64,000 nucleotides of DNA from Edaphobacter lichenicola (GTDB lineage Bacteria; Acidobacteriota; Terriglobia; Terriglobales; Acidobacteriaceae): assembly GCF_025264645.1 (NCBI RefSeq), contig NZ_CP073696.1, positions 186,001 through 250,000 on the forward strand, given 5' to 3'. This document shows positions 1-64,000 of the stretch, piece by piece; positions within the stretch are counted from its first letter, which is position 1; the number at the start of each line of letters is the position of its first letter. Made by a program: the position numbers and the translations under genes. The notes under the pieces are model-generated. The model had not been told where the DNA came from, ran no database searches, and saw nothing but the letters and a program-made list of their open reading frames with translations.

Positions 1-333
1 AGTGCAGGGGATGGGGGTTCGGCCGGCGAGGTACTCGCTGACGAAGGGCTTGACCACATCGGCTTCGAAGCGCTCCTGCTGGTTGACGACGTAGTAGGGG
101 ATGTTGAGCTGCTCGGCGACGTGGCGGGCGTCGTAGACGTCGTCGATGGAGCAGCAGCGGCCCTGGACCGCTTCGGGCATGCCCTCGTGTCCGGCGAGGC
201 GGCGCTGATTCCAGAGCTGGAGGGTGAGGCCGACGAGTTCGTGGCCCTGAGCGCGCAGGAGGGCGGCGACGGCGGAAGAGTCGACTCCTCCGGACATTGC
301 TACCGCGATCGTGTTGTTGGGCTCAGTGGTCAT
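1..333 (-). CDS. mnmA: tRNA-specific 2-thiouridylase MnmA, N-terminal part (cut by window edge)
   Basis: Cytoplasmic enzyme that activates wobble U34 of tRNA(Lys/Glu/Gln) with ATP and inserts sulfur to give 2-thiouridine. The visible 111 residues begin [20 protein letters not shown]; the SGGVDSS PP-loop that binds ATP is at residues 13-19. A CCSIDD motif follows, then a GRTPIPC motif at the window edge, which carries the first catalytic-region cysteine of the family. The C-terminal two thirds lie outside the window. The start ATG is at 331-333; no other in-frame start precedes the PP-loop closely. The sulfur donor is usually a cysteine desulfurase, and one is encoded at 19204-20511. The upstream region holds a dispersed repeat that is also found upstream of ribD. 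Confidence 0.93.
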
Positions 334-485
334 CGGTTTTCGCTGCGAGGGGTCCCCCCCGGGGGTGGTATAGGTAAGCTGCCTGTATATAACAACTTAC
401 GATTTTGGCTGCCCGTAAAAATAAGTATCGAAAGGGCTTAGAGGCAAATATGTCATTCAAGAGGACTTATGCGCGTAACGCACGG

Positions 486-509
486 AAAGCCCCGCTATTC
501 GGGGCTTTT
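486..509. terminator. hairpin with T-tract inside repeat copy A
   Basis: A perfect 9-bp stem AAAGCCCCG / CGGGGCTTT with loop CTATT is followed by TTTTCTC on the plus strand. It looks like a factor-independent terminator, best oriented for plus-strand transcription, although no plus-strand gene precedes it. The ribD copy of the repeat has a different hairpin with similar geometry at the equivalent place (44971-44995), so the structure may belong to the repeat itself. Confidence 0.5.
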
Positions 510-523
510 CTCACTCTTTAATG

Positions 524-553
524 AGTATAGCAGCTTGGGTAGAACTCATACGC
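524..553 (-). promoter_or_regulatory. putative promoter in repeat copy A, reading towards mnmA
   Basis: On the minus strand a TGCTATACT extended -10-like element (TATACT at 529-524) lies below a block GCGTATGAGTT that is identical in the ribD copy. No consensus -35 is visible at 17-18 bases. The case rests on conservation of TATACT and the upstream block in both copies, each ahead of a gene start. Confidence 0.35.
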
Positions 554-666
554 CACGCGAATCTGCTGGACTGGAGCGGGTTTTCGTTGATTTGGGGCTT
601 GACAGGATTTTCGTCTTGGGGCGGGAGGCCCTTCGGCGGCTCGCGGTTCGCGTGTGACGCGAGTAA

Positions 667-699
667 CCCACCCTTTGCGATGAGACTGCAAAGAATGGG
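667..699. repeat. REP-like palindromic element, copy 1
   Basis: Arms CCCACCCTTTGC and GCAAAGAATGGG surround the 9-base loop GATGAGACT. The two mismatches become G-U pairs when read from the minus strand. Copy 3 (26843-26875) has nearly the same arms and loop, and copy 2 (19636-19666) sits inside the cysteine desulfurase gene. Confidence 0.7.
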
Positions 700-791
700 C
701 GGTCCGACCGGTGGATGGGCACTCGACCGGTGCGTTGGCCACCGATCTTTGTGCGGTGGCCACGACCTGGGAGTGGATATATGGTATCCGG

Positions 792-2789
792 CTATTGTGC
801 AGGCTTGATGACTGGATAGAGCGAGAGGGTTGCATCCGAGAGAATGGCGAGCTGGTTTCCTGCGGGCGATAGCGCGAAGGATTGCTCGGCTAGGGATACG
901 CCTGGCTCATTGGTAATGAAGAGACGCTTGCCGTCGCTGGTTCGATAGACGCTGACCTCCTGCTCTTTGAGGTCCTGCTTGTGAAAGCGTTCGCCGCGCG
1001 ATCTGGCGTAGTGAGCGCGAACGACTCGAACGGCAAAGTCATCCTGAGTACTGCTGCTCGAGGATTGCTCGATCTCCTGGGAGGAGCCGTGGCTGGTGAG
1101 AATGGCATGGCCGTCGAGGCGGAGCATGCGATACCAGTTCCGCGCGGGAGATGTGCTGCAACCGACGAGAAAGACGGAGTTGGAGAGCGGAGTTGCGAGG
1201 CTTGGACGGCACTCGGAGGTCATGGTCGCGATGACATGTTCGGTGTGATCCCAACGATACTCTCCAATACGCCAACGGTCTTTGCCGGAGGAGTTAACAC
1301 GGATCTCGCCTGCATCGGAGAGGACTGGTGGGGGCAGGGACGAGTTCTGGCGAGCGGTGAAGACGAGATTGAGGTTTTCGTCGAAGAGCTGAATATCAAT
1401 GTCTTCTTCCGGTTCGAGGTGCGTGGCTTCGAGAAGGAAGTCGTGCATCTCCTTGGGGTGGCGTTCGTGCAGCACTCCGACGGCGATGTGATTGCCTGAG
1501 GGAGAGATGGAGACGAAGGCTAGTTGACCGGGGACTGGGATGTCTCGAATGGGCTGGAGGTTGGGGCCGAGAAGGCGCAGATGGTGCCCGAGGTGGACGA
1601 GGATCTGAGCTGGTCCCGCGCGCCAGATGTATTGACCGTCTCCTTGTACCTGCCAGTCGACGATCTGCTTGATGGTGAGAGTAACGGGGTCCAAAAGAAC
1701 TGCTCGTATCGTCCGCATGGATTCGGTGCGGAAGCCGCTGGGAAGCCGTTGACGCAGCTTATGCGGGTCATAGGTGAAGAGGAGATTCTGAGCGTCGAGG
1801 TAGATGAGCGCGGATTCAAAGTCGAAGGCGGACCGCTCTCTCGAATCATGAGGGATGAAGCCGAGGGAGTTGATGGAGAGTGTGAGGGCCGCATGCGTCG
1901 AAGAGGGGGTCGTTAAATTCGGGACGAGAGAGCAAGAGTCAGTGCAGACGCTGGTTTCGTCAACTTCTGGCGGAGGCGCGGGCGGTGGAATTGGAGCGGA
2001 GACGGTCTCGGAGGTTTCGGGCGATGATTTTTCGGAAGACGGGGTGGAGGGATGTTCGGCCTCCGCGGTGAGTGTGTGTGCAGGGGTGGGAGAGACAGAG
2101 GAGCGCGGCATGAGGATGAGCTGGGTGGCGCCTTCGAGACGGACGTTGTCGTTGAGGGAGGAGAGAACGGAGGCGCCGTCGGGGCCGGTGCCGACGCTGA
2201 GAGTAAGTTTTTTTATGCCGACGACCTGGCCCGCCAGAATGACTTCGGGAGTCTTGTCCGTCTTGGTGTAGCCGCTGCCGGACATGTTGTCTTTGTAGTC
2301 CACTGCGGGTGGCGGGCCTGATTTGGGTCCGCTGGCACTGCCAGTGAAGTGCGGTGCCGCACTGGTTGTACCGAAGCGGGCGGCTGTATCGGCCAGAGGA
2401 ATGCCCTCGTCGACATGCGGTACTGCGACGATGGCGAAGAGTGTGAATTGGAAAGGACTCTTGCGACCTTCACAGTCAGCGTGGTCAAAGGCGATGGTGA
2501 GACTGGATCCTTTGTTTAGCTTCGAGCGTTTCTCAAGGTCGATGATGTGACCGACGACGACAGAACCCGCTCGTAGATGACAGGCGGGGTCGTTCCAGTC
2601 GACTCTCGCCTTTGCAAGAACCGACGCTCCGATAGATATCCTGCCAGCGTCGACAGGAGCGAGGAGTTCGACCTGCAGAGGCGATTGCGGGTTGATCCTG
2701 CGCTCGGGAGTTTCTCGCGCACGTTGTGGATGGGCGTATAGGTTGAGAACAAGGATCGCAAAGCAGAGAGCATGGGCCCAGCGCGTCAT
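792..2789 (-). CDS. secreted protein with GxxV-type N-terminal domain and propeller-like C-terminus
   Basis: A 665-residue protein of unknown function. The first ~22 residues form a signal peptide, so it is probably exported. Residues ~40-150 form a beta-rich domain (RISIGASVLAKARVDW, then LRAGSVVVGHI) that resembles the start of the protein at 58947-59741. A Pro/Ser/Glu-rich low-complexity linker follows. The C-terminal half has repeated phrases such as SISPSGNHIAVGVL and FALSPAGNQLAILSD, typical of WD/TolB-like beta-propellers. No catalytic motif is evident. It lies downstream of the GH38 gene on the same strand, with a ~90-base gap. I do not recognise the family. Confidence 0.75.
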   Translation of the reverse strand: MTRWAHALCFAILVLNLYAHPQRARETPERRINPQSPLQVELLAPVDAGRISIGASVLAKARVDWNDPACHLRAGSVVVGHIIDLEKRSKLNKGSSLTIAFDHADCEGRKSPFQFTLFAIVAVPHVDEGIPLADTAARFGTTSAAPHFTGSASGPKSGPPPAVDYKDNMSGSGYTKTDKTPEVILAGQVVGIKKLTLSVGTGPDGASVLSSLNDNVRLEGATQLILMPRSSVSPTPAHTLTAEAEHPSTPSSEKSSPETSETVSAPIPPPAPPPEVDETSVCTDSCSLVPNLTTPSSTHAALTLSINSLGFIPHDSRERSAFDFESALIYLDAQNLLFTYDPHKLRQRLPSGFRTESMRTIRAVLLDPVTLTIKQIVDWQVQGDGQYIWRAGPAQILVHLGHHLRLLGPNLQPIRDIPVPGQLAFVSISPSGNHIAVGVLHERHPKEMHDFLLEATHLEPEEDIDIQLFDENLNLVFTARQNSSLPPPVLSDAGEIRVNSSGKDRWRIGEYRWDHTEHVIATMTSECRPSLATPLSNSVFLVGCSTSPARNWYRMLRLDGHAILTSHGSSQEIEQSSSSSTQDDFAVRVVRAHYARSRGERFHKQDLKEQEVSVYRTSDGKRLFITNEPGVSLAEQSFALSPAGNQLAILSDATLSLYPVIKPAQ

Positions 2790-2880
2790 GAGAGAGACTC
2801 TGAAGTAAAGCGGATAGGTTCCGGATGGAATTAAGTATAACCAGCCGGAACCTGTTGCGCACTTGATGCGGGGGAAAGGA

Positions 2881-5800
2881 CTATTTTGCTGCCTCGGTGT
2901 GGCTGGGATAGATGGCTTGCAGCGTGAGGATTTCGTAGGGCTTGATGGGGACTGTGACTACGTCGCCGGTCAAGGGGAGGTGGTTGCCTTCGGGTTTTTC
3001 CATCATGTTGGATTCGACGGCGTAGGTGGCGCCGTGGGGGATGTGGAGTTTGACTTCGGTGGCGGTGCCGGCCCACTCGTACATGCGGAAGACGAGGGCG
3101 TCGGAGTCTTCGGCCTTTTTGATGGCGGTGAGGGTTACGTTGGGATTTTCGACGCTGGCGAAGGAGTGTTCGGCGGGGAGGGTGCCGGTGTGGGCGAAGA
3201 CTTGTTGGGCTTTGAGCGGGTCGTTGAGCTCGTAGCCGCGGCGGACGGTCTGGGCTTGCTTCCAGGTGCCAGTGTGCGGGTAGATGGAGTAGACGAAGTG
3301 CTGGTGGCCGCGGTCGGCTTCGGCGTCAGGCCAAGTGGGGGAGCGGAGGAGGGTGATGCGAAGGGTGTTGCCGACGGCGTCGTAGCCGTACTTGGAGTCG
3401 TTGAGGATGGAGACGCCTTGCTTGTCGTCGCCGAGGTCGGCCCAGCGCATGGCTGGGACTTCGAACTGGGCTTTCTCCCAGGAGTTGTTGCGCGTGGTGG
3501 GACGCTCGATGGAGCCGTAGGGGATTTCGTATGTTGCCTTGCCGCTGGTTGCGGCTAGTGGGAAGGCGGCTTTCAGGAGGACGTGGGTCTCGTGCCAGTC
3601 GATGTCGTTGGTGATGTCGACGTGGTCGGCCCCGGCGTCGAGGGAGATGCTTTGGGTAAAGGTGGATTTTTGCCAGTGGCGAGAGATGAGGATGGTCTTG
3701 CGGAGGGGGCTGTACCGGACGACGTGGATGGAGTCGACGTGATCGATGATGGATGGGGCTTTATCGAGGGTGCCGGGATCGATGTTCCAGGCGTCGTATT
3801 GTTTCGGAGTGTCGGCGAAGGCTTGGAGCTGGTTGCCGCAGGAGTTGGGGGCGAGGTACTTGTGGGCCATCGCAGGGTCGCTGATTTGGGTGATGCAGCC
3901 AGTCTTCGGGTCGATGGTCACCTTGAGCTTGTCGTTGGCGAGAGTCAAGTCGGCGGGAGCGTTTTCGTAGCCGCGCGCTTGCTGAGGTGACGACGAAGCG
4001 GTTGCGTGCAGGACGGTGAAGCCGAGCGCGGGTACATCGACCGTGGCGAGCACGGTGTGCTCTCGGATATTTGTCCCTTCGTTCAGGTCTTCGTAGGGGA
4101 GCTTGTTGCCGGCGTCATCGGCGAGAGTGAGTTCCCCGGCCTCGGGCGTTTGCAAGTTGATTTGGATTGTCTCTTTGCGTGGCCATGCGAGCGTGTTTGT
4201 GACGAGAAGCGGTACGCCGGGTTGTTTTGCCGTGTCGATTTGGTTTGCGAGGGTCTCGCGTGCGGCGTTGGTGATGAGTGCGTCGGAGTTGAAGACTTCG
4301 GTGTATTCGCGTTGGGCGTCTTTGTAGATGATGGCGATGCCGGAGCCGGCGGCGAGGTCGTGGAAGCCGTTGAAGGTGATTTTTTTCCAGTTGTCGGTGA
4401 GTTCGGCGTTGGGGTAGGGTTGGCCGTCGAGCCACGCGAGGGAGGCTAGTTTTTCGGCGTCGAGGGTGGCGACTTCGCTGGTGCGCATGTTGCGCTTGTG
4501 CGCGGCCTGCGTGGTGTAGACGCCGCGGTGGTACTCGAAGTAGAGCTCGTCTTTCCAGGTGGGGATGCCTAGCGCGCCATTCGCCGATGGTGGGGCGGTG
4601 TAGCCCTTGGCGATGGAGTCGTAGTCCCATGTTGGAGAGGTGGGGTTGAGGTTTTTTTCTACGCTGGTGAAGTAGTTTTGCGCGGTGTGGTAGCGCATGG
4701 TGGGGACGGCGTCTTGTTTTCCGGCGGCGATCCAGTGGTCCGCCTGGTCGAGCATGGCGCGGGTGGGGCCGCCGCCGTGGTCGCCGATGCCGTAGAGGTC
4801 GAGCATTTCGGTGGTGCCGGGGTTGCGGTCGGCGGACTCGGCGAAGTCAGCGGAGATGCGGGAGGGCAGGACGTTGTCGTGGACGTAGTCGGTGGGGAAG
4901 TAGGTGAGGACTTTGCTGCCGTCGGGCGACTCCCACCAGAAGAGGCGGAAGGGGAGCTGGTTGGTATCGTTCCAGTGCATCTTTTGCGTGACGAAGTAGT
5001 CGAGGCCGGAGCGCTTGTAGATCTGGGGTGTCTGCCAGTTGTAACCGAAGGAGTCGGGGTTCCAGCCGATGCGCGCGACGACTCCATATTGGTCGTGGAA
5101 GACGCGTTGGCCGATGAGGAGCTGGCGTACCTGCGATTCGCCGTCGGGAAGGTTGAGGTCGGGTTCGACCCACATGCCGCCGACGATCTCCCAGCGTCCT
5201 TCTTTGACGCGCTGCTTGATTTGGTCGTTGAGGGCGGGGTATTTTTCGGCCATCCACTCGGTGTACTGCGCGGCGGATTGCGAGAAGGTGTAGTCGGGGT
5301 ACTCGTTCATGAGCTGAAGCGCGGTGGTGAAGGTGCGCTTGACGACGTCGATGGTTTCGCTTTTGGGCCAGAGCCAGGCGGCGTCGATGTGGGAGTTTCC
5401 GGCCAGGTCGATCTTTGCTTGCGAGAGGACGGGATGGAGGGGGGTGAGGATCTCTTGCGCTTTGCGAAGGGATTTGTCGAAGGCGGCCTGGTCACCGGCG
5501 GCGAGAGCGTTGGTGTCGATGGTAGCGACGGCCTCTTCTACCTTGGGCAGGAGGTCTTTGCGTGGCGTGGGGAGCGCGGGGAGGAGATTGGCGGCGGTGA
5601 TGCACTGGATGCGGATGTCGTCGGGCGACGGGCGGCCGTTGGTGGCGTTGGGATTGGGCTCAATGTCAAGGCGGACGTCGGAGAAGCTCTTGTCGTCGAC
5701 GGTCTGAAGGAGCTTGACGGCTACGAGGATCTTGTCGCCGGGCCTGGCGGATTCGAAGAGGACGATGGGCTCGAGGTCTTCGCCGAGAGCGACGCGTTTG

Positions 5801-6186
5801 CCGTTGAAGTAGACGATCTCGGGGACGGCGCCGTTGGCGTAGGAGCGGAACTGGAAGGAGACGCGGGAGCCGGTGATGTCATAGCCGTTGAGGGTCTTGG
5901 GGACTTCGATGGTGCGGCGGTACCAGACGGCCTCGTGCGGGGCCTTTGATTTTGTCTGCACGAGGGTCCAGGAGGAGTCGTCGAGGGTGGTGGATTCACC
6001 GTGGGGGATGTCGCCGACGTGGAAGCGCCAGTCGCCTGCCGGGAGGGAGTTGAGAGTTTCGAGGGTGTGGAGCTTGGCGATCGCGGAGGGGGAGAGGTTT
6101 TTCTGTTCGCGGATCGGGGTGAAGGATTGTGCGAAGAGCATGGCAGAGGAGAGCAGGAGGGCGAGCGAGAGCTGGCGAAGACGCAT
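2881..6186 (-). CDS. glycoside hydrolase family 38 alpha-mannosidase, exported
   Basis: Predicted exported alpha-mannosidase of 1101 residues, releasing terminal alpha-mannose from glycans. Residues 1-19 are a signal peptide ending near LFAQ. GH38 core motifs are clear: AGNSHIDAAWLWP (zinc-binding His/Asp), SQSAAQYTEW, GRWEIVGGMWVEPDLNLPDGES, and RIGWNPDSFGYNWQ, in which Asp378 is the expected nucleophile. A middle alpha-helical region and C-terminal beta domains follow, so the length is normal for the family. An N-terminal beta-sandwich (~residues 45-165) resembles a carbohydrate-binding/galactose-binding fold. No good ribosome site precedes the ATG. Substrate linkage cannot be read from sequence. 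Confidence 0.92.
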   Translation of the reverse strand: MRLRQLSLALLLSSAMLFAQSFTPIREQKNLSPSAIAKLHTLETLNSLPAGDWRFHVGDIPHGESTTLDDSSWTLVQTKSKAPHEAVWYRRTIEVPKTLNGYDITGSRVSFQFRSYANGAVPEIVYFNGKRVALGEDLEPIVLFESARPGDKILVAVKLLQTVDDKSFSDVRLDIEPNPNATNGRPSPDDIRIQCITAANLLPALPTPRKDLLPKVEEAVATIDTNALAAGDQAAFDKSLRKAQEILTPLHPVLSQAKIDLAGNSHIDAAWLWPKSETIDVVKRTFTTALQLMNEYPDYTFSQSAAQYTEWMAEKYPALNDQIKQRVKEGRWEIVGGMWVEPDLNLPDGESQVRQLLIGQRVFHDQYGVVARIGWNPDSFGYNWQTPQIYKRSGLDYFVTQKMHWNDTNQLPFRLFWWESPDGSKVLTYFPTDYVHDNVLPSRISADFAESADRNPGTTEMLDLYGIGDHGGGPTRAMLDQADHWIAAGKQDAVPTMRYHTAQNYFTSVEKNLNPTSPTWDYDSIAKGYTAPPSANGALGIPTWKDELYFEYHRGVYTTQAAHKRNMRTSEVATLDAEKLASLAWLDGQPYPNAELTDNWKKITFNGFHDLAAGSGIAIIYKDAQREYTEVFNSDALITNAARETLANQIDTAKQPGVPLLVTNTLAWPRKETIQINLQTPEAGELTLADDAGNKLPYEDLNEGTNIREHTVLATVDVPALGFTVLHATASSSPQQARGYENAPADLTLANDKLKVTIDPKTGCITQISDPAMAHKYLAPNSCGNQLQAFADTPKQYDAWNIDPGTLDKAPSIIDHVDSIHVVRYSPLRKTILISRHWQKSTFTQSISLDAGADHVDITNDIDWHETHVLLKAAFPLAATSGKATYEIPYGSIERPTTRNNSWEKAQFEVPAMRWADLGDDKQGVSILNDSKYGYDAVGNTLRITLLRSPTWPDAEADRGHQHFVYSIYPHTGTWKQAQTVRRGYELNDPLKAQQVFAHTGTLPAEHSFASVENPNVTLTAIKKAEDSDALVFRMYEWAGTATEVKLHIPHGATYAVESNMMEKPEGNHLPLTGDVVTVPIKPYEILTLQAIYPSHTEAAK

Positions 6187-6304
6187 AAAGGCAAGGGTAG
6201 CAAATGAGCAGGTGGGTCACAACGACCTGAGCTGTCGTGGCGCGTAGGTAGGAGCTGGTCTGCAGAACCTCAGAGCAGCGATCGCAGGTGGCGCTGATCG
6301 AGAA

Positions 6305-6640
6305 TCAGGTGGTCAGATCGTGGATTGCGGCTTTGGGCGCGTTGGTCTTGACGGACTCGATGCCGCCGTCGCGGGCGGTGGTGGTGGTATAGGTTTCGCT
6401 GGTGCCGATGACCTGGTGATTGGCGGCTTTGAGGTTGAACATATACTGACCGTTCTTGGTGTCCTTACGCTCGTAGTTGCTGTCGGTTGGTGCGTTTTTC
6501 TTGACGGACTCGATGCCGTTTTCGGCTGAGGACTTTGCGACGTACATCTCGCTGGCCAGAATAATCTGTCCGTTGCTGGCCTTTAGATGGAAGTAGAACT
6601 CGCCGTCCTTCGCCTTCTTGATCTCGAACGTACCTGACAT
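6305..6640 (-). CDS. YegP/DUF1508 family protein, two tandem repeats
   Basis: Small 111-residue cytoplasmic protein made of two copies of the DUF1508 fold: FEIKKAKDGEFYFHLKASNG...SAENGIESVKKNAP and ERKDTKNGQYMFNLKAANH...ARDGGIESVKTNAP. Each copy holds the family phrase F-x-L-K-A-x-N-x-x-I/V and ends with GIESVKxNAP. Function is not established; E. coli YegP has the same two-repeat layout. The start at 6640 is chosen because AGGAGAG lies just upstream; a longer in-frame extension to 6928 is lysine/arginine-rich noise. It is divergent from the serine hydrolase gene. Confidence 0.9.
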   Translation of the reverse strand: MSGTFEIKKAKDGEFYFHLKASNGQIILASEMYVAKSSAENGIESVKKNAPTDSNYERKDTKNGQYMFNLKAANHQVIGTSETYTTTTARDGGIESVKTNAPKAAIHDLTT

Positions 6641-6814
6641 GATCTCTCCTCGGATGGGAACGTTTTTTTTGAAGGGGCCCGTGATTCGTTGAACAGGATT
6701 GTAGCGGTTCCTCAAGACTGCGCGTGAATTGTTTGATGGTTTTTTTATTTCATGGATTGTGCGTTTCGCGTTGCGTGGTGGCTGACGGACGCATGCGCTG
6801 GTAGTCTTTCGCTC

Positions 6815-8239
6815 ATGATTAATTTCAGAGAACGTGCGACAGCAGTTTTTGGGTTGGGCTTTGTAGGCTTTGTGATCGTGGGGACGGTGGCGGCGCAGAG
6901 TTCGCTGCCTGCGGCTAGTGTGAGTCAAATTGATGCGGCGGCTGCTTCGGTGATGACGGCTACGGGGGTTCCGAGTGCGTCGGTTGCCGTGGTGCAGGGT
7001 GGCAAGATTGCCTTTGTGAAGGCGTACGGGAAGGCGCGGCTGGAGCCGGTAATGATGGCAGAGCCGGGGATGCAGTATTCGATCGGGTCGGTCAGCAAAC
7101 AGTTCACGGCGGCGCTGATTCTGCTGCTGGTGCAGGATGGGAAGGTGAAGCTGGATGATCCGGTGGGGAAGTATCTGCCGGAGCTGACACGGGCGAATGA
7201 GGTGACGGTGCGGCAGGTTCTGTCGATGACGTCGGGATATCAGGACTTCTGGCCTGAGGACTATGTGATGACGTCGATGATGAAGCCGACGAATCCGCAG
7301 CAGATTCTCGATGTGTGGGGAAAGAAGGCGCTGGACTTTGAGCCGGGGACGAAGTGGCAGTATTCGAATACGAACTATGTGATTGCGGGGCGGATCGCGG
7401 AGATTGTGCCCGGTAAGCCGCTGATTGAGCAGTTGCAGGAGCGGATCTTTCGGCCGTTGAAGATGACGGGAGTTTTCAATTCAGATGCGAGCAGGTTACC
7501 GGCGAGCGATCCGACGGGGTACTACCAGCATGCACTGGGGCCGCTGCGTCCGGCGCCGCAGGAGGGCACGGGGTGGATGTTTGCCGCAGGTGAGTTGGCG
7601 ATGCCTGCGAGTGATCTGGCATTGTGGAATATCAGCCTGATGAATCGTGCGCTGCTCGCGCCGGCTTCGTATGACGAGATGTTTCGTGAGGTGAAGCTGA
7701 AGGACGGGAGTGGGACGCACTATGGGTTGGGCGTGTTTGTTGGAGAGCAGAGCGGGCATCCGGCGGTGTGGCATAGCGGCGAGGTATCAGGATTTGTCTC
7801 GCAGAATACGGTGTTTCCCGATGACAAGGTCGCGGTGACTGTGTTGACGAATGAAGATGCCTCGAGCGCTGCGGGCGCGCTGGCGCAGAAGATCGAGTCG
7901 GTGTTGCTGGGTGGGGCTGAAGGGAGTAGCGAGTCGGCAGCGGCGGAGGAGCGGGCGTTGAAGATCTTTTCCGGACTGCAGGAGGGCAGGATTGACCGCT
8001 CGCAGTTGACGGCGTTTTGCGATGCTTATTTTACGACGGAGGCGGTGCAGGACTTTGCAACAAGTCTGAAGCCGTTGGGCACGCCGAGCAGCTTCAAGCA
8101 GGTCGTTGAGGAGCAGCGGGGTGGGATGACCTTCCGGGTTTTCAAGGTTGGTTTTGCTGGTAAGCAGGTGCGGGTGACTACTTACGAGGAGCCTGACGGC
8201 AAGTTCGAGCAATACCTGGTGATTCCGGCGGGAGGCTAG
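6815..8239 (+). CDS. exported serine hydrolase, beta-lactamase class C / S12 type
   Basis: A 474-residue penicillin-binding-fold hydrolase. The start at 6815 gives a clean signal peptide ending near TVAAQ; an in-frame ATG at 6752 would add a non-hydrophobic leader. Motifs of the S12/class C family are present: SVSK (Ser92-Lys95, nucleophile and general base), YSNTNY (second motif), and WHSGEVSG (HSG in place of KTG). Members include D-aminopeptidases, esterases and beta-lactamases, so the substrate is unknown. A C-terminal ~110-residue extension follows the catalytic domain. Antibiotic resistance should not be inferred from this. Confidence 0.9.
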   Translation: MINFRERATAVFGLGFVGFVIVGTVAAQSSLPAASVSQIDAAAASVMTATGVPSASVAVVQGGKIAFVKAYGKARLEPVMMAEPGMQYSIGSVSKQFTAALILLLVQDGKVKLDDPVGKYLPELTRANEVTVRQVLSMTSGYQDFWPEDYVMTSMMKPTNPQQILDVWGKKALDFEPGTKWQYSNTNYVIAGRIAEIVPGKPLIEQLQERIFRPLKMTGVFNSDASRLPASDPTGYYQHALGPLRPAPQEGTGWMFAAGELAMPASDLALWNISLMNRALLAPASYDEMFREVKLKDGSGTHYGLGVFVGEQSGHPAVWHSGEVSGFVSQNTVFPDDKVAVTVLTNEDASSAAGALAQKIESVLLGGAEGSSESAAAEERALKIFSGLQEGRIDRSQLTAFCDAYFTTEAVQDFATSLKPLGTPSSFKQVVEEQRGGMTFRVFKVGFAGKQVRVTTYEEPDGKFEQYLVIPAGG

Positions 8240-8407
8240 TTTCTCCGTTTGCCAGCAGTTCGATTGTCCACATTGAGACGTGCGGAGCAATGAAGGATAA
8301 TAGGTCGTGCATGAGACGCGCCGGCAGAGCGGAAGCGCCTTAAATGATTTCTTTGTTTGGTTTGCCGTCTGCGGCGTTTCTTCCTCGGTTCGAAATTCTA
8401 AGAATGG

Positions 8408-9748
8408 ATGCGAATGATGGAACTTTGGACCGAATACGAAGGCAGAACGATCGATGGGACCTTTCGGCTCACCAAGCTGATACGCCCCGAGGGCCGGAGC
8501 GCGTTTTTTTCGACCTCGAATGGGACCGGGGTTCCGACGGTTATACGGCTGATCGAATCTCACTTCGACGATGACGAGATTCTGGCGCGGTGGCGGGGCG
8601 TTCAGGCGCTGGACCATGTGAATCTCATCAAGCTGAAGAGCTTTGGACAGGTCACGGTGGACGAGACTTCGCTGGTTTATGCGGTGATGGAGCCGGTGGA
8701 GGCGAACCTGGGAGAGATTCTGGCCGAGCGGCGGCTGACTGTAGTCGAGACCAAACAGGTTGCAACGAGTCTGGTGTCGGCGCTTGAAGCACTGCATTCG
8801 AACGGCTTTGTACACGAGCATATCGAGCCGGCGAATGTGCTGGCGGTTGGTGAGGAGATCAAGCTGCGGAGCGACTGCATTCGGGAGACACCTGAAGGCG
8901 ATGAAGGCAGCGAACTTAAGAGATGGGATGTGTACGATCTCTCTGTTGTGTTCCTGCAGGCGTTGACGCAGCACAAGACACTGGAGGAGGCAGAGCGCGA
9001 GCTTCCGCTGCAGGCGCCGTTCGATGAGATCGTTCGTAAGGGGATGAGTGGGGAGTGGGGGCTGGCCGAGATTGCGGCAGCGCTCAATCTGAAAGCAGAT
9101 GTGCCGCCGGTTGTGCGTGCCTCCGCTGCGGAGCCAAAGGTTGAGGTGGAGCGGCCTGTTGCTTCGTTGCCCGAGACGAAGCCGATGGCTGCGAGAGGTG
9201 TTCCTGTTCGAGTGGATGAGGTGGATGGCGAGCCGCGAGGTATTGAAGTGCGGCGGCTGGTCATTGGTGTTGGAGCGATGCTCCTGCTGTTGGTGGTCTG
9301 GTTTTTTGTGCATGGCAGGGCGAAGTCGAATGGAGCTGTGCCGCAGACGGTTGCTGCGCCATCGGTCGCTCAGGGGAGCGATGCTGCTGCGCCGAGTACT
9401 ACTCCAACAACGGAGGCACCTGCTGCTGTGCCGGATGCAGGTCCTGCTGCCGCAGCGCCGGCGAGTGTTCCTTCTCCTTCGGTGCCGGTGACGGGCGATG
9501 CTCGAGGACAGTGGCGAGTGGTGGCGTATACGTATAACCGTGAGGCACAGGCGCAGCAGAAGGCAGCGAGTGTCGCGGCGAAGCATCCAGAGCTGAAGCC
9601 TGAGGTGTTTACGCCGAATGGACACGCGCCGTATCTGGTGGCGGTTGGTGGAACGATGAGCCGGGATGAGGCGTTTGCGCTGGTGAAGAAAGCGAAGGCG
9701 CAAGGGGCGCTGCCTCGCGATAGTTATGCTCAGAACTATCGCCGGTAG
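8408..9748 (+). CDS. membrane pseudokinase with C-terminal SPOR-like domain
   Basis: A 446-residue protein in three parts. Residues ~12-225 have the layout of a Ser/Thr protein kinase, but key residues are lost: the VAIK lysine is Arg47, the HRD aspartate is His138 (HEHIEPANVL), the following lysine is Glu140, and DFG is replaced by SDC at 155-157. Asn143 is kept. Residues 283-302 form one transmembrane helix, followed by an Ala/Pro-rich linker. Residues ~367-446 resemble a SPOR fold (QWRVVAYTYN...APYLVAVGG...A.ALVKKAKA), known to bind denuded peptidoglycan. The start is uncertain by a few codons (8408, 8414 or 8417). Role is inferred as a non-catalytic envelope sensor or scaffold. Confidence 0.78.
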   Translation: MRMMELWTEYEGRTIDGTFRLTKLIRPEGRSAFFSTSNGTGVPTVIRLIESHFDDDEILARWRGVQALDHVNLIKLKSFGQVTVDETSLVYAVMEPVEANLGEILAERRLTVVETKQVATSLVSALEALHSNGFVHEHIEPANVLAVGEEIKLRSDCIRETPEGDEGSELKRWDVYDLSVVFLQALTQHKTLEEAERELPLQAPFDEIVRKGMSGEWGLAEIAAALNLKADVPPVVRASAAEPKVEVERPVASLPETKPMAARGVPVRVDEVDGEPRGIEVRRLVIGVGAMLLLLVVWFFVHGRAKSNGAVPQTVAAPSVAQGSDAAAPSTTPTTEAPAAVPDAGPAAAAPASVPSPSVPVTGDARGQWRVVAYTYNREAQAQQKAASVAAKHPELKPEVFTPNGHAPYLVAVGGTMSRDEAFALVKKAKAQGALPRDSYAQNYRR

Positions 9749-9862
9749 AGGCTTCATGATTTAAGTGCTCGACTGTGTTGGGCTTTGCAGAGATACTGCG
9801 GAGATGAATGTGTCTCAGCGCGGCGGTGTTGTGAACGATCGTCGAAGATCGAGAGTTCGACG

Positions 9863-11101
9863 ATGCCGCTGATCATCCCCGCAGCTATGTCTGCCGCTTC
9901 ACAGCGAGGGCGCTTCTTTGACTCCGATTTATCCCCGCGGGCGGTTTTGATTGGGTTGATGTTGCTGGTCAGTTGTCTGTACTTCAATCTCGCGGAGACG
10001 TCTTATCTCGACGACTTTCGCGCTTTTTATGTTGCGGGGATGGCGACGCACGATCATCTTGATCCCTATGTGAATCATGTCGATCTGGATGAACGATATG
10101 CTGACGCGCTTTGGGTGCGCGCTGATAGCCGTTATATCTATCCGCCTACGGCTTTGTTTTTTTTATCTCCTCTTAGCAGACTGCCTTACAAATATGCAAA
10201 GCTTCTGTTCGCGATGCTTATGGTGTTGACGATGGTGGGGATTTTGGATTTTTTTCATCGTCGATACCCAGGGCAGACCCTTGTTTTATTCGCTCTCTTC
10301 ATCAGCCTGCCGATGATTACGAACATCGATACTGGCAATACGGATGTGTTGATTCTTGCACTATTGTTGGGGGCGTTCTACCTGGAGGATGGGTGGAAGG
10401 CGGGACTCTGTCTCGGGATCGCAGTTGCGATTAAATTTGCTCCCGTGGTGGCGGTGGTGTGGTTTCTGGGGAATCTGAGATGGCGGACCGCTGCCTGGGC
10501 GGTGGCGGTGAGTGGAGTCCTGGGTATAGCAGCGCTTGCTCGATGGGGTGCAAGTTATTACTTGGAGTTTTTCCATCACCTGGTGGCGCATGCGGACCCG
10601 AACCGACCGAGAGTTGCGCACCAGTTTACGACGCTGAAGATGTTCGACGGATTTCTGCTTACACCGCAGGGAACGTTTGCGTTTCAACATGACATCTGCG
10701 GCTATGTGCAGAATCCCCTCCGATACTTAGGAAAGCCTGCCGGTGCCGTTGGTGTGGCGCTTCTGCTTATGTTTTTTGTGTGGCTGTTCGGGAGCGTTCG
10801 GGGGAGGCTGTTTAATGCGGAGCAGAGTTTTTTTCTGTTTCTTGTGGTGAGTCTGCTTGCGAATCACCTGTTGTGGCCGATGGGTCTGGTGGCGTGTTTT
10901 CCGCTGCTGATTTTGTTGGTTGCTTCAGCGAAGACTCCGAATCTGGCTGCATTGCTTTTGCTGGCACCGCTGATGATGACGGTACAGCTCGTGGGGCAAC
11001 TCAACTTTACGGTGTGGATGATTGTTGCGGGGTATTGGGTGTTTCGGAACGGCTGGTTGCGGGGGGCGACCAGCCGTTCGACGTTAGAGTTCGCTTCGTA
11101 A
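9863..11101 (+). CDS. polytopic membrane glycosyltransferase, GT87 (DUF2029) type
   Basis: A 412-residue integral membrane protein with about nine hydrophobic segments. The first loop, after helix 1, holds YLDDFRAFYVAG and then DPYV, the position of the conserved Asp region in GT87/GT-C polyprenyl-phosphate mannosyltransferases. YIYPPTALF also matches the family. It probably transfers a sugar from a lipid-linked donor to a periplasmic acceptor; donor and acceptor are unknown. The start at 9863 has GAGAG upstream; the preceding in-frame codons from 9785 are Cys/Arg-rich and unlikely. Its stop lies 2 bases from the stop of the convergent gene. Confidence 0.82.
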   Translation: MPLIIPAAMSAASQRGRFFDSDLSPRAVLIGLMLLVSCLYFNLAETSYLDDFRAFYVAGMATHDHLDPYVNHVDLDERYADALWVRADSRYIYPPTALFFLSPLSRLPYKYAKLLFAMLMVLTMVGILDFFHRRYPGQTLVLFALFISLPMITNIDTGNTDVLILALLLGAFYLEDGWKAGLCLGIAVAIKFAPVVAVVWFLGNLRWRTAAWAVAVSGVLGIAALARWGASYYLEFFHHLVAHADPNRPRVAHQFTTLKMFDGFLLTPQGTFAFQHDICGYVQNPLRYLGKPAGAVGVALLLMFFVWLFGSVRGRLFNAEQSFFLFLVVSLLANHLLWPMGLVACFPLLILLVASAKTPNLAALLLLAPLMMTVQLVGQLNFTVWMIVAGYWVFRNGWLRGATSRSTLEFAS

Positions 11102-11103
11102 CG

Positions 11104-12231
11104 TTATTTTTTCTCGGTTGTTTTTTCGGTTTGGGCCAGGAAGTCGATGAGGTATTGCTTCCATACGATGGCCTGGGTGTGGGTGCCGTGGCCGCGGGTG
11201 GCGTCGGAGATGGGGATGAGGATGAACTTTGCGTTGGGCATCTTCGTGACCATCTTTTCGGCGATGCCTAGTTCAGGCGGGTTGATGAAGTCGTCGGCAG
11301 AGTTGATCCATAGGACCGGCGCGGTGATGGTCGCCAGCTTTGGGGCTGGGTTGTAGTTGCGCGATGCGTTGACGTAGTAAAGGAAGTTGTTGGCGTCGGT
11401 GTTGGCGATGTCGGCGGTGATGACGCGGTCGATGTAGGCCTCGGCCTGGACGCGGGTGGGAAAGTTTTTCTGGAGTTGAAGGGGAGCGCCGCCTGCGATG
11501 ATGATGAGGTCGTTGGCGCCGCGAAGGCCTTCGGCGGGTTCGGTGGTGTATTCGCCGTTGTTCCACGCTGGGTCGTGTTTGATGGACTCCATGGCCATGT
11601 AGCGCCACATGCGATTGCGTCCTGCTAGTTCAACGGGGAGGCAGGCGAAGGGTGCGAGTGCGTCGGAGAACTGGGGGAAGGTCTCACCCCAGACGAAGGA
11701 CTGCATGCAGCCCATGGAGGTGCCGAGGATGAGGCGGAGATGGTCGACGTGGAGGCCATCGGTGAGCATGGTGTGCTGCGAGGCAACCATGTCGTCGTAG
11801 TCGTAGTGGGGGAAGCGCATGTGGAGGCCATCGGATGGCTTGGAGGATTCGCCGTGGCCGATGTCGTCGGGGAGGATGATGAAGAATTTTGTGATGTCGA
11901 AGGGCTGGCCGGGGCCGAAGAGGACGTCGGAGAAGACGGGGTTGAGGAGTGAGTGCGCGTCGCCGCCGGTGCCGTGGAGAAGAAGGATGGCGTTGTCGGT
12001 GTGGCCGGCAGAGTCGCGGTGCGGCTGGCCGAGGGTGAGGTAGTGGAGTTTTAGCTCGGGGAGGGTTTCGCCGGTGCCGAAGCGGAAGTTTTTGATGATG
12101 TAGGTGCCGTCCTGAGTGGGCCACTTGGTGGGAGCGGGTTGGGCATGGGCAGTCGCGGCTAAGAGCGCAGGGATGAGGGCGAGGTGGCTCAAGCGGCGAA
12201 GCAGTGGAATCGATGCGATCGGCGACGTCAA
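11104..12231 (-). CDS. secreted alpha/beta hydrolase of the MetX (homoserine O-acetyltransferase-like) group
   Basis: A 375-residue alpha/beta hydrolase. Residues 1-30 form a signal peptide ending ATAHA, so it acts outside the cytoplasm. The MetX-like features are [31 protein letters not shown] (oxyanion region), GTSMGC with nucleophile Ser172, a DD pair in INSADDF, and RGHGTH with the catalytic His. The LGGD/ARRS-type substrate loops of true MetX are not obvious. Export argues against a role in methionine synthesis; an esterase or acyltransferase role is more likely. No riboswitch was seen upstream. Confidence 0.85.
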
Positions 12232-12378
12232 TGGCGGCTCCCGGGCGAGGAAATATGTGATATCTCAAAAATATACCTTCCAGCGGTTTTGGTGGGAGCA
12301 AAACGACAGGCCGAGAGATCCAGTCGAGGCTGCATCCAAGTGGGAGATGCATATTTTGTTGAAGGGTTTGGTGATTCG

Positions 12379-13272
12379 ATGAGTGATCTTTATACGTTGC
12401 AGGACCCCACTAAGCAGTATCCCCGACCGAAGTTTAAGAGGCAGACGCAGGGGGTGCCCGGACTCGATAAAAAGTTGGTGCCGAAGGCCGACCACGGTGA
12501 GACCAGCTACCGTGGCAGTGGGCGACTGCCCAATCGTAAGGCGTTGGTGACAGGTGGGGATTCGGGAATTGGACGGGCGGCAGCGATTGCGTTTGCGCGT
12601 GAGGGGGCGGATGTCGCGATCAACTATCTGCCGAGTGAAGAGGCGGATGCGAAAGAGGTGATCGCCCTGATTGAAGCGGAGGGGAGAAAGGCGTTTGCTC
12701 TGCCGGGAGATTTGAAGGATGAGAAGTTCTGCATCAAGCTGGTCAAAGAGGCCCACAAGAAGCTCGGCGGTCTGGATATTCTGACATGTGTTGCGGGCAG
12801 ACAGCATGCGGTGGAGAAGATTGCTGACATGACGACGAAGGTTTTTGAGGAGACCTATCGCGTGAACGTGTTTGCTCTGTTCTGGATGTGCAAGGCGGCA
12901 TTGCCGTTGATGCCACCGGGCGGGACGATCATTACGACAGCATCGATTCAGGCGACCCATCCCAGCCCGAGTCTGCTTGACTATGCTCCTACCAAGGCTG
13001 CGATTCTTGCCTTCACACGCGCGCTGGCTCGGCAGGTTGCGGAGGACGGGATCCGAGTGAACTGCGTTGCTCCTGGGCCGGTTTGGACTCCATTGCAGAC
13101 GAGCGGTGGGCAGCCGGCGAAGAAGATTCCGGAGTTCGGGTCGGAGACTCCGATGAAACGGCCGGGCCAGCCGGTGGAGATGGCGCCGTTGTATGTGCTT
13201 CTGGCTTCGCAGGAGTCGAGCTATGTTACGGGCGAGGTGTATGGAGCTACGGGTGGCCTGGAGGTATCGTAG
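12379..13272 (+). CDS. short-chain dehydrogenase/reductase with N-terminal extension
   Basis: A 297-residue NAD(P)-dependent oxidoreductase of the YghA/GSP39-like SDR group. The cofactor motif is TGGDSGIGR, the active-site Ser lies in TASIQA, and YAPTKAA supplies Tyr and Lys. NVFALFWM corresponds to the NVxxxF structural motif. The ~45-residue polar N-terminal extension ([15 protein letters not shown]...) is typical of this subgroup, which is often stress-linked in other bacteria. The start at 12379 is chosen over longer in-frame codons from 12184, which overlap the divergent MetX-like gene. Substrate unknown. Confidence 0.9.
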
Positions 13273-13347
13273 GGCGGAGTTGGCGGGATTTGTGAGGCCG
13301 GGAACCAGACTGTAGGGTTTGGCGTACAGGTGCTTAGGAGAAACTCC

Positions 13348-14241
13348 ATGCGCCTTACGTCTGCCCGGTCTACGGGCCTCGCTCCAGTGTTGGCGGTAGC
13401 TTTGTTTGCTGCTGCAGCGTCCACTTCTTTTGGCCAGAACAATGAGCACGAGTGGCAGAAGGATTATCCGCTCAGCGGTGCCGCTTCACTTACCGCTCAG
13501 ACTGGCGACAGCCATCTGGCTATTCACTCGTGTGGGGATTGCAAGGCAATTCAGGTTCGTGTGCACTCGGGGAGAGATCTCAATCGGTATGTGCTCGAAG
13601 AGCGTCAGGAGGGCAACCATGTCTTTTTTTCTCTGAAAGAAAAACCGCATATGGGCGTGGTTATTCATTGGACAGAGAAGGAGGCGACGCAGGTGAGCAT
13701 AGAGACTCCGGCGAGCCTGGAGCTTGATGCGAGGACGTCGGATGGGAATTTGTCGGTGGCGGGTTTGACCGGCAGCCTGAAGGTGCACTCCAGCGATGGC
13801 AGAGTTTCACTCGAGGATGTTCATGGAGACCTGCGGTTGACCGCTTCTGATGGAAATGTGACTGTCCATAACGCCAGCGGAACGATTGATGCGAGGGGTT
13901 CGGATGGGCATATGAAGGTTGACGGCCAGTTCACTGCTGTCAATCTGCATACCAGTGATGGAGGTCTCGACTTTGTGCTCGCGACGGGTTCGCAGTTGAC
14001 TGCCGCATCCAGTATTGAGAGCTCCGATGGCAGCGTGTCAGTTGTGGTCCCCCGGAATCTCGCTGCCGATCTTGATATTTCGACGCATGATGGACGAATT
14101 AACTGCGCACTCCCGATTACGACAGACAACTACAACAGCGCTGATTCGGGAGGGCACCATCTTCATGGACATCTGAACGCGGGCGGAGTTCCGTTGAGCA
14201 TTCATACTTCGGACGGAAACTTGAATATCGCTAGTCTCTAG
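13348..14241 (+). CDS. exported DUF4097-like beta-repeat protein
   Basis: A 297-residue protein with a signal peptide (cleavage near TSFGQ) followed by a beta-solenoid-like array. The turn S/T-x-DG recurs about every 19-20 residues: TSDGN, SSDGR, ASDGN, GSDGH, TSDGG, SSDGS, THDGR and TSDGN. This is the pattern of DUF4097 'putative adhesin' proteins. The start at 13348 has GGAG seven bases upstream; the alternative at 13330 lacks one. A perfect 19-bp terminator follows the stop. Function is unknown; the solenoid suggests a surface or periplasmic binding role. Confidence 0.85.
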   Translation: MRLTSARSTGLAPVLAVALFAAAASTSFGQNNEHEWQKDYPLSGAASLTAQTGDSHLAIHSCGDCKAIQVRVHSGRDLNRYVLEERQEGNHVFFSLKEKPHMGVVIHWTEKEATQVSIETPASLELDARTSDGNLSVAGLTGSLKVHSSDGRVSLEDVHGDLRLTASDGNVTVHNASGTIDARGSDGHMKVDGQFTAVNLHTSDGGLDFVLATGSQLTAASSIESSDGSVSVVVPRNLAADLDISTHDGRINCALPITTDNYNSADSGGHHLHGHLNAGGVPLSIHTSDGNLNIASL

Positions 14242-14261
14242 TCTTGGTTGGTGGACGAAGT

Positions 14262-14306
14262 AAAAAGCTACGGCGTGGAGTCAATCGCTCCACGCCGTAG
14301 CTTTTT
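14262..14306. terminator. strong bidirectional terminator
   Basis: Perfect 19-bp inverted repeat (14262-14280 with 14288-14306), loop TCAATCG, with AAAAA on one side and TTTTT on the other. It lies between the convergent DUF4097-like and M61 peptidase genes and would serve both. Confidence 0.93.
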
Positions 14307-14318
14307 GTGAAGTGCTTA

Positions 14319-16262
14319 CTATTCGGTTTGGCTGTCAGGATCCTTCTTCTCTGCGGGGATGGGTTCGGATTTGGCCAGGGGTTTGGTGATGTCGTCGAGG
14401 TAGTCGTGGGCGCCTTCTACTCGGACGAGAGTGGGGTAGCGTTCGCCGTCATGGTAGTCAACGTCGGCAGTGGTGACGAAGGTGTCGCTCTGAAGGATGA
14501 AGTGGATGGGCTCAGAGGTTCCCTTCGCCTGCTTGATTGCGGATTTGAGCGCGTCGTTGGAGAAGACGTTGCCGTTGATGGCGATGATCTTCTGGCCGGG
14601 GAAGAGTTTTGCCTTGTCGGCAGGGCCATTCCAGCGGACGTCCGTGATGTTGCCTTCCTTGTTGACTCGGATGCCGAGGGAGTACCACGCATTGGTGCCA
14701 ATGCCATAGCGTGCGTAGGTGGAGGCGACTGTGCGTTCGGACTTTGAGGGCTTATCGGTGTAGACGAGCTTATAGCCGCCACGTTCGATGCCGGCGAGGT
14801 CAGCGCGGGTGTTCAGGTTGTCGATGCGCTCGTGGATGAAGGTGGCCCAGTCGTAGGGAACGACCTGATTGAGGTCGGCTACGAGCTCGTCGCGGTTGTA
14901 GGTGACGATGAGTGGGCCGGTGTTGCCGCCTTTGCCGAGGAATATGTGCAGGAAGTCGGTGAGGGATTTTTTGTTGTTGGTCTTTTCGCGGATAAGGGTG
15001 TCGGCGTCGAGCCAGAAGAGTTCGCCCTCCTGGTAGTAGTCCTGGCCGCGCTTCCAGTTGGACCAGGCGGGATTGCCTCCGCGGAGGATGCTGGCAGCGA
15101 TGGCGGTGTCTTCGGTGCTGCGCCAGTCGCGGCCAGGCTTGTAGTCGAGGTTAGCGGCGGAGAGGGCGAGCATTTCGCGATACTGCTCCTGCGACTTGAG
15201 GCCGGAGCGGGCGGCGAGGACGTTGCCGAGATAGTGCGTCATGCCTTCGTAGACCCAGAGGAGTGAGCCTTGCTGCATCTTCTCGAAGTCGTCCTGGTAG
15301 AGGTTGAAGGGGCGGCGATATTTGCCGTTCCAGGAGTGGGTGAACTCGTGGGAGAGCAGGTCGGCCTCGGGAAGCTGGTGGTCGGCGTCCGAGAAGCCCT
15401 TTTCGTCGACGCCGTTGTCGGAGGACTGGCCGTGCTCAAGACCTTCACCACCTGCTACGTCGGAGAGAGTGAGGAGAAAGTGGTAGACGTTGTAGTGGCG
15501 GGAGTTGTAAGCGGCACCGGTTTCGCGGACGAGGTTGTTGAGCTCAGCGAGGAGGGCGGGGCGGAGTTTGGAGTCTTCGGGTGAGTCGGAGACGACGTCG
15601 ATGTAGTGCTTCGGGGTGACCTCGGGTGCGAGGGCGAACTCGTGGAAGTACTGGCCGGTGATGACGGGGGAGTCTTCGAGCTGCTCGACGGTGGTGGGGG
15701 CGTAGTGGGTTGTGCCGCCCTTGGGATTCTGCGGATCGTATCCGTCAGTTGGAGTGAGCGCGGTGCCGATGCCCCAGCCTGCCGGGACTTTGACGGAGGG
15801 TTGAATTGCGATGTCTTTTACTGGCGTCTTTGCGGGATAGAGGAGGAGCTTCTCCCATTCGAGGACGGCGAGCTTGTCGCTGACGCGGGAGGTGACGATG
15901 CAGTCGAGGTGGGCGTGGAGAGTGGTGACGCCTTCGGGGACAGTTACGTGGAACTCGTATAGGTCTTCGTCGTCGCGGCGCCAGGGGAGAACCTTGCCGT
16001 TGGCGGTGAAGACGACGCCGGTGATGTCGTCGACCGGGCCGGTGGGGCGATGGTTGCCGGGGATCCACTTGGGGGTCGTGAGAGAGATGGGGCCGGGCTG
16101 GACGGGGATGTCGACCTCGGCGTGGTAGATCTTGCGGGGAGCTTCGGAGAGGTCTGCGGTGATCTGGATGGGAGCCTGCTGGGCTCGCAGAAGGCCGGGG
16201 GTTCCAAGGGTGAGGAGAGCTAGAGGCAGGAGAGCTGTGCGTCTGGTCATGAGCAGGGACAT
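14319..16262 (-). CDS. M61 family metallopeptidase with PDZ domain
   Basis: Exported zinc peptidase of ~647 residues (glycyl aminopeptidase type). A signal peptide ends near LLRAQ. The N-terminal beta domain includes PKWIPGNHRP; the catalytic motif HEFTH is at residues 305-309 followed by SWNGKYRRP; a PDZ domain near the C-terminus includes LGIRVNKEGNITDVRWNGPADKAKLFPGQKIIAING. The order and length match the family. Start choice: AGAGGA abuts the ATG at 16262 with no spacing, while ATG 16250 (MTRRTALL) lies 12 bases from it, so 16250 may be the true start. It preferentially releases N-terminal Gly/Ala in known members. Confidence 0.9.
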   Translation of the reverse strand: MSLLMTRRTALLPLALLTLGTPGLLRAQQAPIQITADLSEAPRKIYHAEVDIPVQPGPISLTTPKWIPGNHRPTGPVDDITGVVFTANGKVLPWRRDDEDLYEFHVTVPEGVTTLHAHLDCIVTSRVSDKLAVLEWEKLLLYPAKTPVKDIAIQPSVKVPAGWGIGTALTPTDGYDPQNPKGGTTHYAPTTVEQLEDSPVITGQYFHEFALAPEVTPKHYIDVVSDSPEDSKLRPALLAELNNLVRETGAAYNSRHYNVYHFLLTLSDVAGGEGLEHGQSSDNGVDEKGFSDADHQLPEADLLSHEFTHSWNGKYRRPFNLYQDDFEKMQQGSLLWVYEGMTHYLGNVLAARSGLKSQEQYREMLALSAANLDYKPGRDWRSTEDTAIAASILRGGNPAWSNWKRGQDYYQEGELFWLDADTLIREKTNNKKSLTDFLHIFLGKGGNTGPLIVTYNRDELVADLNQVVPYDWATFIHERIDNLNTRADLAGIERGGYKLVYTDKPSKSERTVASTYARYGIGTNAWYSLGIRVNKEGNITDVRWNGPADKAKLFPGQKIIAINGNVFSNDALKSAIKQAKGTSEPIHFILQSDTFVTTADVDYHDGERYPTLVRVEGAHDYLDDITKPLAKSEPIPAEKKDPDSQTE

Positions 16263-16320
16263 TCCTCTGAAAGCAGGGATTGGGATTTTAGATATCAGGT
16301 GTAGACGGGACAGGAGAAAG

Positions 16321-16360
16321 AAAGGACGCAGACTAATTTTTTGGGTCAGGTGCGTCCTTT
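16321..16360 (-). terminator. putative terminator of the glutathione peroxidase gene
   Basis: A perfect 10-bp stem AAAGGACGCA / TGCGTCCTTT encloses a 20-base loop, and a T-rich stretch follows on the minus strand. It sits just past the stop at 16370. The large loop makes it weaker than the other terminators here. Confidence 0.55.
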
Positions 16361-16369
16361 GCTACGTAA

Positions 16370-16936
16370 CTAAGAGTTGAGGGCGGATTCAATGGCTGCG
16401 ATGACTGCGGGGTCATCGGGCAGGACTTCTGGGGAGAAGCGGGCTACGACCTTGCCGTTGCGATCGATGAGGAACTTTTCGAAGTTCCAGAGGATGCCGG
16501 GTTCGGGGTTGGTGGTGGCGCCGCTCTTCTGGAGGAAGCCATTGAGGTTTTGGCGGAAGGCTTCGCGGCCCGGGCTGATGGCTTTGGGTTCAGCGGCGAT
16601 GAGGGACTGGTAGAGGGGGTGGGTATCGGGGCCGGTGACGGTGATCTTTGAGAACATGGGGAAGTTGACGCCGAAGGTGGACTTGCAGAAGGCCTGGATG
16701 TCTTCGTTGGAGCCTGGCTCCTGAGCGCCGAAGTCGTTGGCAGGAAAGCCGCAAACGACGAATCCGGAGTTCTGGAAGCGGGTGTAGAGCTTCTCGAGAG
16801 CGTCGTACTGGGGGGTGAGGCCGCATTTGGAGGCTACGTTGACGACGAGGAGGACCTTACCGCGATGTTCGGCGAGGGAGGTGCCTTCACCGGTGATTTT
16901 GCTGACGGGAATGTCGTAGAGGGCAGCAGTGGACAT
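16370..16936 (-). CDS. glutathione peroxidase family protein
   Basis: A 188-residue thiol peroxidase reducing hydroperoxides, usually with thioredoxin in bacteria. The peroxidatic Cys38 lies in NVASKCGLTPQY; GFPANDFGAQEPG supplies the Gln-containing motif, and WNFEKFLIDRNGKVVARF carries the conserved Trp/Asn. It is a Cys rather than a selenocysteine enzyme. No signal peptide is seen, so it is probably cytoplasmic. The start at 16936 is set by CAGGAGA upstream; an in-frame ATG at 16960 is rejected for lack of such a site. Confidence 0.94.
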   Translation of the reverse strand: MSTAALYDIPVSKITGEGTSLAEHRGKVLLVVNVASKCGLTPQYDALEKLYTRFQNSGFVVCGFPANDFGAQEPGSNEDIQAFCKSTFGVNFPMFSKITVTGPDTHPLYQSLIAAEPKAISPGREAFRQNLNGFLQKSGATTNPEPGILWNFEKFLIDRNGKVVARFSPEVLPDDPAVIAAIESALNS

Positions 16937-17109
16937 GGATTCTCCTGATAGTTGTTTCAAGTCAATTATAGGGAGGTCGTGTTTTACGTGCGCGATTTCG
17001 GGTGTATCGGAGGCTTTATGGAATCTTTACGACTTTTTGGGACGTGCTGAAGATTAAATAAAGAGATAGGGGTGGGTTGAGTTGTCAGGCAAGGTACGAT
17101 CTAAATCGT

Positions 17110-18981
17110 ATGTCATTAACAGACTCAATAATTGGTAAACCCTTAGCAACGAGTGAAGAGCGAGCGGAACATGTTGGCGTCGCGGCTGGAATTCCGATCT
17201 TCGGCCTGGATGCTCTGACGAGCGCGGCATACGGGCCTGAGGCAGCGATGACGCTGCTGATTCCGCTGGGGCTGGCCGGGGCGAATTACATCGTGCCGGT
17301 AATCTCGGCGATTTTGATCCTGCTGATAATTGTTTTCTTCAGCTATCGGCAGACGATTGCTGCTTATCCGAACGGCGGTGGGTCGTACACGGTGGCGAGC
17401 GAGAACCTGGGTGAAGGCGCAGGCTTGCTGGCTGCTGCTGCGCTGATGATCGACTATATTTTGACGGCGGCGGTGGGGATCTCGGCGGGGGTGACGGCTT
17501 TGACATCAGCGGTGCCGAGTCTGGCTCCGCATACGCTGGCGTTCTGCCTGTTGATTCTGACAATTCTGGCACTTGTGAATATGCGCGGGGTGAAGGACAC
17601 GGGGACCGCGTTTATTGTTCCGACGTTTTTGTTTGTGGGTACACTGCTGATCCTGATCGGTGTGGGCGTCTACCGGACGATTCTTTCGCACGGCCATCCG
17701 ATCCCTGTCATGGCTCCGCCTCCGGCGATGCCCGCAGTGGTGAAGTATCTCGGACTGTGGCTGTTGCTGAAGACATTTGCCAGCGGCTGCGCGGCGATGA
17801 CCGGGGTTGAGGCGGTGTCAAACGGTGTGATGGCCTTTGGCGAACCTCGCGCGAAGAAGGCGCAGAGTACGCTAACGATCATCATCGCGATACTGATTGT
17901 GCTGCTGTTTGGAATTGCGTATCTGTCACGGGCGTATGGAATTACGGCGATGGAGCCGACCGCGAACCAATATCAGAGCGTGTTGAGTATTTTGACGTCT
18001 GCGGTGTTCGGCAGAGGATGGTTCTACTATCTGACTTCGGCCTCAGTACTGGTGGCGCTGTCCTTGAGTGCGAATACTGCTTTTGCGGATTTTCCAAGGC
18101 TGGCACGAGCGATTGCGCTGCATGATTATTTACCGCATGTCTTCATTCTGCGTGGGCGCCGGTTGTTGTACTCGCATGGAGTCTATGCTCTGACTGGATT
18201 CACGGCGGTGATCCTGATCCTGTTCGGTGGTGTGACGGACCGGTTGATTCCTTTGTATGCCATCGGCGCTTTCCTTGCATTCACACTCTCGCAGGCCGGG
18301 ATGGTGGTGCATTGGATGAAGATGGAGAAGCACAACGGACGCCTGTGGCATGCGTTCGTGAATGGGTTCGGCGCTGTTGCGACGGGTGTTACGACGATCG
18401 TGGTGCTGCTCGCGAAGTTTGCGGCAGGAGCGTGGGTGACGGCGCTGCTGGTGCCTGCGCTGATCGGGATCATGTGGGTGGTGAAGCGGCACTACTCCCG
18501 GGTGAAGCGAGAGATGGCCGATAGGACGCCGTTGAACCTGGTTAATCTGCAGGAGCCGATTGTGGTGATTCCAATGGCGCGGTGGGACCGGATCACGGAG
18601 AAGGCGATGCGGTTCGGGCTGTTGCTGTCGAAGGATATCAAGGTAGTCCATGTGCACTCGGATGACGATGAGGATGGAGGGCTGGCTGAGATCTGGGACG
18701 ATCTGGTGATGGCGCCGATCAACAAGGAAGGCTTGCAAAAGCCAGAGTTGGTGACGATTCCGTCGTCGTACCGGTTCATCATCAATCCTTTGATGGATTA
18801 CATTCTGGAGCTTGAGGAGAAGAATCCGGGGCGAAAGGTTGCGGTGCTGCTGCCGGAGCTTGTGGTGCGGCACTGGTGGGAGAATGCGCTGCATAATCAG
18901 CGGGTTCAGTTGCTGAAGCTGCTGCTGCTGGTGAAGGGAAATCAGAGGATTGTGGTGGTAAATATTCCCTGGTATTTGTGA
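17110..18981 (+). CDS. KimA-like potassium importer (APC superfamily) with C-terminal cytoplasmic domain
   Basis: A 623-residue APC-superfamily transporter with about 12 membrane segments over residues ~30-460. It resembles B. subtilis KimA in ordered motifs: LDALTSAAYGPE, SYRQTIAAYPNGGGSY, LTAAVGISAGVTALTSA, LLLKTFASGCAAMTGVEAVSNG, LSANTAFADFPRLA and LIPLYAIGAFLAFTLSQ. KimA is a proton-coupled, c-di-AMP-inhibited K+ importer; the same role is inferred here. Residues ~480-623 form a soluble UspA-like domain (EPIVVIPMARWDRITEKAMRF...) that may bind a nucleotide. The start at 17110 gives MSLTDSIIGKPL, the usual KimA-like beginning. I looked for, and did not find, a ydaO-type c-di-AMP riboswitch upstream. 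Confidence 0.85.
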   Translation: MSLTDSIIGKPLATSEERAEHVGVAAGIPIFGLDALTSAAYGPEAAMTLLIPLGLAGANYIVPVISAILILLIIVFFSYRQTIAAYPNGGGSYTVASENLGEGAGLLAAAALMIDYILTAAVGISAGVTALTSAVPSLAPHTLAFCLLILTILALVNMRGVKDTGTAFIVPTFLFVGTLLILIGVGVYRTILSHGHPIPVMAPPPAMPAVVKYLGLWLLLKTFASGCAAMTGVEAVSNGVMAFGEPRAKKAQSTLTIIIAILIVLLFGIAYLSRAYGITAMEPTANQYQSVLSILTSAVFGRGWFYYLTSASVLVALSLSANTAFADFPRLARAIALHDYLPHVFILRGRRLLYSHGVYALTGFTAVILILFGGVTDRLIPLYAIGAFLAFTLSQAGMVVHWMKMEKHNGRLWHAFVNGFGAVATGVTTIVVLLAKFAAGAWVTALLVPALIGIMWVVKRHYSRVKREMADRTPLNLVNLQEPIVVIPMARWDRITEKAMRFGLLLSKDIKVVHVHSDDDEDGGLAEIWDDLVMAPINKEGLQKPELVTIPSSYRFIINPLMDYILELEEKNPGRKVAVLLPELVVRHWWENALHNQRVQLLKLLLLVKGNQRIVVVNIPWYL

Positions 18982-18984
18982 GGC

Positions 18985-19140
18985 GTGGTGGAGGCCCGTT
19001 TTTGCTGGGGGTTTTGAGAAAAACGGGTGTTTTATCGTGGTGTTTTGATGGTGAATTTGTGGTGAGATGCGTGGTGAAACGTGGTGTTTTGCAGCGTGTT
19101 TTTTCTTGCTGAAAAATACGCCAACTTTTTGAGATTTATT
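18985..19140. other. TGGTG-rich intergenic stretch
   Basis: Non-coding gap after the transporter gene. Between 19036 and 19092 the word TGGTG occurs five times in short succession, in phrases such as CGTGGTGTTTT and CGTGGTGAAAC, giving a degenerate CACCAC-rich sequence on the other strand. No ORF or stable hairpin was seen. Origin unknown. Confidence 0.4.
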
Positions 19141-19153
19141 TCTTGTGGAATGC

Positions 19154-19180
19154 AAAACCGCCTCGTACGAGGCGGTTTTT
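19154..19180. terminator. bidirectional terminator between convergent genes
   Basis: A 26-base perfect palindrome (AAAACCGCCTCG and its complement around TACGA) ends in TTTTT on the plus strand and starts with AAAA. It separates the convergent transporter and cysteine desulfurase genes. Confidence 0.9.
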
Positions 19181-19203
19181 GATTTCGGTGGTTATGCAGG
19201 GAT

Positions 19204-20511
19204 CTATGCGGGAGTGAGGGTCGTGGACTTGTTCCAGGTGGGGCTGAGGTCGCGGAGGCGGGCAACTGCGGCGGGGATGAGGGTGAGGGCTTCGTCGATC
19301 TCTTCGGCGGTGGTGAGGCGGGAGAGGGAGAAGCGGATGCTGGCGCGTGCGCGTGTGGGCGAAAGGCCCATGGCGGTGAGGACGTGGGAGGGTTCGGTGG
19401 CGCCGGACTGGCAGGCGGAGCCTCCGCTGACCGAGAGACCTTTGAGGTCGAGGGCGATGACGAGTGCTTCAGCTTCTACGTGGTCGAAGTAGAGGTTGGT
19501 GGTGTTCGAGACGCGAGGAGCGCCATCGCCGTTGATGCCGCACTCTTCAACTTGAGCGAGGATTCCTTGTTCGAGGCGGTCGCGGAGAGCGGTGAGTTCT
19601 GCCGGGGTGGAGTGGGTCGCGTTGTCGCGCGATAACCCACCCTTCGCAGAAGGCGCGAAGGATGGGCCACCCGGATTTATCGTGTCGGTTGAATTTTTGG
19701 TAGGGCTGTCTTCGGTGAGCCAGGTGTTGGCTAGTTCGGCGGCTTTGCCGAGGGCGACGATGCCGGCTACGTTTTCGGTGCCGGCGCGGCGTTGGCGCTC
19801 GTGTGAGCCGCCGTGGAGCATAGGCGTCAGGCGAACGTTGCGGCGGACGAAGAGGGCGCCGATTCCCTTAGGGGCGTAGATCTTGTGTCCGGAGATGGTG
19901 AGGAGATCGACGTCCTTGAGCGGGCCTTTGGGGCTGAGGTCGAGGGGGAGACGGCCTACGGCTTGAACGGCGTCTGTGTGGAAGAGAGCACCGGCAGCGT
20001 GAGCGATGGCGGCCAGCGTTTCGATGGGCTGGATGACGCCGGTCTCGTTGTTGGCGAACATGACGCTGACTAACTTCGTGTTGGGGCGGATTGCGGCGAG
20101 GAGCGCTGCTGGTTCGACGACTCCCTGCGGGGTGCTAGGGAGAAAGGTGACTTCGACGTTGTTCTTCGCCAGGGACTCGGCGGCGCGAAGGATGGCGTCG
20201 TGCTCGATGCTGGTGGTGATGAGGTGGGCGGGCTCGTTTTTTAAGGTATGGAGCGTGCCGCTGAGTGTGCCGAAGAGCGCGAGGTTGTCGCTCTCGGTGC
20301 CGCCGGAGGTGAAGACGATCTCGGAGGTGCGGCAGTGAAGGAGACGGGCGATGGTGTCGCGGGCGTGATCGACTGCGGCGCGGGCGAACTGTCCTTGTTG
20401 ATGGATGGAGCTGGCGTTGCCGTAGTGCTCCAGGAAGAACGGGCGCATCGCTTCGAAGACCTCGGGGAGCAGAGGGGTGGTCGCGTTCGCGTCCATGTAG
20501 ATTCGGCGCAT
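19204..20511 (-). CDS. cysteine desulfurase (IscS/NifS family) carrying an in-frame palindromic repeat
   Basis: PLP enzyme of 435 residues that takes sulfur from cysteine for Fe-S clusters and tRNA thiolation. Seen: MDANATTPLLPEV, TSGGTESDNLA, the PLP-binding Lys210 in SGHKIYAPKG, GGSHERQRRAGTEN, and the active Cys367 in GGSACQSGATEP. Residues ~268-303, between the AGTEN helix and the small domain, are not a family feature; they include the translation of a REP-like palindrome (GGPSFAPSAKGGLSRDN). The insertion keeps frame and should lie in a surface loop, so activity is probably retained. No isc/suf partner is adjacent. A truncated second copy of the 5' end lies at 22421-22612. Confidence 0.95.
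   Translation of the reverse strand: MRRIYMDANATTPLLPEVFEAMRPFFLEHYGNASSIHQQGQFARAAVDHARDTIARLLHCRTSEIVFTSGGTESDNLALFGTLSGTLHTLKNEPAHLITTSIEHDAILRAAESLAKNNVEVTFLPSTPQGVVEPAALLAAIRPNTKLVSVMFANNETGVIQPIETLAAIAHAAGALFHTDAVQAVGRLPLDLSPKGPLKDVDLLTISGHKIYAPKGIGALFVRRNVRLTPMLHGGSHERQRRAGTENVAGIVALGKAAELANTWLTEDSPTKNSTDTINPGGPSFAPSAKGGLSRDNATHSTPAELTALRDRLEQGILAQVEECGINGDGAPRVSNTTNLYFDHVEAEALVIALDLKGLSVSGGSACQSGATEPSHVLTAMGLSPTRARASIRFSLSRLTTAEEIDEALTLIPAAVARLRDLSPTWNKSTTLTPA
19636..19666. repeat. REP-like palindromic element, copy 2, inside a coding sequence
   Basis: Arms CCCACCCTTCGC and GCGAAGGATGGG surround loop AGAAGGC; the single mismatch is a G-U pair on the minus strand. It is read in frame within the cysteine desulfurase gene (around residues 282-293). 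Flanking bases GTAAC/ATAACCCACC and GGGCC.CCCGG also recall copy 1. Confidence 0.7.
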
Positions 20512-20663
20512 GGGTTTATTTTACTGTGTGGCGGCGTGGACCCGGCTTTGCTGCTAAAAGATGGAGCGTGAGGCGGCGAGAGGTTTGTCACGCGGATTAG
20601 ATGATTTTGGTAGAGAATAAATCTGCTGTCAAAAAGGAGTTGCAAGCGAGGAGGGACGGTCCG

Positions 20664-21209
20664 ATGTCACAGTTTGATTTGGTGGCTCTTTGGGAAGCAC
20701 ACTGTCGCTGCGAGTTCGAGACGCGAGATGCGACTGCGACAATGGCTACTATGGTTTCGCAGCCATACGTCAATCACATTCCTACGATGACCGGTGGGGT
20801 TGGTCACGATCAGCTCAAGCGCTTTTATGCCTACCATTTCATTCCGGACAATCCGCCTGACTTTCGATTGACGCCAGTAAGTCTTACGGTTGGTAGTGAC
20901 ACGATCGTAGACGAGTTTATTGTTCACTTCACGCACACTCGAACGATGGATTGGATGCTCCCAGGCATTGCTCCTACCGGTCGCGCGGTGGAAGTCCCGA
21001 CGGTGGCGATCGTCAAGTTTGAAGGCGACAAATTAGTGCACGAGCATATCTATTGGGATCAGGCTTCGGTTCTGGTCCAGCTCGGCCTGCTCGATCCTCA
21101 CGGACTGCCTGTGGCTGGTGTGGAGACCGCTTACAAGGTTCTGGATAAGTCTTTGCCGAGCAATGGCCTGATGGAGCGCTGGCGGGAGAGCGAAGGGAAG
21201 CCTATCTGA
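20664..21209 (+). CDS. SnoaL-like (NTF2-fold) protein
   Basis: A 181-residue cytoplasmic protein of the SnoaL/NTF2-like superfamily. It starts MSQFDLVALWEAHCRCEFETRDATATMATM, then shows PYVNHIPTMTGG, a cone-shaped barrel pattern, and PTVAIVKFEGDKLVHEHIYWDQASVLVQLGLLD near the end, typical of ester-cyclase/SnoaL-like proteins often called carboxymethylenebutenolidase-associated. Function is unknown. The start at 20664 has GAGGAGGG nine bases upstream; the longer in-frame start at 20601 has none. It is divergent from the cysteine desulfurase gene. Confidence 0.85.
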   Translation: MSQFDLVALWEAHCRCEFETRDATATMATMVSQPYVNHIPTMTGGVGHDQLKRFYAYHFIPDNPPDFRLTPVSLTVGSDTIVDEFIVHFTHTRTMDWMLPGIAPTGRAVEVPTVAIVKFEGDKLVHEHIYWDQASVLVQLGLLDPHGLPVAGVETAYKVLDKSLPSNGLMERWRESEGKPI

Positions 21210-21311
21210 TGGTGTGATCGGTAGGCGACGTTGTGAAGGAGTCGGTTTGGGTGTGAATAGAGACTGTACTGCAACAGATTTGGACGAGTCGGCTGAGAAC
21301 GCGGCGTTGAT

Positions 21312-21770
21312 TCATCGTAGAAAAGGGCGCAGGAGTACAGGGGCGAAGGTGACGATGAATGCGACGGCGAGTAGTGCGGCTAGTGTCGTTGGTGTGTAAG
21401 AGATTGTGAAGATCGACCAGGAGACAAGGATCCAGAAGGCCATATTGGCGGAGGCTGCGAGGTAGACCCAGTCGGAGAAGCGGTGCTGGTCGTTGAAGAA
21501 GCTCATGTTGCGCAGAGCTGGCGTGGGGGATTTGTTGTAGGAGACTGCTCGTAGAAAGATGACCGGCATGAGGTTGATGCAGAGGACGAGCGCTGTCCAG
21601 ACGACGGGTGCGTAGATCTGGTGAAAGAGGGGGACGAGCCGCCAGGTAATCAGGAGAGTGATCAGGATGTTGGCGGTTGCTCCTGCATTGACGAGAGCGG
21701 GAAAGTGAGTCATGTCGGCGAGTCGATCCATGCGGTCGATGACTTTGTCTGAACTGTTGATGCTGTGCAC
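21312..21770 (-). CDS. small polytopic membrane protein, GTG start
   Basis: A 152-residue protein with four hydrophobic helices (ANILITLLITWRLVPLF, VVWTALVLCINLMPVIFL, ANMAFWILVSWSIF, LAALLAVAFIVTFAPVLL). I do not recognise the family. The start is GTG at 21768-21770 because AGGAGG lies five bases upstream; the in-frame ATG at 21800 has no ribosome site and would add an unrelated 10 residues. It is divergent from the DUF427 gene, with ~90 bases between. Confidence 0.75.
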   Translation of the reverse strand: MHSINSSDKVIDRMDRLADMTHFPALVNAGATANILITLLITWRLVPLFHQIYAPVVWTALVLCINLMPVIFLRAVSYNKSPTPALRNMSFFNDQHRFSDWVYLAASANMAFWILVSWSIFTISYTPTTLAALLAVAFIVTFAPVLLRPFLR

Positions 21771-21859
21771 AGAAACCTCCTGCGTACTGGCAGCGAGCAT
21801 TGCTTGCCCGCGACGGTGCGTAGCTGCAGTCTACAGTTGAAACGTGGAGGCATGACGCG

Positions 21860-22378
21860 ATGGAGAGACAAGAGACGAAGGATTATGACGCTGGGGCAAC
21901 TGGCTCCGAGCAGCAGGAGTCGGTTTGGGATTACCCGCGACCTCCTCGGCTGGAGGCGACGGCGCGCCACTTGCGGGTCGTTCATGGTGGCGTGGTGGTC
22001 GCTGAGACGCGCCGCGGATTGCGTATCCTCGAGACGAGCCATCCCCCGGTTTACTACTTTCCTCCGGAGGATGTGTCGATGGAGCTGTTGCAGCCGAGTA
22101 AGCGACGAAAGACTTTCTGCGAGTTCAAGGGAGTGGCGAGTTATTGGGATGTTGTTGTGAACGGGGCGAAGACGGTGGATGTGGCCTGGAGCTACGCGGC
22201 TCCTGCGACGAGCTATGCGAAGTTGAAGGACCATCTGGCGTTTTATGGGGGAGTGGCGGACGAGTGCTGGGTGGATGGCGAGCGTGTGGTGCCGCAGCCT
22301 GGAGACTTCTACGGCGGTTGGATTACTTCACACGTGAAAGGTCCGTTCAAGGGGCCGCCGGGAACGCTAGGGTGGTAA
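21860..22378 (+). CDS. DUF427 domain protein
   Basis: A 172-residue cytoplasmic protein. After a polar 20-residue leader it carries one DUF427 domain: VWDYPRPPRLE, HGGVVVAETRRGLRILETSHPPVYYFPPEDV, CEFKGVASYWDV, VDVAWSYAAPATSYAKLKDHLAFYGG and WITSHVKGPFKG. The order of motifs is that of the family, whose biochemical role is not established. TGGAGG lies nine bases before the ATG. No metabolic neighbours suggest a pathway. Confidence 0.9.
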   Translation: MERQETKDYDAGATGSEQQESVWDYPRPPRLEATARHLRVVHGGVVVAETRRGLRILETSHPPVYYFPPEDVSMELLQPSKRRKTFCEFKGVASYWDVVVNGAKTVDVAWSYAAPATSYAKLKDHLAFYGGVADECWVDGERVVPQPGDFYGGWITSHVKGPFKGPPGTLGW

Positions 22379-22420
22379 GTTTGCGACTTGGCTGCTGCTA
22401 GTAGCTGGCAGCTTCTGGCT

Positions 22421-22612
22421 TTACAGTAAACGGTTCCGTTCGGAAGACGATGGTGTGTCGCGGGTCTGGTCGACTACGGCTCGGGCGAACTGTCCTTGCT
22501 TACGGATGGAGCTGGCGTTGCCGTAGTGCTCGAGAAAGAAGGGACGCATGGCCTCGAAGACCTCCGGGAGAAGAGGCGTGGTGGCGTTGGCGTCCATATA
22601 GATTCTGCGCAT
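22421..22612 (-). pseudogene. truncated cysteine desulfurase copy (5' end only)
   Basis: The first ~53 codons match the gene at 19204-20511 (about 48 of 53 residues identical, starting MRRIYMDANATTPLLPEVFE), then the match stops abruptly after RDT and a stop follows at residue 63. The match extends into the upstream sequence (ATTTTACT...CTGTGTGG...CGGCGTG). At DNA level the copies differ at roughly one base in seven, mostly at silent third positions. It lacks PLP lysine and active cysteine, so it cannot be functional. It flanks a ~1.9-kb segment with three accessory genes. Confidence 0.85.
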
Positions 22613-22854
22613 GGTTCCATTTTACTTGCTGTGTGGTATCGGCGTGAACAGAGTGGTGAGCCATCGGCCCCAGTAACAGCGACTCATTGGATTGGAGGGG
22701 TTCAAGCCGCTGATCGTCTTTCCGAAGGGCGAAGAGAAACCTTGAGGGGTGACGGCTCTCCGCGACAAACCGGAATTATGAAACTACACTTCCTAGAATC
22801 CTCTGAAGCCTGTAGTGTGGTTTAGTTGGTAATTCAGGTAAGGGATGCAAAAGA

Positions 22855-23745
22855 ATGGCAAAGCTTTCACAGTTGCCCTGGTTTTGCTGCCTACTTATGG
22901 CACTCTGCTTCGGGCCCGCTTTCTCGCAGACTGAACAAGCACCGACTATCGCTCCTGCCGCTGTGGAGATGCCGCTTCCTGAACCACACGAGTTTCTGAA
23001 AGGTGTTTCGGTTAAGGACGACCAATATGCTCGCCTGCGTAAGGATTATCTGTGCCGCACGGAGGTTGTAATACAGCCGAACAGATGGAGCCGCTCCCGG
23101 ACACCCATCAGCGAAAAGTATGAGTCTTTTTATATCAATGGCAGAGAGATCGATCGAGTCGTTGAGCTAAACAACGTTCCTCTTTCTGAACGGTCGATTG
23201 CTCAGCAGGACGCTCGTTTGAAGAAGGAGACTGATACTGCTCTTTCTTCAGAGGGTAAGACGGCCAAGCCTTCAGCGCCGACTCTTGAAGAGACCGTTTT
23301 GGCTACTAGTCTCTTTGTTGATGAACAGCGGGTCTGGAGAGATGGCCGAAGCTTCATCTCATTCAAATTCCGGGGCGATCGTCACAGGGTTCCGGATAGT
23401 GCGACGGAAGCAATTGCTAAATTGCTCAAGGGAAGTGTCCTTATCGATGAGGCTGATCGCGCCATCGTTGAGATCAACGGGACGACTCAGGACGATGTTA
23501 TCTACAGCAATCGCTTCCTGATGCCAAACAAGTTTCAGGCACTTGTTTACGAAGCCAAAAGAATCAATGATGAGATCTACGTTCCGAGCTTTGTGAGGAT
23601 TGCTGTTGCCGATGATCAGGCAGATGGTGTTCTCGCAGCGGAACTCTGGAAGCGCTCGCTCGAACTTCGAACTTACAGTGTCAGCTCCTGCAGAAAGTTT
23701 CGCGTTACCACTACGATCGTTCCTACGGTTACGAACTCTCATTGA
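22855..23745 (+). CDS. secreted protein of unknown function, partner of VWFA protein
   Basis: A 296-residue protein with a signal peptide (MAKLSQLPWFCCLLMALCFG, cleavage near AFSQ). The mature part includes LRKDYLCRTEVVIQ, ESFYINGREIDRVVELN and a C-terminal beta-rich region with YSNRFLMPNKFQALVYEAKRINDEIYVPSFVRI. It has the look of acidobacterial periplasmic proteins with an outer-membrane-lipoprotein-carrier-like beta fold, but I cannot assign a family. The stop is 3 bases before the GTG of the VWFA gene, so the two are almost certainly co-transcribed. Confidence 0.8.
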   Translation: MAKLSQLPWFCCLLMALCFGPAFSQTEQAPTIAPAAVEMPLPEPHEFLKGVSVKDDQYARLRKDYLCRTEVVIQPNRWSRSRTPISEKYESFYINGREIDRVVELNNVPLSERSIAQQDARLKKETDTALSSEGKTAKPSAPTLEETVLATSLFVDEQRVWRDGRSFISFKFRGDRHRVPDSATEAIAKLLKGSVLIDEADRAIVEINGTTQDDVIYSNRFLMPNKFQALVYEAKRINDEIYVPSFVRIAVADDQADGVLAAELWKRSLELRTYSVSSCRKFRVTTTIVPTVTNSH

Positions 23746-23748
23746 GAC

Positions 23749-25629
23749 GTGCCGCATCTCTCCAAACACTTCCTGGCATCATTGGAGGCTTTCATTCGCT
23801 ATCTTATTTTTGCCTTTGTTGTTTTAGCAGCTTCTTTAGCAGGTGCGCAGACGGTAGCTTCCCCGGACGTTTCAACGAACGACAGCGATACGACATTGCA
23901 TGCCAAAGCGCAACTTGTTGAGGTGGATGTGGTGGTGACTGATCGTCAGGGGAATCCGGTCCATAAGTTGCAAGCATCGGACTTCAGTGTCTTCGAGAAC
24001 AAATCACAACAGACGGTAAAAAGCTTCGATGAACATGACGGGGGCGAAACCGCTGTAGCAGCTTCTGTTCCGCCGGGCGTGTTTTCGAATGAACTGCTGA
24101 TACCACAAAGGGGATCGGTGGACGTACTTCTCCTCGATTCGCTTAATACACCTCCGGAGAGTCAACCTTATCTTCGCGATCAGCTGGTGAACTATCTCAA
24201 CCATGCCAAGCCGGGGACGCGGTTGGCGATCTTCGCACTCAACTCTCGTCTGCGTATGCTGCAAGGGCTAACGAGCGACCCTGCCCTGCTGAAGCAGGCG
24301 ATCCAGCGCGAAGGCGTGAAGTTCTCCCCTTTGCTGGAGCGTGATCTGAATGACAGTGATGTACACCAGAGCTCGGAGATGATCAGCGACTTGATTGAGT
24401 TTCAACCAGAGCTGGCAGCGGTGCTGCTCCAGGTTCAAAGCCTCCTTCTTGATTCAGGTGCTCGCATGAGCTCGAACAAGACGCAGGATCGTGCTCGTAC
24501 GACGCTGGCGGCGCTGAATGAGCTTGCGCGCTATCTGGCGGGGGTTCCGGGCCGAAAGAATGTCATCTGGTTCTCCGGATCCTTTCCGTCTGTGATCCTG
24601 CGCGATCAGCTGACGACAGGTGACCCTCTTGCGGGCTACGCCGATTTACAGGCTGAGGTGAGTCGGACGACGGAGCTGCTGGCCCGGAGCCGCGTGGCGG
24701 TGTCGCCGGTCGATGCGCGCGGACTGGAGATGGCGCCTTCTCAGTCGCCGAGCGAAGCTGGAGGTACGGGCAACCTCCAACGCACGCAACAGGTTTATGG
24801 AACGTCATCGTTAAACCCGAGGGACAGTCAGTTCTACGTTACCCAGACCGGCGAACACCAAACGATGGAGGACATTGCCGATTCGACGGGTGGGATGGCG
24901 GTGTTCAATACTAATGGTCTGTCGAGCGCGATGGACAAGTTGATGAACTCGGCTCAAAGCTACTACACGATCGCTTACACGCCTCCGCAGGGTGCACGCG
25001 CCGGAGAACGCCGGGAGATCGCTGTTAAACTGAAGGGGAGTGGATACCACCTTGCCTACCGCCATGAGTACATCACGGAGGCAACCCCTGAACAGTTGAT
25101 CGCGATTGCTGCTGCGCCTCCTCCGGGGGGTAGTTCGGCGTTGATTGGAGCGGCGATGGCTGAACATACCTCTGACGCGACTGAGGTGCTGTTCGAAGTT
25201 TCTCCGAAGAAGGTAGCGACACCCGCGGCAGGCGATCCGCCGGCGGCAAAGGCTGTGGGTGAAGCTGCGTTCAGCGGCGGACCGAGTGCGCAGTATTTGC
25301 TGACAATGGACGTAGATGCGAAGACGATCTCGTTTACGCAGGCAGCTGACGGAAAGATGCACGGAGTGGTGGATTTCGTGGTGGTGCTCTACGACGCAAA
25401 GGGGAAACAATTGGATTCGAAGTTGAACCGTGCGGTTCTCGCGCTGGAGCCCGAGCGGTATAAGGGGATACTTTCGGGTGGGTTGCGGTTTCACTTCAAT
25501 GTTGATCTGGCGGCGCAAGGAGATCAGGTCGTTCGGCTCGGGGTGCATGACGCGGTTACGGACCATGTCGGTACCCTTGAGCTCTCGGCTAGTGCGATTC
25601 GTGGTAGCGGAGATGTGGTGACGAAGTAG
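23749..25629 (+). CDS. VWFA-related acidobacterial-type protein, exported
   Basis: A 626-residue protein starting at GTG 23749. A signal peptide ends near SLAGAQ. The N-terminal beta domain (VEVDVVVTDRQGNPVHKLQASDFSVFENKSQQ) followed by a von Willebrand factor A fold (VDVLLLDSLNTPP, a partial MIDAS DxS) is the signature of the acidobacterial VWFA-related family, best known from this phylum. Later segments: AGVPGRKNVIWFSGSFP, a GGMAVFNTNGL region, then a C-terminal beta domain. Role unknown; VWFA folds usually mediate protein binding. It forms a two-gene unit with 22855-23745. Confidence 0.9.
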   Translation: MPHLSKHFLASLEAFIRYLIFAFVVLAASLAGAQTVASPDVSTNDSDTTLHAKAQLVEVDVVVTDRQGNPVHKLQASDFSVFENKSQQTVKSFDEHDGGETAVAASVPPGVFSNELLIPQRGSVDVLLLDSLNTPPESQPYLRDQLVNYLNHAKPGTRLAIFALNSRLRMLQGLTSDPALLKQAIQREGVKFSPLLERDLNDSDVHQSSEMISDLIEFQPELAAVLLQVQSLLLDSGARMSSNKTQDRARTTLAALNELARYLAGVPGRKNVIWFSGSFPSVILRDQLTTGDPLAGYADLQAEVSRTTELLARSRVAVSPVDARGLEMAPSQSPSEAGGTGNLQRTQQVYGTSSLNPRDSQFYVTQTGEHQTMEDIADSTGGMAVFNTNGLSSAMDKLMNSAQSYYTIAYTPPQGARAGERREIAVKLKGSGYHLAYRHEYITEATPEQLIAIAAAPPPGGSSALIGAAMAEHTSDATEVLFEVSPKKVATPAAGDPPAAKAVGEAAFSGGPSAQYLLTMDVDAKTISFTQAADGKMHGVVDFVVVLYDAKGKQLDSKLNRAVLALEPERYKGILSGGLRFHFNVDLAAQGDQVVRLGVHDAVTDHVGTLELSASAIRGSGDVVTK

Positions 25630-25811
25630 GTTAGGTGTGCGGGATTTTGATGTGCTGACGATCTTTGGGACGAACGACGGTCTGGTTGTGACGAACCGTG
25701 TAGCTGGCTTGTTTTGCGTTCGCTTCGTGACACAGTGAGGGGCTAAATCTGGTAGGCTTAGCGCGGCTCTGCGGCTTTTGGCTGTGGTGAATTTCAAATA
25801 ATTTGGAGACG

Positions 25812-26405
25812 ATGATGATGAAGCGGATGGTTGTGGCGTTGGCGCTGGCAGGTTGTTGTTGCTGCGTGAGTGGTGTGCAGGCTCAGATGGACACGAAGGC
25901 TCCGAAGATTGCTCCCGGGACGATGATTGAGCCGGCGAAGAGCTTCGATGGGATGCTGAATGGGATGGAGAGCGAGTTTGTGCCGCTGGCGGAGGCTATG
26001 CCGGCGGAGAAGTATGACTTTGTGCCGAGTGCAGCGATCTTTGTGCCGGGGCAAGGGACCGAATATGCTACCGTGAGCAGTTTTCGGAAGATGGTGCTGC
26101 ATGTGGCGGCGGCGAATTACTACTATGCCAGCCTGGTGAGCGGGACGAAGCCGGATGTGAATGTGAAGGCGTTGGCCGATATCAAAGATAAGGATGCTGC
26201 GGTCGCTGCGTTGAAGGCTTCGTTTGTGTTTGCGCATAAGGCGTTTGGGACGTTGACTGTGCAGAATGCGTTTGAGAGTGTGCAGGGGACGGATACGCGG
26301 GCGAGTCTTGCGGGTGGCCTGGTGGCGCACGCAAACGACCACTATGGACAGCTGGTGGAGTATCTGCGGATGAATGGGATTGTGCCTCCGGCTAGCCGGA
26401 AGTAG
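25812..26405 (+). CDS. exported DinB-family protein
   Basis: A 197-residue protein with a signal peptide rich in Cys ([15 protein letters not shown]). The mature part is a four-helix DinB-like bundle: [49 protein letters not shown], and [27 protein letters not shown]. His in [11 protein letters not shown] and HANDHYGQL are the family's metal-ligand positions. Typical DinB proteins are cytoplasmic thiol-dependent enzymes or unknowns, so export is notable. Three consecutive ATG codons make the start uncertain by up to two codons; GGAG lies just upstream. Confidence 0.88.
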
Positions 26406-26429
26406 TTTGCGACAGCTTGCAGTACGACG

Positions 26430-26454
26430 ATGGGCAGCCATAGTGGCTGCCCAT
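26430..26454. terminator. hairpin between convergent genes
   Basis: Perfect 11-bp stem ATGGGCAGCCA / TGGCTGCCCAT with loop TAG between the DinB and SnoaL-like genes. There is no good T-tract on either side, so it is terminator-like rather than certain. Confidence 0.5.
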
Positions 26455-26456
26455 TG

Positions 26457-26816
26457 TCATTCGCCGACTATTTGTTTCTCGGCTGTTTGCTCCGAGTAAT
26501 AGAACGCATGTATCGACTTAATCTGTCCGTCCAGGATGTGAATCCGGTCAAAGACGTGATCGACTCCATTCGCCGTCTCCATATTGAAGACGGTTGCAAC
26601 GTAGTCTCCTTCGACGATGTGCTGCTTTAACTGAATACCTTTGATCATTGGGAGAATATGCGCGAGAAATCCGAGTACGGTTGCCCGACCCGTCAGCTTC
26701 GGCATGCGCGGGCCTTCAAATGTCACGTCTTCGGCAAAGGAGACCTTGGACAAGTCCTTTGTTGCAAAGCAATCCAAATAGGTTTCGACCAGAGCGACTT
26801 TCTCTTCTCGTGACAT
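26457..26816 (-). CDS. SnoaL-like (NTF2-fold) protein
   Basis: A 119-residue cytoplasmic protein with the NTF2-like cone fold: MSREEKVALVETYLDCFATKDLSKVSFAEDVTFEGP, then LTGRATVLGFLAHILPMIKGIQLKQHIVEGDYVATVFNMET, ending VFDRIHILDGQIKSIHAFYYSEQ. Families of this kind include isomerases and unknowns, so no reaction is assigned. GGAGAGG precedes the ATG at 26816. A REP-like palindrome separates it from citrate synthase, which is upstream on the same strand. Confidence 0.85.
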   Translation of the reverse strand: MSREEKVALVETYLDCFATKDLSKVSFAEDVTFEGPRMPKLTGRATVLGFLAHILPMIKGIQLKQHIVEGDYVATVFNMETANGVDHVFDRIHILDGQIKSIHAFYYSEQTAEKQIVGE

Positions 26817-26842
26817 GGCCTCTCCTTGCCCCACCTGTATTT

Positions 26843-26875
26843 CCCATTCTTTGCGGTGAGACTGCAAAGGATGGG
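26843..26875. repeat. REP-like palindromic element, copy 3
   Basis: Arms CCCATTCTTTGC and GCAAAGGATGGG surround loop GGTGAGACT, one base different from the loop of copy 1. The single arm mismatch is a G-U pair on the plus strand. It lies between citrate synthase and the SnoaL-like gene, 8 bases from the citrate synthase stop. Confidence 0.7.
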
Positions 26876-26883
26876 AAAGTGCT

Positions 26884-28017
26884 CTAGCGCTTTTCGATTG
26901 GGGTATAGGTTGCTGGGTAGGCGGGGCCGGTGTAGTCGGCGCGGGGGCGGATGAGGCGGTTGTCGTCGTGTTGTTCGATGACGTGAGCGGCCCATCCGGA
27001 GATGCGGCTGACGGCGAAGATCGGGGTGAAGAGGTCGATGTCGATGCCGAGGGTGGTGTAAGTGGAGGCGGAGTAGAAGTCGACGTTGGCGTTGAGCTTC
27101 TTTTCTTGTTTGACGAAGAGCTCGATCTTGCGGGACAAGTCGAACCACTTGGTGTTGCCTGCGGCTTTGCCGAGTTCGTCGGACATGCGGCGAAGGTGAG
27201 TCGCGCGGGGATCTTCGGTGTGATAGACGCGATGGCCGAAGCCGGAGATCTTTTTCTTTTCGGCAAACATCTGCTTGACGTATTCGACGGGGTCGGCGCC
27301 GGCTTTGTCGATGGCGTAGAGGAGGCGCATGGTGGCCTCGTTGGCTCCGCCGTGGAGTGGGCCTTTGAGGGCGCCGATGGCTCCGGTGATGGCGGAGTGG
27401 ATGTCGGCGAGGGTGGCGGCGATGACGCGGGCGGCGAAGGTGCTGGCGTTGAGCTCGTGGTCGGCGTGAAGGATAAGCGCGATGTCGAAGGCGCGGGTGG
27501 CGGTGTCGGAGGGCTTCTCGCCGTTGAGCATCCAGAGGAAGTTGGCGGCGTGGGTGAGAGACTTGTCGGCTTCGACGAGGGACTTGCCTTTGCGGATGCG
27601 GTCGAAGAGGGCGACGATCATCGGGATCTGCGCGGTGAGGCGGAAGGATTTGCGGACGTTCGCGTCGTGAGAGCAGTCGGCTTCGTCGGCGTCGTAGATG
27701 CTGAGGAGAGAGACGGCGGTGCGGAGGACCTGCATGGGCGTGGCGTCGGTGGGGACGCTGCGGAGGAGGTCGATGATCTTTGGGTTGAGCTCGCGCGCGG
27801 CGGAGAGGTGCCTGTTGAAGTCGGCCAGTTCAGAGGCGTTGGGCAGTTTGCCGAACCAGAGGAGGTAGGTGCACTCTTCGAAGGTGGAGCGCTGGGCGAG
27901 CTCGTGGATGTCGATGCCGCGATAGGAGAGGACGCCGGCGTCGCCGTCGATCCAGCAGATAGATGAGGTGGTGGCGACGATGCCTTCCAAGCCTTTGGGT
28001 GCGATAGCGGTAGACAT
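26884..28017 (-). CDS. citrate synthase
   Basis: A 377-residue cytoplasmic enzyme that condenses oxaloacetate and acetyl-CoA. Motifs: LSYRGIDIHELA, HADHELNASTFAARV, GALKGPLHGGANEAT (catalytic His), GFGHRVYHTEDPR (second His) and NVDFYSASTYTTLGI (catalytic Asp). The short length and motif spacing match the type II-like dimeric citrate/2-methylcitrate synthase group, so 2-methylcitrate synthase activity is possible; no prp genes lie nearby, which favours citrate synthase. ATG 28017 has AGGAG about ten bases upstream. In-frame codons up to 28365 are spurious and overlap the next gene. Confidence 0.93.
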   Translation of the reverse strand: MSTAIAPKGLEGIVATTSSICWIDGDAGVLSYRGIDIHELAQRSTFEECTYLLWFGKLPNASELADFNRHLSAARELNPKIIDLLRSVPTDATPMQVLRTAVSLLSIYDADEADCSHDANVRKSFRLTAQIPMIVALFDRIRKGKSLVEADKSLTHAANFLWMLNGEKPSDTATRAFDIALILHADHELNASTFAARVIAATLADIHSAITGAIGALKGPLHGGANEATMRLLYAIDKAGADPVEYVKQMFAEKKKISGFGHRVYHTEDPRATHLRRMSDELGKAAGNTKWFDLSRKIELFVKQEKKLNANVDFYSASTYTTLGIDIDLFTPIFAVSRISGWAAHVIEQHDDNRLIRPRADYTGPAYPATYTPIEKR

Positions 28018-28132
28018 AGTGGGCCACTCCTGGAGCCGTTTGGTGCGGGAACAAACTAAGTACATTTGGTTATAGCGCAGCGGAGAAACGGTTGTCACGG
28101 AGGGGTGGGCGAATATCGATGCGGTTGTGCGA

Positions 28133-29227
28133 CTAAGGTACTTCCACGGTTTGAGGCACGAGGCGGTCTGGCGAGAACGATGTGAGGTCGAGGGAGGGAG
28201 CTTCGTTGGAGAGGAGCTGCGCCATGACGTGGGCGGTTGCGGGGGCGAGGAGGATTCCATTGCGGTAGTGGCCGGTGGCGATGAGGTGGTTGGGATCTTC
28301 AGGGAGCGCGCCGAGGAGGGGAAGGCCGTCGGGGGTTGCGGGGCGCAGGCCGGACCAGGCTTCAAGCTGTGGGGTGTTGGCGAGGGGAGGGAGTAAAGCA
28401 GCGGCGAGTGCGCGAAGGTGATGGATGTCGTCGGGGTGGATGGATTTGTCGAAGCCGGTATCTTCTATTGTTGCTCCGATGATGGCTCGGCCAGCAGTTG
28501 GGCCGATGGTGCGAGGGACTATATAGATGTCGGGTGTGCGGACGACGAAGTGAAGAGGCAGTGAAGGAGGAAGTGCGACGGCGACCATTTGGCCCTTTCG
28601 CGGTGCGATCTGGAGATGGGAGAGGCGAGAGGTGGTGGTGGCCCAGGCTCCGGTGCAGTCGACGAAGCGCGATGAGTGGACGATGCCGTTGGAGGTGGTG
28701 ATTTCGATGGAGCTGTTGGTGGAGCGAGTTGAGAGGATGGCCGTGTGGGTTCGGAGGTCGATGGTGGTGGCGTGGACGGCTGCGAGGAGTGCGATGGCAA
28801 GTTGGCGAGGATCGAGGCTGTGCTCGTTGAGGAGGATGAAGCGGTGGCCGGTGGGTGTGAGCGCGGGGAGGAGGTGGGACAGGTCCTGCGCGGTGAGCTC
28901 GTTTGGTGAGGTGTGATTTGTATGGAGGGATTGGAGGGTGGTGTGGGTTTGGAAGGGGACGCGGGTGCCCGAAAAGTTGTAGAGCCGATCGAGAAAGGCG
29001 GGGTAGAGTGAGAGGCTCAGGTCGGCTAGGGGACGGAGCTGGGGCGGATTGTCAGGATCCTGCGCGGCTAACATTCCTGCGGCGGCGGCGGAAGCCTCGG
29101 CGAGGGGATCGCCTTGATCGAGCACGGTGACGCGATGGCCGCGGTGGTGGAGTTCGAGAGCGAGAGAGAGGCCGATGATGCCTGCGCCGGCGATGCAGAT
29201 ATCGGGATGCGAAGAGGGGTGGTGCAT
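28133..29227 (-). CDS. thiO: FAD-dependent glycine/D-amino-acid oxidase, ThiO-like
   Basis: A 364-residue flavoprotein of the DAO family. The N-terminal dinucleotide motif is DICIAGAGIIGLSLALELHHRG followed by VTVLDQGDPLAEASAAAAGMLAAQ, the typical ThiO signature. The C-terminus carries EAWSGLRPATPDGLPLLGALP and ATGHYRNGILLAPATA, also ThiO-like. ThiO oxidises glycine to the imine used for the thiazole of thiamine. No other thi genes and no TPP riboswitch are visible nearby, so a general glycine/sarcosine oxidase role remains possible. It is upstream of citrate synthase on the same strand, with a ~115-base gap. Confidence 0.85.
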   Translation of the reverse strand: MHHPSSHPDICIAGAGIIGLSLALELHHRGHRVTVLDQGDPLAEASAAAAGMLAAQDPDNPPQLRPLADLSLSLYPAFLDRLYNFSGTRVPFQTHTTLQSLHTNHTSPNELTAQDLSHLLPALTPTGHRFILLNEHSLDPRQLAIALLAAVHATTIDLRTHTAILSTRSTNSSIEITTSNGIVHSSRFVDCTGAWATTTSRLSHLQIAPRKGQMVAVALPPSLPLHFVVRTPDIYIVPRTIGPTAGRAIIGATIEDTGFDKSIHPDDIHHLRALAAALLPPLANTPQLEAWSGLRPATPDGLPLLGALPEDPNHLIATGHYRNGILLAPATAHVMAQLLSNEAPSLDLTSFSPDRLVPQTVEVP

Positions 29228-29354
29228 GGAATTAGTTTAGTTGGCTTTCGGGAGAGGATATAGTTTGGTTGTGTCCGTTTCGCGAACGGATGAGCGGTTG
29301 ATGTGTTTGCGGCCGGTGCGTCAAAGGAAGAAGAGAAGCATTCAGGAGAGTGGA

Positions 29355-30182
29355 ATGAGCGACGAGTACGTAGAACAGAGATCGATCTCAGGGGCATTGC
29401 TGGGAGTAGTGGCGGCGTCGTTGCTGGCGGCGCTGGGCGGGCTGTTGTGGTGCCACCTTCTGCAGAACAAGATGAACGTGGCGGAGCAGAGGATTGTTGC
29501 GGCGGACCAGAAGAATGTTGAGTTGACTGAAAAGCTGGAGGCGACCAACGCGCGGCTACGGGCGACGAGCGAGACTCTGGGCCAGACGGTCGGGATGACG
29601 CAGAAACAGATCGAGATCCGAACGCAGAGCATCATCGCTCAGCAGAAAGCAGCTACGGCGAAGCTCGAGGAAGAAGAGGCGAAGACCTCCCAGAAGATTG
29701 GTGCGGTGTCGACCGACGTTGCGAGTGTGAAGACGGATGTGGGCGGCGTGAAGACGGATGTTGCGACGACGAAGTCTGACCTGGAGGCGACCAAGACGCA
29801 GTTGAACCGCGTGGTGGGCGATGCGGGCGTGATGAGCGGGTTGATTGCGACCAATCACGATGAGCTTGAGGTGCTGAAGCATAAGGGTGACCGGAACTAT
29901 CTTGAGTTCACGCTGCAGAAGGGCGCGAAGCCGACGTTGCTGTCGACAGTGAAGCTGCAGTTGAAGAAGGCGGACGAGAAGCATTCGCGCTATACGCTGA
30001 ATGTGAGCTCGGACGATCGCACGATTGAGAAGAAGGATAAGGGGCTGGATGAGCCGGTGCAGTTCTATAACGGCAAGGATCCGGTGCTGTACGAGCTGGT
30101 CGTAAATGTGATCACCAAGAACACGGTATCGGGGTATCTGTCGACGCCGAAGAACAGCGCAAGGGCGGCCGCAGCGCAGTAA
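29355..30182 (+). CDS. membrane-anchored coiled-coil protein
   Basis: A 275-residue protein with one transmembrane helix at residues ~13-35 (GALLGVVAASLLAALGGLLW). Residues ~40-160 form a long coiled coil, including a repeat of the type VxTDVxxVKTDVGGVKTDVATTKSDL. The C-terminal ~110 residues form a beta-rich domain (YLEFTLQKGAKPTLLSTVKLQLKKADEKHSRYTLNV...). Similar architecture is frequent in acidobacterial genomes but has no assigned function. CAGGAGAG precedes the ATG at 29355, while the longer in-frame start at 29241 has no site. A 15-bp terminator follows. Confidence 0.82.
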   Translation: MSDEYVEQRSISGALLGVVAASLLAALGGLLWCHLLQNKMNVAEQRIVAADQKNVELTEKLEATNARLRATSETLGQTVGMTQKQIEIRTQSIIAQQKAATAKLEEEEAKTSQKIGAVSTDVASVKTDVGGVKTDVATTKSDLEATKTQLNRVVGDAGVMSGLIATNHDELEVLKHKGDRNYLEFTLQKGAKPTLLSTVKLQLKKADEKHSRYTLNVSSDDRTIEKKDKGLDEPVQFYNGKDPVLYELVVNVITKNTVSGYLSTPKNSARAAAAQ

Positions 30183-30200
30183 CGACAGCGGCTGCAGACG

Positions 30201-30240
30201 CAGAAAGGGGGACGCTCATCGCGTCCCCCTTTCTGTTTGC
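30201..30240. terminator. rho-independent terminator
   Basis: Perfect 15-bp stem (30201-30215 with 30221-30235) with loop TCATC, followed by TTTGCCTTGG. It ends the coiled-coil gene and also lies just past the stop of the convergent microprotein gene. Confidence 0.88.
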
Positions 30241-30250
30241 CTTGGTTGGA

Positions 30251-30319
30251 TTACTTTTTGGTTGCCTTTTTTGCTGCCTTCTTCGCTGGTGCCTTTTTGG
30301 CTGCTTTCTTGACTGCCAT
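30251..30319 (-). CDS. Lys/Ala-rich histone-H1-like microprotein (22 residues)
   Basis: An ORF of 22 codons with ATG at 30317-30319 and TAA at 30251-30253. It begins MAVKKAAKKAPAKK and continues in the same KKA pattern; 10 of 22 residues are Lys and 8 are Ala. AGGGAG lies nine bases upstream of the ATG, a perfect inverted repeat lies ~40 bases further up, and a terminator follows. The composition is that of the C-terminal tail of eukaryotic histone H1 and of bacterial H1-like DNA-binding proteins, so nucleic-acid binding is inferred. Its size places it below normal gene-calling limits. Confidence 0.65.
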   Translation of the reverse strand: MAVKKAAKKAPAKKAAKKATKK

Positions 30320-30359
30320 GTGCCTATTCTCCCTAGTGATTAGACATTGACTTTACAAC

Positions 30360-30376
30360 TAGCTGCAATGCAGCTA
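30360..30376. promoter_or_regulatory. operator-like inverted repeat upstream of microprotein gene
   Basis: TAGCTGCA and TGCAGCTA are perfect 8-base arms with a single-base spacer, 41 bases upstream of the microprotein ATG in an A/T-rich stretch (30320-30440). Size and symmetry suit a dimeric regulator, but no regulator is identified. The remainder of 30377-30656 shows no ORF or clear promoter. Confidence 0.4.
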
Positions 30377-30656
30377 ACGAAGGTATAGATTTACGTAATT
30401 TCACTGTCAAGGAAAAAATGAAGGTTAAGCAATTTTCTTTTTGCGCGTGCGAACTCGAACTGCGGGAAGTTTGCATTTGAGGACGGTGATTTTTGAGTTG
30501 AGTGAAGCGATCGCGCGTCGCAAAGATGAGAGTGACGAGTTGGATCGGCTACGACGTTCGTGTGATCCGCGTGTGGGCTATAGTCATTGAAAGCAAAAAA
30601 CACAACGTCTTGCGGTACTCGGTTAATGAGATTTGAGTACGACTGGAGAGCACTTG

Positions 30657-32906
30657 ATGCGAGTAAAGAACGTGATCGCGATGGTTGTCTGCTTTGTAAT
30701 AACGACCGCTCTGGTGGCGGAGAAACGAAACATCACAGAGAAAGATCTCTTTAGCTTTACCTGGATTGGGGATACGCAGGTATCGCCTGACGGTAGCCGC
30801 GCCGTGTTTGTGCAGACGACGGTGAATGCGAAACGCGATGGGTATGAGACTGCACTGTATCTGCTGGACGCTACCCAGCCAATGACTTCTCCGCGGCGAC
30901 TGACGAACGGTCCGCGTGACACGCAGCCGCGATGGTCGCCGGATGGGACACAGATCGCGTTTGCACGTGCCGTGGAGAAAGATGGCAAGCCGCAACCGCC
31001 GCAGCTGTATCTGCTTTCGATGGCTGGAGGCGAGCCGGTGCAGGTATCGGCGTTGGAGAAGGGTGTCGGTTCGCCGGAGTGGGCTCCGAACGGAAGGTGG
31101 ATCGCGGCGCTGTCGGATACGGTGATCGTTCCTGTACCGAAGGTGGAGAAGAAGGAAGGGGATGCGGCTAAGGAGGAGGAACATAAGAGCGACGTAAAGA
31201 TCATCACGAAGGCGGTGTACCGCTTCAACGGCCAGGGGTACATCGATACGAAGACTGCATCGCAGCTGTATGTGTTTTCTGTGGCGAAGGTGGGGTCGAA
31301 GCCGGTGACGCCCTGGCAGGTGACGGCAGGGCGGTTCGATGTGGACGAGTTTGTGTGGCATCCTTCGTCGAACAGTCTTTATTACACGTCGGAGCATGTG
31401 GATGAGCCGTACTATGACCTTCCGCATAATGAGATTTATAAGTTGGAACTGCCGTCGGATGAGTCGGTGAAGGACGAGAAGACGCCTGCGCCGGCGAGTG
31501 TGCTGGTTGCGAAGCTGGCGTACTCGGCTTCAGGTGTGGCTCTCTCTCCGGATGGAAAGCGCATTGCGTTTCACTCTGAGGAGAACCTGCCGAAACCGAG
31601 GTCGCATCAGCAGACCGATCTGTTTGTGATGGATATCGATGCGAAACAGGGTGTGTCGGGAGTGCCGCCGGTGCGTAATTTGACCGCGAACTACGACTAC
31701 GAGATGGGCGGCGGAGTTGGCGGAGACAATACAGCTCCTCGCGGAGGTGGACATACTGTGCTGGTTTGGTCGGCTGACGGGAGTTCGATCGTCGATGTGG
31801 TGGGGAAGCAGGGGAGTGCTTTGCTGGTGTCGGTCGATGTAGCGACGGGTGCGGTGAAGGAGCTGACGGCCGAGAAGCAGGCGGTGGTGGGGTACAGCGC
31901 GAGGCCGGATGGAACGAGGATGTTGGCGTTGATCTCGACGCCGGTCAATATAGGGGATCTGTTTTCGGTGGCGTTGGATGGATCGAAGCAGCAGACGCAG
32001 CTGACGAAGGTGAACGAGGCTCTGTTCTCGCAGCTGAACCTGACGATGCCGGAGGATATGCAGGTGACGCCTACTGCGAATGCTAAGGACATTGCGGGGA
32101 GCAAGATCGAGTCGTTTGTTCAACTGCCGCCTGAGTTCGATAAGACGAAGAAGTATCCGGTGATTTTGAATATTCATGGTGGACCTCATGCGGCGTATGG
32201 GTGGGTGTTCGACCACGAGATGCAGTGGATGGCGGCGAAGGGATATGTGGTGGTGTATCCGAATCCGCGTGGGTCGACGACCTATGGGCAGCAGTTTGCC
32301 AATGTGATTCAGCACAACTATCCGGGGGATGACTTTCACGATCTGATGGACTGCGTGGATGCGGTGGTGAAGCTGGGGTATGTTGATTCGTCGAAGATGG
32401 GAGTGACTGGCGGGAGCGGCGGAGGGTTGCTGACAGACTGGACGGTGACGCAGACGACGCGGTTCAAGGCGGCGGTGGCGCAGAGGGATATTACGGATTG
32501 GTCGAACTGGTGGTACACGGCGGATTTCACGCTGTTTCAGCCGACGTGGTTTGAAGGTGCACCGTTCGAGAAGGTGGAGGAGTTCAGGGCGCACTCGCCG
32601 ATTACTTACATTACGAAAGTGCAAACGCCGATGATGTTTATTTTGGGTGAGGCGGACTATCGCACGCCACCGACGAGTGGCGGAGAGGACTTCTTTCGTG
32701 CGCTGAAGTATCGGCACATCGATACGGCGATGATTCGGTTTCCGGGGGAGAGTCATGAGCTGTCGCGAAGTGGGCAGCCGTGGCATCGTGTGGAGCGGTT
32801 GGAGAATATCGTCAATTGGTTCGACAAATATCTGATGGGGATGCCGGAGCCGCAGTACGACATCGTGCCTGCGGGCGCGACGGCGGCTAGTGTGAAGGGC
32901 AACTAG
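30657..32906 (+). CDS. S9 family prolyl oligopeptidase-like serine peptidase
   Basis: A 749-residue peptidase. The N-terminus is hydrophobic (NVIAMVVCFVITTALVA), a signal peptide. Residues ~30-470 form a TolB/DPP-like propeller (VSPDGSRAVFVQT, PRWSPDGTQIAFAR, LSPDGKRIAFHS). The C-terminal alpha/beta hydrolase has NIHGGPHAAYGW, the nucleophile Ser587 in GGSGGG, Asp667 in LGEADYRTPP and His700 in ESHELSRSG. This order is that of S9C acylaminoacyl-peptidase/dipeptidyl peptidases that cleave short peptides. GGAGAG lies six bases before ATG 30657. The thiolase gene follows after 33 bases. Confidence 0.93.
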   Translation: MRVKNVIAMVVCFVITTALVAEKRNITEKDLFSFTWIGDTQVSPDGSRAVFVQTTVNAKRDGYETALYLLDATQPMTSPRRLTNGPRDTQPRWSPDGTQIAFARAVEKDGKPQPPQLYLLSMAGGEPVQVSALEKGVGSPEWAPNGRWIAALSDTVIVPVPKVEKKEGDAAKEEEHKSDVKIITKAVYRFNGQGYIDTKTASQLYVFSVAKVGSKPVTPWQVTAGRFDVDEFVWHPSSNSLYYTSEHVDEPYYDLPHNEIYKLELPSDESVKDEKTPAPASVLVAKLAYSASGVALSPDGKRIAFHSEENLPKPRSHQQTDLFVMDIDAKQGVSGVPPVRNLTANYDYEMGGGVGGDNTAPRGGGHTVLVWSADGSSIVDVVGKQGSALLVSVDVATGAVKELTAEKQAVVGYSARPDGTRMLALISTPVNIGDLFSVALDGSKQQTQLTKVNEALFSQLNLTMPEDMQVTPTANAKDIAGSKIESFVQLPPEFDKTKKYPVILNIHGGPHAAYGWVFDHEMQWMAAKGYVVVYPNPRGSTTYGQQFANVIQHNYPGDDFHDLMDCVDAVVKLGYVDSSKMGVTGGSGGGLLTDWTVTQTTRFKAAVAQRDITDWSNWWYTADFTLFQPTWFEGAPFEKVEEFRAHSPITYITKVQTPMMFILGEADYRTPPTSGGEDFFRALKYRHIDTAMIRFPGESHELSRSGQPWHRVERLENIVNWFDKYLMGMPEPQYDIVPAGATAASVKGN

Positions 32907-32939
32907 AGGAGTAGAGTTTTCATCGAGGTGTTTTGATCG

Positions 32940-34121
32940 ATGAAGGATGTTGTGATTGTTGCTGCAGTACGGACGCCGGTGGGGAAGTTTCAAGGGGCGT
33001 TCGCGGAGATGACGGCGGTACAGCTGGGTGCGATTGCGGTGCGCGAGGCGGTGAAGCGGGCTGGGATTGATGCTGCGAGTGTCGATGAGTGTTTGATGGG
33101 GTGCGTGCTGCCGGCGGGGCTGGGGCAGAATCCGGCGCGGCAGGCGGCGTTGCAGGGTGGGTTGCCGGATACGGTGTCGGCGATGACGATCAATATGGTT
33201 TGCGGGTCTGGGCTGAAGGCCGTGGCGTTGGCTGCGCAGGCTGTGATGGCTGGCGATGCGGAGATTGTTGTTGCAGGTGGGATGGAGTCGATGTCGAATG
33301 CGCCTTATCTGCTGCCGCATGGGCGGAAGGGTTTTCGCATGGGCGACTCGGTGGTGGTGGATTCGATGGTGAAGGATGGGCTGTGGTGCGCTTGTGAGGA
33401 CTATCACATGGGCATTACGGGGGAGAACGTCGCGGAGAAGCACTCGATTACGCGCGAGGAGCAGGACGCGTTTGCGCTTGCTTCGCATCGGAAGGCGAGC
33501 GCGGCGTGGAAGGAGGGGAGGTTCGATGCGGAGGTAGTGCCGGTTAGCGTGCCGGGGAAGAAAGGCGCGGTGACGGTGGTGTCGCGCGATGAGAGTGTGC
33601 GCGATGATGCTTCGACAGAGGCGCTTGCGGCGTTGAAGCCGGCGTTCAAGAAAGATGGAACTGTGACAGCGGGGAATGCTCCGGGTGTGAATGATGCTGC
33701 TGCGGCGGTGGTGGTGATGTCCGCTGAGAAGGCGAAGGAGTTGGGACTAAGGGCCTTGGTGACGATTAAGGCGCAGGCGACGAGTGGAGTTGCGCCGAAG
33801 TGGGTGATGCTGGCTCCGGTGACAGGGGTGCAGAAGGTGTTGAAGCGAGCTGGCTGGCAGAGGGATGAGGTGGAGTTGTTTGAGTTGAACGAGGCGTTCA
33901 GCGTGCAGGCTCTGGGGGTGATGAAGGAGTTGGGGCTCGATGCCGCGAAGGTGAATGTGAATGGCGGCGCGGTGGCGATTGGGCATCCGATTGGTGCGAG
34001 TGGGGCGCGGGTGCTGGTGACGCTGATCCACGAGATGATGCGGCGAGATGCGAAGAAGGGTGTGGCGGCGCTTTGTCTGGGCGGGGGAAACTCTGTGGCA
34101 CTGGCGGTGGAGCGGGGATAA
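32940..34121 (+). CDS. acetyl-CoA acetyltransferase (thiolase)
   Basis: A 393-residue cytoplasmic thiolase that condenses two acetyl-CoA or cleaves acetoacetyl-CoA. Active Cys88 lies in [11 protein letters not shown]; the C-terminal motifs [16 protein letters not shown] (His) and [12 protein letters not shown] (second Cys) are intact. [11 protein letters not shown] is also typical. Length and motifs match the biosynthetic type (PhaA/AtoB). It follows the S9 peptidase gene closely, but there is no functional link; no phaB or phaC is nearby, so a role in polyester synthesis cannot be claimed. Confidence 0.94.
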
Positions 34122-34282
34122 TTATTTTAGTTTCAATAATTTCTATGCGATGGCCAACTTTCTTTCGAGGGAAAACCATCCAAAATAGCTAAGTCTTCGT
34201 ACGCATAGAGACGTACAGCAACTCGGGCCCTGTAATGAATCCCTTATCGTGACTTTGTATCCCGGTCCACAAAGGAGAGATT

Positions 34283-35470
34283 ATGGCGGGTTCTATCTTA
34301 GAAAATCTGATGAGTATGTTGGGGCCGCAGGTTGTTGGTCAGGCTGCATCGCAGCTTGGCGAGTCACCGGATACGGTTCAACGTGGGCTGCAAACGGGAG
34401 CTGCTGCTATGCTCGCGGGACTTGCAGCGAAGGCTGGACAACCTGGATTTTTGAGCCAGATTTTTGGTTTGATTACGAATCCGGCGAATAGCGCAGGTGC
34501 ACTTTCGGGTGTTACTTCCAATTTAGGCTCGTTGGTTTCGGGCGTATCGAACTCTCCCATCTCTACTCTCGGCAGTCAATTTCTGTCGACGATCTTTGGG
34601 TCGAACACGTCAGCGGTTGCTGATTCGGTCGGTCGTGCTGCGGGGCTTGCGGGAGGCAAGTCTGGATCTCTGTTGGCTATGGCTGCTCCGTTGGTGCTAG
34701 GAGTTTTGGGGCAACATGTTCGGCAGAATAATTTGAGCGCGACCGATCTGGGCAACACACTGAAGGCGGAGGCACCGAACTTTCAGCGGTTTCTGCCTGC
34801 GGGGTTGGGGTCTTTGTTTGGTGGTGCGACGAATCTGGCGGCTGCGGCACCGGCGAAGGTCGCTGCTGCCGGCAATCGCTGGTTGTGGCCTATTATTTTG
34901 CTGGTTGCGTTAGCGCTGCTGGGCATATGGTTCCTGAATCGATCGAAGGCGCCTGTTAACGACGCGGTGCAGACGGTGTCGAATGCGGGTACGACTGCTT
35001 CATCGGCGCTTGGCGATTTTTTCAAGACGAAGTTGCCGGATGGCGTTGAGCTGAACATCCCCAAGTTCGGTATCGAGAACAAACTGATTGCCTTCCTCAA
35101 TGATTCGTCTAAGCCAGTGGATACGACGAGCTGGTTCAACTTCGATCGCTTGCTGTTCGATACGGGGAAGGCTACATTGCAGCCGTCTTCGCAGGAGCAG
35201 CTGGCAAATATCGCTGCGATTCTGAAGGCTTATCCGAACGCTCACGTGAAGATTGGTGGCTACACCGATAACACGGGCGATGCAGCGGCTAATGTGGCTC
35301 TGTCGGATGCGCGTGCGAAGAACGTCATGAATGCGCTCGTTGCTGCAGGTGTTGATCCTTCACGGTTGGAGTCGAAGGGATACGGAGACCAGTATCCGGT
35401 TGGCGACAATGCTACCGAAGAAGGTCGCGCTCAGAATCGACGCATCGCTTTGCTCGTTACGCAGAAGTAG
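34283..35470 (+). CDS. DUF937-OmpA fusion membrane protein
   Basis: A 395-residue protein with two recognisable domains. Residues ~1-185 are DUF937-like (MAGSILENLMSMLGPQVVGQAASQLG..., AAPLVLGVLGQHVRQNNLSATDLGNTLK). A transmembrane helix spans residues 199-219. The C-terminal ~115 residues are an OmpA-like peptidoglycan-binding domain (FDRLLFDTGKATLQPSSQEQL, GGYTDNTGDAAANVALSDARAKNV, GRAQNRRIALLV). The DUF937 part would be cytoplasmic and the OmpA part periplasmic. AAAGGAGAG precedes the ATG. Function is unknown; anchoring of an internal factor to the cell wall is plausible. Confidence 0.88.
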   Translation: MAGSILENLMSMLGPQVVGQAASQLGESPDTVQRGLQTGAAAMLAGLAAKAGQPGFLSQIFGLITNPANSAGALSGVTSNLGSLVSGVSNSPISTLGSQFLSTIFGSNTSAVADSVGRAAGLAGGKSGSLLAMAAPLVLGVLGQHVRQNNLSATDLGNTLKAEAPNFQRFLPAGLGSLFGGATNLAAAAPAKVAAAGNRWLWPIILLVALALLGIWFLNRSKAPVNDAVQTVSNAGTTASSALGDFFKTKLPDGVELNIPKFGIENKLIAFLNDSSKPVDTTSWFNFDRLLFDTGKATLQPSSQEQLANIAAILKAYPNAHVKIGGYTDNTGDAAANVALSDARAKNVMNALVAAGVDPSRLESKGYGDQYPVGDNATEEGRAQNRRIALLVTQK

Positions 35471-35502
35471 ATGTTTTGAGTTAGATAATCCGTTTTTTGT
35501 TG

Positions 35503-35540
35503 CAAAGCCGATGCAGAGGACCTGCATCGGCTTTGTTTTG
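35503..35540 (+). terminator. rho-independent terminator
   Basis: Perfect 14-bp stem CAAAGCCGATGCAG / CTGCATCGGCTTTG with loop AGGAC, followed by TTTTG. It ends the DUF937-OmpA gene. Confidence 0.9.
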
Positions 35541-35594
35541 TATGGCAGAACGGGCTGAGTGGTCGCTGGAGTGTCAGGACGCGTCTAACTAAGG

Positions 35595-36359
35595 ATGATG
35601 GAGCATACTGAGAGATTTACTGGCCGGGTTGTTGAGTATGACAAGTATCGTTCGCGTTATCCGCAGGCAGTGATTGAGATCCTGACAGCCCGTTGTGGAT
35701 TGCGACGCGAAGATCTTGTGGCCGATGTTGGCGCTGGCACCGGTATGTTGTCCGAGCTGTTCCTGGAGAACGGCAATGCGGTGGTCGCGATCGAACCCAA
35801 CGAAGAGATGCGTGCGGTCTGTGAACAACTGGCTTCGGCGTGGCCTGGGCTGACTGTGAAGAACGCTACTGCGGAGGCGACCGGGCTGGACGATGCCTCG
35901 GTTAACTATGTTGCGGTGGGACGTGCGTGGCATTGGTTCAATCGAGAGGCGGCCGTGGCGGAGTTTCGCAGGGTTCTGAAGCCGGGTGGCTGGGCGGCGT
36001 TGGTGTCGAATCGGCGGTACAAGGATGGATCGGAGGAGTATGCGGCGTATGAGGCGATTCTGACCGAGTTCGGCAATGGGCGGGGTGAGACGGAGCGAGA
36101 GACGCGGAGGGCGGGAGAGATTGCTCCGCTATTTGGCGAAGGGGCGGTGGTGCGGGAGGAGCTGCGAGGAGAACAGACGCTGACGCTTGAAGAGTTGCTG
36201 GGGCAGACGCAGTCGTTCTCGGTTGCTCCTTTGCCGGACGATGCAAAGTATGAAGGGATGCAGACGGCTCTGCGGGAGTTTTTCGCGCGGTTTCAGCAGG
36301 ATGGCGTGCTGACGATGGGAACGCTTTGTTCGGTGATGGCTTGTCAGGTAAGTGCGTGA
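35595..36359 (+). CDS. class I SAM-dependent methyltransferase
   Basis: A 254-residue cytoplasmic methyltransferase of the methyltransferase-11/UbiE-like group. The SAM-binding motif I is VADVGAGTGMLS, the acidic residue at the end of the second strand lies in VAIEPNEEM, and the motif IV region is VNYVAVGRAWHWF, followed by FRRVLKPGGWAALV. The substrate is not predictable. The start may be 35595 or the adjacent ATG at 35598; AAGG precedes them closely. Neighbours on each side are unrelated and separated by gaps. Confidence 0.88.
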   Translation: MMEHTERFTGRVVEYDKYRSRYPQAVIEILTARCGLRREDLVADVGAGTGMLSELFLENGNAVVAIEPNEEMRAVCEQLASAWPGLTVKNATAEATGLDDASVNYVAVGRAWHWFNREAAVAEFRRVLKPGGWAALVSNRRYKDGSEEYAAYEAILTEFGNGRGETERETRRAGEIAPLFGEGAVVREELRGEQTLTLEELLGQTQSFSVAPLPDDAKYEGMQTALREFFARFQQDGVLTMGTLCSVMACQVSA

Positions 36360-36383
36360 GAGTTTGCGGCAGACTCTGATGGC

Positions 36384-37352
36384 TTAGGGCGTCTTGTCTT
36401 GTGGCACATGTTTCGACTTGCCCTGCCACTTACCGTTAACCATGCGCTGGGTTGTAACTAGGATGTATTTGTCGCTCTTTGTGGCGTCTTCTATCTCGCG
36501 TGAGACGGGGATCGGATCATCGTGGACTACGGTGTAGGTGGTTGTCGTGTGAAAGCAGCAGCCGTCTTTGGAGAGCGTCGTAAGCAGTTTTTTATTTGTG
36601 TCGACGTCAAAGAAACCGAGAGTGCTGGCGATCAGGTCAGTCATGCTTTGACTGAGTTGGAAGCGGTCCGTTGATGGGGAGTAGAGGTAGACGCTGTAGC
36701 TCGGTCCTCCGTAGGCGCCTTCGTTCCCATTCTGAATGGCGAAGTCTTCGTGGCTATCGAAGTTGAAGTCGCCGACGTTGACGAGTCCTTGGTAATCGTA
36801 GAGCTTTGCTGTGTTTGTGAGAGGCTGGCCTCCCTTGGCCAGGCTGGCGAAGATGTTGTCCATGACGATTGTTTGAAGGGGTGTTGCGCTTCCTTTGGCA
36901 AAGACGAGGACGCGCCCTGGGCCTTCTCGTGTGGTGTCATCGGGGCCCTGGATGATTGGGAACATGCGAATGACGAAGTCGAACGAACGAGAGGCCTGGG
37001 TGAGCTTGTACTCCGTTACGGAGGATGGATCGAACGGCGGTGTGTTGTTGAGGGCGCGGATACGTTCCGTCTGGTGTTCTTCGATGCACGTGTTGATCTG
37101 CGGGCTAGTGCATTGTTCGTTGAGGTTTTTTAGCCATGCGCGCTGCTGATGACGCACAACGATGTCTCCTTCTCCGGCATTTTTCCATGCGATTTGATAG
37201 GAGATGCTGAGTTGATTGTCTAATGCGGATAGATGCGGGTCGGAGCAGATTGCCTTTTCGGTTGGCGTGGTTGCCTTGGAGCAGTCGAAGCTGGATGCGT
37301 GAGCTATCGGAGCGAGAAGCAGGAGATTCAGGTAAAGAAAAAGAGGCTTCAA
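36384..37352 (-). CDS. LprI-like domain secreted protein, TTG start
   Basis: A 322-residue exported protein. After a signal peptide (LFLYLNLLLLAPIAHA) residues ~20-110 form an LprI/DUF1311-like domain: SSFDCSKATTPTEKAICSDPHLSALDNQLSISYQIAW, HQQRAWLKNLNEQC and CIEEHQTERI, with the family's four Cys. In mycobacteria LprI is a lysozyme inhibitor. The remaining ~200 residues contain an FG-GAP-like calcium-type segment (NVGDFNFDSHEDFAIQNG). The start is TTG at 37350-37352 with AGGAG eight bases upstream; no ATG is in a sensible position. Function is inferred weakly. Confidence 0.8.
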   Translation of the reverse strand: MKPLFLYLNLLLLAPIAHASSFDCSKATTPTEKAICSDPHLSALDNQLSISYQIAWKNAGEGDIVVRHQQRAWLKNLNEQCTSPQINTCIEEHQTERIRALNNTPPFDPSSVTEYKLTQASRSFDFVIRMFPIIQGPDDTTREGPGRVLVFAKGSATPLQTIVMDNIFASLAKGGQPLTNTAKLYDYQGLVNVGDFNFDSHEDFAIQNGNEGAYGGPSYSVYLYSPSTDRFQLSQSMTDLIASTLGFFDVDTNKKLLTTLSKDGCCFHTTTTYTVVHDDPIPVSREIEDATKSDKYILVTTQRMVNGKWQGKSKHVPQDKTP

Positions 37353-37422
37353 CAGAATTTCTCCTACGTTTGAGGTGAGGCCGTCCGAAGATTTGTTCGT
37401 TCTGATGCGTTTTACGATGTTT

Positions 37423-38874
37423 TCAGCACTCGATGATGTTGAGGGCCAGGCCCGCGAGGCTGGTCTCTTTGTAGCGGGATTGCATGTCGAGGCCGGTTTG
37501 ATACATGGTGGCGATGACCTGGTCGAGGGAGAGCTTGTGGTCGCCGGTCTCGTGCATGGCCATGCGGCAGGCGTTGATGGCTTTGACGGCGCCCATGCCA
37601 TTGCGTTCGATGCAGGGGATCTGAACGAGGCCGCCGATGGGGTCGCAGGTCATGCCGAGGTTGTGTTCCATGGCTATCTCGGCGGCGTGTTCGACCTGGG
37701 CGTTGGTGCCGTTGAGGGCGGCGACTAATCCTCCGGCTGCCATGCTGCAGGCTACGCCGACCTCTCCTTGGCAGCCGACTTCAGCGCCGGAGATGCTTGC
37801 GTTTTCTTTGTAGAGGATGCCGATGGCGGCGGCGGTGAGGAAGTAGCGGATGATTCCTTCTTGTTTTTCTTCCGCGGTTCCTTCGATGAAGTGGGTGTAG
37901 TAGTTCGCGATTGCAGGGATGACGCCCGCGGCTCCGTTGGTGGGTGCGGTGACGACTCGGCCGCCTGCGGCGTTCTCTTCGTTGACGGCCATTGCGTAGA
38001 CGGTGACCCAGTCGATGGGCGCCAGTGGGTCTTTTGAGCCGATGGTGTTGAGGCGTTCGGCGAGGCGATGGGCGCGACGGCGGACGTTGAGGCCGCCGGG
38101 GAGGATGCCTTCGGTGGCGATGCCGCGTTCGGTGCATTGCTGCATCGCTTGCCAGATGGCGAGGATGCTGGCGCGGATCTTCTCTTCCGGCGATTCGTTA
38201 TTTTGTTCGGATGCGTGCTTTGGCCGATTGATGGAGATGGACGAGTCTTTGAGGAGAGCAACCTCGTTGGCGAGGAGAAGGTCGGCGATGGTGAGGTTGT
38301 GTTGTTTTGCAGTGGCGAGGAGATCGGCAGCGCTGCGGAATGGATAGGGAACGATGCGAGTGCTGGTGAGGGACTCGGCGGTACGCTCTGCTTCGGAGAC
38401 GATGAAGCCGCCGCCGATGGAGTAGAAGACTTCGTTGGCCAGGACCGCGCCTGTCTCGTCGAGGGCTGTGAAACGCATGCCGTTGGGATGCGAGGGGAGG
38501 GCGGGGTCGGGGTACATCTGGTTGCGGCGGAAGTTGAGGTTGGTGGCTTCGGTGAAGGGGATGGTCTTGCTGCCGTAGAGCAGGAGCGAGCCGCTGGAAT
38601 GGATGGCTGCGATCTTACCTTCGACGGATGCGGGATCGACGGAGTCGGGAGCTTCGCCGAGAAGGCCAAGGAGGATGGCGCGGTCGGTTCCGTGGCCGAT
38701 GCCAGTTAGCGCGAGAGAGCCGTAGAGGTCGACGTTGATTGACGCGGTGCGAGCGAGAAGGCCGGTGGACTGAAGCTCGCGCGAGAAGCGAAGAGCGGCA
38801 CGCATGGGACCGACTGTGTGTGAGCTGGAGGGTCCGATGCCGATTTTGAAGAGTTCGAAGAGGCTGGTGTTCAC
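37423..38874 (-). CDS. sdaA: L-serine ammonia-lyase, single-chain iron-sulfur type
   Basis: A 483-residue [4Fe-4S] enzyme that deaminates serine to pyruvate. The N-terminal beta domain starts [24 protein letters not shown]. The catalytic alpha domain has [53 protein letters not shown], carrying the cluster cysteines, and INACRMAM. The single-chain layout matches E. coli SdaA. The start codon is GTG at 38872-38874. It is separated from the LprI-like gene by ~70 bases on the same strand. Confidence 0.94.
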
Positions 38875-39078
38875 GACTTAATCACGACTTCGTTCATTGT
38901 AATGGTCTGCTTCCCGTGTTTGGTGCGAGTGCATCGGTCAATCTCGGTCAATCGATAATGACGGAGTTGGTGCGGGTGTCTTCCTGCTGACGAGATGTGT
39001 GCGTTAGGCAGTGGTCGAAGATATGAGGTGCTATACTCGGCGAAAATCTTCCGCCCCAGGGATTCATCAGGCTCATTA

Positions 39079-40671
39079 ATGCTTTTTACGGCTCGCAGTG
39101 CTGCAGTGTATGGAATTGACGCCCACATCATCGATGTTGAAGTCGATTTTTCCAATATCAAGCTAGACCAGGAACAGTTCCATACGGTGGGGTTGCCGGA
39201 TGCGGCGGTGCGAGAGAGTCGCGACCGAGTGCGATCGGCGATCAAGAACTCTGGTTTTGAGATTCCGCCTACGCGGATCACGATCAATCTGGCTCCTGCA
39301 GACCTGAAAAAAGAAGGGTCGGGTTTTGATCTGCCAATTGCGATTGGGATCCTTGGAGCTTATGGGGCGCTGCACATTAAGGATGTGAGTGACTATCTGC
39401 TGGTAGGGGAGCTAGGGCTCGATGGCAGCCTGCGGGCGGTGCAGGGGATGCTGCCGATTGCGGTGGCGGCGCGGGCGAAGGGCATTTCGAACCTGATTAT
39501 TCCGGCGAGCAATGCGCGCGAGGCCGCGGTGGTTGAGGGGGTGAATGTGTACCCGGTGAAGTCGCTGCTGGAGGTGCGGGAGCTGCTGAACTCGGCGGTG
39601 CTTGGCGGGATTACGGTGGCTCCACTGAAGGTGGAGACGACAGACCTGCTAAATGAGATGCAGCACTTTCCATTTGACTTCAAGGACGTTCGCGGTCAGC
39701 AGGTGGCGAAGCGAGCGCTGGAGGTCGCGGCTGCGGGAGGGCACAATATTTTGATGATTGGGCCGCCGGGGTCGGGTAAGACGATGCTGGCGAAGAGGCT
39801 GCCGTCGATTCTTGCGCCGCTGCGTTTTGAAGAGGCGCTGGAGACAACGAAGATTCATTCGGTGGCGGGGGTGTTGGATGCGGAGCAGGGATTGGTGGCG
39901 CATCGACCGTTTCGTTCGCCGCACCATACGATCTCGGACGCGGGATTGATTGGTGGCGGAATGATGCCGCGGCCGGGTGAAGTATCGCTGGCGCATAACG
40001 GGCTGCTCTTTTTGGATGAGCTGCCGGAGTTTCCGCGGAACGTGCTGGAGGTGCTGCGGCAGCCGCTTGAGGATGGGCATGTCACGATCGCCCGGGCGGC
40101 GATGAGTTTGAGCTTTCCGGCGCGATTTATGCTGGCGGCGGCGATGAATCCATGCCCGTGCGGGTACTTCAATGACAAATCGCGAGAGTGCATGTGTACG
40201 CCGCCGATGATTCAGCGATACGTATCGAAGGTGTCAGGGCCGCTGCTGGATCGGATTGATATTCATATTGAGGTTCCGGCTGTGCAATATAAGGAGTTAC
40301 GAGGCGGGGCGGCTGCGGAGGGATCGGATCATATCCGAGCGCGGGTTTTGGCGGCGCGGGAGCGGCAACATACTCGGTTTGGAGCAGCCGCGGAGCGAAC
40401 GAAGGGATCGGCCAAGGCAGCGTCTCGGCAGATATTTGCTAATTCGCAGATGAATACGCAACAGATACGGGCGTATTGCGAGCTCTCGTCCGACGCCGAG
40501 CGGCTGCTTGAACGGGCGATGCAGCAACAGGGGCTGAGCGCGAGAGCACATGACCGTATCTTGAAGGTAGCAAGGACGATAGCCGACTTGGGGGGCGAGC
40601 AGGATATCGCTGTAAAGCACATTGCGGAGGCTATTCAGTACCGCACTTTGGATCGGAGTTATTGGTCGTAA
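39079..40671 (+). CDS. comM: ComM/YifB-type Mg-chelatase-like AAA+ ATPase
   Basis: A 530-residue AAA+ protein. The N-terminal Lon-type S5 fold (residues ~1-170, including [26 protein letters not shown] and [10 protein letters not shown]) is followed by the ATPase with Walker [10 protein letters not shown] and Walker [11 protein letters not shown], then a C-terminal Mg-chelatase lid ([19 protein letters not shown]). ComM is a hexameric helicase that extends branch migration during natural transformation. The start at 39079 gives [15 protein letters not shown], the family's standard beginning; codons upstream from 38995 are not conserved in character. Confidence 0.94.
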
Positions 40672-41150
40672 GCCTCGAGGAGGCAGTGATTATCCTGTTT
40701 CTGGAAGATATTTTTTTGCAGGTTCCCGAAAAAAGTATTGACCTTAGGCGTCTGACAGTTTACTTTCCTTGAAGTCGTAGTTACTCAGGTTCGGCAGGAT
40801 CTTTCGAAAGCCGTATCGGGTGGCATGCGCAGAAGTCCCGGTTTGCCAGATTTCTGGTCGGCCCCTGTTTCACACCTGGCGCGGCGAGCGCGGAATCATA
40901 CGGAGAGACAGTTTTTGAAGTGCTGGCATTGTCAGCGTAGTTGTGTGTCCGTGAAGAGCAGGTCTCTCAAATATCGAATTGAATTTGAGATAGTCAGTGG
41001 ATTGCGGAGTCTTACCCTGGGTTTCCGCGTCTAATATATGAGGTTCAATTACGGCACCGGATTTCAGGGTCCGGAGGCTAAATCTAAAGTATTTCGGGCC
41101 AGTTAGCGCTGCTGATGAGACGCCTGTGCCTGCGAGATGAAAGGAAAACT
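40672..41150 (+). other. long intergenic/leader region upstream of the omega-subunit gene
   Basis: 479 bases without a convincing gene. It contains a promoter-like sequence (40738-40766) and a small hairpin CCGGA...TCCGG near 41062-41079. The only ORF of note (40825-41034, 69 codons) has a composition that looks non-coding. No tRNA, 6S, SRP, RNase P or riboswitch pattern was recognised. Confidence 0.5.
40738..40766 (+). promoter_or_regulatory. putative sigma-70 promoter for rpoZ-rho
   Basis: TTGACC (40738-40743), 17-base spacer, TACTTT (40761-40766). It is the best -35/-10 pair seen in the window and faces the omega-subunit and rho genes. It would give a ~375-base leader before rpoZ. Confidence 0.5.
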
Positions 41151-41372
41151 ATGCGCTCAGATCTTATTTTTGGAGCTCTCACGCACGTGAATAACCGCTA
41201 CGAGCTTTGTCAACTGGCGTCGAAGGCGACCCGCAAGCTGCATAAGCCAAACACCCGGTTGCAGGATACGACGAACGAGGTTCTGGACCGTTTCAAGGAC
41301 ACGATTCCGATGGATGAGTCCAGCGAAGCAGTCGTAGAGAAGGTACAATTGCAAGAGCGCCGCGCAGCTTAA
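41151..41372 (+). CDS. rpoZ: DNA-directed RNA polymerase omega subunit
   Basis: A 73-residue cytoplasmic protein, [31 protein letters not shown], with the [14 protein letters not shown] core of omega (usual form RFELv.lAakRA). Omega helps fold and assemble beta' and can take part in ppGpp response. TNEVLDRF matches the E-I/V helix that follows in the family. AAGGAAA lies before ATG 41151. It lies 172 bases upstream of rho on the same strand, so two transcription genes may share a transcript. Confidence 0.8.
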
Positions 41373-41380
41373 CGCGCGGC

Positions 41381-41544
41381 CGTTTCACCTCACCCCGTCA
41401 ACTTCAACGATTGTCTGCAATACAACCCATCCGCAAGTCAAATTCATCCCACATCATTGGCCTTCCGCACGACCCCCCGTCAAGCAGATCCCGCCTCAGT
41501 TCCAAACAATCCCTCCTAAAAAAATCAAAACCCCAGGTACAACA
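41381..41544 (+). promoter_or_regulatory. C-rich, G-poor leader of rho (rut-like region)
   Basis: By hand count this 164-base stretch has about 64 C (39%) and 18 G (11%), whereas its neighbours have roughly equal or G-biased composition. It has no evident stable hairpin. Such C>G unstructured RNA is what Rho binds. In E. coli rho is autoregulated by Rho-dependent attenuation in its leader, so the same is inferred here. AGGT lies seven bases before the rho ATG. Confidence 0.55.
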
Positions 41545-42795
41545 ATGACTATTTCTGAGTTAAAAGAACATAATATTGCGGAGCTAGGTAAGCTTGCTCG
41601 TGGTCTCGATATCGCTGGAACCAGCGGCCTTCGCAAACAGGATCTTATCTTCAAGATTCTGCAGGCGCAGAGCGAAAAAGAAGGGCACATCTTTGCCGAA
41701 GGCGTGCTTGAGATTCTGCCGGATGGTTACGGCTTCCTGCGTTCGCCTGACTACAATTACCTGCCTGGTCCCGATGACATCTACGTTTCGCCGTCGCAGA
41801 TTCGCAAGTTCGACCTGAAGACGGGCGATACCATCAGTGGCAATGTGCGCCCACCGCATGAAGGTGAGAAGTACTTCGCACTGGTGAAGATCGAGGCGAT
41901 CAACTTCGAGTCGCCAGAAGAGACGCGCAACAAGATTCTGTTCGACAACCTGACGCCACTGTATGCGCAGGAGCGCGTGAAGATGGAGACGGTGCGCGAG
42001 CACATCTCCGGCCGCGTGATGGACCTGCTGACTCCGGTGGGCAAGGGGCAGCGTGGGTTGATCGTGGCTCCGCCGCGTACGGGAAAGACGATGCTGCTGC
42101 AGTCGATCGCGAACAGCATAACGTCGAATCATCCTGAGGTGGTGTTGATTGTTCTGCTGATCGATGAGCGTCCGGAAGAAGTCACGGATATGCAGCGCAG
42201 CGTTAAGGGTGAAGTGATCAGCTCCACCTTCGATGAGCCGGCAGCGCGTCACGTACAGGTTGCCGAGATGGTGATCGAGAAGGCGAAGCGGCTGGTCGAA
42301 CACAAGCGCGATGTGGTGATTCTGCTGGACTCGATTACGCGTCTGGCGCGTGCGTATAACACGATCGTTCCGCCTTCGGGCAAGGTGCTCTCGGGCGGTG
42401 TGGATTCGAATGCGCTGCAGAGGCCGAAGCGGTTCTTCGGTGCGGCTCGCAATATCGAAGAGGGTGGTTCGCTGACGATCATCGCGACTGCGCTGGTTGA
42501 TACCGGCTCGAGGATGGACGAAGTGATTTTCGAAGAGTTCAAGGGAACGGGCAACATGGAAGTCATTCTGGATCGCAAGCTGGTGGATAAGCGTGTGTTT
42601 CCGGCGATCGACATTCAGCGTTCCGGAACTCGTAAGGAAGAGCTGCTGATTCCGAAGGAGGATCTGCAGCGGACATGGATTCTGCGCAAGGTGCTGAATC
42701 CGCTGTCGCCGGTTGAGGCGATGGAGCTGCTGACCGACAAACTCGCGAAGACTCGGAATAACCAGGAGTTTCTACACAACATGAGCTCGATTTAG
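41545..42795 (+). CDS. rho: transcription termination factor Rho
   Basis: A 416-residue hexameric RNA-dependent ATPase that ends transcription. Residues ~1-45 form the N-terminal helical domain ([21 protein letters not shown]), ~48-120 the cold-shock-like RNA-binding domain ([21 protein letters not shown]), and the rest the ATPase with P-loop APPRTGKT (175-182), [26 protein letters not shown], and the Q/R loops [20 protein letters not shown]. It has no N-terminal insertion, so it is the E. coli-like size. The leader is C-rich and a strong terminator follows. Confidence 0.97.
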
Positions 42796-42817
42796 CTCGA
42801 TATCAATAGCAAGGAAG

Positions 42818-42848
42818 AGGCGCAGCCTGTTGGCTGCGCCTGTTTTTT
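42818..42848 (+). terminator. rho-independent terminator after rho
   Basis: Perfect 10-bp stem AGGCGCAGCC / GGCTGCGCCT, loop TGTT, then GTTTTTTT. It ends the rho transcript, between convergent rho and ribE. Confidence 0.92.
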
Positions 42849-42872
42849 TAAGTTGACGGTGATCAGGGATGG

Positions 42873-43532
42873 TCAGTAGCCGTTTGCGATGAGGTACTGC
42901 TCGGTGAGTGTGAATTTTTCTGGTGAATGCCTGCGCTCTGCGTATTTGCCGAGGACGTCGACTTCGATGTTGAGTGGGGCGCCGGGTGCGAGGGTGTGTA
43001 GGCTGGTCGCTGCGTAGGTGTGGGGGATGATCGCTACCTCAACATCGTTGCCTTGAATTGAAGCTACGGTGAGGCTGATGCCCTCGATGGTGATGGAGCC
43101 TTGCGGAACAACGTAGCGGGTGAGCGCGTCGGGGAGCTGGATGTGGAGGCGCCAGTCGGTGTCGGGTACGTTCGGTGTGATTGGCGTGAGGGAGATGAGA
43201 GTTGCGGTTCCGTCTACGTGGCCTTGAACGACGTGGCCTCCGAGCGGCGAACCGGCGGGGGTGGGAAGCTCCAGATTGACGATGGTGTCGGGGCGGAGCT
43301 GAGAGAGCGTGGTGCGAGCGATCGTTTCGGCAGCGAGGTCGGCCGAGAAGCGTGGGGGGAAGGCGTTGGGCTCGATGCTGAGGGCGGTGAGGCAGACGCC
43401 GTTGACCGCGATGCTGTCGCCGGTGTTGAGGCGTGCGGTGAGCGTGGGGGATGCAATGGTGATGCGGGTCGCGCCTGCGGTGGGCGTGACGGCGAGAAGC
43501 GTTCCGGTGGTCTCGATCAGTCCAGTAAACAT
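42873..43532 (-). CDS. ribE: riboflavin synthase, alpha subunit
   Basis: A 219-residue enzyme that dismutates two 6,7-dimethyl-8-ribityllumazine molecules to riboflavin. It has two tandem lumazine-binding barrels: MFTGLIETTGTL...SIAVNGVCLT and GGHVVQGHVDGTATL...ITIEGISLTV, ending IEVDVLGKYAER. The ATG lies 4 bases past the stop of ribD, so the two form an operon. No ribBA or ribH is visible in the window. The symbol is also given as ribC in some genomes. Confidence 0.95.
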   Translation of the reverse strand: MFTGLIETTGTLLAVTPTAGATRITIASPTLTARLNTGDSIAVNGVCLTALSIEPNAFPPRFSADLAAETIARTTLSQLRPDTIVNLELPTPAGSPLGGHVVQGHVDGTATLISLTPITPNVPDTDWRLHIQLPDALTRYVVPQGSITIEGISLTVASIQGNDVEVAIIPHTYAATSLHTLAPGAPLNIEVDVLGKYAERRHSPEKFTLTEQYLIANGY

Positions 43533-43536
43533 GGTC

Positions 43537-44784
43537 TTAGCTTATCGCTTTCGATGGTGGTGTGACTTGAGTCGGCCATGGGGCCCAGGGGTCATGGAGG
43601 TAGCCGGTGACGCAGGCGTCGGGGCCGTAGCTGGCGCGCGTTACGCGGTGGAGGGACTCCTCAAACAGATAAGGGGAGGCGATGCCCTGGGCGAAGGGGA
43701 TGGCCTGGTCGCCTAGTTCGGTCTCGGCGTAGATCAGGACGGCTTTGTCGACCAGATTTTGCTGGAGGAAGCAGCCGTTGAGGTGGGAGCCGCACTCGAG
43801 CAGGAGGCTGAGGATGTTGCGCTCGGCGAGTGTGGTGAGGACGGCGGGGAGGCTAAGGCGTCCGGCCTGGTCGGGGATTGTTTCAACCTGTGCGCCGTGG
43901 TCGGTGAGCGTGGCGATTTTGGCGCTGGGCGCGGATTTACTGCACAAGATCAGCAGATTGGGGTGGCCGGAGTCTTTGCCGTTGTCGGCTGAACGCACGA
44001 GTTGCGAGGAGAGAGGGATTCTTAGCTGGGAGTCGAGGATGACGCGGAGGAGCGGGCGGCGGCGGGGTAGGTTGTTGGGACCAAGCATTCCGCTGCGGTC
44101 GGTGAGTTGAGGGTCGTCGGCGAGGACGGTGCCGATGCCGGTGAGGACGGCGTCGGAGGCGTGGCGAAGGAGTTGGACCTCGTAGCGGGCGGCGGGTCCG
44201 GTGAGCCAGTGGGGCTGGTTCGGGAGGCGCGAGGCCGATGGTGGGGCGAGTTTGCCGTCGACCGAGAGTGCTGCCTTGAGCGTGACGAAGGGAGTGCGGT
44301 GCTGGATGAAGTGAGCGAAGGCATCGTTCAGGTCGCGAGCCTGTTGCTGGAGGACGCCGACTGTGATTTCGATACCGGCGGCGCGGAGTTTGGCGAGGCC
44401 CTGACCGCTGACTTGAGGGTTGGGGTCTTGCGTGGCGACGACGCAACGAGCGATGCCTGCGGCGATCAGGGCGTCGGCGCAGGGGCCGGTGCGACCGTGG
44501 TGGCTGCAGGGTTCGAGGGTGACGTAAGCGGTAGCTCCGATGGTGGAGAGGCCGCGTTGTGCCGCTTGCTTGAGCGCTACGATCTCAGCGTGGTCGCGGT
44601 TGGCGTAGAGATGTGCGCCTTCGCCAATGATCTTTGGAGTGCCTCCACTGGCTGGCGTCTGCGTGAGGACGCAGCCTACCTGCGGATTGGGGGAAGCCAG
44701 GGCAGTGGTCTCGGCTGCGAGCTTGAGGGCTCGCTTCATGAACTCCTGATCCTGTTCGGCACGGGTTGGTTGAATTTGCTCCAT
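43537..44784 (-). CDS. ribD: bifunctional riboflavin deaminase/reductase RibD
   Basis: A 415-residue enzyme with an N-terminal cytidine-deaminase-like domain and a C-terminal 5-amino-6-ribosylamino-uracil reductase domain. Zinc-ligand motifs are HAE (in RDHAEIVALKQA) and PCSHHGRTGPC; NPQVGCVL is also typical. The reductase part has PFVTLKAALSVDGKLA and DAVLTGIGTVLADDPQLT. It makes 5-amino-6-ribitylamino-uracil in riboflavin synthesis, with ribE next in the operon. The start at 44784 gives MEQIQPTRAEQDQEFMKRAL; an extension up to 44913 overlaps the repeat. No FMN riboswitch pattern is present upstream. Confidence 0.95.
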   Translation of the reverse strand: MEQIQPTRAEQDQEFMKRALKLAAETTALASPNPQVGCVLTQTPASGGTPKIIGEGAHLYANRDHAEIVALKQAAQRGLSTIGATAYVTLEPCSHHGRTGPCADALIAAGIARCVVATQDPNPQVSGQGLAKLRAAGIEITVGVLQQQARDLNDAFAHFIQHRTPFVTLKAALSVDGKLAPPSASRLPNQPHWLTGPAARYEVQLLRHASDAVLTGIGTVLADDPQLTDRSGMLGPNNLPRRRPLLRVILDSQLRIPLSSQLVRSADNGKDSGHPNLLILCSKSAPSAKIATLTDHGAQVETIPDQAGRLSLPAVLTTLAERNILSLLLECGSHLNGCFLQQNLVDKAVLIYAETELGDQAIPFAQGIASPYLFEESLHRVTRASYGPDACVTGYLHDPWAPWPTQVTPPSKAIS

Positions 44785-44970
44785 TGAGTCTTCTCTTGTT
44801 CCGGTCTTCGACCTCTTTGATGTAACGCAAGAGGGGGGTGCCCCCCCGGGGTAGTACTTCGTAAGTATCTTATTTGCAATACTTACGAAAATTCGTCCCC
44901 GCAAATATGTCATTCAAAGGGGCTTAAAGGCAAATATGTCTTTCTAAAAGGGTTAGCTCCTTAATCTACA

Positions 44971-44995
44971 AAGGGCTCCGGAACTCGGAACCCTT
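44971..44995 (-). terminator. hairpin inside repeat copy B
   Basis: AAGGGCTCCG / CGGAACCCTT with loop GAACT; the one imperfect pair becomes G-U on the minus strand, so the structure suits the RNA transcribed towards ribD. There is no strong T-tract. Its place corresponds to the hairpin at 486-509 in copy A. Confidence 0.4.
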
Positions 44996-45012
44996 GTGTC
45001 ATTCATAGAACA

Positions 45013-45041
45013 AGTATAGCGGATTGGGCATAACTCATACG
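45013..45041 (-). promoter_or_regulatory. putative promoter in repeat copy B, reading towards ribD
   Basis: Minus-strand TATACT (45018-45013) below the conserved GCGTATGAGTT block, as in copy A. No consensus -35 is seen. Confidence 0.35.
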
Positions 45042-45419
45042 CCACGCGAATCTCCTTGTCTGGCGCGGGTTTTCGTGTGATCGGGGCTTGACAGGATTTT
45101 CAGCGTATCTGCAACGTGGAAGGTCAACCACTATCAACGATGACTCGCCAAGCTGCGGCTGAGATTAATAGCCATTTATGCGGATTTGGCGCGGTTTGTG
45201 TGAGCCAGTCTCATCCTGTTTGATCTACAATCCTCGAACTTGAGAAAAGCGGCTTGCTACGTAGTGGAAGATGGACGCTGTCATGCGGAGGCAATGTGCA
45301 TGACGGCTTCGACCGCTCGTGGCAATCGTTATGCGGAATTTTTGTGAGGGCTCCTTTGTGCTCTCTTCTTATTGGCGAAGAAGGACCAACGTTTGTGCGA
45401 AGAAATGGGATATCGGGCT

Positions 45420-48116
45420 ATGTGGTTGAAGAAGAGTAAGTATCTAACAGTCGTTTTTTGCCTAGGGGCATTGAGCGTTGTGTCTGTCGCTTCGTGGGGG
45501 CAGGCGGTTCCAGCGGAGAAGGCCAATGAGGCCCGAATCGACCGGCTGTTGAAACAGATGACGCTGGAAGAGAAGATGAATCTGATTCGGGGTGGGCTTG
45601 AGGATCCTTCTGTGTATCAAGGGCAGGCGGGATATCTGCCGGGTGTGCCGCGGTTGCATGTGCCTTCGCTGCGCATGGCCGATGGGCCTCCGGGGTTGTT
45701 GACGCGAGTGCCGGGGCAGGCCGAGACGGCGACGATGGGTGTCGCCGCAACGTTCAGCACGAAGGACGCGGAGGCGAATGGTGTGGTGATTGGCCGCGAG
45801 GCGCGGTCGCTGGGCATCGATGTGGTGCTGCAGCCGTTTGTCAATATCGATCGCGATATTACCTTTGCCCGCGCTTACAACACGTTTGGTGAAGACCCAT
45901 TTTTGACGGGTGTGATGGGCGCTGCGGAGATTCGTGGGGCGCAGGGTCAGGGCGTGATGGCGCAGACGAAGCACTATGTGGGGTACGACTCGAACGCGTA
46001 CAACATCTTCATCGATCAGCAGACGCTGCACGAGGTTTACGCTGCGCCGTTTGCAGAGGCGATCAAGGCTGGCACCTCTTCTGTGATGTGCTCGTATAAC
46101 CGCATCAATGGGCCGTTTGCGTGCGGCAACAGCGATACGTTGAAGACGATCCTGAAAGATGAGATGGGGTTCAAGGGGTTTGTGACTTCGGACTGGGGCG
46201 GAGTGCATAGCGTCCTATTTCTCAACGAAGGTCTGGATATGGAGATGCCTGGCGCTGCGGAGGCGGATAGTCCGTTCAAGCCGTTCATCGCCAACTATTT
46301 TGTGACTGCTCCGCCGGAGCCACCTTCGAATACGCCGATCGATCCTGAAGCGCTGGCGGCGATTCTTGGTGGTCCGATTCCAGAGGAGCCGAAGGCGAAT
46401 GGGCTGGATCTCGGCGGTTTTCCGCGCGATAACGATAAGACATCGATGCGGGAGGCGCTGAAGAATGGCACAGTGACTGAGGCTACGATTACGGCTGCGG
46501 CGCGGCGGGTGTTGTATGAGATCGATCGCTTCGGCTATCTGGATGGCAAACAGAAGCATAATGTGACGCCGCAGGATATCGAAGAGAATGCGGCTGTGAT
46601 TCGGAAGACCGCACAGGATGCGGCGGTGCTGTTGAAGAATGAGCACGCGCTGCCGTTGAGCAAGGATGATCTGCAGTCGCTGGCGCTGATTGGGCCGGGG
46701 GCGGGGCAGATTGCGGCGATTGGAACGTTTGGCGAGCGGAGCCCTGGGCTGACGGAGCGGCAGATCGGGCCGCTGGAGGCACTGAAGAAGGGTGCTCCTT
46801 CGGCCAATATTACGTATGCGGTGGATAACGATATGACTGGCGTGCCGATTCCTGCGACGGCGTTTTCGCATGATGGGACCCCGGGATTGCTGCGTAAGGA
46901 GGGTTCAGGTGCAGAGACTGCGGATGCGCAGCTGGACTTTACGCACAGCAACGGCAAGTCTCTGCCTGCGGATGGAATGGTGACGTGGAAGGGAACGTTG
47001 ACGGTGCCGAGCGATGGCGAGTACTGGCTCTACCTGCAGGCGCTGGGCGCGCGGGGCAAGTTGCTGCTCGACGGCAAGCGTGTGGGGCAGACGGGTGCGA
47101 CGAAGGGCACGGTGCATGGCGATATACAACACGCAACGCAGGACAATGGATTTCCGACGGTCGATGGTTTGGATAATGTGCGGCGCGCGGTGCAGTTGGC
47201 TGCGGGGCCGCATGATATTACGGTGATTGCGAGCGGAGATACTTCGAATGCGCCGGAGCAGATTCGTCTGAACTGGATGACGCCGGAGCAGAGGCAGCAA
47301 AATCACCAGGCGGCGATTGATGCAGCGAAGAAGGCGCATACGGCGGTGGTGTTTGTGTGGACGCGAGGGAAGCCGGACTTTGCGCTGCCGGGTGAGCAGG
47401 ACAAGCTTGTGGATGACATCGCTGCGGTAAATCCGAACACGATTGTGGTGATGAATGTGAGCCAGCCTGTGGCGATGCCGTGGTTGAGTAAGGTGAAGGG
47501 CGTGGTGCAGATGTGGTGGACGGGCGATGAAGGCGGATGGGCTACGGCGGATATTCTGCTGGGGAAGGCGAATCCGGCTGGGCGTCTGCCGTTCACCTGG
47601 GCGAAGCAACTGACGGACTATGCGGCGAATGATCCGGCGCATCCGGAGCGGTCGGCTAAGGGTGTGGATGGGAAGACGACCTACTCCGAGGGTGTGGATG
47701 TGGGGTATCGGTGGTTCGATAAGGAGAAGATTGAGCCGCTGTTCCCGTTTGGATTTGGGCTTTCGTACACGACGTTTGAGTACTCGGATTTGAAGGTGTC
47801 GAAGGCTTCGGATAATGGGCTGGATGTTTCAGTGCGTTTGAAGAATAGCGGGAGCGTTGAAGGTGACGAGGTGCCGCAGGTGTATCTGGATGCTCCGGCG
47901 CAGCAGCCGCAGGGCGTGCAGTTTGCACCGAAGACGCTGGCGGCGTTCGATCGCGTGACGCTGAAGCCGGGTGAGAGCAAGGATGTGAAGATGCACGTGG
48001 CGCCGAGGGCTCTGGAGTATTGGTCGGTGGCGGATAAGAAGTGGGTGCGGTCGGACGCGAGAACGGTGCGCGTTGGTTCGTCTTCACGTGATTTGAAGCT
48101 TAGCTCGGAGAAGTAA
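45420..48116 (+). CDS. exported GH3 beta-glucosidase with PA14 insertion
   Basis: An 898-residue glycoside hydrolase. A signal peptide ends near SVASWGQ. The GH3 N-domain includes LKQMTLEEKMNLIRGG and GFVTSDWGGVHS, where Asp258 is the expected nucleophile. The alpha/beta sandwich domain is interrupted at ~residues 490-640 by a PA14 domain (WKGTLTVPSDGEYWLYLQALGARGKLLLDGKRV). The C-terminal fibronectin III-like domain has YPFGFGLSYTTFEYSDL-type and GDEVPQVYLDAPAQ motifs. Predicted to release terminal glucose or xylose from plant oligosaccharides. Start 45420 gives a normal signal peptide; ATG 45405 (site GAAGAA) is an alternative. Confidence 0.93.
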   Translation: MWLKKSKYLTVVFCLGALSVVSVASWGQAVPAEKANEARIDRLLKQMTLEEKMNLIRGGLEDPSVYQGQAGYLPGVPRLHVPSLRMADGPPGLLTRVPGQAETATMGVAATFSTKDAEANGVVIGREARSLGIDVVLQPFVNIDRDITFARAYNTFGEDPFLTGVMGAAEIRGAQGQGVMAQTKHYVGYDSNAYNIFIDQQTLHEVYAAPFAEAIKAGTSSVMCSYNRINGPFACGNSDTLKTILKDEMGFKGFVTSDWGGVHSVLFLNEGLDMEMPGAAEADSPFKPFIANYFVTAPPEPPSNTPIDPEALAAILGGPIPEEPKANGLDLGGFPRDNDKTSMREALKNGTVTEATITAAARRVLYEIDRFGYLDGKQKHNVTPQDIEENAAVIRKTAQDAAVLLKNEHALPLSKDDLQSLALIGPGAGQIAAIGTFGERSPGLTERQIGPLEALKKGAPSANITYAVDNDMTGVPIPATAFSHDGTPGLLRKEGSGAETADAQLDFTHSNGKSLPADGMVTWKGTLTVPSDGEYWLYLQALGARGKLLLDGKRVGQTGATKGTVHGDIQHATQDNGFPTVDGLDNVRRAVQLAAGPHDITVIASGDTSNAPEQIRLNWMTPEQRQQNHQAAIDAAKKAHTAVVFVWTRGKPDFALPGEQDKLVDDIAAVNPNTIVVMNVSQPVAMPWLSKVKGVVQMWWTGDEGGWATADILLGKANPAGRLPFTWAKQLTDYAANDPAHPERSAKGVDGKTTYSEGVDVGYRWFDKEKIEPLFPFGFGLSYTTFEYSDLKVSKASDNGLDVSVRLKNSGSVEGDEVPQVYLDAPAQQPQGVQFAPKTLAAFDRVTLKPGESKDVKMHVAPRALEYWSVADKKWVRSDARTVRVGSSSRDLKLSSEK

Positions 48117-48159
48117 GCGCTGTGGATGTGTGGGCCTGTTTGGTGGGATGATTTGTTGT

Positions 48160-48213
48160 CCTGCCGGACGGGCCCACTGCTCGTGGGGCGGTCACTTCGT
48201 GACTTGTATACCT
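48160..48213. other. short G/C-rich intergenic element with small hairpin
   Basis: Between the convergent GH3 and ftsY genes lies GGACGGGCCCACTGCTCGTG followed by a GTCAC-TTC-GTGAC hairpin and GTATACC. The block looks like a mobile or repeated intergenic element rather than a terminator, but only one copy occurs in this window. Confidence 0.3.
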
Positions 48214-49221
48214 TTAGTCGATGAGGGAGTCTACGAAGCTGGCGCTGTCGAAGGGGATGATGTCTTCGAGCTTCTCGCCGATGCCTGCGTAGACGACTGG
48301 GAGTTTGAGTTCGGTCGCGATCGCGAGGACGATGCCGCCTTTGGCGGTGCCGTCGAGTTTGGTGAGGACGATGCCGGTGACGTGAGCCGCTTCGGTGAAG
48401 AGGCGCGCTTGCGTGAGGCCGTTCTGGCCGGTAGTCGCGTCCATGACGAGGAGGGTCTGGTGGGGTGCGCCGGGGATTAGTTTTTCCGCCGTGCGGCGCA
48501 TCTTGTCGAGCTCCTTCATGAGGTCGGTCTTGGTGTGGAGGCGACCGGCGGTGTCAACGATGAGGACTTGCGTGCCTCTGGCCTTGGCGGCGGCGCAGGC
48601 GTCGTATAGTGCGGCTGAGGGATCGCCGCCTTGCTTGGTCTTGATGATCTGAACGTCGGAGCGCTGGGCCCAGACCTCGAGCTGTTCGATGGCGGCAGCG
48701 CGGAAGGTATCGGCGGCGCAGAGCAGCACGGTACGGCCCTGTGCGGTGAAGTAGGCGGAGAGCTTGCCGGTGGTGGTCGTCTTGCCGGTGCCGTTGACCC
48801 CGACCATCATGATGACTTCGGGTGGCGCTGCTGGATGCGTAATGGGGCGGGCTACGCCGTCAAGGATCTGCTTGAGCTCGGCCTTGAGGAGGCGCTTGAG
48901 GTCGTCACCGCCCTGGATGCCGACGCGGAGGGCGCGCTGGCGGAGGTTCTCCATGACGAGTGCGGTGGTGGGAGCGCCCAGGTCTGCTGCGAGCAGGAGA
49001 GGCTCAAGGTTGACCAAGGTGGTCTCGTCGACTTCGCGAGTCAGGGCGATGACGGAGCTGATGGACTCGGAGAAGGACTCGCGGGTGCGGGTGACCGCCT
49101 GCTTCATGCGGTCGAAGAAGCCGCCGCGCTTTTGCTCCTGCGGCTCTTGAGCTGCGGGGACTACGGCTTCGTCAGGTTGTTGCTCGGATTTGTCGCGTTT
49201 ACCGAAGAGGGAAAAGGCCAT
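48214..49221 (-). CDS. ftsY: signal recognition particle receptor FtsY
   Basis: A 335-residue SRP GTPase that docks ribosome-SRP complexes at the inner membrane. The acidic A domain is short (residues ~1-30, DKSEQQPDEAVVPAAQEPQEQ). The N domain and G domain follow with GVNGTGKTTT (141-150), DTAGRLHTK, and TKLDGTAKGG. The C-terminus FDSASFVDSLID is normal for FtsY. No ffh or ftsE/X neighbours are visible. It is divergent from the PNPOx-like gene. Confidence 0.96.
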   Translation of the reverse strand: MAFSLFGKRDKSEQQPDEAVVPAAQEPQEQKRGGFFDRMKQAVTRTRESFSESISSVIALTREVDETTLVNLEPLLLAADLGAPTTALVMENLRQRALRVGIQGGDDLKRLLKAELKQILDGVARPITHPAAPPEVIMMVGVNGTGKTTTTGKLSAYFTAQGRTVLLCAADTFRAAAIEQLEVWAQRSDVQIIKTKQGGDPSAALYDACAAAKARGTQVLIVDTAGRLHTKTDLMKELDKMRRTAEKLIPGAPHQTLLVMDATTGQNGLTQARLFTEAAHVTGIVLTKLDGTAKGGIVLAIATELKLPVVYAGIGEKLEDIIPFDSASFVDSLID

Positions 49222-49339
49222 GCTGTTACTAGTTTAGCAATCCTGCGGGTGAAGAGGCGTTGGGACGGCCAATCCAGCGATGAATTGACACGAATGGTGA
49301 GTGTTGACTTTGTGAGCGTGAGGCTTATCTTGTACGACT

Positions 49340-49762
49340 ATGGCGAGATTTGAGCTTTATGAGTTCATTGCAGGGCATTCGCTGGCGGTTCTGGGGAGTA
49401 TCTCGGCGGAGGGTATGCCTCAGTCTGCTCTCGTTGGGTTTGCTGTGACGAAGAAGTTGGAGATTGTGTTCGACACTCTCAACAGCACTCGAAAGTATCG
49501 AAATTTGATCGCCAATGCTAATGCGTCGCTGGTAATTGGGTGGCAGGGAGAGAAGACGGTCCAGTTTGAAGGGGAGGCGTTTTTGCCGCAGGGTGCGGAG
49601 CTGGAGCGATACAAAGAAGTTTATTTTGCAAAGTGGCCGGACGGACCGAGTCGGCAGAACTGGCCTGGGTTGGTTTACGTTGTTGTGCGCCCGCGATGGA
49701 TTCGGTATAGCGACTATGATCAGCGGCCACCGTTGATCGAAGAGCAGGTGTTTGATCGGTAG
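49340..49762 (+). CDS. pyridoxamine 5'-phosphate oxidase-like (split-barrel flavin) protein
   Basis: A 140-residue cytoplasmic protein with the FMN-binding split barrel: ARFELYEFIAGHSLAVLGSISAEGMPQSALVGFAV, EIVFDTLNSTRKYRNLIANANASLVIGW, VQFEGEAFLPQG. The first two segments are the usual FMN-phosphate binding strands. Members include oxidases, F420 or FMN-binding reductases and unknowns, so no reaction is assigned. The ribosome site is weak. Divergent from ftsY. Confidence 0.88.
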   Translation: MARFELYEFIAGHSLAVLGSISAEGMPQSALVGFAVTKKLEIVFDTLNSTRKYRNLIANANASLVIGWQGEKTVQFEGEAFLPQGAELERYKEVYFAKWPDGPSRQNWPGLVYVVVRPRWIRYSDYDQRPPLIEEQVFDR

Positions 49763-49792
49763 CGAGTGAGACTAAATTAGGCACGGTGACCG

Positions 49793-50728
49793 TCAACTTG
49801 TCGGAGACGGAGACTTTAGAGTGTTCTGGTAGACGCGGAGGCGGACGCAGCCGGCTTGAAGCAGAGGTGCTGGCACCTGATAGCAGTGGCCGTGCTCGAG
49901 AAGATCTCCAAGGATGGTTTCGACCTCGACGTGCGCACCTTTTTTCAGGTCGCGGTACATGGACGAGGTGAGCTTCGAGTCTTTCATGGTTGCTTGTTTG
50001 CGTATGTTGTCGATGAGAGATTGTGGGGGAGGGAATCCACAGGCAGTAGCGATCGCGGCGCACTCATCGATGGCTTGCAATATGGTTTGCTGACCGTCCG
50101 GCACGGCGTTGATCGCGCCGACGGGCCCGTCGAGCAGGCAAGTGGCCAGGCCGAGGGATGCGATCATCACCCACTTCTGCCACATCTCCTGCGTGATGTT
50201 GGCGGAGAGTTCGGTGTCGAAGCCTGCGTTGCGAAAGGCGTCATCGAGAGCGCGGATGCGAGCGGTGATCTCTCCGCTGAGTTCGCCGTAGGTGAGCTTT
50301 TGCAGCGGCGCGATCTGGACGATGCGCTCCTGCTCGTCCAGATCGGCGATGACGATGCAGACACCACCCACGACGGCGCGCTCGCCGAAGGCCTTGGTGA
50401 GGGTTTTGATGTGGCGCATTCCGTTTAGGACGGGATAGATCATTGTTTCAGGGCCTACGGCGGCAGACATGTCCTTGATTGCCTGATCGAGCGCCTGGGC
50501 CTTCACGCTGAGAAAGATGATGTCGTAGGGGCTACTGAGCTCATCAGCGGTGATGAGCGTTGGTTTGAGCGTGAGATCACCGTGCGGACTAAGAACGCGG
50601 AGACCGTCCCGCCGGAGTTGCTGCGCGCGTGCGGGTCTGACGAGAAAGGTTACGTCACGGCCAGCTTGTTCGAGACGCGCTCCGAAGTAACCACCAACCG
50701 CACCAGCGCCAACAACCAGAATCTTCAT
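49793..50728 (-). CDS. panE: 2-dehydropantoate 2-reductase (ketopantoate reductase)
   Basis: A 311-residue NADPH-dependent enzyme of the PanE/ApbA family, making pantoate for coenzyme A. The N-terminal Rossmann motif is ILVVGAGAVGGYFGARLEQAG; the middle has IIFLSVKAQALDQAI and VYPVLNGMRH-type sequence (YPVLNGM); the C-terminal part has SANITQEMWQKWVMIASLG (catalytic-region Lys) and SSMYRDLKKGAHVEVETILGD. These order and lengths match the family. Paralogues acting on other 2-oxo acids exist, so panE is probable rather than certain. Start ATG 50728. Confidence 0.87.
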   Translation of the reverse strand: MKILVVGAGAVGGYFGARLEQAGRDVTFLVRPARAQQLRRDGLRVLSPHGDLTLKPTLITADELSSPYDIIFLSVKAQALDQAIKDMSAAVGPETMIYPVLNGMRHIKTLTKAFGERAVVGGVCIVIADLDEQERIVQIAPLQKLTYGELSGEITARIRALDDAFRNAGFDTELSANITQEMWQKWVMIASLGLATCLLDGPVGAINAVPDGQQTILQAIDECAAIATACGFPPPQSLIDNIRKQATMKDSKLTSSMYRDLKKGAHVEVETILGDLLEHGHCYQVPAPLLQAGCVRLRVYQNTLKSPSPTS

Positions 50729-50770
50729 TCGTCCTTCCTCGTACGTTTCGAAGCCGATGTGGTTTCGTTG

Positions 50771-51013
50771 CTAGCCAGCTTTGACGATGTATTGCTGGCC
50801 GATTGTGAGAGCCGGTGATGTGAGCTGTGAGGTTGGGTGCGACTGCTGCGGGTTTGGAACTGCCTTTGTCTGCCGGGCTTTGATGAAGATGATGGCGGCG
50901 ACGAGGATGACGATAATTGCGACTGCGAAGGCGATGACGACAGGGAGGAAGGACGAATCGCTCTCGCGTGCTTCAGGTGTGGGATCGTTGTTGGAGGGTT
51001 TGGGCTCGGTCAT
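50771..51013 (-). CDS. small single-pass membrane protein (80 residues)
   Basis: A polar N-terminus (MTEPKPSNNDPTPEARESD), one transmembrane helix (SSFLPVVIAFAVAIIVILVAAIIF), then a basic-to-polar tail ending SPALTIGQQYIVKAG. No family recognised. It lies between the panE-like gene and another small membrane protein, in the same direction, and follows plsY-gpsA, so all five may be in one transcription unit. Confidence 0.65.
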   Translation of the reverse strand: MTEPKPSNNDPTPEARESDSSFLPVVIAFAVAIIVILVAAIIFIKARQTKAVPNPQQSHPTSQLTSPALTIGQQYIVKAG

Positions 51014-51074
51014 GGTGTCTTGGATGCACGACCGGCTGGTTGGATTTGCTTTCGCTGAGCGATTCGTTGTGATG

Positions 51075-51293
51075 TCAGTTCGAAGCGGGCGGAGTGCTGG
51101 ATGCCGGAGCAGGTGCGGGCTGAGCCGGAGACTGCCAGAGCGATGGCCGCACGATAAGAAGAAGGTAGAGAAACAGGATTGCGATCAGGACAAGGCCGCC
51201 GATGAAGATGTGCGGACGAAATCCCATGTAGGTTTTGTGTTTCGGGAGGTCGGGCGGAGGGATGTGTCCGTGTTCGGAGTGGTGTTCGTGCAT
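51075..51293 (-). CDS. small single-pass membrane protein with His-rich N-terminus (72 residues)
   Basis: Begins MHEHHSEHGHIPPPDLPKHK, with five His in the first nineteen residues, then one transmembrane helix (IFIGGLVLIAILFLYLLLIV) and a Pro/Ala/Ser tail. The His cluster could bind metal. A GTG start at 51299 would add two residues; neither start has a clear ribosome site. No family recognised. It lies 62 bases upstream of the next small membrane protein gene and ~70 bases past gpsA. Confidence 0.65.
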   Translation of the reverse strand: MHEHHSEHGHIPPPDLPKHKTYMGFRPHIFIGGLVLIAILFLYLLLIVRPSLWQSPAQPAPAPASSTPPASN

Positions 51294-51364
51294 GCACACC
51301 AGCTTAGACGCAAAACGACGTGTGCGCTGGAACTAATGCAAAGTTTCGTGGAGTACCAGATAGA

Positions 51365-52357
51365 TTATTCGTCGCGACCGGGGCGGGACATAAGTTCGCG
51401 GATCGCCTCTTTGGGACTTTTGTTGCGGTGAAGGATGGCGTCCATCTGCTCGGTGATCGGCATCTCGACGGCGTAGCGGGCGGCAAGACCAAGAGCCGCC
51501 GCGGTGCTGCGGACGCCCTCGGCTACCTTGCCGTTGAGTCCGGCGATGATGTCGTTGAGTTGGCGACCGCGGCCAAGCTCGATGCCGACAGAGCGGTTGC
51601 GAGATAGAGAGCCGGTGCAGGTGAGGACGAGGTCGCCGATGCCGGAGAGGCCAGCGAGGGTCTGGCGGCGCCCACCGCAGGCGACGGCGAGGCGGGTGAC
51701 CTCGGCGATGCCGCGGGTGATGAGGGCGGCGGATGAGTTGTAACCGAGATTGAGGCCGCTGGCGACTCCGGCGGCGAGGGCGATGACGTTCTTCAGGGCG
51801 CCGCCGAGTTCGACGCCGGGGACATCTTCGTTGGTGTAGACGCGCAGAGTAGGAGAGGTGAAGTCACGTTGGATCGTCTGCGCGATCGGGAGAAAATTGG
51901 AAGCAACGACGACTGCGGTCGGGATGCCCGCTGCAACCTCCTGCGCAAACGACGGTCCGCTGAGGACGGCAAACGGGTTGCCGGTGACAGATGCGACGAC
52001 CTGAGACATGCGGAGGAAGCTGGCCTCTTCCAGGCCTTTGCTTGCGCTGAGGATGATCTGGTTGCGCGTGAGCATTGGGGCGATGTGCGTGATGACTCCG
52101 CGAAGATGTTGCGAGGGCGTGACGCAGAGGAGGATGTCCGCTTCGAAGATGGCGCGAGGAAGGTCGGAGGTGATCTGGATGTCGACCGGGAGGGTGAAGC
52201 CGGGGAGGTAGGGAAGGTTTTCGCCTGCGTCGGCGAGCTGCTCGGCGAGTGCTGTGGAGTGTGACCAGAGACACAACTGATGACCGCCGCGACGGGCGAG
52301 GGAGAGAGCGAGTGCCGTGCCCCAGGCCCCGGCACCAAGCACGGTGATGCGGCTCAT
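51365..52357 (-). CDS. gpsA: NAD(P)-dependent glycerol-3-phosphate dehydrogenase
   Basis: A 330-residue enzyme that reduces dihydroxyacetone phosphate to sn-glycerol-3-phosphate for phospholipid synthesis. N-terminal ITVLGAGAWGTALA binds the cofactor; SASKGLEE, ELGGALKNVIALAAGVASGLNLG (catalytic Lys) and LAGLSGIGDLVLTCTG complete the family signature. The ATG overlaps the plsY stop as ATGA, so translation is coupled; PlsY uses the product. Start 52357 gives the usual MSRITVLG beginning. Confidence 0.96.
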   Translation of the reverse strand: MSRITVLGAGAWGTALALSLARRGGHQLCLWSHSTALAEQLADAGENLPYLPGFTLPVDIQITSDLPRAIFEADILLCVTPSQHLRGVITHIAPMLTRNQIILSASKGLEEASFLRMSQVVASVTGNPFAVLSGPSFAQEVAAGIPTAVVVASNFLPIAQTIQRDFTSPTLRVYTNEDVPGVELGGALKNVIALAAGVASGLNLGYNSSAALITRGIAEVTRLAVACGGRRQTLAGLSGIGDLVLTCTGSLSRNRSVGIELGRGRQLNDIIAGLNGKVAEGVRSTAAALGLAARYAVEMPITEQMDAILHRNKSPKEAIRELMSRPGRDE

Positions 52358-52965
52358 GCTACCGCCTTTTTCTTGCCAAAGCGGCTCTCGGTACCTGCGA
52401 TAAGGCGGCGGATGTTCCCGAGGTGCTTGACGATGATGAGGAGCGGGATGAAGAGGAAACCGGCGATGACGATGGGTGTTCGCTGAGGTACGAAGTAGAA
52501 GCCGAAGAGAGGGAAGGTGGCCGAGCCAATTATTGAGGCGAGCGAGACATAGCGGGTGATGAGGACGACGACCAGGAAGACCGCGAAGGTACAGGCGGCC
52601 GCAGCTGGAGTGAGAGCGAGGAAGATGCCCAGGGCGCTGGCGACGCCTTTGCCGCCACGGAAGCCGAGCCAGATGGGGTAGACGTGTCCGAGGATAGCGG
52701 CTACAGCGGCGACGACGGCGAGGTCGTAGTCGCCGGGGGCGAGGTGCTGTGCGATCTTGACGGCGAGGAAGGCTTTGCCGAGGTCGAGCAGGAGGGTTGC
52801 GATGCCAAGGCCCTTGGCTCCGCTGCGGGCGACGTTGGTCGCGCCGATGTTTCCGCTGCCGGTAGCGCGTATATCTTCGTGGCGAAAGATTTTGACGAGA
52901 AGATAGCCGAAAGGAATGGACCCAAGAAGATAGGCGATCGGAATGGAGAGGAGCCAAGGGTTCAT
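52354..52965 (-). CDS. plsY: glycerol-3-phosphate acyltransferase PlsY
   Basis: A 203-residue integral membrane enzyme that transfers an acyl group from acyl-phosphate to glycerol-3-phosphate, the first step of phospholipid synthesis. Motifs are LLGSIPFGYLL, ATGSGNIGATNVAR and GFRGGKGVASALG; five hydrophobic helices are visible. A second ATG-like extension to 53013 is rejected, since MNPWLLSIPIAYLLGSIP is the normal family start. gpsA overlaps by four bases, forming a lipid-synthesis pair. Confidence 0.95.
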   Translation of the reverse strand: MNPWLLSIPIAYLLGSIPFGYLLVKIFRHEDIRATGSGNIGATNVARSGAKGLGIATLLLDLGKAFLAVKIAQHLAPGDYDLAVVAAVAAILGHVYPIWLGFRGGKGVASALGIFLALTPAAAACTFAVFLVVVLITRYVSLASIIGSATFPLFGFYFVPQRTPIVIAGFLFIPLLIIVKHLGNIRRLIAGTESRFGKKKAVA

Positions 52966-53145
52966 TGTCGTCTTAAGTTTACCAAGTGTTGATAAGGAAT
53001 TTGTTAGCGGCATTCACCCGAACTCTGGCTGGACAAAGGGAGGAGGAAGACGCTGATTCTTCTTGTGTCATCTGGCGGGACATGATTCCTCATTGGGCTA
53101 AGACCTTACACTTAACCGCAAATAAAACGGAAGCGCTTTTTCACG

Positions 53146-54417
53146 CTAGAGGATGTGACGGCGGATAAGTTCGAGAGCGTTCTGGCTCGCCCACCAACGG
53201 ATGCGTTCGCGGTCGCCGAAGAGGTTGAACTCTTTTACCTGTGTCTGATGAGCATCGGCGAGACCGATGTAGACGAGCCCGATCGGCTTTTGAGCATCAG
53301 GGCCGGGAGCGCCGGGTCCAGGGCCAGCGATGCCTGTGATTGAGATTCCGAGCGAGGCTCCGGTGCGGGCGCGTATGCCCTCGGCGAGCGCGTGTGCCAC
53401 CTCGGGAGAGACAGGGCCTTTGGTGGCGACGAGTTCGGCTGGGACGTCGGCGAAGGTGGTCTTGAGAGCGTCGCTGTAGACGACGGCGCCCCCGAGAAAG
53501 TAGCGCGAACTGCCGGGGACGGCCGTGAGACGCTCGGCCAGCAGGCCTCCGGTGCAGCTCTCGGCGGTTGCCAGGGTGAGGTCGCGTAGTCCGAGGTTGA
53601 GCAAGACGACCTCTTCGAGCGATTCGCCGTGTGAGGAGAAGATGGTGTCTTCCATCTCGGCTTCAATCTTCTCGGCGAGTTCATCGACCCGGTGCCGGGC
53701 CTCGGCGAGTGTGGGCTTTGCGCAGACGAAGTGAAGCTGGATCTCGCCGGCGCCAGCGAGGATGGTCGTCTCGACGTCGGTGTACTGCTTGTAGATCGGT
53801 GCGGTGCGGGCATCGACGTGCGACTCGGGGATGAGCGCCATGCGCAGCATTCGTTTGGCGAGATGGCGCGGAGGAAGCGAGGCGGCGAGACGTGGCTTGA
53901 CCTGATGGTCGAAGAGCGGCTTCAGCTCCTTCGGTGGTCCGGGAAGCAGGATGATGATCTTGCGGATCGGTTTGCCATCGGCGTCAGGGACGGTGGTGTC
54001 GAGGAACTGGCCGGGCGCGCTGCCGTTGATGTTTTCGAGGGCAATGGCACCGTCGAGCAGATCGGCCTGCTTGGAGTTATTTGGCGGCATGACCATCTGT
54101 CGCGCGGCGAAACGCTTGTAGAGCTGGGTGAGAATGGCTGGATCGGGATGAAGCTCGATGTTGAGTGCGGCGGCTGCGGCTTCGCGGGTGAGGTCATCTT
54201 CGGTGGGCCCGAGACCGCCGGAGAAGATGACGATGTCGGCGCGGGAGATGGCGATGCGTGCAGCGCCGGTGAGGTGGGCTAAGTTGTCGCCGACGATGGT
54301 CTTGAAGGCGACCTGCACGCCGAGGTCGTTGAGGCCGTCGGTGAGGTAGAGCGAGTTGGTGTCCTGGCGAAAAGGCGTGAGCATCTCGGAGCCGGCAGCA
54401 ATGATTTCAGCGATCAT
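53146..54417 (-). CDS. cinA: CinA family nicotinamide-nucleotide amidohydrolase
   Basis: A 423-residue protein in two parts. Residues ~1-170 form a molybdopterin-binding-like (MoCF) domain with IAAGSEMLTP and FSGGLGPTEDDLTREAA, associated with ADP-ribose pyrophosphatase activity. The C-terminal ~160 residues are the CinA amidase: LATAESCTGGLLAERLT, SRYFLGGAVVYSDALKTTF, GPVSPEVAHALAEGIR and SISGIAGP-type (SLGISITGIAGPGPG). It recycles nicotinamide mononucleotide and is competence-linked in some bacteria. Full length. No recA neighbour. Confidence 0.94.
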   Translation of the reverse strand: MIAEIIAAGSEMLTPFRQDTNSLYLTDGLNDLGVQVAFKTIVGDNLAHLTGAARIAISRADIVIFSGGLGPTEDDLTREAAAAALNIELHPDPAILTQLYKRFAARQMVMPPNNSKQADLLDGAIALENINGSAPGQFLDTTVPDADGKPIRKIIILLPGPPKELKPLFDHQVKPRLAASLPPRHLAKRMLRMALIPESHVDARTAPIYKQYTDVETTILAGAGEIQLHFVCAKPTLAEARHRVDELAEKIEAEMEDTIFSSHGESLEEVVLLNLGLRDLTLATAESCTGGLLAERLTAVPGSSRYFLGGAVVYSDALKTTFADVPAELVATKGPVSPEVAHALAEGIRARTGASLGISITGIAGPGPGAPGPDAQKPIGLVYIGLADAHQTQVKEFNLFGDRERIRWWASQNALELIRRHIL

Positions 54418-54511
54418 GGTGAGGGGTTCTCTTGGCCGGGTCGATTGGCTTGGATTCGATGATATTGGTTGGGTGCTGGATTCGAGGAACGAGCTGGCTT
54501 AATATCCTCGC

Positions 54512-54949
54512 TTAATACAGACGCTTGCTCTGGATGAAGCTGTCGGGTGTGCCGTCGGATGGATTGACGAAGATGACGTCGGCGGGATCGCGCCGCGGCG
54601 TGTCGACCGCCAGAACGATGAAGGGCTCTTCGAGGATCTCTGGCGTACCGTGGATGGTGCCCTGCTTGAAGAAGATGAGTTGGCCGGGGCCGACTTCAAA
54701 GGGCGGTGCTTCGCCGAGGAAGAACGTCGCGCGACCGGAGATAACCATGAGATATTCGTCGCAGGTCGCGTGGTAGTGCGCCGGAGCAGGATGATAGACG
54801 CGAAAGACGCGTGCGCTCGCGTGATCTTCGTCCGTTAGCCGCGTGTCGATCAGCATGGTGTCAGCGGTTTCGGGAAAGTTGGCGGCGATCTTTCTCAAGT
54901 CGAAGAGACTACTGTTGGCTGCTGGAGATTGTTTTACCTCGGTGGTCAT
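54512..54949 (-). CDS. cupin-domain protein
   Basis: A 145-residue cytoplasmic single-cupin protein. The first cupin motif is PAHYHATCDEYLMVISGRATFFLG, with His, His-like and Glu ligands; the second is GQLIFFKQGTIHGTP with His. A metal-binding barrel is clear; enzymatic or binding function is not. GGAGG lies nine bases before ATG 54949; a longer ORF to 54979 adds an Arg-rich leader and is rejected. It lies between cinA and the histidine kinase. Confidence 0.88.
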   Translation of the reverse strand: MTTEVKQSPAANSSLFDLRKIAANFPETADTMLIDTRLTDEDHASARVFRVYHPAPAHYHATCDEYLMVISGRATFFLGEAPPFEVGPGQLIFFKQGTIHGTPEILEEPFIVLAVDTPRRDPADVIFVNPSDGTPDSFIQSKRLY

Positions 54950-55004
54950 GTGTTTGCGCCTCCGGCGCGTTCTATGCAATATGGCTGTGTTGAGGTGCAG
55001 CTCA

Positions 55005-56831
55005 TTAATTCAGTGAGAGTCTGTTCTGCTCCGAGGCGCCGGTGTTTTCAGCGTGGAAGGAATCGGTCGTCTGCAGCGATGGCTGCTGCGGGAGGAAGAT
55101 GGAGAAGACAGTGCCGCATCTTGGATGAATGTTACTCGAGCGGACGCGGAGGCTGCCGCCGTGCTTCTCGACGAGCTCGCGGGAGACCCAAAGACCCAGG
55201 CCTGTCCCTGTGTCTGTCTTCGTGGTGAAGAAGGGTTCGAAGATACTGTGGAGATGTTCGGGCGCAATCCCTGTGCCGGTGTCGGCGATGGTAATGCGAA
55301 CGCCGGCACTTGAAGGATTGCGCGGATCGACTGCGGAGTGCGTCTCGATACGGATACTCGCTCCCTTCGTGCAGGCATCAAGGCTGTTGGCCAGGAGGTT
55401 GGAGAGGATTTGACGGAGTTCGCCGGCGGCTCCAAGCACCTCTCTGTCGGTCGCGGCGTTGATGAGGAAGGTCACTCCCAATGTCGCTGCACGAGCGGCG
55501 TAGAAGCTGCTGACTTCGCGGACAACAGTGGCAGGCTTGAAGTGCGCAGGCGCCGTCGTTTCACGGTAAAAGCCGAGAGATTGCCGAGTGATGTGGGCGA
55601 TGCGCCCCAGTTCGCCCTCTGCCTGCACGAGAAGTTGACGAACCTCGTCCAGTTCTTCAGAGCGGCGGGCGAGATAGACCAGATTGGTGAGGCCCTCGAG
55701 CGGATTGTTGACTTCATGCGCAACGGATGCGGCGAGGCGTCCAGCTGCGGCCAGCTTTTCTGCGCGCATGAGAGCGCCTTCGGACATGCGCCGGTCCGTG
55801 ATGTCGCGAAAGACCAGAACGACACCGATCATCTTGCCGGCGCTGTCACGGATAGGCGCGCCGCTGTCGTCGATGCAGATCTCGGCGCCATTCTTCGAGA
55901 CCAGGAAGGTATGGTTTGCGAGACCTACGACGGTGCCGAGGCGTCGCACCTTATCGACGGGGTTCTCAACGACTGCGCGCGTATCTTCGTTGAAGATAGG
56001 AAAGACGTCATGAAGGGATACTCCCCGAGCCTCAGCCTCCTGCCATCCGGTGAGCTGCTCGGCCACGAGGTTCATAAAGACGACGTTGCCGTCGGTGTCG
56101 CAGGCGATAACTGCATCGCCGATGCTGCGAATGGTGGTGTTGAGCCACTGCTCGCGGGCGTAGGACTCTTCAACTCGCTGTTTGATCTCGCGGATCTGAT
56201 GATTGTAGGCAGCTGTGAGCTTGCGGAAGATTCGACGAGTCTCCCATGCGAGCAAGGCCGCGATCAGGGCGACGACTAAGATCAGTTCGATTCGGGCGTT
56301 ACGGCTGACCTGGACGTTATCGGCGGAGCGTTCGGCTCGCCGTCCCGCGACGATGCCCAGGAATTCATCCATCTGGGCTCGCAGATCATCCATGTCATGC
56401 TTGCGCTGGAGAAGGTGCTGCTCCATGGTTGGCAGGTCTTGCGGGAAGGAGTTGATCTCCCGGTAAGCCTCTTCCTGCCACTGCTTATGGGCTGCCTGAA
56501 GACGCTGCAGCCGGGCGACCTGATCGGGACGGTGAACCAGGGTGAAGAGAGTATCGAACTCAGGCTCAATCTGGAGGTCTGCGGAGTGCATTGGCTCTAG
56601 AAAGGCGGGATTGCGGGTCAACAGAAATCCGCGAAGACCCGTCTCCTCATCGACGATCAGTTTCGTCAGACGATTTCCATGGAGGATGACGACATCAGCG
56701 CGATCGATCGCGTTGGCGCTTTCTTCGACGCGTTGCAGCCCATAACCAAGAATGAGAGCCAAAATGGCGAGTGCCGCAACTGGTAGAGCAAGAAGGCGAA
56801 ATAAGAGCCTGTTATAAAGCCGCGATTCCAA
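55005..56831 (-). CDS. sensor histidine kinase, CHASE3-PAS-HisKA-HATPase
   Basis: A 608-residue membrane sensor starting at TTG 56829-56831, with GGGGAG seven bases upstream. Transmembrane helices are at ~residues 11-31 and 182-196, with a CHASE3-type periplasmic domain between (VDEETGLRGFLLTRNPAFLEP). A coiled segment, then a PAS domain (IGDAVIACDTDGNVVFMNLVAEQLTGW, residues ~235-345). HisKA has His372 in ASVAHEVNNPLEG. The HATPase has NLLANSLDAC, DTGTGIAPEHL and TGLGLWVSRELVEKHGG. No response regulator is adjacent, so its partner is elsewhere. Confidence 0.95.
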   Translation of the reverse strand: MESRLYNRLLFRLLALPVAALAILALILGYGLQRVEESANAIDRADVVILHGNRLTKLIVDEETGLRGFLLTRNPAFLEPMHSADLQIEPEFDTLFTLVHRPDQVARLQRLQAAHKQWQEEAYREINSFPQDLPTMEQHLLQRKHDMDDLRAQMDEFLGIVAGRRAERSADNVQVSRNARIELILVVALIAALLAWETRRIFRKLTAAYNHQIREIKQRVEESYAREQWLNTTIRSIGDAVIACDTDGNVVFMNLVAEQLTGWQEAEARGVSLHDVFPIFNEDTRAVVENPVDKVRRLGTVVGLANHTFLVSKNGAEICIDDSGAPIRDSAGKMIGVVLVFRDITDRRMSEGALMRAEKLAAAGRLAASVAHEVNNPLEGLTNLVYLARRSEELDEVRQLLVQAEGELGRIAHITRQSLGFYRETTAPAHFKPATVVREVSSFYAARAATLGVTFLINAATDREVLGAAGELRQILSNLLANSLDACTKGASIRIETHSAVDPRNPSSAGVRITIADTGTGIAPEHLHSIFEPFFTTKTDTGTGLGLWVSRELVEKHGGSLRVRSSNIHPRCGTVFSIFLPQQPSLQTTDSFHAENTGASEQNRLSLN

Positions 56832-56989
56832 GGTGTTGCTCCCCGCGTCCTGATGCTATTGATCGGGATGGCATCCAGACCAGCAACATCTCTGATTACT
56901 GATAATTCTACGTAAACAGCGAAGTCTTGGCGACGACATCGATAGAGTCTTGCAACATCATAAAAACAATGGCTAGAGCTGTGAATAAG

Positions 56990-58063
56990 CTACACCAGCT
57001 TACGGCCTTCGATGTCCAGGGCTACGTGGTAGAGGGCGTTGCGGGTGGCAAGCGCGACGTTACCATCTTCGAGAAACGCGAGGCCTACGAGGTTGCTGCC
57101 TGACACAGCGAGGGTGGCACGGTGGTGACGGTCGATGCGCACGATACCGCGCTGGCCGTGGAGGCTGGCAGCTACGTAGAGGTTGTCGTCGACGTCGAAG
57201 GCCATGCCCTGGGCACGACCAAGTCCCTGGTAGAAGACCGTGGTGTTGCCGTCGCGGTCAATGGCGTGGATGGCCTGATTGGACGAGGTGGTGGGGCCGG
57301 TGACGAAGAGCGTGCCGGCGTCGTTGAAGGCGAGGTGATAGGCGGCAATGCTGGGTTCCAGTGTGGCGTAGACGAAGATTTCGCCACTGGTGGCGGGGGT
57401 TTCGCCGGTGGCTATCTTGAAGATGGTTCCCGAACGATCACCGACGAAGAGGTTGCCGTCGCGGTCGAAGGCGATGCCGGTGGCAATGCCCATGCCCTCG
57501 GCATAGGTGGAGATGGCGCCCTCTGGCGAGATGCGGTAGACGGTGCCTTCTGCGCGGGAGCTGGCGTAGAGGTAGCCGTCGGGGCCGAAGGCGATGCCGG
57601 TGGCGTTGAGCAAGTCTCGAACGAAGGGCCGGATCTGGAAGTCGCGCTGGATTTGGAAGATCGAGACCGGCACCGCTTCGCCGCGGGAGCCGGAGACCGT
57701 GGCGTAGATGTTGCCGTCTGCGTCGACCGCGGGGTTCGCAACCGGGTGGAGGTTTTCGGCCATGGGTACGGCAACGCGGAGGTTGAGTGGATTGCTCGCC
57801 TGTCCGCTGCGGTGGATGACGAGGTCGCCGGTGATCGTGCCTTCCGGAACCTGGATGGTGGCGCGGGTGGGACGGCTGAGCAGGACAGGCGCGGAGATAT
57901 CGCCGATGGTTGCGTGAGGGATCTGGGCGTTCAGAGGTGCGAGGTGGGAGCCGTGGATGTCGATCTCGCCGCCGGGCAGTGCTGCGGGAGGTGAGACGCG
58001 GTCAAGATGGGGCTGAGGCACGTCGGGCTTATCGGGCGTCAGGAGGGAACGGAGGGTAGTCAT
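56990..58063 (-). CDS. IPT/TIG plus NHL-type beta-propeller protein
   Basis: A 356-residue protein without a signal peptide. Residues ~15-100 form an IPT/TIG immunoglobulin-like domain (DRVSPPAALPGGEIDIHGSHLAP, VPEGTITGDLVIHRSG). The rest is an SMP-30/NHL-like propeller with repeated D-x-D-G-N-I/L-Y/F segments: VDADGNIYATVSG, FGPDGYLYASSRAEGTVYRI, FDRDGNLFVGDRSGTIFKI, FDVDDNLYVAAS. These could be lactonase-like or simply scaffolds. The start at 58063 (MTTLRSLL) is chosen; the longest ORF starts at 58105. Function unknown. Confidence 0.82.
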   Translation of the reverse strand: MTTLRSLLTPDKPDVPQPHLDRVSPPAALPGGEIDIHGSHLAPLNAQIPHATIGDISAPVLLSRPTRATIQVPEGTITGDLVIHRSGQASNPLNLRVAVPMAENLHPVANPAVDADGNIYATVSGSRGEAVPVSIFQIQRDFQIRPFVRDLLNATGIAFGPDGYLYASSRAEGTVYRISPEGAISTYAEGMGIATGIAFDRDGNLFVGDRSGTIFKIATGETPATSGEIFVYATLEPSIAAYHLAFNDAGTLFVTGPTTSSNQAIHAIDRDGNTTVFYQGLGRAQGMAFDVDDNLYVAASLHGQRGIVRIDRHHRATLAVSGSNLVGLAFLEDGNVALATRNALYHVALDIEGRKLV

Positions 58064-58126
58064 AGGCCTGAAGGCTAGCGTAGCCGGGTGCGCTGGAGAG
58101 CGCAACTGAGCTTGGCAGGTTGAGGT

Positions 58127-58636
58127 TTAGAAGCGGAGATGGATGAGTTGGGCGATCGCGAGCGCGAAGAGGCCAGCGCCGACGTCATCCAGCATGATGC
58201 CGGTACCGCCATGAAGGCGTTCGAGCTGGCGAATGGGCGGCGGCTTGAGGATGTCGAAGGCTCGGAAGAGTACGAGGGAGATTGCAGCGTGCTGCCAGTC
58301 GGCGGGGATCGCGATCAGGGCGATGAGTTGGCCGGCGACCTCGTCGATTACGACATGTCCGGGATCTTCGCGGCCAGATTCGCGCGCGACGATGGTGGCG
58401 GCCGGTATGCCGATCAGTGTGGCGATGACGGCGGCTATTGCTGTGCCGATAGCGAATGGGAGCGGAGCCGGGTGAAGACTGTGAGCCGCCGCGAACCAGA
58501 GGAGCACGGCGGAGATGCTGCCGTAGGTGCCGGGGCCGGGCTTGAGCAGGCCAGCACCAAAGAAGGTGCCGATGAGCCACGCCCAGAGCGTCTTCTTTTC
58601 TGATGGAGGATGGATCTGAACGTTGGAGTTGGCCAC
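58127..58636 (-). CDS. pgpA: phosphatidylglycerophosphatase A, GTG start
   Basis: A 169-residue membrane enzyme removing phosphate from phosphatidylglycerophosphate. Motifs: LIGTFFGAGLLKPGPGTYGS, HVVIDEVAGQLIAL and LFRAFDILKPPPIRQLE, the D-x-x-K-P region of PgpA. Hydrophobic helices match the family. The start is GTG at 58634-58636, which overlaps the TAG of the zinc-finger gene by one base (TAGTG), so translation is coupled. An extended ORF to 58747 runs into that gene and is rejected. Confidence 0.88.
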   Translation of the reverse strand: MANSNVQIHPPSEKKTLWAWLIGTFFGAGLLKPGPGTYGSISAVLLWFAAAHSLHPAPLPFAIGTAIAAVIATLIGIPAATIVARESGREDPGHVVIDEVAGQLIALIAIPADWQHAAISLVLFRAFDILKPPPIRQLERLHGGTGIMLDDVGAGLFALAIAQLIHLRF

Positions 58637-58872
58637 TAGTTCACGTCGTCGTCGTTTTGGCGATTGTGCTTGTTGGAACGCGCGAGCTCTTCGAGAAGAT
58701 CGGGGTCCTGAATCGGGGTCGAGATCTTGTAGTCGCCGCTGGCCCATTTGCCGAGGTCGATGCGACGGCAGCGGTCGGAGCAGAAGGGGAAGTCTTCGTT
58801 GCTGGCGAGGACGATGTTGCGACAGGTGGGACAGCGAAGGGTTTTGACGGGAGATGTAAACTTCTTCGACAT
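58636..58872 (-). CDS. yacG: YacG-like zinc-binding protein
   Basis: A 78-residue protein with the YacG pattern LRCPTCRNIVLASNEDFPFCSDRCRRIDLGKWASGDY: Cys pairs C-x2-C and C-x3-C bind one zinc. In E. coli YacG inhibits DNA gyrase by binding GyrB. The C-terminal tail is polar. It is the first gene of a coupled pair with pgpA, a pairing that looks accidental in function. Confidence 0.87.
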   Translation of the reverse strand: MSKKFTSPVKTLRCPTCRNIVLASNEDFPFCSDRCRRIDLGKWASGDYKISTPIQDPDLLEELARSNKHNRQNDDDVN

Positions 58873-58946
58873 AGCATCTTTATTTTAACTCCTCAGTCGT
58901 GAAGACCGAAGAGTAAGGGCGCATATTCAAAAGGGAGAAGCTGGAC

Positions 58947-59741
58947 TTGCTGCACGATGGTTCTAAACTTGTGCCTCGGCGGGTGGTGATGAGAGCCGCT
59001 CTCCTGCTGGTGTGCGTCTTTATATTCAGGGTTGCGATTGCACAGCGTGAAGCTGCCATCTCGGAGTTAGTGGGGCTTTCTCCGGGTGTAACTCTACCGG
59101 TGCAGCTCGGACGATCGCTTCGTGCCGGCAAGGTACGGGTAGGAACGCAGATCGTGGCAAGGACGACGCAGAGGGTTCCAGTGAGTGAGGACGCCTATCT
59201 GAAAGCCGGTGCGGAGCTGGATGGCGAGGTTGTGGCATCGATCGCTGGCAACAACGCTTCCACGCCAGCCACACTGTCGATTCGGTTCACCCGGCTGCGA
59301 TATGGCAAGCAGTCTATTCCGTTGAAGACGAAGGCAATTGCGATTGCCAACTTCATGCAGGTCAGCTATGCCTTTCAGCCAGCCGATGGCGGGCCTGATA
59401 TGGGCAATTTCAGCGAGGCGAACTGGACTACGAAACAGGTAGGCGGCGATACGATCGTGCGCACTGGCTGGGCGGGGCCGGTCGTTGGTATCGGGCTAGG
59501 GACGGTGGGACGCGCAGACTACTACGGGGTCTACAGCATGCCGGCAGCTTCGCCTGATGATGGCCCAACGTTTCCCCGCGCATTGGGTGTATTTTCTACA
59601 ACCGCTTCCGGCTTGTATGGCTTCGGACATGGAAGTGCGCTGCAATCCGCTGATGGGACGATTACGGTAACCGGGCCAGGCAAAAGTATCGAACTGCGGA
59701 ACGGCGACAATTTGTTGCTTGAGGTAATTGCTTCCTCATAG
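58947..59741 (+). CDS. secreted protein related to the 792-2789 N-terminal domain
   Basis: A 264-residue exported protein of unknown function. The start TTG 58947 has GGGAG eight to ten bases upstream; ATG 58989 (MRAALLLVCVFIFRVAIAQ) would give a standard signal peptide but has no ribosome site. The mature part begins with a beta domain (GVTLPVQLGRSLRAGKVRVGTQIVARTTQRV, KAGAELDGEVVASI) that resembles residues ~40-150 of the protein at 792-2789. The C-terminal part, rich in Gly and Ser, ends ITVTGPGKSIELRNGDNLLLEV. Divergent from yacG. Confidence 0.75.
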   Translation: MLHDGSKLVPRRVVMRAALLLVCVFIFRVAIAQREAAISELVGLSPGVTLPVQLGRSLRAGKVRVGTQIVARTTQRVPVSEDAYLKAGAELDGEVVASIAGNNASTPATLSIRFTRLRYGKQSIPLKTKAIAIANFMQVSYAFQPADGGPDMGNFSEANWTTKQVGGDTIVRTGWAGPVVGIGLGTVGRADYYGVYSMPAASPDDGPTFPRALGVFSTTASGLYGFGHGSALQSADGTITVTGPGKSIELRNGDNLLLEVIASS

Positions 59742-59774
59742 CCTGGAGCGTGCGGATTCCACGCGCCGCAAGAG

Positions 59775-61565
59775 CTACTCGAGGATGCGGGCGACCACGT
59801 CGTAGTCGTGCGATTCGGTGATCTCGGCGCGGTAGAAGGTGCCGGGGACGAGGGTTTCGTGGGGGCCGAAGTCGTTGATGAAGACCTTACCGTCGATCTC
59901 CGGGGCGTGCAGCGAGGTGCGGCCCTCCCAGAGGAGTTCGGTCTCTTCCGATTCGCCCTCGACGAGGAGGTCGATCTCGCGGCCCACCCATTCAGCCTTG
60001 GACTTTGTGCTGATCTTCTGTTGCAGCTTCATCAGCTTGCGTCGACGTGCCTGGATGGTGCGATTGGGGACCTTGGTCTCGTCGGCGAGGTTGAAGGCGG
60101 CAGCGCCCTCTTCATCGGAGTAGGTGAAGACGCCGAGCCAGTCGATCCTGGCTGCGGTGATGAAGGCTTCCAGCTCTTTGTAGTCGGCTTCGGTTTCGCC
60201 GGGGAAGCCGACGATGAAGCTGGTGCGGATGACGATGCCGGGGACGATGCGGCGGGCCTTGGCGATGAGGTCGAGGAAGATCTGCGCGTTGCCGCCGCGC
60301 TTCATGGTCTTGAGGACGTTCGCAGATGCGTGTTGCAGGGGGACGTCGAGGTACTTCGAGATGGTGTCGTGCTTGGCCATCGTCTCGAGCAGGCGCGTCG
60401 TCACCTTGTTGGGGTAGGTGTAGAGGAAGCGCAGCCAGCGCAGGCCCGGGAGCACGGCGAGTGCGTCGAGCAGGGTCGCGAGGCCGTCAGTGAAGCCGAG
60501 GTCTTCGCCGTAGCAGGTGGTGTCCTGGCCGATGAGGGTGATCTCTCGAACGCCTTGCTTGATGAGGTTTTCGGTCTCGGCGATGATCGATGACATGCGG
60601 CGTGAGCGGAACTTGCCGCGAAGCTGCGGAATGATGCAGAAGCTGCAGGGGTGGTCACAGCCTTCGGCGATCTTGATGTAGGCCGACGCACGCGGCGTCG
60701 TGAGGATGCGCGGTGTGGCGTCGTTGTAGAGATACTCGGGCAGTGCCGCGGTCGCACCGTCCCATGATTCGCGAGAGAAGCGGCCTTGTTGCTGGCGCAG
60801 ATCGCCTTCGGGGCGGCTGGTGTTGCCTGCGTCTATCCCAATGGGAAGATGTGCGATGTGATCGCCGGAGTGATTGAGCGGTTCGTCGCCGTGGGTGGTG
60901 CCGGTCTCGGCGAGCGATTGAACGATGCGAAGCTGCGGCGCGATCTCGCGGTCGTGCTCGGGGTCGGCGAGTGGGCGGGAGTGCTGGGAGACAGCGCTGG
61001 GGACGCGGTCGATTAACTGCTGCTGCATGCTGAGTGATTCGAGCTGTGCGACCTCGCCGTCGGTCTGGGCCATGCCGATAGCGTGCGTGTGGATCGTTGC
61101 CTCAGGCGTGCCCTGCGGCAAGATGTTGAAGGGAGAGTTATTGTTCGCGTGGCCGCTCGGGGTGAGGCCGGCGGCGGCAAGGATGGCTTCCAGTTCGCCG
61201 GTACCAACCACAGCGTCTACTTCTGGAATGTTCTTCTGGATCTCGTCGCGATAGCGCTCGACCAGGCAACCGGCCACGACGATGCGCTGCGCTTTGCCGC
61301 CGTTCTGTTTCTTATGCTGCACCATCTCAAGGATGGTGTTGACCGACTCCTGCTTGGCGGAGTCGATGAAGCTACAGGTGTTGATGACGATGATCTCAGC
61401 ATCTTCGGCTCGTGGCGTCAGCTCGGCTCCGTTGTGGTGGAGCATACCCATCATGACCTCGGAGTCGACGAGGTTTTTGGGGCAGCCGAGCGAGACGAAG
61501 CCCACCTTGGGCCGCGATGGTGCGGCTGCGAGTGGTTCAGCTTCGATGATTGCGGGAATAGTCAC
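59775..61565 (-). CDS. rimO: ribosomal protein S12 methylthiotransferase RimO with ~130-residue insertion
   Basis: Radical SAM enzyme that methylthiolates Asp89 of ribosomal protein S12. At 596 residues it is longer than the usual ~440. Seen: VGFVSLGCPKNLVDSE with Cys28 and then Cys64 and Cys100 (N-terminal cluster), and EGCDHPCSFCIIP with Cys303, 307 and 310 (radical SAM cluster), followed by the TRAM domain near the C-terminus. Residues ~139-269, between the two domains, are polar, His/Gln/Ser-rich and have no family counterpart. The start is taken as GTG 61563-61565 (MTIPAIIEAEPL); TTG 61583 is an alternative. Confidence 0.9.
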   Translation of the reverse strand: MTIPAIIEAEPLAAAPSRPKVGFVSLGCPKNLVDSEVMMGMLHHNGAELTPRAEDAEIIVINTCSFIDSAKQESVNTILEMVQHKKQNGGKAQRIVVAGCLVERYRDEIQKNIPEVDAVVGTGELEAILAAAGLTPSGHANNNSPFNILPQGTPEATIHTHAIGMAQTDGEVAQLESLSMQQQLIDRVPSAVSQHSRPLADPEHDREIAPQLRIVQSLAETGTTHGDEPLNHSGDHIAHLPIGIDAGNTSRPEGDLRQQQGRFSRESWDGATAALPEYLYNDATPRILTTPRASAYIKIAEGCDHPCSFCIIPQLRGKFRSRRMSSIIAETENLIKQGVREITLIGQDTTCYGEDLGFTDGLATLLDALAVLPGLRWLRFLYTYPNKVTTRLLETMAKHDTISKYLDVPLQHASANVLKTMKRGGNAQIFLDLIAKARRIVPGIVIRTSFIVGFPGETEADYKELEAFITAARIDWLGVFTYSDEEGAAAFNLADETKVPNRTIQARRRKLMKLQQKISTKSKAEWVGREIDLLVEGESEETELLWEGRTSLHAPEIDGKVFINDFGPHETLVPGTFYRAEITESHDYDVVARILE

Positions 61566-61783
61566 AGTCTTTAAGTTTATCAACTTTTGCCCGTTCTGTT
61601 CGCGTTCGTAGGTTACTCCTTCCCAACGTATTTCTGCGCAAAGGATTCATTCTGAGGCAATTAGAGGTGAAATTGTAGTTGAATAGCAAACCGAAGCGAT
61701 TGCTGCGACGGCTTTATCTACCTGATTGCAAAGAAATAGCTCCATGCCGAGTCGTACAGCTTTCGGACGGCTACAAAAGTGGC

Positions 61784-62533
61784 TTACTGCGGCGGAGGAG
61801 TTTCATCCACGATCTTGTAATTGGAAGGAACGGCGAAGACGGAAGCGTCGGGTTCGTGGCGGTCGACGCTGCTGACGGCGACAAGCTGCTCGCCAGTGCG
61901 CGGATCGTTGTGCTTGATGATCATGTAGATCGAGAGATCCGGAGAGTACCAGTACTCGTCGACGATGACGATGTCGTGGCCGGTGCCGCTCATCGCAGCG
62001 GGGATGGTGTGTGATTTGCGGATCCCAGTGAGCGTAAGACCGCCGAGAGGCTGGGTGCCGATGTTCTCCTGCTTAAAGTAGGGATTGTTGATCGGAGCGA
62101 GGGAAGGAACGGCATTGGCAGGAGCTTTGGGAGGCTCAGCGAGGATGGTCTCGCGAGCCAGACGCTCATAGGGGTTATAGAAGATGTTGAGGCGGCTCGA
62201 TGGGTCGTAGATGTGCGCGGAGAGGAGTTCGGGCTCGCCTTTGTAGGTGGTGGGGACGAGCTGGCGGCGCTCGTTGTAGATACGCCCGGAGGAGGACCGG
62301 CTGATATGCGCGGTGGTGGTGTGGGTGTTGGTGGTGCCGTCGGGGAGGATCTCGTGGGAGAGGATCTCGACGGTGGCGCTAAAGGGAGCGTTAGGGACAG
62401 GAGTGACGAAGATGCCGGGGACGATGGTTTGCACGCCGCGGTTGTCGCGGGGCATCTGCTGTTGGTTTTGCGCGTGGGCGAAGGTAGCGAGAAGACAACC
62501 GAGGACAGGTGCACAGGAACGGAAGCAGCTCAT
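61784..62533 (-). CDS. secreted protein of unknown function
   Basis: A 249-residue exported protein with a signal peptide (CAPVLGCLLATFAHA). The mature part is beta-rich: FSATVEILSHEILPDGTTNTHTTTAHISRSSSGRIYNER, HIYDPSSRLNIFYNPYERLA, and DIVIVDEYWYSPDLSIYMIIKHNDPRTGEQLVAV. It ends in the Pro-rich TPPPQ. The pattern is common among acidobacterial secreted proteins of unknown role. GGGAGG precedes the ATG by six bases. It lies ~60 bases past the stop of the GAF-SpoIIE gene on the same strand. Confidence 0.75.
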   Translation of the reverse strand: MSCFRSCAPVLGCLLATFAHAQNQQQMPRDNRGVQTIVPGIFVTPVPNAPFSATVEILSHEILPDGTTNTHTTTAHISRSSSGRIYNERRQLVPTTYKGEPELLSAHIYDPSSRLNIFYNPYERLARETILAEPPKAPANAVPSLAPINNPYFKQENIGTQPLGGLTLTGIRKSHTIPAAMSGTGHDIVIVDEYWYSPDLSIYMIIKHNDPRTGEQLVAVSSVDRHEPDASVFAVPSNYKIVDETPPPQ

Positions 62534-62593
62534 GAAAGACCTCCCGATGTGCCAGAGAATATCACGACGCCTGCGAACGAAGCGTCTACGGTT

Positions 62594-63871
62594 TCATCGG
62601 CTGCGGATGAGGACTGCGGTTGCATCGTCGATCTGGCCGGAGCCGTCGCCGAAGCGACGTACGTCTTCGATCAATCCTCCCACGCAGGCTCCGGGGTCGC
62701 CGAAGTGTTCGAGCAGGCGTGTGGGGCCATACTCTTCCTGCGTTCGGTTCATGGCCTCAGTTATGCCGTCTGTGTAGAAGAGCAGCCGCGTGCCTGGCTT
62801 GAGAGCAACGGTGTGGTCGGGATACGAAGAAGCTCCCAGACCCAGCGGTAGGCCGGTGTCGACCTCGAGGAACGAGGACTCCCCGTTGATGAGGAGCGGA
62901 CGCAGATGTCCCGCACTTGCAAAGGTGATCTCTCGTGCGCGGGCATCGAGCACGGCGTAGATCATCGTCACAAATTTTCCCATCGGCAGATCTTCCGATA
63001 TTGTGCGGTTCAAATGCAACAGCGTTTGCCCGGGAGAGGGATAGAGTCTAGCCAGCGAGCGCAGGATGGCGCGCGTGGCCGACATCAGCAGGGCCGCTGG
63101 CATACCTTTGCCTGAGACATCGGCGAGTACGATGCCGTATCGATCGTCGCCGAGATCCATGAAGTCGTACCAGTCGCCTGCGACCGAGCCCGCCGGGTGC
63201 CACGCGGTCTCGAAGGCGAATCCAGGTATGAGCGGAACTGGTTTCAGGAAGAGTGACTGCTGCACGGCTCGAGCTTCCTGCGCTTCATCCTGCATCTGCT
63301 CGCGCTTCAGGCGCTCGTTCTGAAACATTCGAGCGTTCTCAATTGCTACCGAAATGTGCCCGGCTAACGCTCGCATAAGCTGTAGCTGATCGCCGGAGAA
63401 GGCATTGAGTTCTTTGTGCGAGACGCTGAGGACGCCGATGATCTCGCGGTTCACCTTAAGTGGAAGGCTAACTTCAGAGCGCGTGCCGATCTCGCACGGC
63501 AAGTAGTACGGATCGAGGTCCACATCGGGTGCGTAGCGCATGCGACCGGTAGCAGCTACGTGGCCTATCAAGCCCTCGCGGCCAATCTGAAGGCGAGAGC
63601 CTGGTTTTTTTATCGAGCAACCGCGTACGCCGTGGAGAACCATGTCGCCGGCCTCTGGATCGCGCAACCATACGGAAACTTCAACGCAACCGATGGAGTC
63701 TGCGATGTCGTTGACGACACGCTGGAGGAGTGAGTCGAGATCCAGTGTGGATGTGATCAGCTGCGCTGCCCGCTGCATCTTCATGAGCGTCTGAACGAAG
63801 TCGCAGGAGGAGTGAATGCGTGATGGAAATACGCGGCGTGTGCCGAGACTACGCGTGGAGGTGGTTGCCAT
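62594..63871 (-). CDS. GAF domain plus SpoIIE/PP2C-type serine phosphatase
   Basis: A 425-residue cytoplasmic signalling phosphatase. Residues ~45-195 form a GAF domain (STLDLDSLLQRVVNDIADSIGC, SEVSLPLKVNREIIGVLSVSHKELNAF). A short coiled segment follows, then the SpoIIE/RsbU domain: VAGDWYDFMDLGDDRYGIVLADVSGKGMPAALLMSATRAILRS, TMIYAVLDARAREITFASAGHLRP, LLFYTDGITEAMN, with Asp residues that bind Mn/Mg. Such enzymes dephosphorylate anti-sigma-factor antagonists. AAGGAGGG lies before ATG 63871. No anti-sigma partner is nearby. The 63872-64000 remainder has no recognisable gene. Confidence 0.93.
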   Translation of the reverse strand: MATTSTRSLGTRRVFPSRIHSSCDFVQTLMKMQRAAQLITSTLDLDSLLQRVVNDIADSIGCVEVSVWLRDPEAGDMVLHGVRGCSIKKPGSRLQIGREGLIGHVAATGRMRYAPDVDLDPYYLPCEIGTRSEVSLPLKVNREIIGVLSVSHKELNAFSGDQLQLMRALAGHISVAIENARMFQNERLKREQMQDEAQEARAVQQSLFLKPVPLIPGFAFETAWHPAGSVAGDWYDFMDLGDDRYGIVLADVSGKGMPAALLMSATRAILRSLARLYPSPGQTLLHLNRTISEDLPMGKFVTMIYAVLDARAREITFASAGHLRPLLINGESSFLEVDTGLPLGLGASSYPDHTVALKPGTRLLFYTDGITEAMNRTQEEYGPTRLLEHFGDPGACVGGLIEDVRRFGDGSGQIDDATAVLIRSR

Positions 63872-64000
63872 CTGGCCCTCCTTGGAAAGGAAGCTGGCAG
63901 GCTTGAATCTACTTGGCGATTGGATGTTTTTGTTGGTCCGGTGATGCAATCTTTCGCTGGGGACGCGATCAACTGCTCGCAGTGGGCCGCTCACCGCTGA

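Follow-up and report, generated by a model that had tools for sequence, protein, structure and literature searches.

The window (the whole stretch of 64,000 nucleotides that was analysed, G000:C1:186001-250000, from the 5.66 Mb, one-contig genome of Edaphobacter lichenicola, hereafter the host genome or G000) contains the gene of a cysteine desulfurase in whose reading frame lies what is, judging from its sequence, a complete REP element of a dispersed family. The gene, the parts of the element and the two other copies found in the window are as follows, with the evidence in brackets.

19204..20511, minus strand: cysteine desulfurase of the NifS/IscS type, 435 aa, with the in-frame element (ORF open throughout; profiles, alignment, predicted structure)
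19614..19674, minus strand: complete REP element, head + hairpin 1 + linker + hairpin 2 (covariance model, 60.7 bits)
19667..19674, minus strand: head CCGGGTGG of the in-gene element (sequence, alignment of copies)
19636..19666, minus strand: hairpin 1, type A, 31 nt, CCCATCCTTCGC / GCGAAGGGTGGG (sequence, genome pattern search, fold)
19617..19632, minus strand: hairpin 2, TCGCG / CGCGA (sequence and likeness to other copies)
645..707, minus strand: complete intergenic REP element of the same family as the in-gene copy (covariance model, 58.0 bits)
26843..26875, minus strand: intergenic copy of which hairpin 1 alone is recognised (covariance model, 27.9 bits, model positions 9-41)

Aligned copies from this and related genomes consist of a head that ends in GGGTG(G/C), hairpin 1 (CCCA...TGGG), a linker and hairpin 2, usually followed by ACC. 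The stems fall into subtypes A (CCTTYGC), B (ATCTC and variants) and C (TCATGC). The in-gene element (window 19614-19674, minus strand) starts with the head GGGTGGCCCA, lies on the sense strand and is read as the codons CCG GGT GGC CCA. An earlier note on this DNA had described a REP-like palindrome in frame within a cysteine desulfurase gene, and this is confirmed, the 435-aa ORF being unbroken across the element. The palindrome was correctly seen, but it is part of a larger unit, made of head, hairpin 1, short linker and hairpin 2. The two other copies that the note placed at 667-699 and 26843-26875 are confirmed, with 88% likeness to each other. The in-gene stem, given in the note as CTTTGC/GCAAAG, actually reads CTTCGC/GCGAAG, so that the pattern proposed there matches the two intergenic copies only. 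The fold of the in-gene copy as single-stranded DNA is better than that of every one of 200 shuffles (z -4.24); the centroid structure has hairpin 1, and the lowest-energy form pairs the region of hairpin 2 otherwise. Rfam gives no match at the gathering threshold in the window, nor at E<=1 in eight loci.

The covariance model recognises three sites in the window (three more rows are the same sites read on the opposite strand) and at least 62 places at E<=0.1 in the host genome; such counts are lower bounds, here and similarly in the other genomes, because 150 of the 2966 first-look candidates were scored. A genome-wide palindrome scan with Y/R allowed in the stem finds 14 places, against 0 for a reversed control. 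In an alignment of 28 copies, hand-chosen from 87 candidates, 91.4% of the cells are paired (shuffled mean 81.5), 52 cells are altered on both sides (14.6 in shuffles) and the covariation score is 0.290 (0.113 in shuffles); none of the 500 shuffles reaches any of these values. Two measures are weak (pairs changed on both sides, 20/500; further pair types, 251/500), and all of them drop when the pairing partners are slid. The absence of control matches and the covariation of the hairpin over 28 copies exclude a chance palindrome; the notion of a chance palindrome or an assembly artefact, which must also face similar inserts at the desulfurase site in separately named assemblies, has a negligible probability.

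The Y1 transposase domain (PF01797) is found in 49 of the 60 genomes of the genus. The host genome has a single weak match, a 133-aa ORF near elements, and no intact RAYT was found in it; its copies may therefore be immobile now. The 31 Y1_Tnp loci that were scanned (that of the host and 30 others from among the best matches; element matches at E<=0.001) include 14 with elements, and the transposase is flanked by elements on both sides at L090, L091, L092, L096, L098, L099, L100, L102 and L107. The other 17 loci have no model match; some are plain IS200 (L078), and palindromes are seen by eye at L088. All eight intact RAYT proteins tested from loci with elements pass the NF047646 model ("REP-associated tyrosine transposase") with 100-114 bits for a cut-off of 80, compared to 54 bits for the host remnant and 26 bits for the IS200 transposase of L078. 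Different RAYT sequences adjoin elements of types A, B and C. Since such elements bracket RAYT genes in Edaphobacter/Granulicella relatives, the sequence comparisons identify the element as a REP of the RAYT kind. Other traits agree with this class: it is a dispersed, many-copy palindrome, mostly intergenic (15 of 145 copies lie in convincing genes, in four genomes), and it flanks RAYT genes in the relatives, the host having a remnant near elements only. The conserved head is present and reads GGGTG(G/C) before CCCA, not GTAG, which the available excerpt of PMC8266576 presents as the commonest REP head motif, not the sole one. Two inverted REPs forming a unit, as in REPINs or BIMEs, are not what is seen here: the unit has two different hairpins. 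In the host genome, neighbouring elements within a few kb share the same strand; elements in opposite orientations occur at a few RAYT loci (e.g., L090, L092, L096, L107). Like the Rickettsia palindromic elements to which the earlier note compared it, the element is inserted in frame into unrelated protein genes; the likeness lies in behaviour, the machinery being that of REP and RAYT. The mobility that the note proposed has indirect support, from the bracketed RAYT genes of relatives and from one site at which sister species have elements of different types.

Strand and frame were studied in 145 elements from four genomes (G000, G014, G023 and G002), leaving out opposite-strand rows at 439484 (host, 1/62) and 1337608 (G023, 1/24). 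The head strand is the C-rich strand, as defined by local GC skew, for 143 of the 145 elements (60/61, 44/44, 23/23 and 16/17 by genome), and for 141 when the element and 150 bp on each side are excluded. Taking single flanks, both agree in 122 cases, one in 21 and neither in 2 (23/145 disagree on at least one side); clustered elements have flanks in common. In the window the skew is regional and independent of gene direction: 40 of 41 long ORFs (unchecked as genes) follow it, and one is near parity. In the host, |skew|>=0.15 is found at 46 of 61 elements, compared to 4 of 20 sampled places. The skew is only a proxy for the direction of replication; it has several sign changes over the length of the genome, and many of the sampled places show little of it. 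Members of the IS200/IS605 family have a fixed polarity to the replication strand and insert into single-stranded DNA, and RAYTs are likened to them, according to the available portion of PMC6006769. By this analogy, a simple account of the skew-linked orientation would be insertion into the single-stranded DNA of one replication strand.

Besides the host desulfurase, elements lie in the following genes of these four genomes.

Host: three elements in one ORF of a PTPS-related membrane protein (PF10131, 20.5 bits, below the cut-off of 26.4)
Host: one element in a PMT-like ORF
Host: one element, antisense, in AspS
G023: elements in TrmFO and in a penicillin amidase
G014: elements in PheT, ArgS, a sodium:solute symporter, a PMT-like protein and, twice, the desulfurase
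G002: element in the desulfurase

A coding test (a codon-usage score trained on 31 window ORFs) is passed by 20 of the 145 elements, 17 of which are sense and in phase 0 (codons CCG GGT GCC CCA), so that the preferred frame reads "..GAP..". The three others are L350 (sense, other phase), L356 (sense, third phase, doubtful) and the antisense copy of AspS. When five short or weakly coding ORFs (L204, L302, L310, L356, L361) are set aside, 15 elements are left: 13 in phase 0, one in the other sense phase, none in the third and one antisense. The share of phase 0 (17/20 versus 0.185 expected, p=2e-10; 13/14 versus 0.38 among sense elements only, p=3e-5) is high, with p-values that are overstated because not every copy is independent of the others (the desulfurase is counted four times, the membrane protein three). 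Stop codons do not force the preferred frame, since any one of the six frames is free of stops in 71 to 98 of the other 125 copies. A peptide resembling xGAPYLDSEMWAS recurs, in one frame, in unrelated enzymes; outside the four genomes, L277 is in another frame.

The same loops carry elements in several species. In AspS, antisense copies resembling types A, B and C occupy one loop in G000, G016 and G009; what may be a remnant in G018 is not significant (13.6 bits, E 0.58). Loop 1 of the membrane protein has differing REP stems in G000, G019, G007, G015 and G010, and loop 3 in G010 and G012; in the two genomes nearest by identity, G014 and G002, loop 1 has no element. The inserts of TrmFO, ArgS and PheT coincide with breaks or thinning in alignments to solved relatives; the gap in the AspS alignment spans a wide stretch (329-479), so the place of that insert is not pinned. 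Several of the genes hit act on tRNA (AspS, ArgS, PheT, TrmFO), which may be a detection bias; the desulfurase perhaps does so indirectly, by way of tRNA thiolation. The loops of PTPS-related proteins, and perhaps PheT, also carry a second repeat family, in-frame SSRPKRSEVERPPHFA or similar (L269, L270, L276, L337). In the window, 524-612 and 45013-45101 form a repeat pair (85% alike over 89 nt) beside repeated GCAAATATGTC motifs.

The top NCBIfam model for the desulfurase is NifS (478 bits in two stretches, below the equivalog cut-off of 530.75), and the Pfam family is Aminotran_5. The predicted structure (mean pLDDT 86.4, pTM 0.87) is matched by the structures of Nfs1 and IscS, with a TM score of about 0.9 over the target. 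The insert (residues 269-294) has a pLDDT below 50 and lies between the helices 248-266 and 303-320; residues 233-241 are also low. The alignment with E. coli IscS is interrupted between query positions 263 and 305, exactly at the insert. The loop has 50 residues compared to 17 in most relatives, that is, 33 more, in line with the approximately 30 extra residues announced in the earlier note, whose proposal of a tolerated loop also agrees with the low pLDDT between two helices and the break in the IscS alignment. The insert would be a disordered extra loop, as the model suggests, and is probably tolerated rather than useful. About 2.1 kb upstream of the gene, 22455-22626 is an 86% second copy of approximately the first 50 desulfurase codons and a few upstream bases, and is followed by other sequence.

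The closest relatives found with the desulfurase belong to the Acidobacteriaceae genera Edaphobacter and Granulicella. Their loops were compared in 101 rows (102 loci, one of which has no readable gene; duplicates between two sources were kept). Eleven distinct genes have a loop of 38 to 106 residues and the rest one of 16 to 28; the palindrome is still recognisable in eight of the 11 long-loop genes. It is of type A only in the host window, of type A then B in L109 and L111, and of type B in L108, L110, L114, L018 and L173. The inserts of L121 and L138 appear decayed by eye, and L134 has a long loop without a clear type. When the loop is left out of the tree building, seven of the eight carriers, host included, form one clade (support 97/95); the eighth, L173, lies nearby and pairs with L120, which has no insert. 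L112 and L120 have no insert and yet branch inside the group of ten that contains all eight carriers. The loop changes at least twice on the tree if unclear loops are not counted, and eight times if every longer loop is an insertion. The elements of A-type, B-type or both are in frame in seven species of the clade and one further lineage. The earlier note had held orthologues with the same insertion to speak against its reading, and orthologues do have an insertion at this site: in these alignments it has the look of an old event shared by the clade, with a palindrome type that varies by species, and not of a fresh one in the host. In G014 the desulfurase has two heads that start 75 nt apart, so that recombination between them would delete 25 codons in frame.

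A concerted change of both arms giving a B2 stem private to the desulfurase site was considered and dropped, since a pattern search finds this stem at nine places in three of seven genomes. Seven of the nine are in ORFs of at least 400 aa, in phase 0, two of them in the same ORF (L399). Those two lie near both ends of this glycoside hydrolase ORF (GH16), whose true start and stop are uncertain. L395 and L397 have B2-type elements in phase 0 in the ORF of an ABC ATPase, which we take to be of the ABC-F kind, in two species.

As a whole, we consider it very probable that a REP of the RAYT type was gained in frame, ancestrally, in the desulfurase loop, and that types A and B were reshuffled later. 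The element, which is non-autonomous, hairpin-forming and about 61 bp long, would be moved by RAYTs via single-stranded DNA at the replication fork; in the ancestor of an Edaphobacter clade, elements of this kind would have entered the desulfurase loop that joins two helices. The copy may have been retained because it kept the frame and because this frame codes small, polar, turn-forming residues (NPGGPSFAP..., NPGAPYIDS...), giving a disordered loop. Recombination or slippage probably took place later between the heads (CCGGGTGCCCCA), which are direct repeats sharing one codon phase; this would explain that sister species now have A, B or A+B with the frame intact. Selection would have filtered both frames and sites. 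A possible but rather doubtful alternative is that the palindromes of this site come from independent insertions into a permissive loop rather than from one A+B array. Repeated insertion is suggested by the different stems of the PTPS-related loop among five genomes, with none in G014 and G002, by the A-, B- and C-like copies in the AspS loop, by L112 and L120 having no desulfurase insert and by the B2 stem being a subtype that also occurs at other places in G018 and G025; on the other side, the three in-gene A copies of the desulfurase site share the 31-nt form and the sequence that follows B is alike in several species, both of which fit one origin.

What is retained in the gene might also be the hairpin as a nucleic acid, for mRNA stability, ribosome pausing or protein binding, the peptide being a by-product. 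The arms remain complementary in well-kept in-gene copies and the single strand folds strongly (z -4.24), yet L121 and L138 look decayed by eye with the loop still there, and a frame preference is a protein-level signal, which makes this explanation unlikely. Slightly less likely again is a useful, selected segment such as a partner-binding or regulatory linker: the single frame and the similar peptides of unrelated enzymes would be expected of it, but not the low predicted order, the very variable length of the loop (38 to 106 residues in the 11 long-loop genes), the apparent decay in relatives or the fact that most relatives have no insert. Returning to the ancestral gain followed by reshuffling, its extension beyond the desulfurase is plausible though tentative: acidobacterial REPs moved by RAYTs would enter on one replication strand, and those falling into genes in one frame of the six would add a benign "GAP" peptide. 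Core enzymes (AspS, ArgS, PheT, TrmFO, the cysteine desulfurase and the ABC-F-like ATPase) would accept it repeatedly in the same loops, and head-to-head recombination would exchange and lengthen the loop in frame.

If so, new protein loops would arise recurrently from these REPs. The elements form a comparative system in which a transposase-linked palindrome adds protein segments, with many species, sites that have the insert and others that lack it, apparent decay and a measurable frame filter; the family also offers a genomic test of a fixed polarity of RAYT elements relative to the replication strand. Among the titles and abstract openings listed from the open-licence PMC literature, which for some searches were part of the hits, no paper on this family appeared, whether for such elements in Acidobacteria, Edaphobacter or Granulicella, for REP orientation and the lagging strand or for in-frame palindromes.

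The elements resemble the RAYT-associated REPs or REPtrons described in the available parts of Bertels & Rainey 2011 (PMC3116915), PMC3733652 and PMC8266576: a short, dispersed palindrome with an unpaired conserved 5' motif, which brackets RAYT genes and has several subtypes, each with different RAYTs. Unlike the usual REPs of these excerpts, the Edaphobacter element has a GGTG head instead of GTAG, a second, different hairpin in the same orientation, and copies oriented by local GC skew (143/145). Di Nocera 2013 (PMC3733652) reports intragenic GTAG/CGTC REPs, some of them in tRNA synthetases and repair genes, and one case, Xanthomonas recB, in which different REPs occupy nearly the same position; transposases of this kind from acidobacteria, with inverted repeats on their flanks, are also grouped there. 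Compared to those intragenic REPs, one frame is dominant here, insertions recur at several loops across many species and insert-free relatives were compared. Rickettsia palindromic elements, as extracts of PMC10969869 and PMC3733652 describe them, are likewise in-frame palindromes of unrelated protein genes with a recurring peptide; they measure about 150 bp, whereas the Edaphobacter element measures about 61 bp and is RAYT-associated, a comparison made by description. The enterobacterial RU elements (Delihas 2007, PMC2759123, in part) are also small mobile repeats fused in frame to genes, but they are MITE-like, 103-168 bp long and from another phylum. Intragenic REPs were thus already known; the preferred frame, the repeated insertion in the same loops and the strand polarity are new here.
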